Part shown: one piece after another, positions 1-64,000 of the stretch | Numbering within the stretch: position 1 is the first letter of the stretch | How the letters are laid out: the number at the start of each line of letters is the position of its first letter | Assembly: GCF_030406325.1 (NCBI RefSeq) | Contig: NZ_JAUEQY010000031.1 | Span: 62,001 to 126,000, forward strand | Length of the DNA: 64,000 nt | Direction of reading: 5' to 3' | Source of the DNA: Actinomadura sp. DC4 | GTDB taxonomy: Bacteria; Actinomycetota; Actinomycetes; Streptosporangiales; Streptosporangiaceae | Notes under the pieces: model-generated | Database searches by the model: none | The model's input: only the letters and a program-made list of their open reading frames with translations | What the model was told of the DNA's origin: nothing | Made by a program: the position numbers and the translations under genes

Positions 1-11
1 TTCGCGAAGTC

Positions 12-25
12 TACAGTTGTATACA
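12..25. promoter_or_regulatory. Candidate TetR operator
   Basis: Two overlapping dyads touch the start codon of the TetR gene: TACA-GT-TGTA (12-21) and TGTATACA (18-25). Short TACA/TGTA arms are typical of TetR-family operators. The position suggests autoregulation, and perhaps control of a divergent gene to the left of the window. Inferred from sequence symmetry only. Confidence 0.4.
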
Positions 26-585
26 TGGACGGTTCTCCTGCGGACGCACGGGCCGCGCCCCGGCGGCGGCGCGACGCCGCCGCGACCCGCGAGGCGATCC
101 TGGAATCCGCCCTGGCCGCCTTCTCCCGCTCCGGCTACGACGGCGTGGGCGTACGGGAGATCGCCCAGGCGGCCGGCGTGACGGCGACGCTGGTCAACCG
201 CTACTTCGGCGGCAAGGAGCGATTGTTCGCCGAGGCGGTGGAGGCCGCCTTCGCCTCCGCCGACCCGCTCGGCGGGGACGTGACCACGCTCGCCCGCGAC
301 GTCACGGAGGCGCTCTCGGCCCGTCCGGCGCCGGGCGACGCCTTCACGCTGATGCTCCGCTCGGCCGCGAACCCCCGGGCCGCGCGCATCCTGCGGAGCG
401 CCGTCGAACGCCATCTCTCACGGCACCTGGCGGCGTCACTGCCCGGAGCACGGGCGGACGAGCGTGCCGCGCTGGTCCTGGCCCTGATCGCGGGCGTACG
501 ACTCATGCGCGACGTCCTCACGCTCCCCGACGCCGACCCCGCGCACGTCGAGGCGCTGTTCGGGCTCCTGATCTCTCCCGAGTGA
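25..585 (+). CDS. TetR/AcrR family transcriptional regulator
   Basis: A 186-residue protein with the usual TetR layout. The N-terminal DNA-binding domain spans about residues 15-70: TREAILESA helix, GVREIAQAAGV turn, then the signature VNRYFGGKERLFAEAV at about 57-72. An alanine/leucine-rich ligand-binding domain follows. The N-terminus before the helix-turn-helix is short and arginine-rich (APRRRR). The ATG lies directly behind a dyad (12-25) with almost no leader in view, so the transcript may be leaderless or start to the left. The regulated gene is probably outside the window; the next gene to the right is convergent. The ligand cannot be deduced. Confidence 0.9.
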   Translation: MDGSPADARAAPRRRRDAAATREAILESALAAFSRSGYDGVGVREIAQAAGVTATLVNRYFGGKERLFAEAVEAAFASADPLGGDVTTLARDVTEALSARPAPGDAFTLMLRSAANPRAARILRSAVERHLSRHLAASLPGARADERAALVLALIAGVRLMRDVLTLPDADPAHVEALFGLLISPE

Positions 586-1004
586 CGAAGCGCAGGCAGG
601 GGAATCGGTCCGGGACACGGAGGCCGCCGTCGCCGAAGAGAAGAGCGTCACGTCCGCGATCCGCCTGGTGAAGGGGGGTGGTCCGGACCGGACGGGGAGA
701 ATCCATCCGTCGCAGAGCGCGGCGCCCAGCCGGGAACACGGGCCATGTCGCGGAGACGACCTCGCCGCCGGCTTCGGCGACCAGGACGGCGGTCAGGTCG
801 CGGCCAGGCCGGCTCCGGTCCCGGACTGCGGACTCCACCGCCGCGATGCGGTGCAGGCCGGCCGTCCGAGACCACCTGATGCAAGCGGGCCCACCGATCA
901 CGACCGTCTCCCGCTCATCGCGGGCGGAACCGGCGGATCTTCCGCTCCATCGCCTCTCGGCGTACCGCGGAGTGGCCGCGCCGCCGCTCGATCGGGTCAG
1001 GCCC
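586..1004. other. Intergenic gap, no recognisable gene
   Basis: This 419-bp stretch lies between two convergent genes (tetR and xdhC). Open frames cross it on both strands, but none shows a family motif, and high G+C alone explains them. I see no clear terminator hairpin with a U tract. Confidence 0.5.
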
Positions 1005-2108
1005 TCACATGCCGTGGATGCGGCCGGAGGTCTCGGTCAGGGCCTGGCCGCTGCCGCCCCAGCGGAGCTGGATGAGCTCGGCCGCGATGGAGACGGCCGT
1101 CTCCTCCGGGGTGCGGGCGCCGAGGTCGAGGCCGATCGGTGAGCGGAGCCGGGCGATCTCCTCCTCGGTCACGCCCGCCTCGCGGAGGCGTTCCAGCCGG
1201 TCCTCGTGCGTGCGGCGTGAGCCCATCGCCCCGACGTACCCCGCGCCGGTGCGCAGCGCCACCTCCAGCAGCGGCACGTCGAACTTCGGGTCGTGGGTCA
1301 GCACGCAGATGACCGTGCGCTCGTCCACGTCCGACTCGGTCTCGGTCAGGAACTTGTGGGGCCACTTCACCACGACCTCGTCGGCCTCGGGGAAGCGCTT
1401 GGCGGTCGCGAAGACCGGGCGGGCGTCGCAGACGGTCACGTGGTAGCCGAGGAACTTGCCGACACGGGCCACGGCGGCGGCGAAGTCGATCGCGCCGAAC
1501 ACCAGCATGCGGGGCGGCGGGGCGAAGGCGTGCACGAAGACGCCGAGCTCGTCCAGGCGGCGCTCGCCGTGCCGCCCGTACCGGCGGATTCCGGTCGTGC
1601 CCTGAGCGAGCATGCCGCGCGCGTCGTCGTCCACGGCCTCGTCCAGGCGGTCCACGCCGAGTGAGCCCTCCGCCCGGTCGGTCCACACGATCCGGCGGGC
1701 GCCGACCTCTCCGGGCCCCTCGATCACCGTGACGATCGCGACCGGCTCGTGGCGTTCGATGGAGGCGACCACCTCGCCGAACAGCGGGAAGGTCTCCCGG
1801 CTGATCGGCTCGACGAGGATGTCGAGGATGCCACCGCAGGTCAGCCCGACGGCGAACGCGTCGTCGTCGGTGACGCCGTACCGCTGCACGACCGCCTGGC
1901 CCGACTCCATGACCTCCTGCGCCAGCTCGTAGACCGCGCCCTCGACGCAGCCGCCGGACACGCTGCCCACGGCCTCGCCGTCGGCCGAGACGGCCATCGC
2001 GGCGCCGGCCGGGCGCGGGGCGCTGCGGAAGGTGTTGACGACGGTGGCCAGCCCGAAGGCCTCCTCCCCGTCGTACCACTTCCCGATCTCCCGGAGGACG
2101 TCACGCAT
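1005..2108 (-). CDS. XdhC/CoxF family molybdoenzyme accessory protein
   Basis: A 367-residue XdhC/CoxF-type protein. This family helps insert the sulfurated molybdenum cofactor into xanthine dehydrogenase or CO dehydrogenase-type enzymes. The N-terminal XdhC domain is visible as TVVNTFRSAPRPAGAAMAV and GSVSGGCVEGAV, followed by the LTCGGILDILVEP segment near residue 95. The C-terminal Rossmann-like domain begins at MLVFGAIDFAAAV and includes CVLTHDPKFDVPLL and GAMGSRRTHEDRL. The ATG overlaps the stop of the upstream VWA gene by 8 bp, so the trio MoxR-VWA-XdhC reads as one operon, in the order of coxD-coxE-coxF. No molybdoenzyme subunit gene is present here. Confidence 0.9.
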   Translation of the reverse strand: MRDVLREIGKWYDGEEAFGLATVVNTFRSAPRPAGAAMAVSADGEAVGSVSGGCVEGAVYELAQEVMESGQAVVQRYGVTDDDAFAVGLTCGGILDILVEPISRETFPLFGEVVASIERHEPVAIVTVIEGPGEVGARRIVWTDRAEGSLGVDRLDEAVDDDARGMLAQGTTGIRRYGRHGERRLDELGVFVHAFAPPPRMLVFGAIDFAAAVARVGKFLGYHVTVCDARPVFATAKRFPEADEVVVKWPHKFLTETESDVDERTVICVLTHDPKFDVPLLEVALRTGAGYVGAMGSRRTHEDRLERLREAGVTEEEIARLRSPIGLDLGARTPEETAVSIAAELIQLRWGGSGQALTETSGRIHGM

Positions 2109-3198
2109 TTCCGATCACCCCTGCCAGTTCTTCGAGTGCGGCGAGGCTGTGCCCGGCCACAAAGTCGTCAACGTACGGAAGCGCCGCGAGCATCCCTCCT
2201 GTGAGGGGTTCATACCCAGGTTGCGCTTTGTGGGGGTTCGACCAGACCACTCTGTGGGCGAGCCGGTGCAGCCGCGCCATCTGATCGCCGAGGAGGGACG
2301 CGTCGCCGCGCTCCCAGCCGTCGGAGGCGATCACCACGATCGCGCCGCGCGCCATGCCCCGCTGCCCGAAGCGGTCGAGGAACTCCTTCAGCTCCTCCCC
2401 CAGCCGCGTACCCCCGCTCCAGTCGGGGATCGCCGCCGAGACCGCCCTCATCGCCGCGTCCGGCTCGCGGTGCCGCAGCTCCCGCGTCACCCGCGTCAGC
2501 CGGGTGCCCGCGCTGAACACCTCGGTCGTACGGGGTGCCGAGCGCACCGCCGCGTGGGCGAAACGCAGGAGGACGTCGGCGTACGGGCTCATCGAGCCGC
2601 TCACGTCCACGATGAGGACCACGCGCCGGGCCCGCGTACGGTGCGCGCGGTAGTGCAGGCCGGAGATCTCGCCGCCGCGCCGCAGGATCGAGCGGACCGT
2701 ACGGTGCGCGTCGAGCCGTCCGCGGTGCCGCGCGGTGAACCTCCGCGAGCGGCGCTGCGCGGAGACGTCGTCCAGCAGGGCGAGGAGCCGGTGCACCTCG
2801 GCGCGTTCGGCCGCGTCGAGGCGCGCCACGTCGCGGGACCGCAGGATCTCGGTCTCGCTGGCCGTCGCGGCCGAGACGTCGCCGGTCCGGTCATCGTCGC
2901 CGCCGGTGCCGGGCGTGGCCGCGTGCCGTACGACCGTGACCGGCGGCGGGGCGCTCCTTCGCGCGGTGGCGGTGGTGCCGGAGAAGTACGCGGCGAAACA
3001 CCGGTCATAGCGCGGCAGGTCGGCGGGGTCGGCGCACATCGTGAGCCGCCCGGCCCAGTAGACGTCGCGGGCGTCGAGCACGTCGAGGTGGCTCACCGCG
3101 CCGATCATGGCCTGGACGCGCTCGGGATCGGCGCCCACACCGGCGGCCCGCAGCGTACGCGCGAAGCCGGTGAGCGTCTCGACGACGTCCCGTGCCAT
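2101..3198 (-). CDS. VWA domain-containing protein, CoxE-like
   Basis: A 365-residue protein of the CoxE/VWA-containing family. The C-terminal von Willebrand A domain (about 190-360) keeps a complete MIDAS: DVSGS at 198-202, a threonine in SGGTRLGEEL near 264, and ASDGWERGD near 291-299. The N-terminal half is helical with a charged linker. Family members work with MoxR-type AAA+ ATPases as chaperone pairs that mature metalloenzymes. The gene starts 4 bp after the moxR-like gene ends and overlaps xdhC, so the three are surely co-transcribed. The substrate enzyme is unknown. Confidence 0.88.
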   Translation of the reverse strand: MARDVVETLTGFARTLRAAGVGADPERVQAMIGAVSHLDVLDARDVYWAGRLTMCADPADLPRYDRCFAAYFSGTTATARRSAPPPVTVVRHAATPGTGGDDDRTGDVSAATASETEILRSRDVARLDAAERAEVHRLLALLDDVSAQRRSRRFTARHRGRLDAHRTVRSILRRGGEISGLHYRAHRTRARRVVLIVDVSGSMSPYADVLLRFAHAAVRSAPRTTEVFSAGTRLTRVTRELRHREPDAAMRAVSAAIPDWSGGTRLGEELKEFLDRFGQRGMARGAIVVIASDGWERGDASLLGDQMARLHRLAHRVVWSNPHKAQPGYEPLTGGMLAALPYVDDFVAGHSLAALEELAGVIGNA

Positions 3199-3202
3199 CC
3201 GG

Positions 3203-4117
3203 TCACGCCCCGTTGAACAGCGTCTCGATGCCGCCGGCGACCACGCGCTCGGTGTCCTCGCGGTACTTCAGGACGGTGCCGAGCGTCACCGCCGCGGTGT
3301 CGGGGTCGAGGTCGCGCGCGCCGAGGGCGACGAGCGCCTCGGTCCAGTCGAGGCTCTCGGCGATCCCCGGCGCCTTGAGCAGGTCGAGCCCGCGCAGCCT
3401 GCCCGCGGCGCCCGCCACCTGCCGTACGAGACTCTCGGCCGCCTCCGGCAGCCGCCGCCGGATGATCGCCACCTCCCGGTCGAACGCGGGGTGCTCCAGC
3501 CAGTGGTAGAGACAACGGCGCTTGAGGGCGTCGTGCACCTCGCGCGTACGGTTGGAGGTGACGACGACGACCGGCGGGCGTTCGGCGCTGATCGTGCCCA
3601 GCTCGGGGATGGAGATCGTGAAGTCGCTGAGCACCTCCAGCAGGAAGGCCTCGAACTCGTCGTCGGCCCGGTCGATCTCGTCGACGAGCAGGACGCTCGG
3701 GCGCGCCTCGGTGGAGGTCTCCAGTGCCTGGAGCAGCGGCCGGGAGACGAGGAACCTCCGGTCGTACAGCTCCGACTCCAGGCGCTGAACGTCGGTGACG
3801 CCCGCCGCCTCGGCCGCCCGCAGGTGCAGGAGCTGGCGGGGGAAGTCCCAGTCGTACAGGGCCTGCGCGGCGTCCAGGCCCTCGTAACACTGCAGGCGGA
3901 TCAGGGGAACGTCCAGGATGGCCGCGAGGGTCTTGGCCAGTTCGGTCTTGCCGACCCCCGCCTCACCTTCGAGGAACAGCGGCCGGCGCATGCGCAGGCC
4001 GAGGAAGCAGGCGGTCGCGAGTCCGTCGTCGGACAGGTACGAGTGCCGTTCGAGGGCCTCACTCAGGTCCTGCGGCGACGCGAAGTCCGATGCCGGTGTT
4101 GACGTGGTATGCGGCAC
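3203..4117 (-). CDS. MoxR family AAA+ ATPase, CoxD-like
   Basis: A 304-residue MoxR-type AAA+ ATPase. Walker A is GEAGVGKT at residues 51-58, Walker B is VLLVDEID at 142-149, and a sensor-1 segment reads VVVTSNRTRE near 180. The CoxD subgroup remodels the active site of form I CO dehydrogenases; other MoxR proteins mature different metalloenzymes. It is the first gene of the operon with the VWA and XdhC genes. Directly upstream is an unrelated Nudix gene, so the catalytic subunits usually found here (coxM, coxS, coxL) are missing. Confidence 0.9.
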   Translation of the reverse strand: MPHTTSTPASDFASPQDLSEALERHSYLSDDGLATACFLGLRMRRPLFLEGEAGVGKTELAKTLAAILDVPLIRLQCYEGLDAAQALYDWDFPRQLLHLRAAEAAGVTDVQRLESELYDRRFLVSRPLLQALETSTEARPSVLLVDEIDRADDEFEAFLLEVLSDFTISIPELGTISAERPPVVVVTSNRTREVHDALKRRCLYHWLEHPAFDREVAIIRRRLPEAAESLVRQVAGAAGRLRGLDLLKAPGIAESLDWTEALVALGARDLDPDTAAVTLGTVLKYREDTERVVAGGIETLFNGA

Positions 4118-4152
4118 GCCCTAAAGGCTACTTCCCGCCGCACCGCCCCAGA

Positions 4153-4647
4153 TCATGAAGGCGACATGTAGACGAGGCCGCCCGCCTCCCGCGCCCGGAG
4201 CGCGGCGGGCAGTCGGTCGCCCACGTGACCGAGCAGGGTGGCCGCCTTGCCGGGCTCGAAGAACGCGTGGTCGTCGAGCTCGTCCTCCTGGAGCCGGATC
4301 CGGTCGGGGTTCTCCAGGATGCCGGCGTCGAAGATGAAACTGACGGTGGGCCGCGGCCGCTCGGCCCGCGCGGGCCGCCAGTCGACGAGGAGCAACGGCC
4401 CGAGGGGAAGGTCGAGGCCGAGCTCTTCCTTGATCTCCCGGGCACAGGCGGCCTCGGGCGACTCGTTGTCGTCGGCGGTCCCGCCGGGGAACAACCAGTG
4501 GTCACGGTAGTTGGGCTTGACGAGCAGCACCCGGCCGCCGCCATCGGTGATCAGCGCCCCCGCGGTGACGAACGCGGCGGCCAGGCCGGCGTAGTAGATC
4601 TCCGGCTCGACGAACGAACCCCGCTGCTTACCCCCGTCATCGTTCAC
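4153..4647 (-). CDS. Nudix hydrolase
   Basis: A 164-residue Nudix hydrolase, a family that cleaves nucleoside diphosphates linked to another moiety. The complete Nudix box lies at residues 56-78: G56, E62, then REIKEELGL from 70, matching G-x5-E-x7-REUxEExGU. The preceding WLFPGG is also typical. The substrate cannot be read from the sequence. It ends 35 bp before the MoxR-like gene on the same strand, so co-transcription is possible but a functional link is not evident. Confidence 0.9.
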   Translation of the reverse strand: MNDDGGKQRGSFVEPEIYYAGLAAAFVTAGALITDGGGRVLLVKPNYRDHWLFPGGTADDNESPEAACAREIKEELGLDLPLGPLLLVDWRPARAERPRPTVSFIFDAGILENPDRIRLQEDELDDHAFFEPGKAATLLGHVGDRLPAALRAREAGGLVYMSPS

Positions 4648-4849
4648 CCGCAGCAGGCTACGCGAGTCACTCCGGGCAGAGGTCCCGGGTCACGGGGATG
4701 GCGGCGAAGCCTGCCCACCCGAGAAACGACCGCCTCATCAGAAAACTCAGCACCATTCAGGGGCCACGAGATCACTATCCCCTCATATCGACACCTTTAC
4801 CCCCAAGTGGTCCGGCTGAGTGGATCCAATAACCCCAGGTCACACACCT

Positions 4850-4878
4850 TTGACCACCTAGCGGGCAGATGCTAACGT
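4850..4878 (+). promoter_or_regulatory. Probable housekeeping sigma promoter of the DUF6879-NLR operon
   Basis: TTGACC (4850-4855) is followed after exactly 17 bp by TAACGT (4873-4878), matching the actinobacterial SigA/HrdB pattern TTGAC-17-TAnnnT. It lies 36 bp upstream of the first gene of the operon. The surrounding sequence is clearly more A+T-rich than the coding DNA. Confidence 0.6.
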
Positions 4879-4913
4879 CCTGAAAATAGACCAGCATCTC
4901 ACCGGGAGCACAA

Positions 4914-5183
4914 ATGCCCAAGAAATGGGAAGCCGATTCCTCCGCCTCATTCTTGCGGCGTCTCGGCAAGTCTTCGCATGAATTAGGACAGACTTCCGGC
5001 AATTCCAGCTGCCCGGACATCTGGGAGCTGGACAACGGAGATGTCGCGGTGATCGGCCAGGATCTCACGTCGGAATACGAGGCCAGGCTACCGGCGGGCG
5101 TCAGCGTCGACCCAGGTGAACGCCTTGTGATTATCCCTCGCAAGACCATCACCGCGGCAAAGGCAGATATTCCCGATGAGTGA
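4914..5183 (+). CDS. Small hypothetical protein upstream of DUF6879
   Basis: An 89-residue protein with no domain I can name. The N-terminus is polar and serine-rich. The middle reads CPDIWELDNGDVAVIGQDLT, and the C-terminal part ERLVIIPRKTITAAKA suggests a small beta-rich fold. From general familiarity, proteins with this C-P-x-x-W-E-L pattern often sit directly before DUF6879 genes in actinomycetes. A GGGAG Shine-Dalgarno lies near 4904-4908 and a good promoter at 4850-4878. The end overlaps the next start by 8 bp, which indicates translational coupling. It may be an antitoxin-like or regulatory partner, but that is speculation. Confidence 0.8.
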   Translation: MPKKWEADSSASFLRRLGKSSHELGQTSGNSSCPDIWELDNGDVAVIGQDLTSEYEARLPAGVSVDPGERLVIIPRKTITAAKADIPDE

Positions 5184-5796
5184 TCTTCTTGACGGCGCAT
5201 CGGGTGAGCGAATGGAACTCGATGCCTACTACGCCGATTTCGAGAAGAACTTCTGGAACATAACCGATCTCGGCTTCTGGAAGCTTGAACGCCAGCAGGT
5301 CTTCAAAGAGCCCGGATACGACAGCTGGACGGCATTCGCACACGGCGACTGGGACGAGTCGATACGCCTCCTCGAGGCCGGACGTGCGGACATGCTGGAC
5401 TACCACCGCAAGATCGCCGAGCACGGCTTCGTCGCCGCGCGAGTCCGGGTGGTCGAAGAGCCGATCAGCGCGTACCTGCAGTGGGAGCTCAACGCGCTGC
5501 GCGTGCGGGACGAGTGCGGCGGCGGCGTACGCGTCGTCCGGCCGGCGCAGATCACGCGGTTCGAAACCGACGGGCCGCTACCCGAGATCTACACTCTCGG
5601 GCCGCACGTCATGTACGAGGCCGTCTACGACGAGGAAGGCGTGCTCGACTCCGTGGTCCGTTACCTCGACCGCGGTCTGATCGCGCGTTGCCAGCGCTTC
5701 GTCGCGGACCTCTACGAGATGGGCGAACCTCTCGGGCGCTACTTCGCACGTCAGGTGGCGCCCCTCCCTCCTCCCGGCCCGCAGCGCCAGGGCTGA
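5176..5796 (+). CDS. DUF6879 family protein
   Basis: A 206-residue soluble protein resembling the actinobacterial DUF6879 family. Visible features are an aromatic N-terminus (AYYADFEKNFWNITDLGFWKLE), a central helical part with RVRVVEEPISAYLQWEL, and a C-terminal sheet with YTLGPHVMYEAVYDEEGV followed by a long helix. No catalytic motif is evident. Members usually appear next to helix-turn-helix regulators or signalling proteins in actinomycetes, and their function is unknown. Here it is the middle gene of a three-gene operon: it overlaps the small gene before it and lies 18 bp before the NB-ARC/TPR gene. It has no copy of the RHIM-like motif seen in that neighbour. Confidence 0.8.
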   Translation: MSDLLDGASGERMELDAYYADFEKNFWNITDLGFWKLERQQVFKEPGYDSWTAFAHGDWDESIRLLEAGRADMLDYHRKIAEHGFVAARVRVVEEPISAYLQWELNALRVRDECGGGVRVVRPAQITRFETDGPLPEIYTLGPHVMYEAVYDEEGVLDSVVRYLDRGLIARCQRFVADLYEMGEPLGRYFARQVAPLPPPGPQRQG

Positions 5797-5814
5797 CATC
5801 TCCGGAGGCCAGTG

Positions 5815-8214
5815 ATGCGCGGCGAGGATCCGGACGGGCCCGACGAAGAGCTCCGGCACGCCAACCGGTTCGGCGGCACGGGCGGTGACGTCGTCCAGGC
5901 GCGCGACGTGCAGGGCGGAGTCCATTTCCACGGCTACGTCCCGGCCTTCGCGGTGACACCGCGGCAGCTTCCCGGCGGTGTCCGCGGGTTCGTCAATCGC
6001 CATGCGGAGCTGGCGCGGCTCGACGACATCGCCGCCGACCACCGGGAGCCCTCCGTGTCCGCCGTCGCGGTGATCACGGGCACGGCCGGTGTCGGGAAGA
6101 CGTCGCTCGCGTTGCACTGGGCCCACGGCGCCCGTCAGCGCTTCTCCGCCGGTGAGCTGTACGTGAACCTCCGCGGCTACGACCCCGGGCCTCCCGCGAC
6201 GCCGGAACAGGTCCTGGACCGGTTCCTGCGCGACCTCGGCGTTCCCACCGCGGCGATACCCGCGGGGCTCGAGGACAGAGCGTCGCTCTACCGGTCGATC
6301 CTGGCGGATCGGCGGATGCTGATCGTCCTCGACAACGCCGCGAGCGCGAGCCAGGTACGGCCCCTGTTACCGGGCACACCCGGCTCCCTGGTCCTGGTGA
6401 CCAGCCGCAGCCGCCTGTCCGGCCTGGTGGCGCGCGAAGGCGCGTACCGCCTCGGCGTCGGCATGCTCCTCGAGGCCGATGCCGTCGCGCTGCTGCGAGC
6501 CGTCACCACCGGCTACCGAGGTGAGGATCAGCCGCACGAGCTCAGGGAGCTGGCCGGGTTGTGCGCACGGCTGCCGCTCGCGCTTCGCATCGCCGCGGAG
6601 CGGGCGGCGAGCCGTCCGCTGATGATGCTCGGCGAGCTGATCGCGGACCTACGCGACGAGTCCGCGCTGTGGAACGCCCTGAGCGCGGAGGACGATGAGG
6701 AGACCGACGCGGTGCGTACGGTGTTCGCCTGGTCCTACCGCGCTCTTCCTGAGCAGGAGGCGCGCCTTTTCCGATTCCTCGGGGTGCATCCCGGCAACGA
6801 TTTCAGTCTGCCCGCCGCCGCGGCGGTCGTCGGCATCACGCCGGCGCAGGCGCGGCAGCAGCTCGACGTGCTGGTCGGCGCTCACCTGATGGAGCAGAGC
6901 GCTCCCGGGAGATACCGCTTTCATGATCTACTCCGCGCCTACGCGGTCGACCAGCTCCACCATCTCGAGTCCGGCGACGCGCGGATCGAGGCTCTGCGGC
7001 GAGTGCTCGGCTGGTACCTCCACACCGCGGACGCGGCCCAGCTCGTCCTCAGCCCATTCGACGGCTATCCCCTTGATCAGCGGGTACCGGCCGACGTCGC
7101 ACCGCTCGCCTTCGACGGATACGAACCGGCCTACCGCTGGTACCAGACGGAGAGCGTCAACCTCGTGGCGGCGACCCGTATCGCCGCCGCGGCCGGCCTC
7201 CACTCCACCGCCTGGCGTCTGTCCGCCGTACTGCGCGGGATCTACATGCATCAGAACGCCTTCGATGACTGGGTCGTCACCGCGCGCGTCGGCGTCGACG
7301 CCGCGGCACAGGCAGGTGACCGTCCCGGTGAGGCCGAGGCGCTCGAGAGCCTCGGAAAGGCGTATTTCCAGTCCCTGCGGCTCTACGAGGCGGAGGAGGC
7401 CCATCGGGCCGCCCTGGTCATCCGCCGCGAGATCGGCGACCGCTTCGGCGAGGCCGTGTCCGTCAATGCCCTTGGGCTGCTGGGACTGCGGCACAGGCGG
7501 CTCGACGAGGCGGAGTCTCGCTTCGAGCAGAGCACGGCGATCTTCCGTGAGCTGGGTGATCGGCGCTGGGTGGCGCTCCTGCAGGCGAACCTCGCGGAGG
7601 CGCACTGCGAACTGGCCGAGTACGAAGCCGCCGTGAGCGGGCTCGGCGTCGCGCTGGGCGTCTTCCGTGACCTGGGCGACCGGAGTTGCGAGGGCAACGC
7701 GTTGTTCCTGCTCAGCTGGGCACGGCGGGAGCTGGGGCGGACAGGTGACGCCCGTGCGTCCATCGACGAGGCACTGACGATCGCCTCGGAGGAAGAGAAC
7801 CCGGTCTGGCAGGCTCACTGGCTCGTCGAGCTGGCGAAGGTGCAGCGAACGGCGGGACAGCCCGGCGAAGCGCTGAACTCCTACCAGCGGGCCGCGTCGA
7901 TCCAGCGGAAGCTGGGCGACCGGAGCCGCGAGGCCGCCGCGCTGGACGGAACGGGCGAGGCCTACCAGGAGCTCGGTCGCTTCGCCGAGGCGGCGAACTT
8001 CCATCGCCAGGCCGCCGCGACCCACCGGCAGTTCGGGGACCGCTGGCAGCTCGCCGTCGCGCTGCACCACCTCGCCATGGCGCTCGACCGTACGGACGCG
8101 TCCGAACAGGCGCGGGCGCACCGGGAGGAGGCGCTGGTTCTGCTCGAGGCCTTCGACGATCCCAAGGCGGTGTCGTTGGCCCGGCGCGTCAGCGAGGGCC
8201 TGCGGACCCCGTAG
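5815..8214 (+). CDS. NLR-like NB-ARC ATPase with C-terminal TPR repeats and N-terminal RHIM-like motif
   Basis: About 799 residues. The N-terminal 45 residues are disordered but contain the compact motif VQARDVQGGVHFHG (residues about 27-40), which resembles RHIM-like bacterial amyloid signalling sequences found at NLR N-termini. A STAND-class NB-ARC follows: Walker A GTAGVGKT near 89-96, Walker B MLIVLDNA near 168-175, the sensor segment VLVTSRSR near 194-201, and RLPLALRIA further on. The rest is a winged-helix region and about seven TPR repeats ending near 780, of the pattern ALxxxGxxxxxLGxxxEA. It looks like an AfsR-type protein with the SARP DNA-binding domain replaced by the short motif. 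A GTG (5812) precedes the chosen ATG; CCGGAGG at 5802-5808 spaces better to the ATG. It is a likely ligand-gated signalling ATPase; no effector domain is fused. Confidence 0.88.
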   Translation: MRGEDPDGPDEELRHANRFGGTGGDVVQARDVQGGVHFHGYVPAFAVTPRQLPGGVRGFVNRHAELARLDDIAADHREPSVSAVAVITGTAGVGKTSLALHWAHGARQRFSAGELYVNLRGYDPGPPATPEQVLDRFLRDLGVPTAAIPAGLEDRASLYRSILADRRMLIVLDNAASASQVRPLLPGTPGSLVLVTSRSRLSGLVAREGAYRLGVGMLLEADAVALLRAVTTGYRGEDQPHELRELAGLCARLPLALRIAAERAASRPLMMLGELIADLRDESALWNALSAEDDEETDAVRTVFAWSYRALPEQEARLFRFLGVHPGNDFSLPAAAAVVGITPAQARQQLDVLVGAHLMEQSAPGRYRFHDLLRAYAVDQLHHLESGDARIEALRRVLGWYLHTADAAQLVLSPFDGYPLDQRVPADVAPLAFDGYEPAYRWYQTESVNLVAATRIAAAAGLHSTAWRLSAVLRGIYMHQNAFDDWVVTARVGVDAAAQAGDRPGEAEALESLGKAYFQSLRLYEAEEAHRAALVIRREIGDRFGEAVSVNALGLLGLRHRRLDEAESRFEQSTAIFRELGDRRWVALLQANLAEAHCELAEYEAAVSGLGVALGVFRDLGDRSCEGNALFLLSWARRELGRTGDARASIDEALTIASEEENPVWQAHWLVELAKVQRTAGQPGEALNSYQRAASIQRKLGDRSREAAALDGTGEAYQELGRFAEAANFHRQAAATHRQFGDRWQLAVALHHLAMALDRTDASEQARAHREEALVLLEAFDDPKAVSLARRVSEGLRTP

Positions 8215-9073
8215 GCGGCTCGGCGGGCTCTGACTCGACGATCCAGATCGGGCCGTCCGCGCACTCCACGCGCAGTCCCCCGGTCTCGCCGAGGCGAGTG
8301 CGCAGGACCCTCAGCCAGCGGTCGCCGACCCGGGCGACGGGTCCCCGGCCCGCGCCCATGAAGCGGAACGTTCGTACCTGGTTGTGTATCTCGCGAGCCG
8401 TCGATGACCAGTCGACCACGGAGAACCCCGGCTCCATCAACCCCGCGCGGGACGCGCCCGCGTGGCCTTGCGGCCGGCCGGGGTCGTTGAGGGAGATCCG
8501 CTTAAGCGCGACCGTCAGAAGGTCCCGGATCACCGGCTCGGCAGAGACTCGCAGCCGTTCGGGCGTGATGTCGTCATCAAGCGGTATTCCGCCCCGCTGG
8601 GCGAGAATCGGTCCCGTATCGAAATCGTGGTCCATGCGATGGATCGTGAACCCGATCTCGGGATCGCCGTTGCGGATCGCCCAGAGCACCGGCGCCGGTC
8701 CTCGATATTCGGGCAGAAGCGAAGAGTGGATATTGATGACACCGAACCGCGGTAGCTGCAACACGGCGGGCGGCAGTTTCCAGTTGAAGCCGTACACGAC
8801 CGCTAAATCAGCGTGATATCCGGCGAGAGCCTCGCCCAGACCTTCGGCGCTGCCCGGCAGAAGCAGGTCGGTTTCCGGCGGAATCGACGCGATGATCCGG
8901 CCGATCGTCGCCGCCATTCCCTCGTCGGCGGGGCTCCTCGGCCTCATCGAACGACTCAGCGCGAAGGCGACCGGGTGGTGTCCTTCCGTGACGCACGTTT
9001 CGTGAAGGAGTGAGAATTCCTCGGCGCCGGAGGAGATTAAGGCGACGCGCATCGCATTGACCACGGGCGCCAT
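8189..9073 (-). CDS. Formyltransferase family protein (methionyl-tRNA formyltransferase-like)
   Basis: A 294-residue member of the N10-formyltetrahydrofolate-dependent formyltransferase family. The catalytic triad is intact: Asn114 and His116 in VINIHSSLLP and Asp152 in HDFDTGPI. The sequence around it (PEYRGPAPVLWAIRNG) matches Fmt-type enzymes. The genuine fmt lies at 29504-30430, so this paralogue probably formylates something else, such as an amino sugar or a peptide intermediate. The C-terminal part (about 215-290) is Fmt-like but short. The start could also be the ATG at 9052 (MRVALISS). Its 3' end overlaps the convergent NLR gene by 26 bp. Confidence 0.82.
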   Translation of the reverse strand: MAPVVNAMRVALISSGAEEFSLLHETCVTEGHHPVAFALSRSMRPRSPADEGMAATIGRIIASIPPETDLLLPGSAEGLGEALAGYHADLAVVYGFNWKLPPAVLQLPRFGVINIHSSLLPEYRGPAPVLWAIRNGDPEIGFTIHRMDHDFDTGPILAQRGGIPLDDDITPERLRVSAEPVIRDLLTVALKRISLNDPGRPQGHAGASRAGLMEPGFSVVDWSSTAREIHNQVRTFRFMGAGRGPVARVGDRWLRVLRTRLGETGGLRVECADGPIWIVESEPAEPPTGSAGPR

Positions 9074-9093
9074 CGTAACGACGCCGGCTCATT

Positions 9094-9129
9094 GACCCCG
9101 GCCCGGGGAACGCTCCCCGGGCCGGGGTC
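9094..9129. terminator. Perfect 16-bp hairpin
   Basis: GACCCCGGCCCGGGGA (9094-9109) pairs perfectly with the complementary arm at 9114-9129 across a 4-nt loop. It lies 3 bp beyond the stop of the minus-strand monooxygenase-like gene and 20 bp before the formyltransferase gene start. No U tract follows, as is common for actinomycete terminators. It probably separates the two transcription units. Confidence 0.7.
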
Positions 9130-9131
9130 GC

Positions 9132-9434
9132 TCAGACGGAGAACCGATAGGACCCGAGCAGGGTCGCGGCGTCGGCCTGCGGCGGGCCGGTGACGCGGTC
9201 GCCGATTCCCCGCTGGAACTCCGCGAAGGCCGCCGAGCCTCCCAGCGGATCCTCCTCGCCCTCGCCGACCACGACGTGCACGAAGCTCACCCCGTCCGCC
9301 AGCCGGAACGACGCGTACCGCACGCCGCCCGGGTCCTCGGCGTTCAGTTCGGCGAAGACCCTCTCCACCAGCCGCTGGTTCTCTTCGGCCGCCTCCGGCC
9401 TGGTCTCGTAGCGGACGATCCTGACCTCGCTCAT
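9132..9434 (-). CDS. Small dimeric alpha/beta-barrel (ABM-like) protein
   Basis: A 100-residue protein. The opening strand EVRIVRYETRP, the helix EENQRLVERVFAELNAE, and the strand pair RYASFRLADGVSFVHVVV fit a ferredoxin-like dimeric alpha/beta barrel as in antibiotic-biosynthesis monooxygenase-like or stress-responsive small proteins. No cofactor site is visible, so an enzymatic role is not assured. The ATG overlaps the stop of the MFS gene by 3 bp (ATGA), so it is translated together with the efflux pump. It may act on or sense the compound exported. Confidence 0.75.
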   Translation of the reverse strand: MSEVRIVRYETRPEAAEENQRLVERVFAELNAEDPGGVRYASFRLADGVSFVHVVVGEGEEDPLGGSAAFAEFQRGIGDRVTGPPQADAATLLGSYRFSV

Positions 9435-10846
9435 CGAGTCTCCTCTCGTACGGGTCCGAGTGCGGCCGGTACGGCCGCGAGAAGGGCGATCGCGGCGGCG
9501 ACCGCCATGGCCGGCCGAAACCCCTCGATGAAGTTCGCGGGCGACGCGTAGCCGCCCTGACCGGCGAAGACAAGGGCGATTATCGCGACTCCGAAGACGC
9601 TGCCCATCTCGCGTAGTGCGCTGTTGGTCCCGGCGGCCACTCCGACGTCCTCCACGGGCACCGCGCCGGCGACCATGTTCGCGACCGTCGGGAAACCCAT
9701 CGAGATGCCCACCCCGGCCACGACCAGCGGGACCACCAGCGCGCCGTACGACGTCCCCGGGCCTGCGACCGCCGCCAGCCAGCCCAGCCCGGCCGCCTGG
9801 GCGACCATGCCGAGGAACATGATCGGCCGGTTGCCGAAACGGTCGGCGAGGATGCCCGCCACGGGCGCGACCAGCATCAGCGTGCCGTTCCAGACCAGGA
9901 TGCGCAGGCCCGCGCCGAGCGGTGAGTAGCCCATGCCGATCTGCAGGAGCTGGGAGATCATGAACAGCGCGCCGATGAGGGAGACCTGCTGCGCGAAGGC
10001 GACCGCGTTCGCGGCGGCGAAACCGCGCCGGGCGAAGTAGCCGAACGGCAGCATGGGATGGGTCGTACGGCGCTCCCAGGCGGCGAAGGCCCCGATGAGG
10101 ACCGCTCCGGCGACCAGCGCGCCGAGCACCTCGGCGCTGCCCCAGCCGGCCTCGGGTGCGCGGACCGGCGCCCACGTCAGCGCGAACACCCCGCCGCCGA
10201 CGAGCAGCAGGCCCACGATGTCCAGCCGTGAGCGCGGGCCGTGGCTCTCCTTCAGCCGCAGCGCCGACAGCGCCGCGACCGCGAGCCCGACGGGGACGTT
10301 CACCCAGAAGATCCACTGCCAGGACAGGCCCTCGGTGATCGCGCCGCCGACCACCGGCCCCAGGGCGACGCCCAGGCCGCTGACGCCGCCCCAGACGCCC
10401 ATCGCGGCGCCGCGCCGGTGGACGGGGAAGGCGTCGATGATCAGGGTGAGGGTCAGCGGCATCACCACGGCCGCGCCGGCGCCCTGCGCCATCCGGGCCA
10501 GGATCAGCTCCCCGGCGGTCGTGGACAGCGCCGCCGCCGCGGAGGCGAGGCTGAACACCACCAGCCCGGTCACGAACACCCGCCGCCGGCCGAACCGGTC
10601 GCCGAGCGCCGCGCCGGTCATCAGCAGGCAGGCGAGGACCAGGTTGTACGCGTTGATCGTCCATTCGAGGTCGGCCAGGCTCGCGTGCAGGTCGCTGCGG
10701 ACGACCGGCAGCGCGGTGGCCACCACCACGATGTCCAGGGAGGTGAGGAAGATCCCGACGGGCGCGAGGGCCATCGTCCAGATCGCCCGCTCCGCCGGTC
10801 GCGGGGACGGCGCGACCGCGCCGATCCGATCCGCTGTCTCCGACAT
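9431..10846 (-). CDS. MFS transporter, DHA2 (EmrB/QacA) drug-efflux family
   Basis: A 471-residue membrane protein with about 14 predicted transmembrane helices, as expected of DHA2 drug:proton antiporters. The first helix reads PVGIFLTSLDIVVVATALP, and motif A appears as GDRFGRRRVFV in the loop after helix 2. The start is fixed by CGGAG 6-9 nt before the ATG. The leader contains a perfect 28-bp palindrome (10861-10888), a likely repressor site. The gene lies 86 bp downstream of the ECF sigma factor and overlaps the small ABM-like gene behind it. A role in export of a toxic or self-made compound is inferred; the substrate is unknown. Confidence 0.92.
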   Translation of the reverse strand: MSETADRIGAVAPSPRPAERAIWTMALAPVGIFLTSLDIVVVATALPVVRSDLHASLADLEWTINAYNLVLACLLMTGAALGDRFGRRRVFVTGLVVFSLASAAAALSTTAGELILARMAQGAGAAVVMPLTLTLIIDAFPVHRRGAAMGVWGGVSGLGVALGPVVGGAITEGLSWQWIFWVNVPVGLAVAALSALRLKESHGPRSRLDIVGLLLVGGGVFALTWAPVRAPEAGWGSAEVLGALVAGAVLIGAFAAWERRTTHPMLPFGYFARRGFAAANAVAFAQQVSLIGALFMISQLLQIGMGYSPLGAGLRILVWNGTLMLVAPVAGILADRFGNRPIMFLGMVAQAAGLGWLAAVAGPGTSYGALVVPLVVAGVGISMGFPTVANMVAGAVPVEDVGVAAGTNSALREMGSVFGVAIIALVFAGQGGYASPANFIEGFRPAMAVAAAIALLAAVPAALGPVREETR

Positions 10847-10860
10847 GATGTGCTCCGTTT

Positions 10861-10888
10861 TCTCTATTTCGGTCTGCCGAAATAGAGA
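10861..10888. promoter_or_regulatory. Perfect palindrome in the MFS leader, probable operator
   Basis: TCTCTATTTCGG (10861-10872) is followed by TCTG and then the exact reverse complement CCGAAATAGAGA (10877-10888). It stands out as A+T-rich in G+C-rich DNA and lies 15 bp upstream of the MFS start codon. TetR- or MarR-type efflux repressors bind such sites. It could also fold as an RNA hairpin, but no terminator U tract follows. Confidence 0.6.
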
Positions 10889-10932
10889 CCCTGGGCGAGG
10901 GCCGGATTCATCACGGATCCGGAGACCGGTCC

Positions 10933-11892
10933 TCAGTACGTCGCGGGCAGCCCGAAGGCGGCGAACAGGCCGGTGTCGAGGAACGTGTCGATCCGCGCGA
11001 TCCCCTCCGCGCGTACGTCGAGCACCTGGATCGCGTGCGCCCGATAGACGCCGTCCGGCCCGCCCAGGTACGCCGCCGCGGCCGGCTGCCCGTTGGCCGC
11101 GATCGGGACCAGGCGGAACGCCCCCGCCGCGAGGCACCGCCGCTCCAGGAACCCGGCGACGGCCGCCCGGCCCGAGAACCAGGTCGCGTACGGCGGCATC
11201 TCCAGGACCACGTCCTCGCGCAGCAACGCCACCAGCCCGGCGACGTCGGCGTTCTCGAAGGCGGTGATGAAACGGCCCAGCAGGGCACGTCGGCCGGGCT
11301 CGGCGGGCTCGGCGGGCTCGGCGGGCTCGTCCTCCACCGCCGCGACCCGCGCCAGCCGCGTGCGGGCGTGCTGCAGCGCGCTGTTGACCGCGACAGGGCT
11401 CATACCGAGCAGTTCGGCGACCTCGGCCGCTCGCCAGGCCAGCACGTCCCGCAGGATCAGCACCGTACGCTGCCGGGGCGACAGGTGCTGCATCGCGGCC
11501 ACCAGCGCCAGCCGTACGCCGTCCCGGAGCGCGACGACCGCCGCCGGATCGTCGGGGAGGGGCTGGAGCCAGCGGGTTCCCGGTGCGTCCAGCAGTTCGG
11601 CGTCCGGGTCGTCCGCGGGAGCGCCCAGCCCCGACGGCATCGGCCGGCGGTCGCGGCCTTCCAGCGCGGTCAGGCAGCGGTTCGTCGCGATGCGGTAGAG
11701 CCAGTTGCGCACCGAGGAGCGCCCCTCGAAGGCGCCGAAGGACCGCCACGCCCGCAGGTAGGTCTCCTGGACCAGGTCCTCGGCGTCGTGCACCGAGCCG
11801 AGCATGGAGTAGCACAGCGCGAGAAGCTCACGCCGGTACGGATCGGTGAGCCGGGTGAACTCCTGCTCGTCCGCGATCTCCTGCGTCCTCAC
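10933..11892 (-). CDS. ECF sigma-70 factor with SnoaL-like C-terminal extension
   Basis: A 319-residue ECF sigma factor. Region 2 (about 10-80) holds [24 protein letters not shown] and the region 2.4 segment [15 protein letters not shown]. Region 4 (about 130-185) holds [17 protein letters not shown] and the helix-turn-helix [23 protein letters not shown]. After a linker of EPA repeats, residues about 205-315 form a SnoaL/NTF2-like domain ([37 protein letters not shown]). Sigma factors with this tail (the TIGR02960-type group) have no separate anti-sigma factor; the tail regulates the core. It starts with GTG. The MFS gene follows on the same strand and could be its target. Confidence 0.92.
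11294..11328. repeat. Short tandem repeat, 9-bp unit
   Basis: The unit CGGCGGGCT is repeated almost four times. It encodes the [11 protein letters not shown] linker between the sigma core and the SnoaL-like domain. The copy number is probably variable by slippage, which would only change linker length because the unit is a multiple of three. Confidence 0.8.
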
Positions 11893-11931
11893 GCGCCCCC
11901 CTCTGACCGTGTACAGGTAATGACCCCGCAG

Positions 11932-12285
11932 CTAGCCGGAATTCATCACCCGTTCCTGCGCCGCGAGCACTTCGTCGGCGTGCGCCTCGGACCAGCGGCC
12001 GAGGGCCTCGAACGGCTCCAGCAGGCTGCGGCCCAGTGCGGTCAGCGCGTACTCCACTCTCGGGGGCGCCTCGGCGTACGCCTCGCGGGACACCAGCCCG
12101 GTGCGTTCGAGGCGGCGCAGGGTCTCGGTCAAGACCTTGGGGCTGATGCCGCCGATCGCCGTGCGCAGCTCCCCCGGCCTACGCGGTCCCTCGCGTAGCG
12201 CGAAGATCACCACGGCGTTCCAGGTGTGGGTGAAGAAGTCGAACGCCAGGCGCGCCTGGCAGTCGGCGACGAAGCCTTCGGGCAT
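11932..12285 (-). CDS. HxlR family winged-helix regulator
   Basis: A 117-residue HxlR-type regulator. Typical segments are FDFFTHTWNAVVIFALREGPRRPGELR (helices 1-2), GISPKVLTETLRRLERTGLVSRE (recognition helix and wing) and YALTALGRSLLEPFEALGRWSEAH (C-terminal helix). The usual N-terminal cysteine is present (DCQAR). The family often senses reactive electrophiles. It is divergent from the F420-dependent reductase-like gene with a palindrome between them, so it likely controls that gene. Confidence 0.9.
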   Translation of the reverse strand: MPEGFVADCQARLAFDFFTHTWNAVVIFALREGPRRPGELRTAIGGISPKVLTETLRRLERTGLVSREAYAEAPPRVEYALTALGRSLLEPFEALGRWSEAHADEVLAAQERVMNSG

Positions 12286-12309
12286 GACCCCTCCCTACCG
12301 CAACGGCCA

Positions 12310-12325
12310 GGCACCGAACGGTGCC
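12310..12325. promoter_or_regulatory. Palindrome between hxlR and the reductase gene
   Basis: GGCACCG-AA-CGGTGCC is a perfect 16-bp dyad in the 89-bp divergent intergenic space, 24 bp from the hxlR start and 49 bp from the reductase start. It is a likely binding site for the HxlR protein. Basis is symmetry and position. Confidence 0.5.
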
Positions 12326-12374
12326 CATCGGAATTCCTACAGTCTCCCCCGAACCGACAGGAAGAAGGTCAACG

Positions 12375-13016
12375 ATGCGGATCGGCATCCTTGGGGCGGG
12401 GAACATGGCGGAGGCGCTCGGCACCCAGTGGGCCCGCGCCGGGCACGAGGTGGTCATCGGCGCGCGTACGACGGCGAAGGCAACGGCGCTCGCGGACCGA
12501 ATCGGCCCGCCGGCACGGGCGGCGGCGGGCCTGCGCGCGGCCGCCGAGAACGCGGACGCCGTGCTGCTGGCGGTGTTGTACGAGGCGGTGCCCGAGGTCC
12601 TGGACGCGGCCGGCGACGCGCTGCGCGACCGCCCGCTGCTCGACTGCGTGAACGGCATCGTGCATCCGGGCGTGACCCTGGCCGCCGGCGGCGGCCCGTC
12701 GGTGGCCGAGCAGATCGCCGCACGCTCGGGCGCGCGGGTCGTGAAGGCGTTCAACCTGTGCCACGAGAGCGTCTGGCGGCGGACCCCGCCGCACTTCGAC
12801 GGCCGGCCGCTGACCGTGCCGCTCTGCGGCGACGACCCGGACGCCCTCGCCACGGCCCGCGCCCTGGTGACCGGTCTCGGCTGCGAACCGGTGGAGGCGG
12901 GCGGCCTGGACCGCGCCGGCCTGCTGGAGGCGACCGCGGCGTTCGCCATCGGCCTCTACCTCGCCGGAGCCGATCCGCAGGCGGTCTTCCCGCCCGTCGC
13001 GTACGCGGTCGGCTGA
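12375..13016 (+). CDS. NADPH-dependent F420 reductase-like (FNO/NAD-binding) protein
   Basis: A 213-residue Rossmann protein of the F420-dependent NADP reductase family. The dinucleotide-binding loop is GILGAGNMAEALG at residues 4-16, followed by EVVIGARTTAKA, which carries an arginine where NADP-binding members contact the 2'-phosphate. DAVLLAVLYEAVPEVL and VVKAFNLC are conserved family segments. Family enzymes transfer hydride between NADP(H) and coenzyme F420, although many actinomycete paralogues have unproven substrates. GAAGAAGG precedes the ATG. Divergent from hxlR. Confidence 0.82.
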   Translation: MRIGILGAGNMAEALGTQWARAGHEVVIGARTTAKATALADRIGPPARAAAGLRAAAENADAVLLAVLYEAVPEVLDAAGDALRDRPLLDCVNGIVHPGVTLAAGGGPSVAEQIAARSGARVVKAFNLCHESVWRRTPPHFDGRPLTVPLCGDDPDALATARALVTGLGCEPVEAGGLDRAGLLEATAAFAIGLYLAGADPQAVFPPVAYAVG

Positions 13017-13023
13017 GCGAAGG

Positions 13024-13443
13024 TCAGGCCTCGCCGCGTTCGTGCACCAGGGCGGCCAGCTCGGCGACCGCGAGGAAGGCGCGGTCGCCGTCGCTGGCCT
13101 GGATGCCCATCGCGGGGATCGTCGAGCCGTCCGCCAGGTCCAGCGTCGGCCACGGGGCGCCCTCGGTCATCGACACGCCCAGGACCTCGGCCCATTCGTA
13201 CTCATGCGTGCGCAGGCCGTTGACGACCGTCACACCACGGTCGTCGGCGGTGATCCGGCTGCGGGCCAGCATGTGCAGGATGCCCGCGACGATCAGTCCG
13301 ATCACGACGAGGCCGATCCGGTCGCCGAGGTGCCAGTTGGACGGCATCACCACGGCGAGGACGACCATGCCGGCCACGACGATCACCGCGAGAACGTAGG
13401 GAACGATCCGGGCCCGGCGCGGCCGCCATGTCGCCGCGGTCAT
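13024..13443 (-). CDS. PH domain-containing membrane protein downstream of hisG
   Basis: A 139-residue protein with two N-terminal transmembrane helices (about 12-32, VPYVLAVIVVAGMVVLAVVM, and 40-58, GLVVIGLIVAGILHMLA) and a C-terminal bacterial PH domain (ITADDRGVTVVNGLRTHEYEWAEVLGVSM). The same type of gene follows hisG in mycobacteria (Rv2120c) and Streptomyces. It begins 1 bp after the hisG stop, so it is co-translated. No function is known. I chose the ATG at 13443 over an upstream one at 13485, which would overlap hisG. Confidence 0.85.
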   Translation of the reverse strand: MTAATWRPRRARIVPYVLAVIVVAGMVVLAVVMPSNWHLGDRIGLVVIGLIVAGILHMLARSRITADDRGVTVVNGLRTHEYEWAEVLGVSMTEGAPWPTLDLADGSTIPAMGIQASDGDRAFLAVAELAALVHERGEA

Positions 13444-13444
13444 G

Positions 13445-14320
13445 TCAGTCGACGATCTTGCTGATCGGGATCTCGAGGATGTCACGGCCGCCGGCCGCCT
13501 TGATCGCCGGGATGAGCGTGTTGACGCCGTGCTTGGCGACGACGCTCTCGACCGCGTGCATCTCGCCGCCGGCCAGGCGGGTGACGGTCGGCGAGGACAG
13601 CGACGGCATGATGCCGAGCACCTCCTGCAGCTGGGTGTCGGAGACGTTGAGCTTCAGCAGGACGTTGCCGCGGGCGCGGATCGCGCCCTGCAGCAGCAGC
13701 GCGATGTCCTCCATGGCCGCACGCTTGTTGGGGTCCTCGTACGCGTCGCGGTTGGCCACCAGCTCGGTGTAGCTGACGAGGAGGGTGTCGAGGATGCGCA
13801 GGCCGTTCTTGCGCAGCGAGGAGCCCGTCTCGGTCAGGTCCACGATCGCGTCGACGATGTCGGGCACCTTGGCCTCGGTGGCGCCGTAGGAGGGCACCAC
13901 GCGCGCCTTGACGCCGTGCTCGGTCAGGAACCGCTCGGTCAGCGCGGGGAACTCCGTGGAGATCCGTACGCCCTCGGGCAGGTCCGCGACGGACTGCCAC
14001 GGCGCGTCGTTCGGCACGGCCATGATCACGCGTACCGGGTTGGAGGTCGCCTTGGAGTACTTCAGCTCGCCGAGCGAGACCACGTCGGCCTGCGTCTCGG
14101 TGATCCAGTCGCGGCCGGTGATGCCCAGGTCGAAGAGCCCCTGTTCGAGATAGGTGGGGATCTCCTGCGGGCGCAGGACGCGTACGCGGTCGATGCGCGG
14201 GTCGTCGACCGAGGCACGGTAGTCACGGTCGGAGCCACGGCGGACGGTCAGGTCGGCGGCGTCGAACAGCTCGAACGTCGCGCGCTCCAGAGAGCCCTTG
14301 GGAAGCACGAGTGACAGCAC
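13445..14320 (-). CDS. hisG: ATP phosphoribosyltransferase (long form)
   Basis: A 291-residue HisG of the long type, which catalyses the first step of histidine synthesis from ATP and PRPP and carries a C-terminal ACT-like domain for histidine feedback (about 205-285). Visible segments are LVLPKGSLERATF at the N-terminus, LFDLGITGRDWI, and the PRPP loop region around VDAIVDLTETGSSLRKNGLRIL. The GTG start has AAAGG about 11 nt before it. It lies 49 bp after ribH on the same strand. In Streptomyces and mycobacteria hisE directly precedes hisG; here no room for hisE exists. Confidence 0.96.
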   Translation of the reverse strand: MLSLVLPKGSLERATFELFDAADLTVRRGSDRDYRASVDDPRIDRVRVLRPQEIPTYLEQGLFDLGITGRDWITETQADVVSLGELKYSKATSNPVRVIMAVPNDAPWQSVADLPEGVRISTEFPALTERFLTEHGVKARVVPSYGATEAKVPDIVDAIVDLTETGSSLRKNGLRILDTLLVSYTELVANRDAYEDPNKRAAMEDIALLLQGAIRARGNVLLKLNVSDTQLQEVLGIMPSLSSPTVTRLAGGEMHAVESVVAKHGVNTLIPAIKAAGGRDILEIPISKIVD

Positions 14321-14369
14321 GGTGAAAGAACCTTTCCTGAAGGAAGATCGGGTCTCGCGGCGTCGGAAC

Positions 14370-16727
<2,358 letters not shown>

Positions 16728-16731
<4 letters not shown>

Positions 16732-17321
16732 CTCCGCGCGCCGACGAGGCGCTCGACGTACTTGGCGACGACGTCCACCTCGAGGTTGACCGGGTCGCCG
16801 GCCTTCTTGCGCCCGAGCGTGGTCAGTTCCAGGGTCGTGGGGATGAGCGCCACCGTGAACGCGTCGTCGCGCGCCTCGACCACGGTCAGGCTGATGCCGT
16901 CGACGGTGATCGAGCCCTTGTCCACGACGTAGCGGGCCAGGTCCGCGGGCAGGCCGATCGTGACGACCTCCCAGCGCTCGCCCGGCTCGCGGGAGACGAT
17001 CTCGCCGACGCCGTCGACGTGGCCCTGCACGATATGGCCGCCGAGCCGGTCCGACGGGCGTACGGGGCGCTCGAGGTTGACCGGGGAGCCGGGGGCCAGC
17101 GCGGCGAGGGAGGACCGGTCCAGGGTCTCCTGCATCACGTCGACGGTGAAGGCGTCGTCCTTGATGCCGACCACGGTCAGGCAGACCCCGTTCACCGCGA
17201 TGGACGCTCCGTGCACGGCGTCGGAGACGACGAGGGGCCCGCGTACGGTGAGCCGGGCGGAGTCGGCCGCGCGGTCGAGCGCGACGATCTCTCCCAGTTC
17301 CTCGACTATTCCGGTGAACAT
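16728..17321 (-). CDS. ribE: Riboflavin synthase alpha chain
   Basis: A 197-residue riboflavin synthase that dismutates two lumazine molecules into riboflavin. The two homologous lumazine-binding halves are clear: MFTGIVEELGEIVAL with AVNGVCLTVVGI in the first, and GHIVQGHVDGVGEIV with TVDGISLTVVEA in the second. The ATG overlaps the ribD stop and the stop overlaps the ribM start, both by ATGA. Confidence 0.96.
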
Positions 17322-18430
17322 CAGGTTCTCCCTTCGGAGCGTCGGGTCGCCGCGGTGATCCGCAGGTCCGGCCCGATGGTCGTGATCTCTTCGATCTCCA
17401 GGTGGTGCGCCTCGGCGAGCGTCGCGACCCCGGCGTCGGCGAGGGCGGCCGTCCCGGCGCCGAACAGCGTGGGCGCGAGGTAGGCCACGACGCGGTCCAC
17501 GAGGCCCTCGGCGAGGAAGGACCCGGCCAGCGTGGGGCCGCCCTCCAGCAGCGCCGAGACGACCTCGCGCTCGGCCAGCTCGGCCAGCAGGGCGTTCAGG
17601 TCCAGGCCGGCCCCGGAACGCGGCAGCCGTACGACGGCCGCGGCCGACTCCAGGGCGGGGGCGTCCTCGGCGATCGCGATCAGCGTCGGCGCCTCGTCGT
17701 CCAGGACGCGGCTGCCCGCCGGCGTACGGGCGCGGCCGTCGGCGACGACGCGCAGCGGCCTGCGGTGGGTACGGAGGTGGTCGTGCGGCTCGAAGCCGCG
17801 CACGGTGAGCCGCGGGTCGTCGGCGAGCACGGTGCCGGATCCGGCGATGATCGCGTCGCAGCGGGCGCGCAGGCGGTGGACGTCCTCGCGCGCCTCCGGC
17901 CCGGTGATCCACTGGCTGGTGCCGTCGCGCGCGGCCGACCGGCCGTCGAGGGTGGCGGCGAACTTCCACGTGAGGTGGGGGCGCCGCAGGCGCGCGTAGG
18001 TGAGCCACTCGGCATTGACCCGCTCGGCCTCGGCCGCGTGCAGCCCGGACTCGACCTCGACGCCCGCCTCGGCGAGCCGCCGGGCGCCGCCGCCCGCCCG
18101 GTCGCTCGGGTCGGGCACGGCGTACACGACGCGCCGGACGCCGGCGGCCAGGACGGCCTCGCTGCAGGGACCGGTACGGCCCTGGTGGTCACAGGGTTCG
18201 AGGGTGACGAGGAGGGTGCCGCCGCGGGCGCGCTCGCCGGCCTGCCCGAGTGCTACGGCCTCGGCGTGGGGGCCGCCGGCGAAGGCGTGGAACCCCTCCC
18301 CTGCCGTCTCGCCGCCGGCGTCGAGCACGACGCAGCCGACGACGGGGTTGGGACTGGTCTGGCCGAAGGCGCGTGCCGCCAGCTCGATCGCCTGAAGCAT
18401 CGCCGACGCTTCGGCGGTGGATGCGGTCAC
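17321..18430 (-). CDS. ribD: Bifunctional deaminase/reductase of riboflavin synthesis
   Basis: A 369-residue RibD. The N-terminal CMP/dCMP-type deaminase domain (about 10-145) has the zinc site PHAEAVA and PCDHQGRTGPC. The C-terminal reductase domain (about 155-365) has WKFAATLDGRSAARDGTSQWITG and SALLEGGPTLAGSFL. It deaminates and reduces the pyrimidine intermediate derived from GTP. The start was set at GTG 18430 because a perfect AGGAGG (18437-18442) lies 6 nt before it; a longer reading would run toward the riboswitch. It is the first gene of the riboflavin operon. Confidence 0.95.
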   Translation of the reverse strand: MTASTAEASAMLQAIELAARAFGQTSPNPVVGCVVLDAGGETAGEGFHAFAGGPHAEAVALGQAGERARGGTLLVTLEPCDHQGRTGPCSEAVLAAGVRRVVYAVPDPSDRAGGGARRLAEAGVEVESGLHAAEAERVNAEWLTYARLRRPHLTWKFAATLDGRSAARDGTSQWITGPEAREDVHRLRARCDAIIAGSGTVLADDPRLTVRGFEPHDHLRTHRRPLRVVADGRARTPAGSRVLDDEAPTLIAIAEDAPALESAAAVVRLPRSGAGLDLNALLAELAEREVVSALLEGGPTLAGSFLAEGLVDRVVAYLAPTLFGAGTAALADAGVATLAEAHHLEIEEITTIGPDLRITAATRRSEGRT

Positions 18431-18510
18431 CCCGGGCCTCCTGTTCAGGCTCCGGGATAACGGCGGAGAACGCCACTCGCACCGCACCCCGCAAGGGGGT
18501 ACGGCCGCGC

Positions 18511-18632
18511 GCTGCCTCCCATCCGGACTTTAACCGTCGGTCCCGGAATTTCACCGGGTCAACCGGCCGATGGTTTCGGCCGGGTCGCGGACTGTAACCG
18601 CCGGTTCGGAATTTCACCGACCCCGGAGCACG
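18511..18632 (-). ncRNA. FMN riboswitch (RFN element)
   Basis: On the minus strand the conserved RFN blocks are present in order: GGTCGGTGAAATTCC, GGCGGTTACAGTCCGCGA, a variable arm, GGTGAAATTCCGGGACCGAC, GGTTAAAGTCCGGATGGGAG. It lies about 80 nt upstream of the ribD start. A pyrimidine-rich stretch (ACCCCCTTGC on the RNA) stands between it and the AGGAGG of ribD, which suggests that FMN binding controls ribosome access rather than a classical terminator. Confidence 0.97.
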
Positions 18633-18728
18633 CTTACGAACACTTGCCAACCAGTGTGCCACGCCGGACATTCCCTGCAACGTGTGAGGAAGCGCACGTT
18701 GACGTCTTGCGTCCCGCATGGGTGCGGT

Positions 18729-19451
18729 TCACAACTCGATCACGCCCTTGACCACCGTCAGCACCGCGCCCGCCATCGCGAGGACGATCACCGCGGCCTG
18801 CGCACGCTCCGGCGAGACGCGTCCGGCCAGGTGGTTGCCGAGCACGATGCCCGCGAGCAGACCGGCGGTGACCGTGACCCAGCCGGGCGCGGCCATGGAC
18901 GGCCGGCCGCCCTTGGCGAGCAGGGAGGCGACGCCCAGCGCGGCGAAGACGAGCTGGGCGGTCGCCGCGAAGTTGCGCTGCGCCCATCCGATGGACACCG
19001 CGTAGACGGCCACCGCCGGGCCGCCGGCGCCGACCGTGACGTTGAGGAAGCCCGACCCGATCCCGGCGATCACCGCGCCGGGCGTGCCGCGCAGGACCCG
19101 GGCGCGCTCGCTGGCCACGACGGCGACCAGCGCGACGAGGATGAGCAGGCCGACGACGATGGCGAGCGGCGGGGCGGGCAGGTCGCGGGCGAGCCAGGCC
19201 CCCGCCGCGACGGCCGGCAGCGCGGGCCCGATCAGCAGGGCGGCCCGCCGCAGGTCGACGTCGCGCCAGACCTGGGTGAGCACGACCAGCGCGGTGACCG
19301 CCCCGCAGGCGTTGATCACCAGCACGCCGTCGAACGGGCCCAGCAGCAGCACCATGAACGGCGAGGCCACGAGCGAGAAGCCGAGGCCGGTCACCCGCTG
19401 GGCGCTCGCGCCGACGAGGACCACCACTCCCAGCCCGATCGCCTGGATCAT
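18729..19451 (-). CDS. TauE/SafE family sulfite/organosulfonate exporter-like membrane protein
   Basis: About 240 residues with seven to eight transmembrane helices, of the TauE/SafE (DUF81) family. It contains the two-fold pseudo-repeat of the family, with glycine-rich segments GASAQRVTGLGFSLVASPF in the first half and GIGSGFLNVTVGAGGPAVAVY in the second. Substrates of the family are small anions such as sulfite, but many members are uncharacterised. An ATG at 19496 would add 15 basic residues; I prefer 19451, just before the first helix. It lies just upstream of the FMN riboswitch on the same strand. Confidence 0.85.
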   Translation of the reverse strand: MIQAIGLGVVVLVGASAQRVTGLGFSLVASPFMVLLLGPFDGVLVINACGAVTALVVLTQVWRDVDLRRAALLIGPALPAVAAGAWLARDLPAPPLAIVVGLLILVALVAVVASERARVLRGTPGAVIAGIGSGFLNVTVGAGGPAVAVYAVSIGWAQRNFAATAQLVFAALGVASLLAKGGRPSMAAPGWVTVTAGLLAGIVLGNHLAGRVSPERAQAAVIVLAMAGAVLTVVKGVIEL

Positions 19452-19628
19452 GCCGGGGACGGTGCCACAGGACCGTACGCGCCGCCACCTCATCACCCCG
19501 GCCGGCAGGGGCCGTCACATGGCTAGAGTGTCGAGATTCACCGGCCTCAGCCGTAGTCCCGGGCGAGGGAGTCCGGTATTAATCGAATCAGGTTCTAAAT
19601 TCTGCAGCCGGAAGACGAGGGCGTGTCG

Positions 19629-20648
19629 ATGTCGCAGCGGAACGAGTGGATCAACTCTGGAGCGTTCCAGGTCGCACCTGGAGTGCACCGGATACCGCTG
19701 CCGCTGCCATCGGATGGGTTGCGCGCGGTGAACGTCTACGCGATCGAGCACGACGAGGGCCTGGTGCTCATCGACGGCGGCTGGGCTCTGGAGGAGTCGC
19801 GGCGGCGGCTCGAGACGTCGCTGAAGGAGCTGGGGTTCGGCCTGGCCGACATCAGCCGGTTCCTCGTCACGCACGTCCACCGCGACCACTACACGCAGGC
19901 CATCGCGGTGCGCAAGGAGTTCGGCACGCGCGTGAGCCTCGGCATCGGCGAGCGGCACACCCTCGAGGTGCTCACCGCGCCCGGGTCGGCTGACCGCTCC
20001 CCCCAGCTCGAACAGCTCCGCGTCTGCGGCGCGGGCCCGGTCATCGAGGCCCTGCGCGCGGTGTGGAAGGAAGGCGGGCACCAGCCGGCCGAGTGGGAGA
20101 TGCCCGACGACTGGATCGAGGGCCGCGCGGAGCTGCCCCTCTCCGGCCGCGAGCTCCTCGCCGTACCCACACCGGGCCACACGCGCGGGCACCTGGTCTA
20201 CGCCGACCTCGCGGGCGGGCTGCTGTTCGCCGGCGACCACGTCCTGCCGCACATCACGCCCTCGATCGGGTTCGAGAGCGCGCCGGAGTCATCGCCGCTC
20301 GGGTCGTACATGGAGTCCCTGAAGCTCGTCCGCGAGCTGCCCGACATGCGGCTGCTGCCGGCGCACGGGCCGGTCACCGAGAGCGTGCACGCCCGGGTCG
20401 ACGCCCTGCTGGAGCACCACGCCGAGCGGCTCGACGCGTGCGCGGCGGCGGTCGCGGCCGGGTCCGGCACCGCGTACGAGACCGCACGCGCGCTCACCTG
20501 GACGCGCCGCGAGCGCAGCTTCGACGACCTGGACGTGTTCAACCAGATGCTGGCGACCACCGAGACCCGCGCCCACCTGGAGGTGCTGGTCGCCCAGGGC
20601 CGCCTGCGCTCGCGGATCGAGGACGGCGCGTCGGTCTACGCGGTGTAG
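19629..20648 (+). CDS. MBL-fold metallo-hydrolase
   Basis: About 339 residues with a metallo-beta-lactamase fold. The zinc-binding motif is HVHRDHYTQ near residue 82-90, followed by [25 protein letters not shown], and a later LLPAHGPV histidine. The C-terminal 80 residues form a helical winged-helix-like tail as in the LACTB2-type/glyoxalase II-like hydrolases. GAGG (19617-19620) is 8 nt before the ATG, so I prefer it over the GTG at 19623. An A+T-rich stretch at about 19576-19604 probably holds the promoter. The substrate is unknown. Confidence 0.88.
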
Positions 20649-21301
20649 CGGCTCTCGGCGCGCTCGCGCAGGGCGCGTACGGCCGCGCCCGGGTCGTCGG
20701 CGGAGTAGACCGCCGAGCCCGCGACGAAGACGTTCGCGCCCGCCTCGGCGCAGCGTTCGATGGTCTCGGCGTTCACACCTCCGTCGACCTGCAGCCACAC
20801 GTCGAGGTCGCGGCCGCGGATCAGCTCGCGGGCGCGGCGGATCTTGGGCAGCACGACGTCGAGGAACCGCTGCCCCCCGAAGCCGGGCTCGACGGTCATC
20901 ACGAGCAGCATGTCGATCTCCGACAGCAGGCCGGCGTACGGCTCGACGGCCGTGCCCGGGTTGAGCGCGAGCCCGGCGCGGGCGCCGGCGGACCGGATCT
21001 CCCGGAGCGTACGGATGGGGGCGCTCGCCGCCTCGACATGGATGGTGACGCTGGCCGCGCCCGCCTCGGCGTAGCCGGGCGCCCACCGGTCGGGGTCCTC
21101 GATCATCAGGTGGCAGTCCACCGGAAGCGTCGTGGTCTTGAGCAGCGCCTCGACCACGGGCAGACCGAGGGTGAGGTTGGGCACGAAGTGGTTGTCCATC
21201 ACGTCGACGTGGATCAGGTCGGCGTCGGCGACGGCGGCGATCTCGTCGGCGAGCCGGGAGAAGTCGGCGGACAGGATGCTGGGAGCGATGTGCACGGCCA
21301 T
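20636..21301 (-). CDS. rpe: Ribulose-phosphate 3-epimerase
   Basis: A 221-residue TIM-barrel epimerase of the pentose phosphate pathway interconverting ribulose 5-phosphate and xylulose 5-phosphate. Metal-binding and catalytic segments are [43 protein letters not shown] and [10 protein letters not shown]. The 3' end overlaps the convergent MBL gene by 13 bp. rpe occupies the same position upstream of the rib genes in Streptomyces, with the MBL and TauE genes inserted here. Confidence 0.96.
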
Positions 21302-21329
21302 GGTGGATCAAGTGTAGGGCCGCGCCGCC

Positions 21330-21986
21330 TCAGCCGGGCTTGACCGCCGAGAAGCAGGCCAGCGCACCCGTCACCGTGACCGCGCCGGCCCGCAGCCCCG
21401 CCGCCTCCAGCCAGGCGCGCAGATCTGCGGCACTGCCCGGCTCACCGAAGTCACCCGTACGCCGGAGCAGCGCGACGAGCGCGTCCTGGCGCACTCCGGC
21501 GCCGGTCACCACCGCGCTGCCGCGCAGTGTCCCGCCGGGCCGCAGGACGCGGGCCATCTCGGCGACCGCGGCGGCCGGGCCGGGGAGGCAGTGCAGGCCG
21601 TTGTAGGTCACGACGAGGTCGAACGCCGCCTCCACGAACGGCAGCCGGTCCACGCTCACCCGCGCGAAGGCGGCGTCGAGCCCGCGGCGCGCGGCCTCGG
21701 CGCGCGCCCGGCCGAGCATGAACGGCGACAGATCCGCGGCGACGTAGCGCAGGCCGGCGCCGGGCGGTACGCCCCGGAACGCCACGCCTCCGCCGCACGG
21801 CACGTCGAGGACGGCGCCGCCCTGCGGGAGCCCCCCGACCTCGGCGAACGAGGCGTACATCGGGCGGACGTCCGCGCCCCACAGCACCCGGCCGCCCAGC
21901 CGGGCGATCGGCTCGCGGGCCGCCGCCGCCTCGTAGATCGCCGGGGTCAGGCGGCGCCGGCTCCAGTGCTCCCCGGCCCCGGTCAC
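21330..21986 (-). CDS. Class I SAM-dependent methyltransferase
   Basis: A 218-residue methyltransferase. Motif I is AVLDVPCGGGVAF, the acidic post-I is YVAADLSPFMLGRARAEA, and motif II/III is FDLVVTYNGLHCLPGPAAAVAEMARVLRPGG. The cysteine in motif I (PCGGG) is seen in small-molecule methyltransferases of this type. The GTG start overlaps the stop of the LysR gene (GTGA), so the two are translated together. Substrate unknown. Confidence 0.88.
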   Translation of the reverse strand: MTGAGEHWSRRRLTPAIYEAAAAREPIARLGGRVLWGADVRPMYASFAEVGGLPQGGAVLDVPCGGGVAFRGVPPGAGLRYVAADLSPFMLGRARAEAARRGLDAAFARVSVDRLPFVEAAFDLVVTYNGLHCLPGPAAAVAEMARVLRPGGTLRGSAVVTGAGVRQDALVALLRRTGDFGEPGSAADLRAWLEAAGLRAGAVTVTGALACFSAVKPG

Positions 21987-22924
21987 TCCGCGTCCTTCGG
22001 CACCTGGGACCGGCCCACGGCCAGCACGTCGATCTCGGCCACCGCGTCGCGCAGCGCCTCCAGGGTCACCGCCACCGACGGACGGCGCACGCTCGCCGTG
22101 CGCACGACGGCGTACACGTAGCGGGTCAGCGACCCCGGCAGCTCGCGCGCGGCGATGCCGGGGACGGCGGCGGTGAGCGCGAGGCTGGGTACGGCGGCGA
22201 TGCCGACGCCCCGCGCGACCAGGCCGAGGATGGTTCCGAGGCCCTCGAACTCCCACGGCATCGGCGGCGCGCCGCCCACGTCGGCGAGGAGGCGGTCGAA
22301 CGCCTGGCGCGACGGCTCGCCCGCCGGGGCGGCCAGCCAGGGCTCCTCGCGCAGCCGCCACAGGTTGATCTCGCGCTCGTGGTCGGCGGCCCAGTGTCCC
22401 GCGGGGACGACCAGCACGAGCGGGTCGGGGAGGAGCAGGGAGAAGCGAAGGCTGCCGCCGCCGCGCGTCGGCAGCCGGCCGGTCCAGTCGTCGACGAGGG
22501 CGATGTCGACCTCGCCCGAGCGGACCTGCCGCAGCCCCTCGCCGGGACGCGTCTGGCGGAGCTGGAAGGTCAGGCCCGCGTGATGGCGCAGGCTGTGCGC
22601 GAGCGCGGGCGCGAAGGCCACCGCCGCCGTCGGGAACGCCGTGAGCACGATCTGCCCGGTGGGCTCGACCTCGGACAGGTCGGCCTCGGCGAACTCGATC
22701 ATCCGGAGGATGCGGTCGGCGTGGTCGGACAGGCGCCGGCCGGCGTCGGTCAGCTCGGCGCTGCGGGCGGTGCGGTCGAGCAGCGCGGTGCCGACCTCGC
22801 GCTCGAGCACGGCGAGCTGCTGGGAGACCGCGGACGGGGTGTATCCCAGGGCCTTCGCGGTCGCGGCGATGCTCCCCCGGTCCGCGAACTCGCGGAGCAG
22901 CCGCAGCCGTCGCACATCGAGCAT
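21983..22924 (-). CDS. LysR family transcriptional regulator
   Basis: A 313-residue LysR-type regulator. The helix-turn-helix is at about 15-45 (GSIAATAKALGYTPSAVSQQLAVLEREVGTALLDR), with a periplasmic-binding-protein-like sensor domain from about 90. It is divergent from an aminotransferase gene 125 bp away, the classical LysR arrangement, so it probably controls that gene. It also overlaps the methyltransferase gene behind it. Confidence 0.93.
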   Translation of the reverse strand: MLDVRRLRLLREFADRGSIAATAKALGYTPSAVSQQLAVLEREVGTALLDRTARSAELTDAGRRLSDHADRILRMIEFAEADLSEVEPTGQIVLTAFPTAAVAFAPALAHSLRHHAGLTFQLRQTRPGEGLRQVRSGEVDIALVDDWTGRLPTRGGGSLRFSLLLPDPLVLVVPAGHWAADHEREINLWRLREEPWLAAPAGEPSRQAFDRLLADVGGAPPMPWEFEGLGTILGLVARGVGIAAVPSLALTAAVPGIAARELPGSLTRYVYAVVRTASVRRPSVAVTLEALRDAVAEIDVLAVGRSQVPKDAE

Positions 22925-23049
22925 AAGTTCATCTTACGCATGGCAGTGGAAAGGCTCGCTTGTACTGATGGCGCGGTCCAATGAACGATGGAGTCGTACG
23001 GCCCGCGCGAGTGATCTAGCAGCCAGAACAGCTCCATGGGAGTGAACCA

Positions 23050-24330
23050 ATGCCAGTCGCCGTTTCCGCGACTCTTGCCGCCAACGAGGCCCTCGACCAC
23101 AGACGCCGGGCCGGGCTCCCGGTCCTCCCGCTCGCCTTCGGCGAGGCGGGCCTGCCGGTCATGCCGGAGCTCGAACGCGAACTCTCAGCCGCCGCCGGAC
23201 ACGGCGCGTACGGTCCCGTCGCGGGCGGATCGGACCTGCGCGAGGCCGCCGCGGGCTACTGGCGGCGCCGTGGCCTGCCCGCCGACCCGGGCCTGATCGT
23301 CGCCGGCCCGGGGAGCAAGCCCCTGCTGTACGGCCTGCTCCTGGCCATCGGCGGTGGCGTCGTGGTGCCGCAGCCGAGCTGGGTGAGCTACGCCGCGCAG
23401 ACCCGGCTGACGGGCGCGGAGCCGATCTTCGTACGGACACCGCCCGGAGAGGGCGGCGTGCCCGACCCGGACGAGCTGCGCGTGGCCGTGACGCTGGAGC
23501 GCGCCGCGGGCCGCCCGGTCCGCTGCCTCGTCGTCACCCTTCCCGACAACCCCACGGGCACCCTGGCACGCCCGGAGACCGTACGCCGCGTGTGCGAGGT
23601 CGCCCGCGACCTCGACCTGATCATCATCGCCGACCAGATCTACCGCGACCTCGTCTTCGACCAGGGCACCGACTACCCGTGCCCGTCCCGCTACGCTCCC
23701 GAGCGCACCGTGATCACGACCGCGCTGAGCAAGAACCTCGCTCTCGGCGGCTGGCGCATCGGGGTGGCGCTGCTGCCCGAGGCCCTCAGCGCCGTACGCG
23801 ACCGGCTCGCCGCCGTGGCCAGCGAGATCTGGTCGAGCACCTCGGGCCCGACCCAGCAGGCCGCGGCGTACGCCTTCGCGGAGCCGCCGGCGGTCGTCGA
23901 GCGCGTCACGGCGAGCCGCCGCCTCCACGAGGCGACGGTCTCCGCGATGACCGAACGCTTCACGGCCGCCGGCGCCCGCGTGGCCCGGCCGCAGGGCGGC
24001 TTCTACCTCTACCCGGACCTGGAGCACCTGCGCGAGCCCCTCGGCGTCCACACGTCGGCCGAGCTCGCGGCGCTGCTCCTCGACCGGTACGGCATGGGCG
24101 TCCTGCCGGGCAGCGCGTTCGGCGAGCCGCCGGAGGCACTGCGCCTGCGGGTGGCGATCAGCCTGCTGTACGGCGAGACCGACGAGCAGCGCACGGCCGC
24201 CCTCACCGCCCAGGACCCGGTGTCGCTCCCGTGGATCGCCGCCGCCCTGGACCGCACGACGGAGGTCCTCACCGACCTCACCGCCCACGAGTCCGCCCCG
24301 GTACGAGAGAGGGTGGCCGTAACCGCCTGA
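23050..24330 (+). CDS. Pyridoxal-phosphate aminotransferase, class I/II
   Basis: A 426-residue fold-type I aminotransferase. The PLP-phosphate segment is GPGSKPLLYGLLLA, the substrate loop TLPDNPTGTLA carries the conserved asparagine, IIADQIYRDLVF has the pyridine-N aspartate and the tyrosine, and the Schiff-base lysine lies in TALSKNLALGGWRIG. The RLRVAIS arginine that binds the substrate carboxylate is near the C-terminus. GGGAG stands 7-11 nt before the ATG. Substrate specificity cannot be assigned; aspartate/tyrosine/aromatic-like enzymes share these motifs. Confidence 0.92.
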   Translation: MPVAVSATLAANEALDHRRRAGLPVLPLAFGEAGLPVMPELERELSAAAGHGAYGPVAGGSDLREAAAGYWRRRGLPADPGLIVAGPGSKPLLYGLLLAIGGGVVVPQPSWVSYAAQTRLTGAEPIFVRTPPGEGGVPDPDELRVAVTLERAAGRPVRCLVVTLPDNPTGTLARPETVRRVCEVARDLDLIIIADQIYRDLVFDQGTDYPCPSRYAPERTVITTALSKNLALGGWRIGVALLPEALSAVRDRLAAVASEIWSSTSGPTQQAAAYAFAEPPAVVERVTASRRLHEATVSAMTERFTAAGARVARPQGGFYLYPDLEHLREPLGVHTSAELAALLLDRYGMGVLPGSAFGEPPEALRLRVAISLLYGETDEQRTAALTAQDPVSLPWIAAALDRTTEVLTDLTAHESAPVRERVAVTA

Positions 24331-24428
24331 CGCCTTACCGGAGGCGCGCCGACCGTGCAGTGGAGTGGACTGCGAGCGCTGCGGCCCTCAGGCGGGGCGC
24401 CGAGGGGTGGCCGTCATGGGCTGACGTC

Positions 24429-25325
24429 TCAGCGAAGGTGATCGTGGAGAGTCCGTGCGACGTGGGCCATGAGCGCCTCGGCGGCCGGTTGGACGACCGC
24501 CGGGACGTTCGACTCGGTCAGGGCGGCGACCGCGAGGACGGCGCCGTCGTCGTGCTCGACCACGCCGACCTCGTGCCGCAGGTTCAGCAGGGTGCCCGTC
24601 TTCGAGGACCACTTCGCGGCGTCGGAGGCGAAGTCGGGCGCCAGGCGATGGCGGATGAGGTTCTCACCCATGAGCGCGCGTACCCGGGCGGTGACGGCGG
24701 CCGGCAGGCGCGAGGGCGTCCACAGCGCCTGCAGGAGGTCGGTGAACGCCCGCGCGGATCCGGCGTTCGCGCGGCTCACGTCGAGCTGGGGCACCGGGTG
24801 CCCACGTCCTTCGGTCCGCGAGCCGATCGCGAGCGCGTGGGCGAGGTGCGCGTCGCCCGGTTCGAAGCGCTCGGCCGGGGTCTCGACGAGGTCGCGCAGG
24901 CGGTGCCGGACCGCGATACCGGCGACCCCCGCGTCGCGTACGGCCCGGTGGACCTCGGCGGGCGGGACCAGGTCGAACAGCACGTCGGCCGCGGTGTTGT
25001 CGCTGACCGCGGTGCTCAGGTAGAGCAGATCCTCGACCGCGACGCGCGCCGGATGGCGAAACCTGCCGAGCCCCGCCGGCCCCGGCACGGCGGCGCGCCC
25101 CGGCTCGACGTCGATCATCGCGGCCCCGTCGAGGCTCCCGTCGTGGATTCGCGCGAGCACGGCGACGGCGAGCGGCACCTTCACCAGCGACGCGACCGCG
25201 AACTCCACGTCGGGGTCGATCCCGATCTCCTCACCGGTCGACAGGTCCCGTACGAGGAACGACCCCGACAGTCCCGCGTCGGAGAGGACCCCGCGCAACT
25301 CCCGCGTCAGACGCACGCCGTTCAC
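24429..25325 (-). CDS. Class A beta-lactamase-like serine hydrolase without signal peptide
   Basis: About 298 residues with the penicillin-recognising fold. The catalytic S-x-x-K is SLVK at 46-49, SDN is at 108-110 (TAVSDNTAADVLF) and KTG is at 242-244 (WSSKTGTLLNLR). A canonical ExxLN glutamate for deacylation is not evident, and no signal peptide precedes the domain, so true beta-lactamase activity is uncertain. GTG 25325 was chosen; the frame is open upstream to an ATG at 25397, which would add a glycine/arginine-rich stretch. It lies on the same strand downstream of the second LysR gene. Confidence 0.8.
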   Translation of the reverse strand: MNGVRLTRELRGVLSDAGLSGSFLVRDLSTGEEIGIDPDVEFAVASLVKVPLAVAVLARIHDGSLDGAAMIDVEPGRAAVPGPAGLGRFRHPARVAVEDLLYLSTAVSDNTAADVLFDLVPPAEVHRAVRDAGVAGIAVRHRLRDLVETPAERFEPGDAHLAHALAIGSRTEGRGHPVPQLDVSRANAGSARAFTDLLQALWTPSRLPAAVTARVRALMGENLIRHRLAPDFASDAAKWSSKTGTLLNLRHEVGVVEHDDGAVLAVAALTESNVPAVVQPAAEALMAHVARTLHDHLR

Positions 25326-25438
25326 CCGCCCACCCCACGACCCCTCACTCCGCCGCCGCCCCGCCGACGTACCGCGAACCCCACCCGTACCACGCACGAC
25401 TCACGCGCCAGGCGCACCGCGCTCACCCGCCCACCCCA
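25301..25438. repeat. Duplicated 37-bp segment covering the hydrolase start region
   Basis: 25301-25337 and 25402-25438 match at about 31 of 37 positions and are offset by 101 bp. Both carry a GTG followed by codons for V-(N/S)-(G/A)-V-R-L-(T/A)-R-E on the minus strand. The upstream copy opens a 34-codon frame from GTG 25426 that ends in a TGA overlapping the GTG of the hydrolase (GTGA). It looks like a small tandem duplication of the 5' end of the gene. Confidence 0.65.
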
Positions 25439-25481
25439 GGGCTCCGCGGCTCCGGGCGGCTCACGCGTCCCGCGGCGACGC

Positions 25482-26348
25482 TCATCCGCCCTCCCCCAGC
25501 GCCTGGGCGACGTGCTCTCCCAGGCCGCGCACTCGGCCGGCGTCGTCCGCGGTCTCCGCCGACACCGCGTATCCGCGGGCCACCGGCGTGCCCGCGAGCG
25601 GGCGCCACCGCAGGCCCAGCTCGTCCGCCTGCGGCGGTGAGCACAGCAGAAGATCTCCGGCGCTCATCGCCTCCGACGCGGCCGCGACCAGCGAGGCCGC
25701 CGACGTGATCTGCGCCGGTACGAGCGCCGAACGGTGGCCGAGCCGCTGCAGACGGTCCCTGATGTGCGCCACCTCGTCCTCCGGCTGGACCCAGATCCGC
25801 CGGAACGACCGCCGTCCCCGTACGGACCGCAGGGTCTCGAGCCGGAACGGGCCCGCGCCCTCGTCCGCCAGGGACGCGACACCGAGGGGGACCACCCAGT
25901 CGGCCTCGTCCGGCGGGACCGCGTCGAGGGCGGCACGGACCTCGCGGGACCGCAGGAGCTCCGCGCGCTCGGCCGGGCCCGCGGTACGGAAGTCCAGGAC
26001 GATCTCCTGCGCACGGGCGGCCGCGTCGAGCAGCGCCAGCCGCCGCACCGAGCACGTTTCGGGCACCGCGAGGCCGAGCGGCCGGAGCCTCGCCCGCTCG
26101 GCGTCGTGCTCCATCGCCTCGGCCAGCCGTACCAGGCGCCTGGCGGAGGGGAGCATGTCGCGGCCGAACGCGGTGAGCGCCGCCCGCCGCGTCGAGCGGT
26201 CGAACAACCGCTCGCCGAAGTGCTCTTCGAGCGCGGCGATGCGCCGGCTCGCCACGGACTGCGGCACGCGGGCCGCCGCCGCCCCGAGCGTGAAACTCCC
26301 CCGCTCCCCCACCTGCACGAACACCCGGCACGCCGCCACCAGATCCAC
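25482..26348 (-). CDS. LysR family transcriptional regulator adjacent to beta-lactamase
   Basis: A 288-residue LysR-type protein. The helix-turn-helix is GSFTLGAAAARVPQSVASRRIAALEEHFGERLFDR at about 17-51, with the effector domain from about 90 to the end. It starts with GTG. The gene is divergent from a lipoprotein-type class A beta-lactamase 81 bp away and upstream of a second beta-lactamase-like gene on its own strand. This mirrors the ampR/ampC arrangement, so control of both flanking genes is likely. Confidence 0.92.
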   Translation of the reverse strand: MDLVAACRVFVQVGERGSFTLGAAAARVPQSVASRRIAALEEHFGERLFDRSTRRAALTAFGRDMLPSARRLVRLAEAMEHDAERARLRPLGLAVPETCSVRRLALLDAAARAQEIVLDFRTAGPAERAELLRSREVRAALDAVPPDEADWVVPLGVASLADEGAGPFRLETLRSVRGRRSFRRIWVQPEDEVAHIRDRLQRLGHRSALVPAQITSAASLVAAASEAMSAGDLLLCSPPQADELGLRWRPLAGTPVARGYAVSAETADDAGRVRGLGEHVAQALGEGG

Positions 26349-26358
26349 AAGCTCACCT

Positions 26359-26390
26359 TATGCCAAAACAGCATACAAATCAGCATTTGT
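26359..26390. promoter_or_regulatory. Two dyads in the lysR-bla divergent region
   Basis: TATGC-N7-GCATA (26359-26375) adjoins ACAAAT-CAGC-ATTTGT (26375-26390), both perfect. LysR proteins bind T-N11-A dyads, and two neighbouring sites of this kind match the recognition and activation sites of the family. The short region is notably A+T-rich. Confidence 0.6.
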
Positions 26391-26429
26391 GTCTTTGACG
26401 GCATGAAAGACGAGAGGAAGGCTGCCGTC

Positions 26430-27302
26430 ATGCGCTCTCACCTGCTCGCCGCCGCTCTCGTCCTCGTCTCGCTGAGCGGATGCTCCAAGACGCCCGCCCG
26501 GACCGCGACGGCCCCCACGCCCCAGGACGGAGGAGCCTTCACGCGCCTCGAACAGCGCTACCACGCCCGCCTCGGCGTGTACGTGACGGACACCGGCACC
26601 GGCCGTACGGTCACGTACCGCGCGGACGAACGCTTCGCGTACGCCTCCACCGCCAAGGCCCTCTCCGCCGGCGTCCTGCTCGACCGCGCCACGGACGCCC
26701 GGCTCGACGCGGTCGTCCACTACCGGAGCGCCGACCTCCTCGACTACGCGCCGATCACCAGAAAGCACGTCCGTACGGGCATGAGGCTGCGCGACGTCAT
26801 CGCGGCGGCCCTGCGCTACAGCGACAACACGGCGGCCAACCTGGTCGTGGACCGGATCGGCGGCCCGCACGGCCTCCAGACGGCCCTGCGCGCCCTGGGC
26901 GACACGACGACGCACGCCGACCGGCGCGAGCCCGCACTCAACGAGACCGCCCCCGGCGACGTCCGCGACACCAGCACCCCGCGCGCCCTGGGCACGGACC
27001 TGCGCCGCTTCGTCCTCGGCGACGCCCTGCCGCAGGGCCGGCGGACGCTGCTCACCGGCTGGCTCGTGGCCAACACGACCGGCGGCCCGTACATCCGGGC
27101 CGGGATCCCGGCCGGCTGGAAGGTCGGCGACAAGACCGGAAATGCCGGTTACGGCACCCGCAACGACATCGCGATCGCCTGGCCGCCCTCGGGGTCCCCG
27201 GTCGTCATCGCGCTCCAGTCCGACCGCCGTACGAAGAACGCGGCCTCCGACGACGCCCTGCTCGCCGGCGCCACGAAGACGGCCCTCGCCGCCCTCCGGT
27301 GA
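26430..27302 (+). CDS. bla: Class A beta-lactamase, lipoprotein type
   Basis: A 290-residue class A beta-lactamase. The N-terminus is a lipoprotein signal peptide with lipobox LSGC at 15-18, so the mature enzyme should be anchored outside the membrane. Active-site elements are STAK at 73-76, SDN at 131-133, a REPALN glutamate at 167 (deacylation), and KTG at 235-237 within WKVGDKTGNAGYG. GAGAGGAAGG is 8 nt before the ATG. An in-frame ATG at 26403 would add nine residues but lacks a Shine-Dalgarno. Divergent from lysR. It should hydrolyse penicillins or cephalosporins. Confidence 0.93.
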   Translation: MRSHLLAAALVLVSLSGCSKTPARTATAPTPQDGGAFTRLEQRYHARLGVYVTDTGTGRTVTYRADERFAYASTAKALSAGVLLDRATDARLDAVVHYRSADLLDYAPITRKHVRTGMRLRDVIAAALRYSDNTAANLVVDRIGGPHGLQTALRALGDTTTHADRREPALNETAPGDVRDTSTPRALGTDLRRFVLGDALPQGRRTLLTGWLVANTTGGPYIRAGIPAGWKVGDKTGNAGYGTRNDIAIAWPPSGSPVVIALQSDRRTKNAASDDALLAGATKTALAALR

Positions 27303-27319
27303 GATGGCATTCTGGGGGA

Positions 27320-28153
27320 ATGCCGGACAAGATCAAGGTGGAGCTCGACGGCGTGCCGGAGACGCTGCTGTGGAACCTCTTCCACCGGGCCGCCGAGGCC
27401 CGCCGCCCGGACGCGCTGCTGAATGATCCGCGGGCGGTCGAGCTGGTCGAGGCGATCGACTTCCCGTTCGAGAAGTTCGGGAAGCCGCAGATGGCGCAGT
27501 GGCACGCGCTGCGGGTGCTCTGTTTCGACCGGGCGGTGGGCCGGTTCCTCCAGGACCATCCCGGTGGCACGGTCGTGGCCCTCGGCGAGGGGCTGGAGAC
27601 CCAGTTCTGGCGGGTCGACGACGGCCGGGTGCGCTGGCTCACCGTGGAGCTGCCCGAGACCGTGGACGTACGCCGGCGGCTGCTCCCGGACGACCCGCCC
27701 CGGCGCCGTACGCTGGCGGGTTCGGCACTGGACCTGGGCTGGACGGACGAGGTCGACCCGGCCGGCGGGGTACTGATCACGACGCAGGGCCTGCTGATGT
27801 ACCTCCGGCCGGACGAGGTACGGTCGCTGATCGCCGCGTGCGCCGAGCGGTTCCCCGGCGGGACGCTGCTGTTCGACGCGGTCCCCCACTTCATGGCCGA
27901 GCGCAGCCGCGACGGGAGCCTGGCGGCCCGGAGCGAGTACACCGCGCCGCCCTGGCAGTGGAGCCTGGACCCGGGTGAGCACCGGGAGATCCTGAGCTAC
28001 CACCCGAACATCGCCGGCGTCCGTGACCTGCGCTATCCCCGCGGCCGCGGGGCGCTCGCCATCGCGCCCCTGGTCCACCGGATCCCCGTCATCCGCAGGC
28101 TCCGGATGCCGATCGTCGAGGTGCGGTTCGGCGACGGGGTCAGCGCCGCCTGA
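27320..28153 (+). CDS. Leucine carboxyl methyltransferase-like (PPM1/Tcmp family) SAM methyltransferase
   Basis: A 277-residue protein of the LCMT/Tcmp family found in actinomycete secondary metabolism. Family traits are the N-terminal ETLLWNLFHRAAEARRPDALLNDPRAVEL, the SAM-binding TVVALGEGLETQFWRVDD, the WLTVELPE aspartate/glutamate strand and VLITTQGLLMYLRPDEV. The glycine-rich loop is ALGEGLET. GGGGGA lies directly before the ATG. It begins 17 bp after bla, so may be co-transcribed, though no link is clear. Confidence 0.85.
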   Translation: MPDKIKVELDGVPETLLWNLFHRAAEARRPDALLNDPRAVELVEAIDFPFEKFGKPQMAQWHALRVLCFDRAVGRFLQDHPGGTVVALGEGLETQFWRVDDGRVRWLTVELPETVDVRRRLLPDDPPRRRTLAGSALDLGWTDEVDPAGGVLITTQGLLMYLRPDEVRSLIAACAERFPGGTLLFDAVPHFMAERSRDGSLAARSEYTAPPWQWSLDPGEHREILSYHPNIAGVRDLRYPRGRGALAIAPLVHRIPVIRRLRMPIVEVRFGDGVSAA

Positions 28154-29504
28154 GCAGGGCCAGGAACATCGCGTCCGTGCCGTGCCGGTGCGGCCAGAAC
28201 TGCGCGTACGGGCCGTCGCCGAGATCGGGCACGCCTTCCAGGTACGACGGGGCGTCAAGACGTTCGACGTCCTCGCGCCGCCGGAGGACGTCGTCGACCA
28301 CGACCCGTGTCTCGGCCAGGTGCGGCGAGCACGTGACATAGGCGACCACACCGCCCGGCCGTACGGCCTCCAGAGCCGAGGTGAGGAGGCTCCGCTGGAG
28401 CGGGCCCAGCTCCGCGATCGACTCCGGGCCGCGCCGCCAGCGCGCCTCCGGGCGCCGGCGGAGCGCGCCGAGGCCGCTGCACGGCACGTCGGCGAGCACC
28501 CGGTCGAAGGCCCCCGGCCGCCAGGCCGCCTGCGTGCCGTCCACGACGGCGACCGCCGCGGCCGGGCCGACGGAGCGCCGTACGAGCCGGGCGCGGTGCG
28601 GCTGCAGGTCGCAGGCCAGCAGCCGGGCGTCGCGCTCGCCCGCCAGCCCCGACAGCAGCGCCGCCTTGCCGCCCGGCCCGGCGCACAGGTCGAGCCAGCG
28701 CCCGTCCGGGCCGTCGAGCTCGACGCGGGTGAGAGCGAGGGCGACGAGCTGGCTCGCCTCGTCCTGGACGGCGGCGCGGCCCTCCGCCACGGCGGGCACC
28801 GCGGCCGGGTCGCCCTCGGCGAGGTAGGCGGCGTACGGGGAGTACGCGGCGGGCTCACCACCGAGTTCGGCCACGGTCGAGCGGCCGGGCCGGGCCACGA
28901 GGGTGACGCGGGGGCGTTCGTTGTCGGCGGCGAGCAGGGCCTCGACCTCGTCCGCGCCGGCGGCGTCGCGCAGCGCGTTGACGATCCAGCGGGGGTGGCT
29001 GTGCACGATCGACAGGCGGCCGACCTCGTCGTCGGGCGCGACGATGGCCAGCCACGCGTCGCGGTCGCGGGCCGCCACCTTGCGCAGCACGGCGTTGGCG
29101 AACTTCGCCTGCCCCGGGCCGGACACCGAACGGGCCAGGTCGACCGCGGTCCCGACCGCGGCGTGCGGCGGGATGCGCGTGCCCAGGAGCTGGTGGCTGC
29201 CGAGCCGCAGGACGTTGAGCAGCGGCAGGTCGATCTTGGCGACGGGCCGGTCGCTGCACATGCCGAGCACGGCGTCGTACGTGCCGCGCCCGCGCAGCGT
29301 GCCGTACGTCAGCTCGGTGGCGAGCGCGGCGTCGCGGCCGGACAGGCCCCGCTCGCGCAGGAGGGAGGGCAGCAGGAGGTTGGCGTACGCGTCGCGGTCG
29401 TCGACGGCCTGCAGGACGTCGAAGGCGGTACGGCGGACCGGGTCGCGGGGACGCTTGGGCTTGGGCTTGGGCTTGTGGGGTCCGGAGGATCGCTGCTGCG
29501 GCAT
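28140..29504 (-). CDS. rsmB: 16S rRNA (cytosine-C5)-methyltransferase RsmB/NOP family
   Basis: A 454-residue RsmB. The N-terminal NusB-like domain follows a lysine/proline-rich tail (KPKPKPKRP) and contains AALATELTYGTLRGR. The methyltransferase domain has DLCAGPGGKAALLSGLA, and both cysteines of the NOP/RsmB mechanism: the catalytic one in VTCSP and the release one in DVPCSGLG. It methylates C967 of 16S rRNA in Escherichia coli. The ATG overlaps the fmt stop by 1 nt; the 3' end overlaps the convergent methyltransferase by 14 bp. Confidence 0.95.
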   Translation of the reverse strand: MPQQRSSGPHKPKPKPKRPRDPVRRTAFDVLQAVDDRDAYANLLLPSLLRERGLSGRDAALATELTYGTLRGRGTYDAVLGMCSDRPVAKIDLPLLNVLRLGSHQLLGTRIPPHAAVGTAVDLARSVSGPGQAKFANAVLRKVAARDRDAWLAIVAPDDEVGRLSIVHSHPRWIVNALRDAAGADEVEALLAADNERPRVTLVARPGRSTVAELGGEPAAYSPYAAYLAEGDPAAVPAVAEGRAAVQDEASQLVALALTRVELDGPDGRWLDLCAGPGGKAALLSGLAGERDARLLACDLQPHRARLVRRSVGPAAAVAVVDGTQAAWRPGAFDRVLADVPCSGLGALRRRPEARWRRGPESIAELGPLQRSLLTSALEAVRPGGVVAYVTCSPHLAETRVVVDDVLRRREDVERLDAPSYLEGVPDLGDGPYAQFWPHRHGTDAMFLALLRRR

Positions 29505-30430
29505 CAGATCAGCGCGTCGCCCTCGGCCGGGCGCACGCCGCGCGCCCAGTCGGTCGCGGCCATCCGCTGCTTGCCCTGCGGCTGGACGTCGCCGAGCCGG
29601 ACCGGGTGGGAGCCGGTGCCCGCGAAGGTCTCGGTCTTGGTCACCCGCAGCTCGCCCGGGGCGAGCGGGGCCTCGTCGGGCGCCGGGCGTACGGGCCCGA
29701 GCTTGAGCCGATCGCCGCGGAACGTCGTCCAGGGCCCCGGCGCCGGCGTGCAGGCGCGGACCAGCCGGTCGATGTGGTGCGCCGGCAGGCCCCAGTCGAC
29801 GTGGGCGTCCTCGGGCGTGAGCTTGGGGGCGAGCGAGACGCCGTCGGCCGGCTGCGGGCGCGGCTCCAGCTCGCCCTCCTCGACGCCGTCCATCGTGGCC
29901 ACGAGCAGCTGCGCGCCGGTCGCGGCGAGCCGCCCGAGCAGGTCGCCGCTGGTGTCGGTGGGAAGGATCGGCTCGGTCACGACGCCGTACACCGGCCCGG
30001 TGTCGAGCCCCTCCTCGATCTGGAAGGTCGCCGCGCCGGTGATCTCGTCGCCGTGCAGGACCGCCCGCTGGACCGGTGCGGCGCCGCGCCAGGCCGGCAG
30101 CAGCGAGAAGTGCAGGTTGATCCACCCGTGCCGGGGGATGTCGAGCGCCACCGGCGGGATGAGCGCGCCGTACGCGACCACCGGGCAGCAGTCCGGGGCG
30201 ATCTCGCGCAGCCGGTCGAGGAACTCCGGGTCGCGTGCCTTGGCGGGCTTCAGCACCTCGATGCCGGCCTCGGCCGCGCGCTGCCCGACCGGGCTCGCGG
30301 TCAGCCGGCGCCCGCGGCCGGCCGGGGCGTCGGGGCGCGTGATGGCGGCGACGACCTCGTGCCGGGACTTCAGCAGCGCGTCGAGCGCGGGCACGGCGGT
30401 CTCCGGTGTACCCGCGAAGACGAGCCGCAC
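29504..30430 (-). CDS. fmt: Methionyl-tRNA formyltransferase
   Basis: A 308-residue Fmt that formylates initiator Met-tRNA. The catalytic [15 protein letters not shown] with the preceding asparagine (INLHFS) and the GLDTGPVY aspartate are present; the C-terminal tRNA-binding domain begins near 205. The GTG start ([10 protein letters not shown]) overlaps the def stop by 1 nt, and the stop overlaps rsmB. The order def-fmt-rsmB is the usual translation-initiation cluster. Confidence 0.96.
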
Positions 30431-30975
30431 TAGAGCGCCTTCCCGAACAGCTGGTGCGGGGAGTTCTTGATCACCGGTGGCTCGTCGCCGAACCACTCGG
30501 CCTCGCGGATCGCCTTCATCGCGGCCTTGCGCTGCTCGGTGTCGAGCCGGTCGATGAAGATGATGCCGTCGAGGTGGTCGGTCTCGTGCTGGACGCAGCG
30601 GGCCAGCAGGTGGGTGCCCTCCAGGGTGATCGGCTCCCCGTACATGTTGAAGCCCTTGGCCACGACCCCCAGCGCGCGCTTGGCCGGGAAGACCAGGCCG
30701 GGCAGCGAGAGGCAGCCCTCGTCGCCCTCCTCCTGCTCCTCCGACAGGTCCAGGGTCGGGTTGACGACGTGCCCGAGCTGCTCGTCCACGTAGTAGGTGA
30801 AGACCCGCAGGCCCACGCCGAGCTGCGGCGCGGCGAGCCCGACGCCGGGCGCCTCCATCATCGTGTCGGACAGGTCCTGGACGAGCGTGCGCAGCTCCTT
30901 GTCGAAGTCCTTGACCGGGTCCGCCGGTGTACGCAACACCGGGTCACCGAACAGACGAATGGGCTTGACGGCCAC
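30430..30975 (-). CDS. def: Peptide deformylase
   Basis: A 181-residue deformylase removing the N-formyl group of nascent proteins. All three motifs are intact: [10 protein letters not shown] (motif 1), EGCLSLPG (motif 2, metal cysteine) and QHETDHLDG (motif 3, metal histidines and catalytic glutamate). GTG start. It leads the def-fmt-rsmB operon and follows priA by 47 bp on the same strand. Confidence 0.97.
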
Positions 30976-31022
30976 GTACGGCTCCGATCACGTCTCGTAT
31001 TGGGCAGGGAACAGTCTACGGT

Positions 31023-33875
31023 TCAGATCAGCTCGAGCGGGTCGACCCGGACGCGTACGACGTCGGCGGTCTTTCGCGTGCTCCGAGCGGCCTGCGCGGT
31101 CTTGAGGAGCCGGGACAGGGCGACGCCGCGGGCCCGCTCGACGCGTACGAGGGCGCGCTCCTGGCCCTCCCCCACCTCGACCGGCCCGAGGACCTCGGCG
31201 TCCTTCGGCAGGTCGGCGGCCTCGACCAGCTCGCGAACGGACTGCGGGGTGCCGGTCAGGGAGGCCATCCGCACGGCGGGCGGGAAGCCGAGCTCGCGGC
31301 GTTCGGCCAGCTCCCGCTCGGCGTACGTGACCGCGTCCCAGCGGATCAGGGCCTGGACGGGCACGAGCGCGCCGTCCGCGAGGACGACGACGGGACCACG
31401 GGAGCGTACGAGAGCGGCGGCGTTCATCCAGCGGCGCAGCGCCTCCTCGCCGGCGCGCAGGTCGGCGCGGCCGAGCAGGACCCAGCCATCGAGCAGCAGC
31501 GCGGCGGCGTACCCCTTTTCGGCCACGGGCTCGGCCCCGGGCGTCGCGACGATCAGCGCGGGCTCGTTGCCGACCTCGGCGAGCACACCGTCCCGCCCGG
31601 ACGTACGGATCGGGACGCCGGGGAAGGCACGGCCGAGCTCCTCGGCGGTACGCCGGGCACCGACGACGACGGCGCGCACCTGCCGCCCGCCGCACTCCGG
31701 GCACGCCCACGCGCCCGCGATCCGGCCGCACCAGCGGCAGTACGGCGCCGCGTGTGAGGACCGCAGCGACAGCGGCCCTTCGCACTCGGTACAGCGCGCG
31801 GGGCCGCGGCAGCGGGAACAGGCCAGCGCCGGGACGTACCCGCGGCGCGGCACCTGGACGAGCACGGGTCCGTGCTCGAGCCCCTGCCGCGCGGTACGGA
31901 ACGCCAGGTGCGGCAGGCGCGCGCTGCGTGCCGCCTCGTCGCGGGCGAGGTCGGCGTCGTCGCCGGAGGGCCGGATGTAGGCCATGGCCGCGCGCAGCCG
32001 CTCCCGGTCGGGGGTGAGCGGGTGCGCCCAGCCGGCCTGGACGAGTTGTGTGGCGTCGGTGGTGCGGGTGAACCCGCCGATGAGGGCGCCCGCCCCGGCG
32101 CGGTGTGCTCGGAGCGCGAGCACCTCACGGGCGTGGGGGTAGGGCGCGTGCGGTTCGGCGTGGACGTCGTCCCCGTCGTCCCAGAGCACGACGAGCCCGA
32201 GGTCCTTGACGGGCGCGAAGATCGCGGCACGCGTGCCGACGACGACGCGCACCTTCGCCCGGCGTACGGCGAGCCAGCGGCGGTAGCGTTCGGCTGGCCC
32301 GAGCTCGGCGGTCAGCGCGACGTGGCCGCCGGGCCCGAGCTCGGCGGTCAGCGCCTGGTCGACGCGGGCGACGTCCCGCCCGTCGGCGACGACGATGAGC
32401 GCCCCGCGTCCGCCGGCGAGCGCGGCGCCGGCGGCCCGCGCGACGGCGGGCGTCCAGTCGGCCCCGGGGAGCGCACTCCATACGGCCCGCGGCGCCCGCC
32501 GCTCCTGGAGCGCCCCGAGGAAGGAGGGGCCGGCCGGATACGCCGCCCAGGGGCCCGGCTCGATCGCTTCTCGCGCCGTCGTGCCCGGGGTTCCCGGGCC
32601 GCCTGCGGCCGTCACTCCGGCGAAGCCGGAAGGCGGCTCCGTCGTACGGGCGGAGGCGCCTTCCGGCACACCGCCGGCCGCCTGTCGCCTGAGCGGCCCG
32701 GCGAGTGATGCGTCCACTTCGCCTCCGGCACGACCGGACCGCGAGGCGTCTTCCCCGTTGCCCGGCGCCTCTTCGCTCTCGTGACCAGCCGGCGTTCCGG
32801 CGTCCGCCACCGCACCCGCAGGCCCCGCCCCGGCGACCGGACGCGAAGACGCCGCCGGCCCCCCGGCGACCGCGCGGGACCGCGTCGCCTCGGATACGGC
32901 CCCCGAGGCTTCCGTTCCCTCGCCGCCGCCACCCGGCATCCCGACGTTCGCCGCACCGCTTCCGGGCACCGGCCCCGCACCCGCGATTTCCCCGGCAGCG
33001 GACCGCGTCGCCTCAGGCGGCGCGTATGTTCCGGTCTCGCCACCGTCGGCGGGCGGCGTCTCCGGCCGGCCGGCCGGCCCGTGCGCGGTGTCCGATCCCC
33101 CTGGGCCCGTTCCCCCGCCGCCGGAGGAGTGCTGTGTCCCGGCCTCTTCCTCTGCGGGCGGCGGCCCCGCGGCCTTCCCCACGACCGGTCGCGGAGGTGC
33201 CACCGGCTCGCTCCTCGCATCGCCGGGTTCCGGCACGCCCTCCGGCGCCGCTGCCCCTGCCTCGCGGCCACGGAGCGGGGGCGTCTCGGCGACCCGGCCT
33301 CCCGGCCCCGGCGTGCCGACCGCCGCCACGACGGAGCGCGGAGGTGCCTCTGGCTCGTCTTCGGTGTCGCCGGCGGGTGTCTTCGGTGTGTCGTTCTCGG
33401 CTTCGACGCGGGCGTGGCGGGGTGGGATGGCGAGGCGGAGTACGTCGGCGAGGGTGCCCGCGTAGCGGTCGGCGATCTCTCGTGCCAGGGCGGCGATCTC
33501 CGGGGTGAGCACCGGCTCGGGCGAGGTCACGCGTTCCAGGAAGGCGAGGCGGCCGTCGTGGTCGGTGTGGTCGACGCGTTCGAGCAGGTAGCCGTCCATG
33601 AGCTGTCCGGCGAACCTCACGCGCACCCGGCAGCCAGGCACGGCCGCGGCGTCCAGCGTCGTCGGGACCAGGTAGTCGAACGGGCGGTCCAGGTGCGGTA
33701 GAGACATGTCCACCGCCACACGCGCGATCGGGAGGAGCTCCGCGGGTTCGCGCTTGCCCTTCTTGGTGGCGCGCCTACGGCCGGCCGGCCGCTCCTCACC
33801 GGCTCCGGCGGGCACGGGTGAGACCGGGAGGTCGCCCATCCCGGGAAGCACGCCCGTCTCCACGCCCTCGCTCAC
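31023..33875 (-). CDS. priA: Primosomal protein N' (PriA), probably helicase-inactive, with large low-complexity insertion
   Basis: A 950-residue PriA; actinobacterial homologues are mostly 650-730. The 3'-end DNA-binding domain (about 45-155) reads ARVAVDMSLPHLDRPFDYLVP. A ~280-residue stretch (about 161-438; DNA about 32562-33395) rich in Gly, Ala, Pro and Glu follows. The helicase region lacks Walker A (ALAGGRGALIVVADGR stands in its place) and has WDDGDD instead of DEEH. The zinc module is complete: CSRCRGPARCTEC (686-698), CRWC (713-716), CPEC (725-728). Loss of ATPase motifs is normal for actinobacterial PriA, so it probably acts as a DNA-structure-binding loader at stalled forks. An ALTAELGP octapeptide is repeated near 508-526. 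Confidence 0.92.
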   Translation of the reverse strand: MSEGVETGVLPGMGDLPVSPVPAGAGEERPAGRRRATKKGKREPAELLPIARVAVDMSLPHLDRPFDYLVPTTLDAAAVPGCRVRVRFAGQLMDGYLLERVDHTDHDGRLAFLERVTSPEPVLTPEIAALAREIADRYAGTLADVLRLAIPPRHARVEAENDTPKTPAGDTEDEPEAPPRSVVAAVGTPGPGGRVAETPPLRGREAGAAAPEGVPEPGDARSEPVAPPRPVVGKAAGPPPAEEEAGTQHSSGGGGTGPGGSDTAHGPAGRPETPPADGGETGTYAPPEATRSAAGEIAGAGPVPGSGAANVGMPGGGGEGTEASGAVSEATRSRAVAGGPAASSRPVAGAGPAGAVADAGTPAGHESEEAPGNGEDASRSGRAGGEVDASLAGPLRRQAAGGVPEGASARTTEPPSGFAGVTAAGGPGTPGTTAREAIEPGPWAAYPAGPSFLGALQERRAPRAVWSALPGADWTPAVARAAGAALAGGRGALIVVADGRDVARVDQALTAELGPGGHVALTAELGPAERYRRWLAVRRAKVRVVVGTRAAIFAPVKDLGLVVLWDDGDDVHAEPHAPYPHAREVLALRAHRAGAGALIGGFTRTTDATQLVQAGWAHPLTPDRERLRAAMAYIRPSGDDADLARDEAARSARLPHLAFRTARQGLEHGPVLVQVPRRGYVPALACSRCRGPARCTECEGPLSLRSSHAAPYCRWCGRIAGAWACPECGGRQVRAVVVGARRTAEELGRAFPGVPIRTSGRDGVLAEVGNEPALIVATPGAEPVAEKGYAAALLLDGWVLLGRADLRAGEEALRRWMNAAALVRSRGPVVVLADGALVPVQALIRWDAVTYAERELAERRELGFPPAVRMASLTGTPQSVRELVEAADLPKDAEVLGPVEVGEGQERALVRVERARGVALSRLLKTAQAARSTRKTADVVRVRVDPLELI
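32562..33395 (-). other. Low-complexity insertion encoded within priA
   Basis: This segment encodes about 280 residues dominated by G, A, P, E and T with imperfect short repeats such as EATRS and PPRPV. It lies exactly between the DNA-binding domain and the helicase-like core. The frame is open throughout without a stop, so it is read through as a disordered linker. Confidence 0.75.
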
Positions 33876-34538
33876 GCTCCCGTCCTACCAGACCCCCGAA
33901 CCCCCGGCGCCCGCCCGCACCCGACGCGCCCCGTCGCGAGCCGGGCTTTCCGCGCCCACCCCGAGACCTCGGTGGTCCGCGTACGGGTGTCCCAGATCGA
34001 GTCCGGGTTCAGCTTGACGACGACGGAGCCGAGAGACCAACCCTGATCACCAGGGCGTACTTTCGTCGCCACCGCGCCGGAACCCTGCGCCACTACGGCC
34101 TGCTCGCCCGCGCGACCGAACGCAGGTCGCCCGGCGTACGACGGCCTCGTGCGGGAGAGCACGCCGCCACGCCCCGGCGGCGTGTCGGATGGAGCCGCCG
34201 CCGGCCGATGAGCCTTCACGACCGGCGAACCCCAGACCGTCCCCGCCGAACGCGGGCGGGGCGGGGGCGAGCCCTGCGGATGGGGTGCCCCCGACGGCCC
34301 CGGGCCCGGCGCGGCCTTCCGTCACCGTCCCGCGAGCCGGAACCCACCCCAGCCACCCGCCCTCCGCATCGGCTCCCCCGACCACCGGCGAGCCGCAGCC
34401 CGCCCCGACCTTCGGCGGCGGCGCTGCGCGAATCAGGCGCGCCGGCCGCGGTGGCCCCGCCGCATCAGTCCGTCCGGCCCCCCGGCGCAGCCGGCTCAGG
34501 CGTGGCGCGAGTCCCACACCGCAGCTCACCCGAGGCGG
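33876..34538. other. Intergenic gap of about 660 bp between priA and the MmcQ-like gene
   Basis: No intact gene is convincing here. Long frames on the plus strand are proline/arginine-rich and have no family features. On the minus strand, about 33950-34100 reads SVVVKLNPDSIWDTRTRTTEV in one frame, which has more natural composition than its surroundings and could be a remnant of a lost gene. Confidence 0.4.
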
Positions 34539-34898
34539 CTACACGCCCTCGCGGGTGGCGGTCAGGGCGTACGCCGCCGCCACCTTCTTCGGTACGGCGC
34601 CGCGCCAGGCCTCCAGGACCAGTTCGTGCATCTCCTCGACCTCGATCGCCGCCAGCCGTACCTCGATCCAGTTGAACCGCTGGTCCGAGACCCGTGGCAT
34701 GAGGAACTTGCCCGGCTCCGCGGCGATCACCGCCTCACGCTCCTCCTTGGGGAAGCCGCAGCCCATCGTCGTCTCGTCCCGCGAAATGGAGACATAGACG
34801 ATCCGGCCGATGCGGAACTTCACCCGGTCCCGGATCAGATGCTCCTCCGACCGCGGCAGTGTGGACGCGAGCCGCCGGATGTCGTCGACCGTGACCAT
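34539..34898 (-). CDS. MmcQ/YjbR family protein
   Basis: A 119-residue protein of the MmcQ/YjbR (DUF419) family, which has a CyaY-like DNA-binding fold. Typical parts are VDDIRRLASTLPRSEEHLIRDRVKFRIGRIVYVSIS and the C-terminal NWIEVRLAAIEVEEMHELVLEAWRGAVPKKVAAAY. No enzymatic role is established. The ATG at 34898 has a purine-rich GAGAGGGGG about 10 nt upstream; an ATG at 34928 is a less likely start. It follows the P450 gene by 48 bp. Confidence 0.88.
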   Translation of the reverse strand: MVTVDDIRRLASTLPRSEEHLIRDRVKFRIGRIVYVSISRDETTMGCGFPKEEREAVIAAEPGKFLMPRVSDQRFNWIEVRLAAIEVEEMHELVLEAWRGAVPKKVAAAYALTATREGV

Positions 34899-34946
34899 GC
34901 CCCACCCCCTCTCCCGCCCACCATCCAAACACCGCCCACCGACACT

Positions 34947-36158
34947 TCACGCGAACGAGACCGGCAGCCGCTTCGGCCCCCGCAGGCTGGCGACCTGCCA
35001 CTCCAGGTCCTCGTACGGCACGGCGAGGGCGAGGTTCGGCAGCCGCCGCAGGACCGTGCCGATGGCGACCTCGCCCTCCAGCCGCGCGAGGGGCGCGCCC
35101 AGGCAGTAGTGCGGGCCGTGGCCGAAGGCCAGGTGGGCGTTGTCGGTGCGGGTGACGTCGAGCCGGTCCGGGTCGGCGAACCGGCCCGGGTCGCGATCCG
35201 CGACGGCCGTTCCGATCAGCACGGTCGCGCCGCACGGGATGGTCACGCCGCCGATCTCCACGTCCTCGGTCGGGAAGCGTATGACTCCGGGGCTGACCGG
35301 GCCGTCGTAGCGCAGGAGCTCCTCCACCGCGCCCGGCAGCAGGCCCGGGTCGTCGCGCAACAGCTTGAGCTGCGCGGGATGGGCGAGCAGGACCGCGACG
35401 CCGCCGCCGATGAGGTTGACGGTCGTGATGTACCCGGCGACCAGCAGCAGGAAGGCCATGGAGACCAGCTCGTCCTCCGACAGGCTGTCCGCGGACGAGT
35501 CGCGCGTCATGACGAGCGCGCCCAGCAGGTCGGCGCCGGGAACGGCGCGCTTGGCGGCGAGCAGACCCTGCAGGTAGGTCCACATCTGGTTCCAGGCCTC
35601 GTCCGTGGCGTCCTTGTCGACGTGGTCCGGATGCTGGGTGAGCATCCGGTCCGTCCACTTCTGGAACTCCTGGCGGTCCTCGACGGGCACGCCGAGCAGT
35701 TCGCTGATCACGGTGACGGGCAGCGGCAGCGCGAGGTCGGCGACCAGGTCGGCACGGCCGGCCGGAAGAACCTCGTCGACGAGCGCGTCGGTGATCTCCT
35801 GGACGCGGGGCCGCAGCGCGGCGACGCGGCGGGCGGTGAACGCCGCGGAGACGAGGCGGCGCAGCCGGGTGTGGTCGGGCGGGCCGACGCGGATCATGCT
35901 GCGGGTGAACGAGTCGCGCTCGGCCGTGGGCAGCTGGTCGAGCAGCCGCGTGTCGGCTGCGTCGCGCAGGTCGCTGCTGAACCTCGGGTCGGAGAAGGCG
36001 GCGAGCCCGTCCTCGTACCGGGTGATCAGCCACGCCTCCACGCCGCGGACCGTGGCGACCCGCCGTACGGGGCCCTCCTCGCGCAGCGCCTGGTAGAAGG
36101 GGAACGGATCCGCGACGAACTCCGGGTCGTCGTACGGGAACACCGTCGGCTCATCCAT
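34947..36158 (-). CDS. Cytochrome P450
   Basis: A 403-residue soluble bacterial P450. The I-helix oxygen-binding motif is LLLVAGYITTVNL (AGxxTT), the K-helix ExxR is EELLR, and the heme loop is FGHGPHYCLGAPLAR with the axial cysteine. It resembles CYP105/CYP107-type hydroxylases of actinomycetes, but the substrate cannot be read. No ferredoxin or reductase gene is adjacent. It interrupts the conserved metK-priA neighbourhood. A palindrome lies 39-54 bp upstream of the start. Confidence 0.95.
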   Translation of the reverse strand: MDEPTVFPYDDPEFVADPFPFYQALREEGPVRRVATVRGVEAWLITRYEDGLAAFSDPRFSSDLRDAADTRLLDQLPTAERDSFTRSMIRVGPPDHTRLRRLVSAAFTARRVAALRPRVQEITDALVDEVLPAGRADLVADLALPLPVTVISELLGVPVEDRQEFQKWTDRMLTQHPDHVDKDATDEAWNQMWTYLQGLLAAKRAVPGADLLGALVMTRDSSADSLSEDELVSMAFLLLVAGYITTVNLIGGGVAVLLAHPAQLKLLRDDPGLLPGAVEELLRYDGPVSPGVIRFPTEDVEIGGVTIPCGATVLIGTAVADRDPGRFADPDRLDVTRTDNAHLAFGHGPHYCLGAPLARLEGEVAIGTVLRRLPNLALAVPYEDLEWQVASLRGPKRLPVSFA

Positions 36159-36196
36159 GGGGCACCTCCACGCAGGGCGAGATCACCCCGCGTTAC

Positions 36197-36212
36197 TCTC
36201 TGTGCCCAGAGA
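36197..36212. promoter_or_regulatory. Palindrome upstream of the P450 gene
   Basis: TCTCTG-TGCC-CAGAGA is a perfect 6-bp-arm dyad about 40 bp upstream of the P450 start. It could be the binding site of a repressor encoded elsewhere. No regulator gene is adjacent. Confidence 0.4.
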
Positions 36213-36230
36213 ACTACACGGCGAAGCAGG

Positions 36231-36256
36231 AGGGCGGCCCCGACCGGGACCGCCCT
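36231..36256 (-). terminator. Terminator hairpin after metK
   Basis: AGGGCGGCCC pairs with GGGACCGCCCT across a short loop with one mismatch, ending 11 bp beyond the metK stop on the minus strand. It has no U tract, as usual in this G+C range. It separates metK from the inserted P450 gene. Confidence 0.7.
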
Positions 36257-36266
36257 GTGCGAAGAA

Positions 36267-37460
36267 CTAGAGACCGGCGGCCGAACGCAGCGAGTCGGCG
36301 CGGTGGGTGGTCTCCCACGAGAAGTCCGGCTCCTCGCGGCCGAAGTGGCCGTACGCCGCCGTCTGGGAGTAGATCGGGCGGAGCAGGTCGAGGTCGCGGA
36401 TGATCGCGGCCGGGCGGAGGTCGAAGACCGCGAGCACGGCTTCCTGGATCTTGGCGGTCGGGACCTTCTCGGTGCCGAACGTCTCGATGAACAGGCCGAC
36501 CGGGTGCGCCTTGCCGATCGCGTACGCGACCTGGGCCTCGCAGCGGTCCGCGAGACCGGCGGCGACGACGGTCTTGGCGACCCAGCGCATGGCGTACGCG
36601 GCGGAGCGGTCGACCTTGGAGGGGTCCTTGCCGGAGAAGGCGCCGCCGCCGTGACGGGCCATGCCGCCGTAGGTGTCGATGATGATCTTGCGGCCGGTCA
36701 GGCCGGCGTCGCCCATCGGGCCGCCGATCTCGAAGCGGCCGGTCGGGTTGACGAGCAGCCGGTAGCCGCTCGTGTCGAGGTCGAGGTCGGCCACGATCGG
36801 GTCGACCACGTGCTCCTTGACGTCCGGCGTGAGCAGGTCGTCGAGGCTGATGTCCGGGGCGTGCTGGGAGGACACGACGACGGTGTCGAGACGGACCGGC
36901 TTGTCGCCGTCGTACTCGATGGTGACCTGGGTCTTGCCGTCGGGCCGGAGGTAGGGGACGACGCCGTTGTTGCGGACCGCGGACAGCCGGCCGGCGAGCC
37001 GGTGCGCGAGGGTGATCGGCAGCGGCATCAGCTCCGGGGTCTCCCGGCAGGCGTAGCCGAACATCAGGCCCTGGTCGCCGGCGCCCTGCCGGTCGAGGTC
37101 GTCCACGCCCTCGCCACCACGGGACTCGTACGCGTCGTCCACGCCCTGGGCGATGTCGGGCGACTGCGCGCCGATCGACACCGAGACCCCGCACGAACGT
37201 CCGTCAAAGCCCTTGCTGGAGGAGTCGTAGCCGATTTCCAGGATCTTCTCCCGGATGACACCTGGGATGTCCACGTACGTCTCGGTGGTGACCTCACCGG
37301 CCACGTGCACCTGGCCGGTAGTGATCATGGTCTCGACGGCGACGCGGCTCTTGGCGTCGTCCTTCAGCATCGCGTCGAGAATCGCATCGCTGATCTGGTC
37401 CGCGATTTTATCCGGGTGACCCTCGGTCACGGATTCTGAAGTGAACAGGCGACGGGACAC
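36267..37460 (-). CDS. metK: S-adenosylmethionine synthetase
   Basis: A 397-residue methionine adenosyltransferase making SAM from ATP and methionine. Family signatures include [20 protein letters not shown] at residues 6-25, the [12 protein letters not shown] loop and the P-loop-like [22 protein letters not shown] start with AAGGAG 9 nt before it. The upstream neighbour is coaBC and a strong hairpin terminates it downstream. Confidence 0.97.
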
Positions 37461-37575
37461 GTGCGTGTACTCCTTGCAGCGGCTGCTGACTGACGTAGCA
37501 GAAACGGACTTGCGTAGGTGGGGGGGAAGTCTACCGAGAACGGGTTAAGTCACGTTGAAGCGCGTCGGCCGAATT

Positions 37576-38814
37576 TCACCTCAACCTGGCGGTGACCAGG
37601 TCCCACACTACGTCGGCGAGTGCTTCCTTCGTGCCTCGCGGCACGTCGACGGCCTCCCCTTCGGGAGACAGGATCACCGCGGCGTTGTCGGGCGCGCCGA
37701 ACGTCAGGCTCTCCCCCACCTCGTTGACGACGAGCAGGTCGCAACCCTTGCGGGCGAGCTTCTGGCGGCCGTGTTCGAGCACGTCATGGGTCTCGGCGGC
37801 GAACCCGACTATCACCTGCGGATGAGCCCCCGGCGCTCGCGCGGCGTGGACGACTTCGGCCAAGATGTCGGGATTCTCCACGAGGTGGATCGGGGCCAGC
37901 CCGGCACCTGCGGTCTTCTTGATTTTTGCGCTTTCGTATTCGGCCGGACGGAAGTCGGCGACCGCCGCCGCCATGACCACGGCGTCGGCCTCGCCCGCCA
38001 CCTTCAGCACCGCGTCGCGCATTTCCCGCGTCGAACCGCTGCGTACGACGTCGGCGCCGGCCGGGTCGGGCAGCGCGGTGTTGGCCGCGACGAGGGTGAC
38101 CCGGGCCCCGCGCGCCACCGCCGTACGGGCCAGGGCGTATCCCTGCAGGCCGGACGAGCGGTTGCCGATGAAGCGGACCGGGTCGATGGGCTCGCGCGTG
38201 CCGCCGGCGGAGACGACGACGTGGCGGCCGGCCAGGTCCTGTGGGAGGGCCAGGGAGCCGCGGTCGAGCACGCGGAGGGCGGCCTCGAACAACGCGTCGG
38301 GGTCGGGCAGTCGTCCCTTGCCCGAGTCGGCGCCGGTGAGGCGGCCGACGGCGGGTTCGATGACGACGCAGCCGCGGGAGCGCAGCGTCGCGACGTTGGC
38401 GCGCGTCGCGGGGTGCTCCCACATCTCGGTGTGCATCGCGGGCGCGAACACGACCGGGCAGCGCGCGGTGAGCAGCGTGTTGGTCAGCAGGTCGTCGGCG
38501 ATGCCGTGGGCGGCCTTGGCCAGCAGGTCGGCGGTGGCCGGGGCGACGAGGACGAGGTCGGCGCCCTGCCCGAGGCGTACGTGCGGGACGTCCTGGACGC
38601 CGGACCAGACCTCGGTGGTGACGGGTTCGCCGGACAGCGCGGCCCAGGTGGGCTCGCCGACGAACCGCAGCGCGTCGCGGGTCGGGATCACGCGGACCCG
38701 GTGACCGGACTCCTTCAGCCGCCGCAGCAGCTCGCAGACCTTGTACGCGGCGATGCCGCCGCCGACGCCGAGGAGAACCCGTGGACCCTCACCGGCCGGA
38801 CGTGCGTCTGTCAT
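37576..38814 (-). CDS. coaBC: Bifunctional phosphopantothenoylcysteine decarboxylase/phosphopantothenate-cysteine ligase
   Basis: A 412-residue CoaBC, two consecutive steps of coenzyme A synthesis. The N-terminal FMN-dependent decarboxylase (about 1-190) contains VLLGVGGGIAAYKVCELLR, the active-site histidine region VPHVRLGQGADLVLVAPATADLLAK and FAPAMHTEMWEHP. The C-terminal CTP-dependent ligase begins around VVVSAGGTREPIDPVRFIGNRSSG and includes AAAVADFRP and KIKK. It follows rpoZ by 53 bp. Confidence 0.96.
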   Translation of the reverse strand: MTDARPAGEGPRVLLGVGGGIAAYKVCELLRRLKESGHRVRVIPTRDALRFVGEPTWAALSGEPVTTEVWSGVQDVPHVRLGQGADLVLVAPATADLLAKAAHGIADDLLTNTLLTARCPVVFAPAMHTEMWEHPATRANVATLRSRGCVVIEPAVGRLTGADSGKGRLPDPDALFEAALRVLDRGSLALPQDLAGRHVVVSAGGTREPIDPVRFIGNRSSGLQGYALARTAVARGARVTLVAANTALPDPAGADVVRSGSTREMRDAVLKVAGEADAVVMAAAVADFRPAEYESAKIKKTAGAGLAPIHLVENPDILAEVVHAARAPGAHPQVIVGFAAETHDVLEHGRQKLARKGCDLLVVNEVGESLTFGAPDNAAVILSPEGEAVDVPRGTKEALADVVWDLVTARLR

Positions 38815-38867
38815 GGCGCGGACACGGCCTGATGCGGCCGGGGCCCGTGAGGGTCTCCGGGAAACAC

Positions 38868-39137
38868 TTACGGGCCTTCGATGGCCTCGGAGTTGAGCAG
38901 GCCCTCGCGGACCTCACGCAGCGCGATCGACAGCGGCTTTTCCTGGACCTGGGTCTCCACGAGGGGACCGACGTATTCCAGCAGGCCCTCGCCGAGCTGC
39001 GCGTAGTAGGCGTTGATCTGGCGGGCGCGCTTGGCCCCCATGATCACGAGGCTGTACTTGCTGTCAACGATCTTGAGCAGGTCGTCGATAGGCGGATTGG
39101 TGATGCCGTCGGCACCGCCGGGGGTGTTCGAAGCCAC
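38868..39137 (-). CDS. rpoZ: RNA polymerase omega subunit
   Basis: An 89-residue omega subunit that helps assemble RNA polymerase by binding beta-prime. The conserved core is [29 protein letters not shown], and the C-terminal part [14 protein letters not shown] matches actinobacterial omega. Its position right behind gmk (11 bp) is nearly universal in actinobacteria. Confidence 0.96.
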
Positions 39138-39148
39138 TCCCGCGCCTC

Positions 39149-39814
39149 TCAGTCGGAATCAGATGGGTCAACAGCCAGCAAGGATATCAGCTCACGGCAG
39201 ACGTCCTTGACCGAAGTGTTCACCAGCGTGACGTCGAATTCCTTCTCGGCCGCGAGCTCGGCTCGCGCCGCGGCCAGCCGCCGCTCGATCACGTCGGGCG
39301 GCTCGGTGCCACGGCCGACGAGCCGGCGTACGAGCTCCTCCCAGGAGGGGGGCGCCAGGAAGACCAGCCGCGCCTCACGCATCGAGGCGCGGACCTGGCG
39401 TGCGCCCTGCAGGTCGATCTCCAGCAGAGCCGGCACGCCGGCGGCGAGGTGCTCGAGCACCGGTCGCCGCGGCGTGCCGTAACGATTGCCCGCGAACTCG
39501 GCCCACTCGAGCAGTTCGCCCTCGTCGACGAGCCGGTCGAACTCGGCCTCGTCGGCGAAGAAGTAGTGCACGCCGTGGACTTCGCCGGGTCGCGGCGCAC
39601 GGGTTGTCACCGAGACCGACAGCCACACCTCAGGATGCGCATGCCGGATCTCGGCGACGACCGTGCTCTTGCCGACGCCGGACGGCCCGGAGAGGACCGT
39701 CAGGCGCCTGGACGGGATGGAGCCGGAAGCCGCGGGTGGAGCGGAACCGGCCGCGGCGGCCGTGTGGGGGTGGCCGCCGCGCCCGTCCGGCGCAAGCCGA
39801 TCAGCGATTTGCAC
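39149..39814 (-). CDS. gmk: Guanylate kinase
   Basis: About 221 residues phosphorylating GMP to GDP. The P-loop is [10 protein letters not shown], the GMP-binding parts are [19 protein letters not shown] and GNRYGTP, and [11 protein letters not shown] is the Walker B-like strand. About 30 residues precede the P-loop domain, more than in typical Gmk. The start is uncertain: GTG 39814 gives a 14-bp overlap with mihF, while GTG 39829, GTG 39844 or TTG 39859 would lengthen it. No strong Shine-Dalgarno distinguishes them, so translational coupling to mihF is likely. Confidence 0.94.
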
Positions 39815-40127
39815 CGCCGCCGAACTCACGCTCCAGAGCGGCACGCTGGTTGGCGCCAAGGCCCCGCACGCGGCGGGACTCGGCGATACCGAGCCGCTCC
39901 ATGATCTGCTTAGCGCGAACCTTTCCTACGCCAGGCAGGGATTCCAGTAGTGCCGACACCTTCATCTTTCCGATTACGTCGTCGGCCTGACCGTCTTTCA
40001 GAACCTCAGCGAGGGAGGTTCCCCCATGCTTGAGGCGGTCTTTGACCTCGGCACGCTCTTTGCGGGCCTTGGCAGCCTTCTCCAGGGCTGCGGCGCGCTG
40101 TTCAGGGGTTAGGGGCGGAAGCGCCAC
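39801..40127 (-). CDS. mihF: Actinobacterial integration host factor (mIHF/sIHF)
   Basis: A 108-residue nucleoid-associated protein of the actinobacterial IHF type, unrelated to HU-fold IHF. The helix-two-turn-helix region is [33 protein letters not shown] at about 63-95, preceded by the long basic N-terminal helix [25 protein letters not shown]. It binds and bends DNA without strict sequence specificity. GTG start with GAGGTGA 7 nt upstream. The order mihF-gmk-rpoZ matches Streptomyces and Mycobacterium. Confidence 0.96.
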
Positions 40128-41330
40128 GCCGGGTCACCTCGTGTTTCCACTCGATTGAGTCGGACGGCTCGGGAACCTAGCGAGTTCAGGGCCCATAAAG
40201 CAACGTGAAAGCCCGTTTAGCCCGTCATTAAATTGCAGATGTCACTCTATGAGCTGTCCTGAACACGCAGAGTACCCAATCAGGGGGGTTGCTTCACCCC
40301 GAACCGTACGACGGCCTGGCGTTTCTTGCGAGGGGCAAATGGCCCAGTCAAGACGAAACGGCGGCAGACGGCGGTCTGTGGGACACGTTTCGCCGCTTGC
40401 CGCCCTCCGGAAGCGCTTACGCTCCGGTGTCCACGGGCCGGACGGTCTCCCGCCACGTCAGCGTGGTGCAGATCACGTCGGGTGAGCGCACGCGGCTGAC
40501 CTGTGGTGTCGCCGGGACGAGTGTGACGATCACCGGGCGCGGCGCCGGCCGCCCGCCGCGCGGGAGCCGGAGTATGCCTTCCGGTATTTCGAACATCGGC
40601 GCGCCGTCCGGGGTCGTGGTTATTGCATGCCGTTTGTCGGGTTGGAGCGCGCCAATCACGATGGACCGCTTCTCAAAGTGCTCAGTTGAGCACGCTCGAG
40701 TGAGCGGCCGCGGCTATGCGACGAGCGCTCCGGCGGATGGTCGTACTGCTGCCACAGAACGGTTTGGTGATCTTCGTCACCCATCCCCCCGGGAACGGCT
40801 TCGAGGCCATTACGAGTGCCCCCTTCCGCGTCCATCCCCCGGCCCGCGAGCGGGCGGAGACGGCGCGGGATGCCCTCGGCACGGGGCCCGGACGGGCCGT
40901 CGCGGACTTGGGCAGGAGCGGTGATTCCGCGGGACAGGTCCCAGGGACGGGCCGGCGGGACAGGCCCCCGAGAGGGCGAAAGACCAGGTCAGAAGGCTGT
41001 TGAAGCAGTGGGACAAACACCGGGTGATCGAGCCCCGGTGCACGAGGGCGGCGGCATTTCCGGCGCCGGAGAGGTAACCGATATCGAGAAGGCCGAGCCG
41101 GGACCGATGCGCCCCGACCGGCGGACCGCGAAGCTCCGCGACGAAAGGCCGGGAAACCGTACGGGCCGCGCGCCGAACGACCGAGGCCGGCGTCGCCGCC
41201 TCCCCGCGTTCGCCCGGCGAGGGCCCTCAACGGCGCTGAGGCCTCGCCTGCGCCGTGAAACCCGCCCACACCACCACGACAGACCACCCCATGCCCCACG
41301 CGGCCTCAGAGCCGCTCTGAGACGTGCGTC
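40128..41330. other. Long intergenic gap between mihF and pyrF, no intact gene
   Basis: About 1.2 kb with open frames on both strands but none with family motifs or a good Shine-Dalgarno. In Streptomyces pyrF and mihF are nearly adjacent, so this stretch is an insertion or decayed DNA. The part up to about 40260 should hold the mihF promoter on the minus strand. Confidence 0.5.
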
Positions 41331-41471
41331 GCCCCGGGGAGCGTGAGGAGCGCGCGGCGGGCCACGACAAGGAGCACGACAAGGAGACCGCGCTGCGCAT
41401 CGCGGCGGCGACGTCGAGCCGCTCGGTGCTGGTGTCCGGGCTGACCGTCATGGTGGCGATGGCCGGCATGA
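41331..41471 (+). pseudogene. Fragment of an MMPL/RND-type transporter gene
   Basis: One frame reads EREERAAGHDKEHDKETAL, then RIAAATSSRSVLVSGLTVM, ending VAMAGM before it runs out of similarity at the end of pyrF. This is the cytoplasmic loop and following helix of MMPL-family transporters (usual pattern: RYREE...G....A...A..TAGRTVLFSG.TV). Complete members have over 700 residues, so only about 6% remains. It is a decayed remnant lying tail-to-tail with pyrF. Confidence 0.7.
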
Positions 41472-41491
41472 GTGCTGTTCGAGGGAGAGCC

Positions 41492-42193
41492 CTACGCGAT
41501 GCCGCGCGTACGGCGCAGGGACGCGGCGATGCCCGCCGCCGCCGCGCCCGGGTCCGGGGCGGCGGTGATGGGGCGGCCGATCACCAGAAGGTCCGCGCCC
41601 GACGACAGGGCCTCCTCCGGAGTCGCCACCCTCGCCTGGTCCTGGGTCGCCGCGCCGGTCGGCCGCACGCCGGGTGTGATCAGCGTCACGTCCGGCCCGA
41701 CCTCCGCGCGCACCGCCGCCGCCTCCATCGGGGAGCACACCAGCGCCTGCGCGCCCGCCTCGACCGCGAGCGACGACAGGCGGCGCACCGCGTCGGGGGC
41801 GGGGCCCGCCAGCCCGACGCTCGTCAGGTCGCCGTCCGCCAGCGACGTCAGCACCGTCACGGCGGCGATCTTGGTGTTCGGGGCGGCCTCGGCGGCGGCG
41901 CGGATCATCGCGGAGCCGCCGGTGGCGTGGACGGTGAGGTACGCGGGCTTGAGGCGGGCGACCGCGCGGGCCGCGCCGGCCACCGTCGCCGGGATGTCGT
42001 GCAGCTTCAGGTCCAGGAAGACCTGGACCCCGCTGGCGCCGCGGACGCTCGCGACCACGTCCGGCCCGTATCTCAGGTAGAGCTCCAGGCCCACCTTGAC
42101 CGTGCTGACGTGAGGAGTCACCAGGGTGGCCCAGCGGGCGGCCGTCTCGAGGTCCGGCGCGTCGAGGGCGACGGCGATGGGGGCGGGGTTCAC
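41492..42193 (-). CDS. pyrF: Orotidine 5'-phosphate decarboxylase
   Basis: A 233-residue decarboxylase giving UMP. It has the short bacterial PyrF pattern: IAVALDAPDLETAARW, VKVGLELYLRYG, the catalytic VFLDLKLHDIPATV (the D-x-K-x-x-D signature), and VTPGVRP-like LITPGVRPTG. The GTG start overlaps the pyrD stop (GTGA). Last gene of the pyr operon. Confidence 0.96.
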   Translation of the reverse strand: MNPAPIAVALDAPDLETAARWATLVTPHVSTVKVGLELYLRYGPDVVASVRGASGVQVFLDLKLHDIPATVAGAARAVARLKPAYLTVHATGGSAMIRAAAEAAPNTKIAAVTVLTSLADGDLTSVGLAGPAPDAVRRLSSLAVEAGAQALVCSPMEAAAVRAEVGPDVTLITPGVRPTGAATQDQARVATPEEALSSGADLLVIGRPITAAPDPGAAAAGIAASLRRTRGIA

Positions 42194-43188
42194 TGGAGAG
42201 TCTCCTGTTCCGTGGGCTCACCCACGCCGACGTTCGGGTCGATACGGCGCATCAGCGTTCCGGCGGGCTTGTGCGCCAGCCCCACCGCGTCGGCGAGGCG
42301 CGGGATGCCGCGCTCGCGCAGCGCGGCGTCGAGCTCGCGCAGGATCCGTACGCACGCGGACGGGTCGTGGATGTTCGCGGTGCCGACGGCCACCGCCGAC
42401 GCGCCCGCGAGGATCAGCTCCAGGGCGTCCAGGCCGGTCCGTACGCCGCCGATCCCGACGATCGGGACCTCCGGCAGCGCCGAGTGCACCTGGTAGACGC
42501 AGCGGACCGCCACGGGACGGATCGCCGGGCCCGACAGCCCGCCGGTGACGCCGGCCAGCCGCGGGCGCAGCGTCGTCGTGTCGACCGCCATGGCGTGCAG
42601 CGTGTTGATCATCGACAGGCCGTCGGCGCCCGCGTCGGCGCAGGCCATCGCGACGCCGACGACGTCGGTGACGTCCGCCGACAGCTTGGCGAGCACGGGG
42701 ACGCCGCGGCGCGTGTTCGCGCGCACGGCGCGGACGACCTCTCCGGCGGCGGTCGGGTGCGCGGCGAACGTCAGGCCGCGGTCCTCGACGTTCGGGCAGG
42801 CGGTGTTGATCTCGACGGCGGTCACGGCCGGGGCTCCGGCGAGCCGGGCGGCCACCTCGGCGTACTCCTCGAGGCTGTTGCCCGCGATCGAGACGATCGT
42901 GCGGGCCCCCTGCTCCTCGAGCCAGGGCAGGTCGTGTTCGAGGAACGCGTCGATGCCCGGTCCCTGCAGGCCGGTGGAGTTGATCACGCCGCTCGGCGTC
43001 TCGGCCAGCCGGGGCGTGGGGCGGCCCGAGCGCGCCTCCGGAGTGATCGACGGGGTGACGATGGCGCCGAGCTTGGTCACGTCGAAGAAGCGCCCGAGCT
43101 CGCGCCCGCTGCCGCCGCAGCCGGAGGCCGTCATGATCGGGTTCGGCAGCGTCACGTGGCCGATCCGGGCGGTCAGGTCGACGCTCAT
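42190..43188 (-). CDS. pyrD: Dihydroorotate dehydrogenase, class 1B catalytic subunit
   Basis: A 332-residue FMN enzyme oxidising dihydroorotate to orotate. Class 1B marks are NPIMTASGCGGSGREL, SIAGNSLEEYAEVAARL, the catalytic cysteine in EINTACPNVEDRG, and TGGLSGPAIRPVAVRCVYQV. It is paired with the iron-sulfur/FAD subunit PyrK encoded just upstream (ATGA overlap), so electrons go to NAD+. Streptomyces uses a quinone-linked class 2 enzyme at the same locus. Confidence 0.95.
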   Translation of the reverse strand: MSVDLTARIGHVTLPNPIMTASGCGGSGRELGRFFDVTKLGAIVTPSITPEARSGRPTPRLAETPSGVINSTGLQGPGIDAFLEHDLPWLEEQGARTIVSIAGNSLEEYAEVAARLAGAPAVTAVEINTACPNVEDRGLTFAAHPTAAGEVVRAVRANTRRGVPVLAKLSADVTDVVGVAMACADAGADGLSMINTLHAMAVDTTTLRPRLAGVTGGLSGPAIRPVAVRCVYQVHSALPEVPIVGIGGVRTGLDALELILAGASAVAVGTANIHDPSACVRILRELDAALRERGIPRLADAVGLAHKPAGTLMRRIDPNVGVGEPTEQETLQ

Positions 43189-44050
43189 GGGCGCTCTCCG
43201 AGGCGCAGCGCGCGCGGAGCGCCCAGCGCGTCGAACGGGATGGTGCCGACGTCGTCCCAGCGGACGCGCTCGCCGCGGAAGACCGGGCCCTCGACGCAGG
43301 TGCGCACCATGTGCGTGGCGCCGTCGTCGCCGACCACCGGGAGCACGCAGGCCATGCACACGCCGGTGCCGCACGCCATCGGCTCCTCGACCAGGACCTG
43401 CGCCGGGATGCCGTAGCCGGCGCACGTCCGTGTGATCGCGCGGAGCGTGTCGAGCGGCGTGCAGGCGTACACGACGTCGGCCTGGGCGTCCTCGATCACT
43501 CCCGCCAGGAGTTCGGCGACCGAGCCGGGAGAGCCGAGCGAGCCGTCTTCGGTCGCCACCGCGACCGAGTCGCCGGCCCGCCGCGCACCGCGGGCGCCGA
43601 GCACGTCGTCGGAGGTGGCTCCGCCGAGCAGGAAGTGCAGCCGGCAGTCGCGCTGGCGGAGCACGGAGGCGAGCGGGAACAGCGGGGAGCTGCCGTGCGC
43701 GACGCCGACGAGCACGCAGTTCACCGGGTCGCGCGGGAGCGGGAACGGCCGGCCGAGAGGCCCGGCGACGTCAACGATGTCGCGCGGGCGCAGCGCGGCC
43801 AGCCACTCGGTGCCCTTGCCGCGCACCGCGAAGACGATCTCGATGGTGCCGCCGTATTCGGGCTTGACCTCGCGGACGGAGAAGCACCGGCGCAACAGCA
43901 TGCCGGACTGCTCACCACCGACCGCGAGCGCCACGAACTGGCCCGGCCGGAAGCGCTCGGCGACGCCCGGGGCCACCAGCGTCATCGTCTGGTACGCCCC
44001 GATCCGCCGCATCGTGAGCACGGTGCCGGGTACCTGGACCGGCGAGTCCG

Positions 44051-44054
<4 letters not shown>
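43185..44054 (-). CDS. pyrK: Dihydroorotate dehydrogenase electron-transfer subunit
   Basis: A 289-residue ferredoxin-reductase-like subunit. The FAD-binding domain has [11 protein letters not shown] and [17 protein letters not shown], then the NAD domain with [12 protein letters not shown], and a C-terminal [2Fe-2S] site with cysteines in [17 protein letters not shown] and [10 protein letters not shown]. The start is a TTG that overlaps the carB stop, so expression depends on coupling to carB translation. It forms an alpha2beta2 complex with PyrD. Confidence 0.94.
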
Positions 44055-47385
<3,331 letters not shown>

Positions 47386-47386
<1 letters not shown>

Positions 47387-47583
47387 CAGGCCCCCTGCGC
47401 GGACGCGATCGCGGCGGCGACGAGGACCGCCACGGTCAGCACGGCCGCCGCGGTGGCGACGAGGAGGGCACGCGGGCTCGGCGCCTTGGCGCGCAGGACC
47501 GCGTCGTTCGGGTCGACGGGAACGTGCCCGTGGGAAGCGGCCTCGGAGGCGTGGTCGGCCTCGTGGCTGGAAACGTCGCTCAT
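47386..47583 (-). CDS. Small single-pass membrane protein between carA and carB
   Basis: A 65-residue protein: an acidic, histidine-containing N-terminus ([16 protein letters not shown]), then one transmembrane helix near residues 40-60 ([19 protein letters not shown]) and a short tail. It is not part of any pyrimidine enzyme I know. Its ATG overlaps the carA stop (ATGA) and its stop overlaps the carB start (TGATG), so ribosomes pass through all three. A membrane-protein gene is also found in the Streptomyces pyr cluster, next to carA on its other side. It may be topologically N-out or N-in; function unknown. Confidence 0.85.
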
Positions 47584-48692
47584 TCGCTCATCAGCTCGCA
47601 GAAGGTGTCGAAGAGGCCGGTGGCGTCGTGCGGGCCGGGCGCGGCCTCGGGGTGGTACTGGACGCTGAACGCGGGGCGGTCGAGCAGCCGCAGGCCCTCG
47701 ACCACGCCGTCGTTGAGGTCGACGTGGCTGACCTCGGCGCGGCCGTACGGGGTGTCGAACGGCCCGTCGAGGGGCGCCTCCACGGCGAAGCCGTGGTTGT
47801 GGCTGGTGATGTGCACCCGGCCGGTGCCGCGGTCCTGGACCGGCTGGTTGACCCCGCGGTGGCCGAACCTCAGCTTGTAGGTGCCCAGGCCGAGCGCGCG
47901 GCCGAGCATCTGGTTGCCCAGGCAGATGCCGAAGACGGGCCGGCCCTCCTCCAGCACGCCCTTCATCGACGCGACCGCGTAGTCGCACGCGGCCGGGTCG
48001 CCGGGGCCGTTGCTGTAGAAGACGCCGTCCGGCTCCAGCGCGAGGATCTCCTCCGCGGTGACCGTCGCGGGCAGCACGTGCACCTCGCAGCCGCGCTCGG
48101 CCATGCGGAGCGGCGTCATCGTCTTGATGCCGAGGTCCACGGCGGCGACCCGGTGGCGGACCCGCCCTTCCGGCCGTACGACGTAGGGCTCGGCGGTGGA
48201 GACGACGCGCGCCAGGTCGGCGCCGACCATGTCGGGGCTGGCCAGGACGCGCTCCAGCAGCGCGGCGGGCTCGGTCTCCCCGGTGCTGATGCCGGCCCGC
48301 ATCGCGCCGCGGTCGCGCAGGTGGCGGGTCAGCGCCCGCGTGCCCTGCACGGCGATGCCGACGACGCCGTACGCGCGCAGCTCGTCCTCCAGGGACCGCT
48401 GCGAACGCCAGCTCGACGCGACGCGTGAGGGCTCGCGCATGACGTACCCGGCGACCTGGACGCGCCCGGACTCGGCGTCCTCGTCGTTGACGCCGGTGTT
48501 GCCGATGTGCGGGGCGGTCATCGCGACGATCTGCCGGTGGTACGACGGGTCGGTGAGGGTCTCCTGGTAGCCGGTCATGCCGGTGTTGAAGACCATCTCG
48601 CCGAACGCCTCGCCCTCGGCGCCGTACGCGGCGCCGCGGAAGGCGCGGCCGTCCTCCAGGACGAGGAGCGCTTGTCTCGGCGGCTGGATCAT
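47580..48692 (-). CDS. carA: Carbamoyl-phosphate synthase small chain
   Basis: A 370-residue glutaminase subunit. The N-terminal domain begins [17 protein letters not shown]; the class I glutamine amidotransferase domain has the nucleophile in [13 protein letters not shown] and the H-x-E pair in [14 protein letters not shown]. The ATG overlaps the pyrC stop by ATGA. Confidence 0.97.
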
Positions 48693-49968
48693 GCCGGCTT
48701 TCCCTCCAGAACGGTCGGCCGCCCGCGCAGGAACGTCGCCAGAACGCGGCCCGGCAGCTCGATGCCCGCGAACGGCGTGTTGCGGCTCTTGGACACCGAG
48801 GCGGCCGGGTCGATGACCCTGCGCGCGCCGGGGTCGTACAGGGTCAGGTTGGCCGGCGCGCCCTCCGCCGGAAGGTGCCCCTGGCCGTGGAGACGTCCGA
48901 TGCGCGCGGGCCGTACGGACATGCGGTCGGCCAGCCCGGCCCAGTCGAGCAGCCCGGTGTCGACCATGGCCGCCTGCGCGACGGACAGGGCCGTCTCCAG
49001 CCCGATCATGCCCATCGCGGCGGGCGCCCACTCGGTCTCCTTGGCCTCGACCGGGTGGGGCGCGTGGTCGGTCGCGACGCAGTCGATCGTGCCGTCGGCC
49101 AGGGCCTCGCGCAGCGCCTCGACGTCGGCCTTCGTCCGCAGCGGCGGGTTGACCTTGTAGATCGGGTCGTAGGACTCGGCGAGCGCGTCGGTCAGGAACA
49201 GGTGGTGCGGGGTCACCTCGGCGGTGACCTGCCAGCCCTTGCTCTTGGCCCACCGGATGATCTCGACGGAGCCGGCCGTGGAGACGTGGCAGACGTGCAG
49301 GCGGGAGCCGACGTGGGCGGCGAGCAGGCAGTCGCGGGCGATGATCGCCTCCTCGGCCACGGCCGGCCAGCCGGCCAGGCCGAGCCGTCCGGAGACCTCG
49401 CCCTCGTTCATCTGCGCGTGCTCGGTCAGCCGCGGCTCCTGCGCGTGCTGGGCGACGACGCCGTCGAAGGCCTTGACGTACTCCAGCGCGCGGCGCATCA
49501 GCACCGCGTCGTCCACGCAGTGGCCGTCGTCGGAGAACACGCGCACGTGCGCGGCGGAGTCGGCCATGGCGCCGAGCTCGGCGAGCTGGCGCCCCTCGAT
49601 GCCGCGCGTGACCGCGCCGACCGGGTGGACGTCGCAGTGGCCGGCCTCACGGCCGAGGCGCCAGACCTGCTCGACCACGCCCGCCGTGTCGGCGACCGGC
49701 TCGGTGTTGGCCATGGCGTGCACGGCGGTGAAGCCGCCGGCCGCGGCGGCGCGCGTGCCGGTCTCGACCGTCTCGGCGTCCTCGCGGCCGGGCTCGCGCA
49801 GGTGGGTGTGCAGGTCGACCAGGCCGGGCAGCGCGATCAGGCCGTCGGCCTCGATGATCTCGGCGCCGGCGCCGTCGAGGTCATCGCCGATCTCGGCGAT
49901 GACGCCGTCGTCGATCCGCAGGTCCCGCGGCTCGCCGCCGAGGATGCGGGCGCCCTTGATCAGGTAGG

Positions 49969-49972
<4 letters not shown>
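48689..49972 (-). CDS. pyrC: Dihydroorotase
   Basis: A 427-residue zinc amidohydrolase closing the dihydroorotate ring. Metal ligands appear in [28 protein letters not shown] and [11 protein letters not shown], and the catalytic aspartate in [10 protein letters not shown]. The length and LREPG motif fit class I dihydroorotases of Gram-positive bacteria. ATGA overlaps at both ends. Confidence 0.97.
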
Positions 49973-51533
<1,561 letters not shown>

Positions 51534-51738
51534 TTAAAGGATCGGCCTTTTCAAGGTAGCAGCCCGGGTCCGACGGGATGGCACCCGCCTCCGTGATTGT
51601 TTTCCCAGGTGACGGGTGCCGCCCGCGGGGCCGCTCCGGACGCGCGAAGCCTTATGCGGACGGGGTTTTCCGGCGTTCGGCACTCTCCTGGAGGACACTG
51701 CCAGCGATGACGGATTCGACCGCTTTTTTCCAATCGGC

Positions 51739-51767
51739 TTGACCTGGAGCCCTACCCGTTTTACCGT
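51739..51767 (+). promoter_or_regulatory. Promoter of bldD
   Basis: TTGACC (51739-51744), a 17-bp spacer and TACCGT (51762-51767) match the principal sigma pattern. Transcription from here gives an untranslated leader of about 165 nt before bldD. Confidence 0.65.
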
Positions 51768-51779
51768 CACTGTCCGTAA
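51767..51779. promoter_or_regulatory. BldD box overlapping the bldD promoter
   Basis: TCAC-TGTCC-GTAA keeps both half-sites (TnAC and GTnA) of the BldD consensus nTnACnCwGnGTnAn, with two mismatches in the centre. It starts at the last base of the -10 element, a good place for autorepression, which is known for BldD in Streptomyces. Confidence 0.55.
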
Positions 51780-51937
51780 CCATCCCAGGAGATGGACCCC
51801 TCGGGTCAGTCGGCCCCCACGCCGGCTGAAAGTGCGCCCCCATGACGCACGCCTTCCGGGGAGACAGGGGTTCACGCCCCTTGGTCCCCTCCCGGGCCGC
51901 CGTCGACGACGAGAAAGTGAGCCTGGGGGCCGCAACG

Positions 51938-52432
51938 ATGCCGTCTGAATATGCAAAGGCTCTCGGCGCGAGACTTCGCGCCATCCGCACCCAGCAGGGC
52001 CTGTCCCTGCACGGTGTGGAAGAGAAATCACGTGGCCGCTGGAAGGCCGTCGTCGTGGGTTCGTACGAGCGGGGCGACCGCGCCGTCACCGTTCAGAAGC
52101 TGTCCGAGCTCGCCGAGTTCTACGGCGTGCCGGTGTCCGAGCTGCTACCCGGCGGAGCCGCGCCGAGTCCGCTCGGCCCGACGCCGAAGCTCGTCATCGA
52201 TCTCGAACGACTCCAACAGCTTCCGAAGGACAAGGCCGGTCCACTCGCCCGTTACGCCGCGACGATTCAGAGCCAGCGGGGCGACTACAACGGAAAGGTC
52301 CTGTCCATCCGGCAGGAGGATCTGCGTTCGCTGGCGGTGATCTATGACAAGTCACCGACCGAACTGACCGAAGAGCTCATCGGCTGGGGCGTCCTCGATC
52401 CTGAGGCACGCCGCGCCGTGGAGGCCTTCTGA
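51938..52432 (+). CDS. bldD: Developmental regulator BldD
   Basis: A 164-residue homologue of BldD, the c-di-GMP-responsive repressor of sporulation genes. The N-terminal XRE-type helix-turn-helix (about 8-70) carries LRAIRTQQGLSLHGVEEKS and VVGSYERGDRAVTVQKL, nearly identical to Streptomyces. The C-terminal domain retains the c-di-GMP signature RxD-x8-RxxD as RGD...RQED within QRGDYNGKVLSIRQEDLRSL. The ATG at 51938 matches the Streptomyces N-terminus (SEYAK); an in-frame upstream ATG at 51842 is in the leader. Divergent from pyrR, the same as in Streptomyces. Confidence 0.96.
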   Translation: MPSEYAKALGARLRAIRTQQGLSLHGVEEKSRGRWKAVVVGSYERGDRAVTVQKLSELAEFYGVPVSELLPGGAAPSPLGPTPKLVIDLERLQQLPKDKAGPLARYAATIQSQRGDYNGKVLSIRQEDLRSLAVIYDKSPTELTEELIGWGVLDPEARRAVEAF

Positions 52433-52449
52433 TCTGACCCGACCGGAGT

Positions 52450-52480
52450 GGTGCGGTGAACCCTGTGGGGCCACCGCACC
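52450..52480 (+). terminator. Hairpin after bldD
   Basis: GGTGCGGTG (52450-52458) pairs perfectly with CACCGCACC (52472-52480) across 13 nt, 17 bp beyond the bldD stop. No U tract follows. Confidence 0.6.
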
Positions 52481-53465
52481 GCCTCGGCGGGCCGGACGTG
52501 GCTTCTGCGCGCCCTGCGCTCTTCGGCCGGGCGGCCGGCGGGTCCCGCCGCTTCGGGGGATCACGACGAGACCCGCACGGCCCAGACCGGCCGCTCCGGT
52601 GAGAAGGCCGGCCTGCCTGGAACGCACCGGACATCCCGCAATGCCACCGTGCATCCCAAGCCTCTTCCGCCGTCTCGGCCACCGCGCCCGGCCGAGACGG
52701 CAAGTTCTTGACCAAAAGACCTGTCGGTCCGCCGGCCGCGCCGGCCAGCCTCATCGGGCGGCCCCGTTCGCGGCGGCCGGCCGACGGGCGCCGTGCCGCA
52801 TCGACGAGCCGCACCAGAGCCGCCCCGGCGGTAGCGCATGGCCCGGCCACGCCGCGCCCAGACCGCGCCGGATCGCCCGACCGCGCCGCTTCGACGGACC
52901 GCGCCAGAGCCGCCCCGGCGATAACGCACGGTCCGGCCACGACGGATCGCCTCACCGCGCCGCCTCGACCGGACCGCACCAGAGACGCACCGGCGGTGCG
53001 TTCATGCTGCGCCCGATCACGCCGGATCATCCAGCCGCCCCTGCGACAGTGCGTGATCCGGTCGCACTGCGCCCGGTCGGGCCGGATCGGCGGCCATGCC
53101 AGATCACGGCCGAACCGGGCGGGCCCGATCACACCGGATGACGCGTCCTGATCGGCCCACCGGACGGGACCGGTCACACCGCATGAACCGGCGTCACGGT
53201 CACCCGGCCGTCACCGACGGGCCGTCGCCGAGACCGAGGACCTGACTTTCGGCTGAACAAGGTCGTCGAGACCCACGAGCAGGCCGGCTCGCGTGACCTC
53301 GCCGAGACCGGGTAGTCGTACCGGACGAGCCCGGCCAGATCAGACGCTCTGGTTACGCCGCAGCCGGACGCGCCGGATCACCCAGCCGCGCCAGGCCACG
53401 GTCATCCCCCCGGGACCCCCGACCCTCCGAAGCCCGTCGAGAGCCGGCAGGAGCCGTCACATCGC
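52481..53465. other. Intergenic region of about 1 kb, no gene
   Basis: Between the bldD terminator and the convergent HEPN gene. All open frames are arginine/proline-rich without motifs, and the sequence is made partly of degenerate repeats (see 52811-53000). I see no tRNA or conserved RNA element. Confidence 0.5.
52811..53000. repeat. Degenerate tandem repeat, units of 90 and 75 bp
   Basis: The anchor GCRCCAGAGMCGCMCCGGCG occurs at 52811, 52901 and 52976. Each is followed by a variable stretch with GCGCA/GCACGG and ending in ACCGCGCCGCNTCGACNGGACC. Unit lengths differ, so it is an old, decaying array. It has no visible coding role. Confidence 0.55.
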
Positions 53466-53915
53466 TCAGCCCGCCACCGGGAGCATCGGCTGGCTGTCGA
53501 TGCCCAGCGTCGTCTCCACGAGGGCGACGAAGATCTCCGCGTCGTGGAGCAGGTCGTTGGCCTCATGAGTGGACACAGCGCGAGGGAGGCCGGCCTCGGC
53601 CGCCGCTCGTTTGCCCGCGCCCGCCGCGAAGAAGGCGGCCCACTCGCGCAGCGCCGGCTCGACCTCGGGGAGCAGCACCCAGACGCTGCGCGGACGTCCC
53701 CTGCGGCTCGCCGCCGGGTCGCCGCGGGCCGCGAGAACCGCCGCCGCGGCGCGCAGTGCGGCCAGGTGGGCGGCGACATAGCGCGTCGCCGGGACGGCGG
53801 ACTCCGCCGCCTCGGCCAGGCCGTGCCGGGCCGTCTGCAACAGTTGGATCGCCGGCGGTGCCGGCCTGCGCCGTGGTACGGGGCGCAGAGGGACGGCCGT
53901 GGACCTTGCGGACAT
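53466..53915 (-). CDS. SAV_6107 family HEPN domain protein
   Basis: A 149-residue all-helical protein of the SAV_6107 HEPN type. The helices AIQLLQTARHGLAEAAESAVPATRYVAAHLAALRAAAAVLAAR and WVLLPEVEPALREWAAFFAAGAGKRAAAEAG are visible, followed by STHEANDLLHDAEIFVALVE. The classical RNase motif R-x4-6-H of toxin HEPNs is not clear, so nuclease activity is not assumed. The ATG has GGAAGGAGG 6 nt before it. A perfect SOS box lies about 160 bp upstream, so induction by DNA damage is likely. Confidence 0.87.
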   Translation of the reverse strand: MSARSTAVPLRPVPRRRPAPPAIQLLQTARHGLAEAAESAVPATRYVAAHLAALRAAAAVLAARGDPAASRRGRPRSVWVLLPEVEPALREWAAFFAAGAGKRAAAEAGLPRAVSTHEANDLLHDAEIFVALVETTLGIDSQPMLPVAG

Positions 53916-54235
53916 GGCGTGCCTCCTTCCGCTCGGCGGGGTCCCAGGACGAACCCGGGGACGGCGCGGGCGAAACGCTTCCCCTCGTCCCGCCCGGCCG
54001 CCGCATCTCGCATGGCATTGCGCTGCCCCGCGAGACGAACCCCATCGGCGCGGACCCGCGAGACCCGCACCGAACTCGAACACAAGTTCGAGCATGCACC
54101 CAGTAAACCGGCCCCACCCCCATTCGTCAACATGTTCGAATGACGGCACGTCTCCGCAGTTCAGACTGGTCGAACAACACCCACGGACGACGGAAAACGG
54201 TGCGCGGAACGGCGCTCAGGCCCTAAAGTGCGGCC
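53916..54235. other. Divergent intergenic region between the HEPN and YbaK genes
   Basis: This 320-bp region holds the promoters of both genes and the SOS box at 54076-54091. Outside that box I see a weak CATTCG-N10-CGAATG dyad around 54119-54140 and no open frame with family features. Confidence 0.6.
54076..54091. promoter_or_regulatory. LexA/SOS box
   Basis: TCGAAC-ACAA-GTTCGA is a perfect match to the Gram-positive LexA box (CGAACnnnnGTTCG) including the flanking T and A of the mycobacterial form. It lies between divergent genes, about 160 bp from the HEPN gene start and 145 bp from the ybaK start. Confidence 0.8.
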
Positions 54236-54700
54236 ATGCATCCCAACACCGCGAAGGTCGCCGCACGCCTGCGTGAGCTGGGCGCCGGCGGCGAGGTGCG
54301 TGAGTTGTCCGAGGCCGCACCCACCGCGGTCGCGGCGGCCGCGCTCCTCGGCTGCGAGGTCGGCGCGATCGCGAACAGCCTGATCTTCGCCGCCGACGGC
54401 GAACCCCTGCTCGTCCTCACCAGCGGAGCCCACCGGGTCGACACCGCCAAGGTCGCCGCGCAGATCGGGGCCGCCAAGGTCAAGCGCGCCGACCCCGAGT
54501 TCGTCCGTAAGGCCACCGGCCAGCCGATCGGCGGCGTCGCCCCCGTCGGCCACCCCGCGCCGGTCCTTACGCTCGTGGACAAGTGGCTCGCCGGCCACGA
54601 GGTCGTGTGGGCCGCCGCCGGGCACCCGCACACCATCTTCCCCTCCTCGTACGAGGAGCTCGTGCGGATCACCGGCGGCACGCCCGCCGACGTCGAGTGA
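54236..54700 (+). CDS. YbaK/EbsC family aminoacyl-tRNA deacylase
   Basis: A 154-residue YbaK-domain protein, a group that hydrolyses mischarged tRNA such as Cys-tRNA(Pro) or Ala-tRNA(Pro). The conserved lysine pocket is in EVGAIANSLIFAADGEPLLVLTSGAHRVD, the GGVAPVGHP loop follows near residue 100, and HPHTIFPSSYEELVRITGG closes the fold. The lysine normally at GxxxKS is replaced here by the N-S of IANSL, so specificity may differ from Escherichia coli YbaK. Confidence 0.9.
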   Translation: MHPNTAKVAARLRELGAGGEVRELSEAAPTAVAAAALLGCEVGAIANSLIFAADGEPLLVLTSGAHRVDTAKVAAQIGAAKVKRADPEFVRKATGQPIGGVAPVGHPAPVLTLVDKWLAGHEVVWAAAGHPHTIFPSSYEELVRITGGTPADVE

Positions 54701-54707
54701 GCCCGGT

Positions 54708-55820
54708 TCAGCCCCGGTAGGGGGCGAACGCCTCGCGCACCCCGGTGACGAACCGGCTCGGCGACTCCAGGGCCAGGAAGTGGCCGCCCTCCTCCAGGGT
54801 CGTGATCCGGGTCAGCCGCGGGTACGCGCGGCGCAGCCACGACGTGGGCGGCACCGGGATCTCCGGCTCCCGCGAGATGACGATCGACGCCGGCACGGTG
54901 ACCACGTCGCCGGCGGCGAGCGGCGCGGAGTCGACCGTGTAGAGCCGCATCGAGCTGCCGATCGTCTGGGTCGCCCAGTAGATCATCACGTTCGTGAGCA
55001 GGTCATCGGCGGACAGGCCGTCGCGCGTGGCCGGGTCGCTCCAGGTCAGGAACTTCTCCAGGATCCAGGCCGCGAGCCCGACCGGTGAGTCGTTCAGCCC
55101 GTACGCGAGGGTCTGCGGGCGCGTCGCCTGTGTGTGGGCGTACGCGCCGTGTTCGTGGTCCCAGTGGCGCGCGGCGGCGAGGTAGGTCTCGTCGGTGACG
55201 TCGTGCGGTTTGAGCCAGTTCGCGGTCTGGATGGCCCGTACGGTGCCGGCGTGGCGCATGCCGAGGCGGTTGACGACGCCGCCTCCGATGTCGTCGCCGT
55301 GCGCGACGTACGAGGGGAAGCCGAGTTCGGAGACCATCAGCCGGTCGTACAGGCCCGCGATCATGGCCCGGTCCACGTGCCGCTCCGGGATCTGGTCGGA
55401 GAACCCGTACCCGGGCAGCGCCGGCACCACCACGCTGAAGGCGTCGCGGGGATCGCCGCCGTACGCGGCCGGGTCGGTCAGCGGGCCGAGCACCCCGAGG
55501 TACTCCACGAACGAGCTCGGCCAGCCGTTCGCGAGCAGCAGCGGCAGCGGGTCCGGGCCGACACCCGGGACGTGGACGAAGTGGATGCCGACGCCGTCGA
55601 CGGTGGCGCGATGCTGCGGGAACGCGTTCAGCCGCCGCTCCTGCGCCCGCCAGTCGTATCCGGAACGCCAGTACGCCACGAGCTCCTCGACCCGCGCGAT
55701 CGTCGCGGCGCTCTCGCCTCCGCCCAGGATCGGCGGCGAGGGCGCGCGGGCGTGCTCCAGGCGGCGCGCGAGGTCGTCGAGGACGGTGTCGGGCACTTCG
55801 ATGCGGAACGGCTCGGGCAT
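54708..55820 (-). CDS. Epoxide hydrolase (EHN-type alpha/beta hydrolase)
   Basis: A 370-residue alpha/beta hydrolase with the N-terminal EHN domain (about 1-110; FRIEVPDTVLDDLARRLEHAR, YDWRAQERRLNAFPQ). The oxyanion strand is HFVHVPG, the nucleophile aspartate lies in SYVAHGDDIGGGV, and the catalytic histidine is in EEGGHFLALESP. These enzymes hydrate epoxides; actinomycete members also act in secondary metabolism. Divergent from the CGNR regulator with 82 bp between, so a regulator-target pair is likely. Confidence 0.93.
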   Translation of the reverse strand: MPEPFRIEVPDTVLDDLARRLEHARAPSPPILGGGESAATIARVEELVAYWRSGYDWRAQERRLNAFPQHRATVDGVGIHFVHVPGVGPDPLPLLLANGWPSSFVEYLGVLGPLTDPAAYGGDPRDAFSVVVPALPGYGFSDQIPERHVDRAMIAGLYDRLMVSELGFPSYVAHGDDIGGGVVNRLGMRHAGTVRAIQTANWLKPHDVTDETYLAAARHWDHEHGAYAHTQATRPQTLAYGLNDSPVGLAAWILEKFLTWSDPATRDGLSADDLLTNVMIYWATQTIGSSMRLYTVDSAPLAAGDVVTVPASIVISREPEIPVPPTSWLRRAYPRLTRITTLEEGGHFLALESPSRFVTGVREAFAPYRG

Positions 55821-55902
55821 GTCTCTCCTCCTTGTTACGGGCTAAAACCGTACGATCGTCACGCGTTACGTGTCAACGCCGTACGGATGTAACCTGTCGT
55901 CC

Positions 55903-56421
55903 ATGCCTTACCGACCGTCGGCCCCGGGCCCGCTGGGCCTGGTGGAGGCGTTCCTGCGCACCCGGAACGAGATCACGGACGCCGCGGGCCTCGGCCGCTG
56001 GTGCGCCGAGCACGGGCTCGCCGGCGACGCGAGCGCGGGGACGTACGAGCGGGCCATGCGGCTGCGCGAGGCGCTGCGGTCGCTGATGCTCGCCAACAAC
56101 GGCGGCCCCGCCGCCCCGGAGGCCCTGACGCTGGTCAACGGGGAGATCGGCGCCTGCGGCCTGCGCCCGGAGATCGCCGAGGACGGCCTGCGGTGGCCGG
56201 CGCGGGGGCTGCTCGGAACCGTCCTCGGCGGCGTGGTCGCCGCGATGGCGGCCGGCACCTGGCCCCGCATGAAGGCCTGCGCCGCCGACGACTGCAGCTA
56301 CGCGTTCTATGACCACACGCGCAACCGCTCAGGCCGCTGGTGCGACGTCTCGGGCTGCGGAGCCAACGCCCGCATGCGCGCCTACCGGCAACGGCGGGAG
56401 ACCTCTCCCGGGGCGCCATGA
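55903..56421 (+). CDS. CGNR zinc-finger/ABATE-domain regulator
   Basis: About 172 residues. The N-terminal ABATE-type domain (about 1-125) has PLGLVEAFLRTRNEITDAAGL and RLREALRSLM. The C-terminal zinc finger carries CAADDCSYAFYDHTRNRSGRWCD and SGCGANARMRAYRQR; the CGNR box itself reads CGAN-A-R here. Such proteins are stress-linked transcription factors. The ATG at 55903 gives the usual N-terminus, and an upstream ATG at 55870 would add 11 residues. Confidence 0.88.
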   Translation: MPYRPSAPGPLGLVEAFLRTRNEITDAAGLGRWCAEHGLAGDASAGTYERAMRLREALRSLMLANNGGPAAPEALTLVNGEIGACGLRPEIAEDGLRWPARGLLGTVLGGVVAAMAAGTWPRMKACAADDCSYAFYDHTRNRSGRWCDVSGCGANARMRAYRQRRETSPGAP

Positions 56422-56553
56422 CGCAATTAGCGACGGCATCCCTTCTGACGTGCGGCAGGGCCGTAATACCGTCAGCGCACGCGTGGGCAGACAGGCGCGA
56501 CGCAGGGTGGTACAACAATCACCTGAGGCTCTAGCGCACTCTTCGGAGCGTCC

Positions 56554-57522
56554 ATGGCTGGGCAGGAAAGTCTGCGTGCCGCAGGCGCGCGCGACAAGGA
56601 TTTCGTCGGCGTGGACATCGACGCGATGGCGCGGCTCATCCACCAGATGGGCGGCGCGTCCGGGGCCATCTCCGCGTGGCTGCGCACGAACGGCGCGCTG
56701 CCGCCCAGCGTGCCGCGGACCGGGCTGCGGCAGGCCGCCGCCGTGCACACCTGGGTCGGCGGGCAGTCGGGCATGCTGACCCGGCGCCGCAACTACGCGA
56801 TCACCCACCTCAGCAAGGGCGGCCACGACATGCCCCGCGTCAGCGCGGGCGGGCTCGGCCGGCAGCACCGTACGACCCGGGCGGGCGCGGGCCACAGCGT
56901 GGGCAACTTCGCCGATGTCCACGCCGCGACGAAGGCCGGCGCCGCCGACGCGGCCGCCATCGGCAAGGGCAAGAGCGACATCTGGCAGCGCCTCACCGAA
57001 AACGCCGACGACCCCGACTACGCCCACGGCCTGTACGACCGGCTCGGGCCGGCCGGCACCGCGCACCTGATCAAGGCGGCGCTCGGCGACAAGGACCATC
57101 TGCGGGCCGTGGAGACCTCTCTCGGCGTCGCCAGCCACCACCTGCCCATGAACGAGAAGTGGCTGCGCGCCATGCTCGACGAGGCGTTCCGCGACGGCGT
57201 ACGCGACGACGCGGTGCGCGTTCTGGACCACGCCGGGCTCGGGCAGCGCGCCAAGATCGCCCTCGGCCACCTCGGACTGACCGCGATCCGGCACCCGGAC
57301 GACGCGATGATCAAGCCGGCGGCCGAGGACCCGCAGGCCGCCGTCCTGCTCTACTCCCGCTACCCCGACGCCGTGCACCGGGCGCTCGATGCCTCTCCGG
57401 ACTCCGACACGCTGGCCCTCCTGGTCGGCCACGCCACCACCGCCCACGACGCGGACCCCGGCACCGTACGCGCCAACGCCGAGCGGCTCGCCGCCCACCG
57501 GCCGACGAGCACCCGGGCATGA
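56554..57522 (+). CDS. Hypothetical protein, likely type VII-type helical partner
   Basis: A 322-residue mostly helical protein with no signal peptide. The N-terminal part (about 15-75) is a helical hairpin with DFVGVDIDAMARLIHQMGGASGAISAWL, similar to the long chain of WXG100-associated proteins. A DUF6571-like segment (DPDYAHGLYDRLGPAGTAHLIKAAL) lies near 150-175, and the remainder is helical repeats with alanine. Its stop overlaps the start of a WXG100-like gene (ATGA). A role as a secreted toxin or ESX-linked protein is inferred and not proven. Confidence 0.75.
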   Translation: MAGQESLRAAGARDKDFVGVDIDAMARLIHQMGGASGAISAWLRTNGALPPSVPRTGLRQAAAVHTWVGGQSGMLTRRRNYAITHLSKGGHDMPRVSAGGLGRQHRTTRAGAGHSVGNFADVHAATKAGAADAAAIGKGKSDIWQRLTENADDPDYAHGLYDRLGPAGTAHLIKAALGDKDHLRAVETSLGVASHHLPMNEKWLRAMLDEAFRDGVRDDAVRVLDHAGLGQRAKIALGHLGLTAIRHPDDAMIKPAAEDPQAAVLLYSRYPDAVHRALDASPDSDTLALLVGHATTAHDADPGTVRANAERLAAHRPTSTRA

Positions 57523-57836
57523 GCACCTACCCGCCGTCCCCGGGCACGCTCCACTCGCCGTCCGACCCTCCGCCGCCCGGCGCCGCGATGCGGCCCAACC
57601 CGGAGTACGCCGAGCTCTACGAGGCCTACCAGCGGGCCTACGCCGGCGCCGACACGCTCGACGCGGCCCTCGACCCTCCCGTACGCACCGCCGGCGACGC
57701 CTGGGTCGGGCCCGCCGCGCGCAGCTGGCAGAACGATCTCGAGACCCAACGCGCGCAGTTGAAGAAGGCGGCGACGCAGATTCTGTGGGACATTTACGGC
57801 GCACTCTCGAAGGTTCCGCCGTTCATTCCCAAGTGA
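57519..57836 (+). CDS. WXG100-like small protein
   Basis: A 105-residue helical protein. A proline-rich N-terminus (about 1-25) is followed by helix AELYEAYQRAYAGADTLDAAL and a second helix with DAWVGPAARSWQNDLETQRAQLKKAATQIL. The W-x-G-x-A-A turn in the middle is the classical WXG100 hallmark. No ESX ATPase or EccC gene is in the window, so the secretion machinery is elsewhere. Translationally coupled to the preceding gene. Confidence 0.75.
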   Translation: MSTYPPSPGTLHSPSDPPPPGAAMRPNPEYAELYEAYQRAYAGADTLDAALDPPVRTAGDAWVGPAARSWQNDLETQRAQLKKAATQILWDIYGALSKVPPFIPK

Positions 57837-57841
57837 GGCAC

Positions 57842-58429
57842 GTGAGACCAGCATTCAGGGCCCGCCGCGAGTCGGCGCCGCAGATCCGCCAGATCGACCG
57901 CCGCGGCTTCCTGCGGCGTCTCAACCCGATGCTGGCCACCTACGAGGCGGCGATGCGACCGCCGCCGGGCCAGCTCCCGGGCCGTCACATGATCATGGAA
58001 CGGCACGCCGGATACCCCGAGTTCCGCGCCTTCGTCGCCGAGCGCTCGCGTGCCATGGCCGGCTTCAGCTACGGCTTCCACGGCGAGGCCGGCCAGTGGT
58101 GGCACGACGTCGTACGCGGCCAGCTCGGCACCGTCGGCGGTGCCGCGCACGCCGGGCACTGGCTCGACGACGCCTGGGAGGTCGCCGAGCTGCACGTGCA
58201 TCCCGACGCCCAGGGCCGGGGGCTCGGCCGCGGCCTGATCACCGCGCTGTGCGAGGGGCGGCCCGAGCGCACCGTCGTGCTGTCGACCCTGGACGCGCAG
58301 ACGCCGGCCCGCGCGCTGTACCACTCGCTCGGCCTGACCGACCTGCTGACCGGCTTCCGCTTCCCCGGCGGCGGCCCGCTCTACGCGGTGATGGGCGCCG
58401 AGCTGCCGTTGACCTCGAGCCGGGAGTAG
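57842..58429 (+). CDS. GNAT family N-acetyltransferase
   Basis: About 195 residues. The acetyl-CoA-binding pattern of GNAT motif A reads [26 protein letters not shown], with [20 protein letters not shown] behind it. The GTG at 57842 has GTGAGG before it and the region after it is conserved-looking, so I start there; an ATG at 57929 is the alternative. The 3' end overlaps convergent metF by 49 bp. Substrate unknown. Confidence 0.85.
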
Positions 58430-59292
58430 ACCTCGCTCGTCGCCGTCGACTTGTTGAACGTGATGAAGTGGATGCCCGGCACGCCCTCCGCGAGCAGCCG
58501 GCGGCACAGGTCCGCGGCCTGCTCCACGCCCAGCCGGCGCACCGCCTCCGGGTCGTCGCCGACCGCCTCGAACTGCGCGGCCAGCTCCGCCGGGAACGGC
58601 GCCCCCGACAGCTGCTCGGACCGCTCGATCGTGCTGAGCTGGGTGACCGGCATGATGCCCGGAATGATCGGCACCTCGCAGCCGAGCGCGACGACGCGGT
58701 CGCGCAGCCGCAGGTAGTCCTCGGCCTGGAAGAACATCTGGGTGATCGCGTAGTCCGCACCCGCGCGGCACTTGTTCACGAAGTGATGCGTGTCACTCTC
58801 GACGTCCGGTGAACGCGGGTGCTTGTACGGGAACGCTGCCACGCCGACGCTGAAGTCGCCCGCCGACTTGATGAGCCGTACGACGTCCTCGGCGTACTCC
58901 ACGCCCTCGGGGTGGCGCACCCACTCCCCCATCGGGTCGCCGGGCGGGTCGCCCCGCAAGGCGAGCAGGTCGGTGACGCCGGCCGCGGCGAACCGCCCGA
59001 CGAGGTTCCGCAGCTCGGCGATCGAGTGGTTGACCGCGGTGAAGTGCGCGACGGGCCGGAGTGTCGTGTCGGTGGCGATCCGCTCGACGATGTCGACCGT
59101 GCGGTCCCGGGTGCCGCCGCCCGCGCCGTACGTCACCGAGACGAACGTCGGCTGCAGCACCTCGAGGCGGCGGATGGCCTGCCAGAGGTTGCGCGCCCCC
59201 TGCTCGGTCTTGGGCGGGAAGAACTCGAACGAGAAGGTCGTCTCACCGGAGGCGAGGACTTCCCGGATCGTACGGCGGCGCGCGGCTGTCAT
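58381..59292 (-). CDS. metF: 5,10-methylenetetrahydrofolate reductase
   Basis: A 303-residue MetF making 5-methyltetrahydrofolate for methionine synthesis. The TIM-barrel FAD enzyme shows [18 protein letters not shown] with the catalytic glutamate, [24 protein letters not shown] and [14 protein letters not shown]. The ATG start is 48 bp from the divergent polyprenyl synthase gene. metF at this position is also seen in Streptomyces. Confidence 0.96.
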
Positions 59293-59340
59293 GCCCCACA
59301 GGGTAACGGGGCGAGCGGGGCCGCCCACTAGTCTCTTTTT

Positions 59341-60402
59341 GTGATCGCGAGTCGAATCCGCAAAGAGATCGATGAGGCTTTGTACGCCTTTGTCGACCGC
59401 CAGCGACCCCTGCTCGGCGACGTCTCCGATGACCTGTCGCCCCTGCTCACCGCCCTGGACGCGCTGCTCTCCGGCGGCAAGCGGCTGCGCCCGGCGTTCT
59501 GCTACTGGGGCTGGCGCGGGTCCGGCGGAGACGATGGCGCGGAGCTCTTCACCGCCGCGGCCTCTCTGGAATTGCTGCAGGCCGGAGCGCTCATCCACGA
59601 CGACGTCATGGACGGCAGCGACACCCGCCGGGGGCAGCCGGCGACGCACCGCAGATTCGAGGCGCTGCACGACGATTCCGGCTGGCGCGGGTCGGCCCAG
59701 GCGTTCGGCGAGGGCGGGGCGATCCTGCTCGGTGACGTGTGCCTGACCTGGTGTGACGAGATGTTCCAGGGCAGTGGGCTGCCGGCCGACGCGCTCCTGC
59801 GCGGGCGGCCGATCTTCGACCGGATGCGGACCGAGGTGATGTGCGGGCAGTACCTCGACCTGCTCGGGCAGGCACGCGGGCGGCGGCCGGGCGGCCACGA
59901 GGCGGTCGAGGCGGCGCTGCGCATCGTCGTGTTCAAGAGTGCGAAGTACACGATCGAGCGGCCCCTCCAGCTCGGCGCCGCGCTGGCCGGCTCGGACTCC
60001 GTCGAGGCGCTCTCGGCGTACGGGCTGCCGCTGGGCATCGCGTTCCAGCTCCGCGACGACGTGCTCGGGGTCTTCGGCGACCCCGCGCGGACGGGCAAGC
60101 CGGCAGGCGATGACCTGCGCGAAGGCAAGCGGACGGTGCTCGTGGCACTGACCCTCGAACGCGCGACGGCCGAGCAGGCCGAGGCCGTCGAGAGCCTCCT
60201 GGGCGACCCGGCGCTCAACACCGCGGGCGTCGAGCTGCTCCGCTCGATCATCGTCGGCACGGGCGCGCTGGAGGAGTGCGAGCGGATGATCGCCGGTTAC
60301 GCCGCGGACGCCGAGGCGGCGCTCGCCGGCGCCTCGCTGACCGCTCAGGCGCGCGACGCCCTCGCGGAGCTCACCGTCACCGCGACGGCCCGCACCGGCT
60401 GA
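59341..60402 (+). CDS. Polyprenyl diphosphate synthase (GGPP/FPP-type)
   Basis: A 353-residue trans-isoprenyl diphosphate synthase. The first aspartate-rich motif is [13 protein letters not shown] (DDxxD plus RR), the second is [13 protein letters not shown] (DDxxD), and GKRLRPAF and [10 protein letters not shown] lysines bind IPP diphosphate. It makes C15-C20 or longer chains; the residues before the first motif ([10 protein letters not shown]) do not settle chain length. GTG start. It lies divergent from metF, conserved in actinomycetes. Confidence 0.93.
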
Positions 60403-60448
60403 GCGTGAATGGGCGTTCGCGGGACACGAAGATCTTGCCTGGTTAAGA

Positions 60449-60664
60449 ATGAGGTATGACCCACCGAACGTCCGCATGAGCACGAATGTCAGCATGAAAC
60501 TGGACACCGGAGAGCAGAAGCTCTCGGCGCGCCGGGAGCCCGTACGGGCCCGTCCCCCGGCACATACGCCTCGGCCACGACGCAACCGTCAGTTGGTCGT
60601 CGCGCTCGCTCTGGTGATCGTGGCCGGGTTCCTGCTCGGCCTGGGAGTGCCGATCCACCCCTGA
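60449..60664 (+). CDS. Small single-pass membrane protein
   Basis: Up to 71 residues: a basic, proline-rich N-terminal part ([20 protein letters not shown]) and one C-terminal transmembrane helix ([19 protein letters not shown], about 48-66). Three in-frame ATGs at 60449, 60476 and 60494 are possible; none has a strong Shine-Dalgarno. A 7-codon frame from ATG 60456 ends by overlapping the ATG at 60476. Function unknown. Confidence 0.6.
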
Positions 60665-60936
60665 GCCCGGTCCGGCCCGCGCTTCCCGTGGGACTGTCCC
60701 GGCCGGACGGGCCCTCCGCCCGATCCGTGGACGGCGAATTCGCGACCTTGGCCGCATGGTGTTCGACACCGTCCGGAACGATCATGGTCGGTCACCGGCG
60801 CCGGGAGAGCAGGTCACGCCCCGAACGTGTTCGACACCACCTCCAACGTGCCGAGCACCCTGCGCGGCAAGCCGCTGACGTTCACCACGACCGGGGCGAG
60901 CGTCATCCCGGGCGACTACTCCTGCGGCCGCCGCCC
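60665..60936. other. Gap holding a possible gene fragment
   Basis: Between the small membrane protein and the 54-residue acidic protein. In the plus direction about 60827-60930 reads FDTTSNVPSTLRGKPLTF then TTTGASVIPGDYSC, with natural composition but no start signal and no family match I can make. It may be a decayed fragment. Confidence 0.35.
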
Positions 60937-61101
60937 CTACCAGTGGGGCGGGCGCTCGTCGATCAGGCGGGCGTCGTCGTCCGCCTCGCGCCACTCGCCC
61001 CAGCCGGTGTCGGAGTCGTCGCGCGTCTGATCGGGTAGCACGTCCAGCTCGTCGTCGTCGGACAGCTCGACGGGGCGCTCGTCGTCAGGATTGCCGATCA
61101 T
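60937..61101 (-). CDS. Small acidic conserved protein
   Basis: A 54-residue protein beginning MIGNPDDERPVELSDDDELD and ending ARLIDERPPHW. It is strongly acidic and has no membrane segment. Short acidic proteins with a C-terminal (R/K)xxLxERPPH motif are common in actinomycetes, usually without assigned function. An alternative ATG at 61110 would add three residues. Confidence 0.65.
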   Translation of the reverse strand: MIGNPDDERPVELSDDDELDVLPDQTRDDSDTGWGEWREADDDARLIDERPPHW

Positions 61102-61155
61102 GGGCACCATTGTCGCGCACGAGCCGGCCCGGACCGGGTGAACCCCAGGTGAAAA

Positions 61156-61827
61156 TCACTCACCGGGAAGCCTCCGGGCGAACGCCGCGGCCGCCGCGCG
61201 CGGGTCGTCCGCCTCGGTGATCGCGCGGACGACGACGACGCGGCGCGCGCCGGCGGCCAGCACCTCGTCGAGGTTGCCGAGGTCGATGCCGCCGATCGCG
61301 AACCACGGGCGGGCGAACCCCCGGCGGGCGGTGAAGGAGAGCAGGCCGGGACCCGGGGCGTGCCGGCCGGGCTTGGTCGGCGTCGGCCAGGTCGGCCCGG
61401 TGCAGAAGTAGTCGACACCCGGCTCGATGGCCGCCGCTGCCGCCTGCTCCTCAGAATGCGTCGAGCGGCCGATGAGGACGTCCTCGCCGACGATCGCGCG
61501 GGCCCGGTGTACGGGCAGGTCGTCCTGGCCGAGGTGCAGCACGTCGGCACGGACGGCGTGCGCGATGTCCGCGCGGTCGTTGACCGCCAGGAGCGCGCCG
61601 TGGCGTTCGCACGCCGCGCGGAACACCGCGAGGTGCTCCAGCTCCTGCCGGGCCTCCAGGCCCTTCTGGCGGAGCTGGACGATGTCGACGCCGCCGCTCA
61701 GCGCCGCGTCGAGGAACTCCGGCAGGTCGCCCTGCGCCTCACGCGCGTCCGTGCACAGGTAGAGCCGTGCCCGGCCGAGCCTGGACCGCAGGGCGACCGC
61801 CCGGTCAGAGGGAAGACGTGCGGGCAA
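61156..61827 (-). CDS. thiE: Thiamine-phosphate synthase
   Basis: A 223-residue TIM-barrel enzyme coupling the pyrimidine and thiazole precursors to thiamine phosphate. Key parts are [52 protein letters not shown] and [11 protein letters not shown]. The TTG start is supported by GGAGG 8 nt upstream. It lies 39 bp downstream of the Rv2175c-like gene; thiO with its TPP riboswitch begins at 63.65 kb in the opposite direction. Confidence 0.93.
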
Positions 61828-61866
61828 ACCGGCATCCTCCGTCGCGCCGGGCGGTCACGCCGCGGC

Positions 61867-62244
61867 TCAAAGCGCGAGCGCCTGCGCGCGCCGGTTGATC
61901 TCCTTCACGCGGTGCTCGGCCAGGGCCTGCACCGGCGTGCCGGGGAGCGAATCGTCGGCGGTGAACAGCCATCGCAGGGCCTCGGCGCGGCCGTATCCCG
62001 CGTCCGCGAGCACGGTGAGAGTGCCCTGCAGGCCCTTGAGGGGCTGGCCGTCCTGGATGAACGCGGCGGGCACGCTCAACCCGCTCTCGCGTTGCACGCC
62101 CAGCAGCTTGTGGTCTCGGAGGAGTTGCTTGACCCGCTTGAGATCGAGGCCGAGGCGCTCGCCCGCCTCTGGGAGGGTGAGCCACTCGCCCACCAGTGCG
62201 TCGGTCTTTCGGTCGATCTCGATTTCGGCAACGGTGTGCGTCAC
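61867..62244 (-). CDS. Rv2175c-like winged-helix DNA-binding protein
   Basis: A 125-residue protein matching Rv2175c of Mycobacterium tuberculosis, a DNA-binding substrate of the kinase PknL. The winged-helix core reads EWLTLPEAGERLGLDLKRVKQLLRDHKLLGVQRESG, followed by VPAAFIQDGQPLKGLQGTLTVLADAGYGRAEALRWLF. The GTG at 62244 (VTHTVAEIEIDRK) was chosen. The threonine-containing N-terminus could be a phosphorylation site, as in Rv2175c. Confidence 0.85.
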   Translation of the reverse strand: MTHTVAEIEIDRKTDALVGEWLTLPEAGERLGLDLKRVKQLLRDHKLLGVQRESGLSVPAAFIQDGQPLKGLQGTLTVLADAGYGRAEALRWLFTADDSLPGTPVQALAEHRVKEINRRAQALAL

Positions 62245-62311
62245 GCAAGCCTGCTTACCATCTTGGGTCCCATCTGAAACCTGGTTTCTGGTCTCGACTC
62301 TGCCGGGTCCC

Positions 62312-63484
62312 TCATTCAACCTGCACGGCGGCCTTGACCGGGACGTCGGGGTCGGCGATCCGGCCGGCGTCGACGCGGGCTCCGGCGGCGATGGCCCGGC
62401 GGCCCTGCAGCAGGTCACGGGGCCGGTCGACGGTCAGGATGGCGGTGAGGCGGTCGCCGGACAACCAGCACACGGCCCAGCGCCCGGCGCCGGGGTCACC
62501 ACGCCAGACCATCGTGTCGGCCACCGGATGGTGCCCGGCGTACTGCACCATGTGGCCGAACTGCTCCGACCAGAAGTACGGCACGGCGTCATAACTCCGC
62601 TCCCCGCCGAGGAGGTTCGCGGCGGCCACGTCGGGGGCGTTCAGCGCGGTGTCCCAGTGCTCGACCCTCAGCCGCCGCTCGAACCTCGGCGACCACCACG
62701 CCGCGCAGTCGCCCACCGCGTACACGCCCGGCCTTTCGGTGCGCAGCCGCTCGTCGACGACGACGCCGTTCTCCAGCGCGAGCCCCGAACCCTCCAGCCA
62801 GGCGGTCTCGGGCCGTACGCCGACAGCGGTGAGCACGACGTCGGCCTCGATCGACCCGCCGCCGGCGAGGTCGAGGCCGCCGGGCCCGACCGAGGCGACC
62901 TTGAGGCCGTGCCGCAGCTCGACGCCGGCCTCGGCGTACCAACCGGCCGTCCTCGCCCCGACCTCGGTGCCGATGGCGCCCGCGAGGGGCGCGTCCGCGG
63001 CCTCCACGACGGTCACCAGGCAGCCGGCCGCGGCCGCCGCCGTCGCGACCTCCGCGCCGATCCAGCCCGCGCCGACGATGACGAGCCGTGCTCCCGGCCG
63101 CAGGCCGGCGCGGAGCGCGCGGGCGTCACCGGCGGAGCGGAGCACGTGCTGCGGGCCGTCGCCGGGCAGCCGGATCGGCGTCGCGCCGGTCGCGATCACC
63201 AGCCCGTCGAAGCCGAGCGGCCCCTCCGCCGTCTCCAGGTCCTCGCCGAGCCCGGTCGCGCGCCGGCCGAGCAGCAGCTCGCAGCCGAGCGCGTCCCAGT
63301 CGGCGACGACCGTCGTGTCGTCGGTCTCGCCGCGGAGAACCGCCTTGGACAGCGGCGGACGGTCGTAGGGCGCGCTCGGCTCGGCCCCGACGAGCGTCAG
63401 GCCGCCGGTGTACCCCTTTGCGCGCAGCGCCTCGACGGCGCGCAGCCCGGCCAGGCCGCCGCCCACGATGATCACCCGGTCCAT
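62312..63484 (-). CDS. FAD-dependent oxidoreductase, ferredoxin/rubredoxin reductase type
   Basis: A 390-residue flavoprotein. The FAD-binding motif is VIIVGGGLAGLRAVEALRAKG at residues 4-24, the NAD(P) motif is LVIVGAGWIGAEVATAAAAAG, and YAVGDCAAW is the second FAD-binding motif. The active region APYDRPPLSK is typical of the ferredoxin reductase/rhodocoxin reductase group. No partner ferredoxin is adjacent. It is divergent from the TPP riboswitch-thiO unit. Confidence 0.92.
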   Translation of the reverse strand: MDRVIIVGGGLAGLRAVEALRAKGYTGGLTLVGAEPSAPYDRPPLSKAVLRGETDDTTVVADWDALGCELLLGRRATGLGEDLETAEGPLGFDGLVIATGATPIRLPGDGPQHVLRSAGDARALRAGLRPGARLVIVGAGWIGAEVATAAAAAGCLVTVVEAADAPLAGAIGTEVGARTAGWYAEAGVELRHGLKVASVGPGGLDLAGGGSIEADVVLTAVGVRPETAWLEGSGLALENGVVVDERLRTERPGVYAVGDCAAWWSPRFERRLRVEHWDTALNAPDVAAANLLGGERSYDAVPYFWSEQFGHMVQYAGHHPVADTMVWRGDPGAGRWAVCWLSGDRLTAILTVDRPRDLLQGRRAIAAGARVDAGRIADPDVPVKAAVQVE

Positions 63485-63531
63485 GCTGGTGACCTTAGGC
63501 GAGCGGCGAGGACGTAGGCTAGGAGCCCCAA

Positions 63532-63648
63532 AGCGCGGGAGTCCGGCGAACCGGGCTGAGAGGGCGGCATGACCGGCCGCCGACCGCAAGAGCCCGGCCT
63601 CGTGCCGGGCTCTGGACCTGATCCGGATCATGCCGGCGAAGGGAGCGC
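63532..63648 (+). ncRNA. TPP riboswitch (THI element)
   Basis: The core blocks CTGAGA (63556-63561) and the distal ACCTGATCCGGATCATGCCGGCG with GAAGGGA (63616-63645) are present, and flanking GCGC/GCGC segments can form P1. The aptamer ends at the Shine-Dalgarno GGGAG (63641-63645) of thiO, so TPP binding should block translation of thiO and the following thi genes outside the window. Confidence 0.95.
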
Positions 63649-63650
63649 AA

Positions 63651-64000
63651 GTGGACGACGTGGTCATCGTCGGCGGCGGTGTGATCGGTCTGGCGGCGGC
63701 CTGGCGATCGCTCGGACGCGGTCTTCGCGTCACGATCGCCGACCCCGAGCCCGCCACCAAGGCCTCCCACGTCGCCGCGGGCATGCTCACCCCGGTCAGC
63801 GAGCTGACGTACGGCGAGGAGGCGCTGCTGCGCCTCGGCCTCGCCTCCCGTGACCGCTACCCGGCGTTCGTCGCCGAGCTGGAAGAGATCTCCGGGCAGG
63901 TGACCGGGTTCCGCGACGACGGCATCCTCCAGGTCGCCCTCGACTCCGACGACCTCGCCGTGCTCGACGAGCTGCGGAGGTTCCAGGAGTCGCTGGGCAT
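63651..64000 (+). CDS. thiO: Glycine oxidase ThiO (partial, runs off window)
   Basis: Only the first 116 residues are present. The FAD-binding motif is VVIVGGGVIGLAAAWRSLGRG at about 4-24, followed by SHVAAGMLTPVSELTYG, typical of the DAO/ThiO family, which supplies the imine for thiazole synthesis. The GTG start lies 5-6 nt behind GGGAG at the end of the TPP riboswitch. The frame is open at the window end. Confidence 0.92.
   Translation, partial: MDDVVIVGGGVIGLAAAWRSLGRGLRVTIADPEPATKASHVAAGMLTPVSELTYGEEALLRLGLASRDRYPAFVAELEEISGQVTGFRDDGILQVALDSDDLAVLDELRRFQESLG

Follow-up and report, generated by a model that had tools for sequence, protein, structure and literature searches.

The putative amyloid signalosomes of the BASS/Bell-NLR type reportedly go back to Dyrka et al. 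2020. These are systems of multicellular bacteria and, in the sections of two papers that describe them, the published amyloid signalling pairs have a homotypic layout, in which receptor and effector carry one shared motif (PMC8086366, PMC7889193). The Bell architecture is given there as a small domain, a hydrophobic segment and a C-terminal motif (PMC7889193, PMC8086366).

We analysed a locus of Actinomadura sp. DC4 in a window of 64,000 nucleotides (the whole stretch of DNA studied here), which sits on contig C36 of a genome of 10.67 Mb in 101 contigs. Like the described systems, the locus encodes an NLR with a short N-terminal motif, and the same motif is found C-terminally on a small protein encoded on contig C56 of the same genome and on Bell-like proteins linked to related receptors. 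It differs from them in that receptor and effector are not adjacent in their own genome, linkage being seen in 23 of 80 relatives (the best 80 of 293 DUF6879 loci), in that the unlinked effector is kept across the genus, and in that a small protein, a DUF6879 protein and an enzyme resembling Fmt accompany the receptor. A preliminary description of this DNA had picked out the receptor but missed the two genes in front of it and the formyltransferase gene behind. The features are as follows.

4648..4913, no strand: site where relatives have a divergent Bell-like gene; none was found in the window
4914..5183, plus strand: small gene, 89 aa (MPKKWEAD...CPDIWELDNGDVAVIG...IPDE), its 3' end overlapping the start of the DUF6879 gene
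5176..5796, plus strand: DUF6879 protein, 206 aa (PF21806, 1.7e-34)
5815..8214, plus strand: NB-ARC/TPR (NLR-type) receptor, from ATG 5815, with an alternative GTG start at 5812
5863..5943, plus strand: motif region NRFGGTGGDVVQARDVQGGVHFHGYVP, from profiles and tblastn with the linked effector of locus L207 (E 1.4e-5)
5893-5934, plus strand: motif core VQARDVQGGVHFHG, residues 27-40 counted from the ATG
6058..6738, plus strand: NB-ARC domain, residues 82-308 (PF00931, 5.8e-6, 26.2 bits, cut-off 23.5)
7333..8142, plus strand: TPR region, about residues 507-776 (PF13424, PF13176 and weaker TPR models)
8189..9073, minus strand: second formyltransferase, Fmt-like (PF00551, 2.7e-25), convergent with the receptor gene and overlapping its end by 26 bases

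The receptor reading frame runs from GTG 5812 or ATG 5815 to the stop at 8214, giving a product of 799-800 residues. Translation and domain matches confirmed the earlier placement of the motif N-terminal to the NB-ARC and TPR parts, with a TPR_12 match (6.1e-24) lying C-terminal to it. The sequence contains, in order, the P-loop GTAGVGKT, LIVLDN, VLVTSR, RLPLA and YRFHD. Judged by its sequence, the receptor is an NLR/STAND NTPase, having an NB-ARC domain with P-loop, Walker B and HD motif together with repeats.

The loose pattern by which the motif was first recognized proves little on its own, because it matched once in the 54 predicted genes of the window where shuffled sequences lead one to expect 0.65 matches. 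A stricter pattern, [VIL]QA[RG]x[VI]xG[GDN][VI], composed after relatives had been inspected, also matched once, against 0.0025 expected. We regard the motif as real because it is conserved among relatives. A regular expression picked it up in 29 of 31 receptor loci, and in the remaining two, L018 and L027, it is visible by eye. Among the best 80 of 293 DUF6879 loci, it was detected by profile in 64 of the 66 receptors that adjoin a DUF6879 gene, a set picked without regard to the motif; in the other two (L203 and L214) the called reading frame starts later. Conservation among close homologues was one of the tests named when the motif was first described, and both counts bear the motif out. 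Across 61 aligned N-termini, identity is mostly 70 to more than 90 percent at the motif positions, 10-30 percent over about ten residues after the motif and 20-70 percent over the residues before it. These N-termini had been selected with a motif expression, so only positions outside that expression, namely an H-F-H conserved at more than 80 percent, serve as an independent sign. The distance from motif to P-loop is 56-72 residues in the receptor N-termini.

Two of the 22 loci in the genome with NB-ARC homologues carry the motif, and nine loci retrieved by a first peptide search (E up to 10) had no further copy by regular expression. The earlier statement that the window holds no second copy was borne out by two profile scans of reading frames of at least 40 aa. 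With the receptor profile, of which the receptor's own motif is a row, the next best frame reached 3.4 bits versus 50.7 for the receptor; with the effector profile, of which it is not a row, the corresponding values were 2.8 and 20.0 bits.

The RHIM-like label did not hold. The RHIM/PP core is defined, in the relevant section of PMC7885112, as G-(I,V)-Q-(I,V)-G. This core is absent from the receptor, which has D-V-V-Q-A-R instead. The published BASS3 peptide scored 1.1 bits with the effector profile and was unlisted with the receptor profile. We therefore rejected RHIM/BASS3 membership on the missing core and on the low scores of the BASS3 peptide, which neither profile recognizes. What the receptor shares with BASS3, RHIM and fungal PP is a short Q- and G-containing motif placed before an NB-ARC/TPR protein, as in the portion of PMC7889193 that deals with fungal PNT1.

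The DUF6879 gene ends 18 bases before the receptor ATG, and this arrangement recurs. Of the 29 family loci L011-L039, 25 have DUF6879 immediately before the receptor gene in the same orientation, and 25 have a relative of the small gene upstream of the receptor; DUF6879 is absent within the stretch at L012, L025 and L035, and is on the opposite strand at L036. A wider set comprised the best 80 of 293 DUF6879 relatives, taken from named genomes; these loci are not independent because many are from Streptomyces and Micromonospora. In this set of the best 80, 76 loci have a relative of the small gene no more than 600 bp in front of DUF6879, and 66 have a receptor adjoining DUF6879. All five cassette genes occur together in eight, and 14 have receptor and small gene without Fmt or a called Bell-like effector. 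Pairwise distances correlate for DUF6879 and receptor (r 0.70, n 62), for receptor and Fmt (r 0.90, n 34, three short Fmt reading frames dropped) and for receptor and Bell (r 0.96, n 12), all three at the floor of 2000 permutations, although common descent of the hosts can yield part of this signal. Of 296 genomes of the class searched with a profile of this DUF6879 subfamily, 18 had a match at E up to 1e-20, and 16 of these 18 belong to the family of the window; DUF6879 relatives were found in 4 of 72,556 plasmid records.

Searches with the two upstream products gave few leads. The small-gene product matched no Pfam family over cut-off and none was listed in NCBIfam or PADLOC, while DUF6879 with 50 relatives found nothing better than E 0.64 among PDB sequences. 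A literature search on the word DUF6879 found nothing, motif strings returned unrelated matches only, and the cassette was in none of the matches listed, the founding BASS study being outside that search. Another DUF6879 gene in the same genome (L292, in the C34:437775 region) has in front of it a small gene that by eye resembles the one in the cassette, and behind it, in the receptor's place, a gene for a protein with hydrophobic segments; the pair of small gene and DUF6879 may be a general module. Outside the cassette, the minus strand of the window carries a row of genes at 1005-4117, which we take to be XdhC-like, vWA-like and MoxR-like and to resemble a molybdenum-hydroxylase maturation set.

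The product of 8189-9073 has as its best PDB match the methionyl-tRNA formyltransferase 5uai (7.3e-22). Cassette enzymes belong to the same sequence family as Fmt, and the NxH...D signature is present in 50 of 52 cassette reading frames (some loci having been fetched twice), the two without it being 200 and 100 aa long. The enzyme differs from the other formyltransferase of the window, at 29504-30496, with which it is 29% identical. We take the latter to be the housekeeping fmt because its neighbours look like priA and rsmB. Formyl_trans_N was found at four places in the genome. A formyltransferase gene is present at 45 of the best 80 of 293 DUF6879 loci, and its position in these 80 varies: it is convergent behind the receptor in 35, including L189 without a receptor, it lies in front of the operon in four, and in six Streptomyces loci it is co-directional behind DUF6879 with no receptor.

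Among the same best 80 of 293 loci, 23 have a Bell-like reading frame with the motif, which in 22 of the 23 is divergent and upstream of the operon. This is the stricter count; 27 loci have a reading frame with a C-terminal motif when the receptor fragment L258 and frames unmatched by the Bell profile are included. L260 (E 0.26) and the two-segment protein of L135 (E 3.5) went unmatched by the Bell profile. Hydrophobicity was measured in nine proteins that this profile confirms, and in these the 17-residue stretch of highest hydrophobicity is found where the domain begins; its mean Kyte-Doolittle value ranges from 0.72 to 2.16 and is modest in some, as in L245 (0.72). Scans of two or three Bell-like members produced either weak matches or none above the cut-off in Pfam, NCBIfam and PADLOC, and a PDB sequence search with the Bell-like profile found nothing better than E 0.37. 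In the window itself, tblastn of ten effectors against 4100-5200 gave a single match below E 0.1 (L211), and since this lone match is antisense to the small gene we rejected an effector remnant upstream. Local receptor-effector motif pairs were no more alike than shuffled ones (p 0.67, 26 pairs, being the 27 loci with a C-terminal motif minus L214, where no receptor motif was called), so local specificity beyond the common core was not found.

Other motif-bearing proteins were seen at related loci. A second effector-like type of 92-113 aa, near or beside motif receptors (L128:6588-6881, L135:5522-5800 and L136:11351-11692), has hydrophobic segments around VGL..ADK.ASV.GA and a C-terminal motif. 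A 284-aa protein at L157:4239-5093 has a weak C-terminal motif and no Pfam match; its start, we presume, resembles nucleotide cyclase domains.

The suggestion that a partner effector lies elsewhere in the genome fared better than the RHIM-like character attached to it, as the same motif is present on the effector-like protein on C56. In this small protein the motif forms the last residues, ending in VTNTVTGNVRGNVLQARDIHGNITF, and it is the only strong non-receptor motif match in the genome. A receptor-only profile of 28 rows (A1), which include the window receptor but not C56, matched the genome at seven places with E up to 10, one of them being the C56 protein at E 0.0026. In cross-tests, for which each profile was free of the opposite side's own-genome sequence, the receptor-only profile gave the C56 motif 22.6 bits and the effector-only profile gave the window receptor's motif 27.3 bits. 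A combined profile of 26 rows (A3), including the C56, C17 and C34 motifs and leaving out that of the window, found 11 places, with C56 at 1.8e-13, C17 at 6e-11, C34 at 1.4e-8 and the window receptor at 1e-5; the fifth-best place reached only E 0.107, so that four stand out. At the level of sequence, receptor and effector share a motif architecture.

The C34 protein is a receptor preceded by a DUF6879 gene; the 80-aa gene before that gene was unmatched in the small-gene search. The C17 protein, of 405 aa and FxSxx_TPR-like, was set aside as a receptor-type motif protein without an NB-ARC match. The fifth place (E 0.107) is an 840-aa NACHT protein on C24 (L269:4006-6528) with the variant N-terminal motif YNTVSNSVVRFLVQARDIEQITIH. 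On C31, a PNP_UDP_1 nucleosidase (L122:6897-8030) has GVQAGTVYGGVRF inside the chain, with about 90 more residues after it, a weak internal profile match at E 0.165 and 0.464. Phosphorylase-type effectors are paired with amyloid motifs in fungal NLR systems too, according to the part of PMC9815663 concerned with them. The remaining A3 matches on C88, C22 (twice), C36 (C36:117341) and C38, at E 1.6-8.8, were taken as chance.

By its architecture, the C56 protein appears to be of Bell type, as do the linked proteins. Its domain is homologous to the effectors beside receptor relatives (hmmsearch 2.1e-11 with 16 test proteins, hhalign 97.4%). Seven of eight genomes of the genus have the C56 gene, with the same flanking genes in the five relatives compared (G152 lying outside the comparison), and in five of the seven copies the full motif core forms the last residues. 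In one further copy (L299, G176:C38:10275-10661) the near-invariant Gln is replaced by Arg (VLRARDIHGDITF), and another (L303, G152:C1:1678193-1678534) ends in GAVSGEVSGNVAF with the motif core lost. Matches of receptor type to the receptor profile were found within the genus in G000, G115 and G166, and among the fetched loci of genus relatives only G115 has a DUF6879-linked receptor. Within the genus, motif receptors detected with the receptor profile are rarer than the C56 gene, which therefore need not encode the partner of the window receptor. Since this gene is a stable part of the chromosome in the genus, several receptors may share a single effector.

We think it reasonably probable that, in the manner of BASS signalling, the receptor uses its short, amyloid-type motif to template an effector that is encoded elsewhere and may act on membranes. 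Holding or sensing a trigger would fall to the TPRs, perhaps assisted by the small protein and DUF6879; the NB-ARC domain would then oligomerize, as its family suggests, and gather several N-terminal VQARD motifs. The gathered motifs could then template the C-terminal motif of the C56 Bell-like effector by cross-beta stacking, if the two are indeed partners. By analogy, the hydrophobic N-terminal stretch of the effector may act on the membrane and so stop or kill the infected or damaged compartment.

The motif might instead be a plain docking strand that binds one-to-one with an effector or with DUF6879 and signals without polymerizing. Such a role would suit a short motif that is conserved on several otherwise unrelated proteins, the C31 nucleosidase with its internal copy perhaps among them, but the homotypic layout of published amyloid pairs, as parts of PMC8086366 and PMC7889193 present it, matches the receptor and effector found here, and we consider docking unlikely. 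The locus could also be a decaying receptor without a working partner. The linked effector was not found in the window, and in a similar locus of Actinomadura alba (L189) the DUF6879 gene is followed directly by the formyltransferase gene, with the receptor absent. Against this, the reading frame is full-length, its nucleotide-binding motifs and the operon are intact, and the C56 effector bears the motif, which makes decay very improbable.

A different kind of alternative is that the receptor is an AfsR-like regulator of metabolism or development that lacks the DNA-binding part, with neighbours that form a peptide- or folate-linked pathway. The NB-ARC and TPR part is similar to AfsR over residues 46-726, NCBIfam returns AfsR at 388 bits (cut-off 1430) and HaaT at 341 bits (cut-off 1125), an Fmt-like gene adjoins the receptor, and receptor-free DUF6879-Fmt units occur in the six Streptomyces loci. 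However, both scores fall far below cut-off, and AfsR is matched only from profile position 285 onward, which leaves the receptor without the N-terminal DNA-binding part and with the short motif in its stead; AfsR/SARP membership was rejected on these grounds. Moreover, the motif is missing from 20 of 22 own-genome NB-ARC homologue loci yet present in 64 of 66 DUF6879-linked receptors, and motif-bearing Bell-like reading frames stand at 23 of the best 80 of 293 loci. We regard an AfsR-like role as quite doubtful.

Returning to the probable amyloid-type signalling by the receptor, its small protein, DUF6879 protein and Fmt-like enzyme set it apart as a variant of BASS systems, and we propose the formyl link as the most useful lead to the trigger. 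One speculative reading, to which we give little weight, is that the cassette guards N-formylation or the supply of one-carbon units: the Fmt-like enzyme, small protein and DUF6879 would make or read a formylated product, and the receptor would fire the shared-motif effector on a disturbance such as phage takeover of translation initiation. The trigger of microbial NLRs, the amyloid type included, is named an open question in a section of PMC7889193, and the guard reading, if true, would hand bacterial amyloid-type NLRs a candidate cue. Two uncharacterized proteins and a second formyltransferase, found in several gene orders, are now named candidates for the sensing side. The C56-type copies in which the motif is lost or changed (G152 and G176) offer natural controls, and persistence of one effector through the genus alongside varying receptors would point to a death module that the receptors share.
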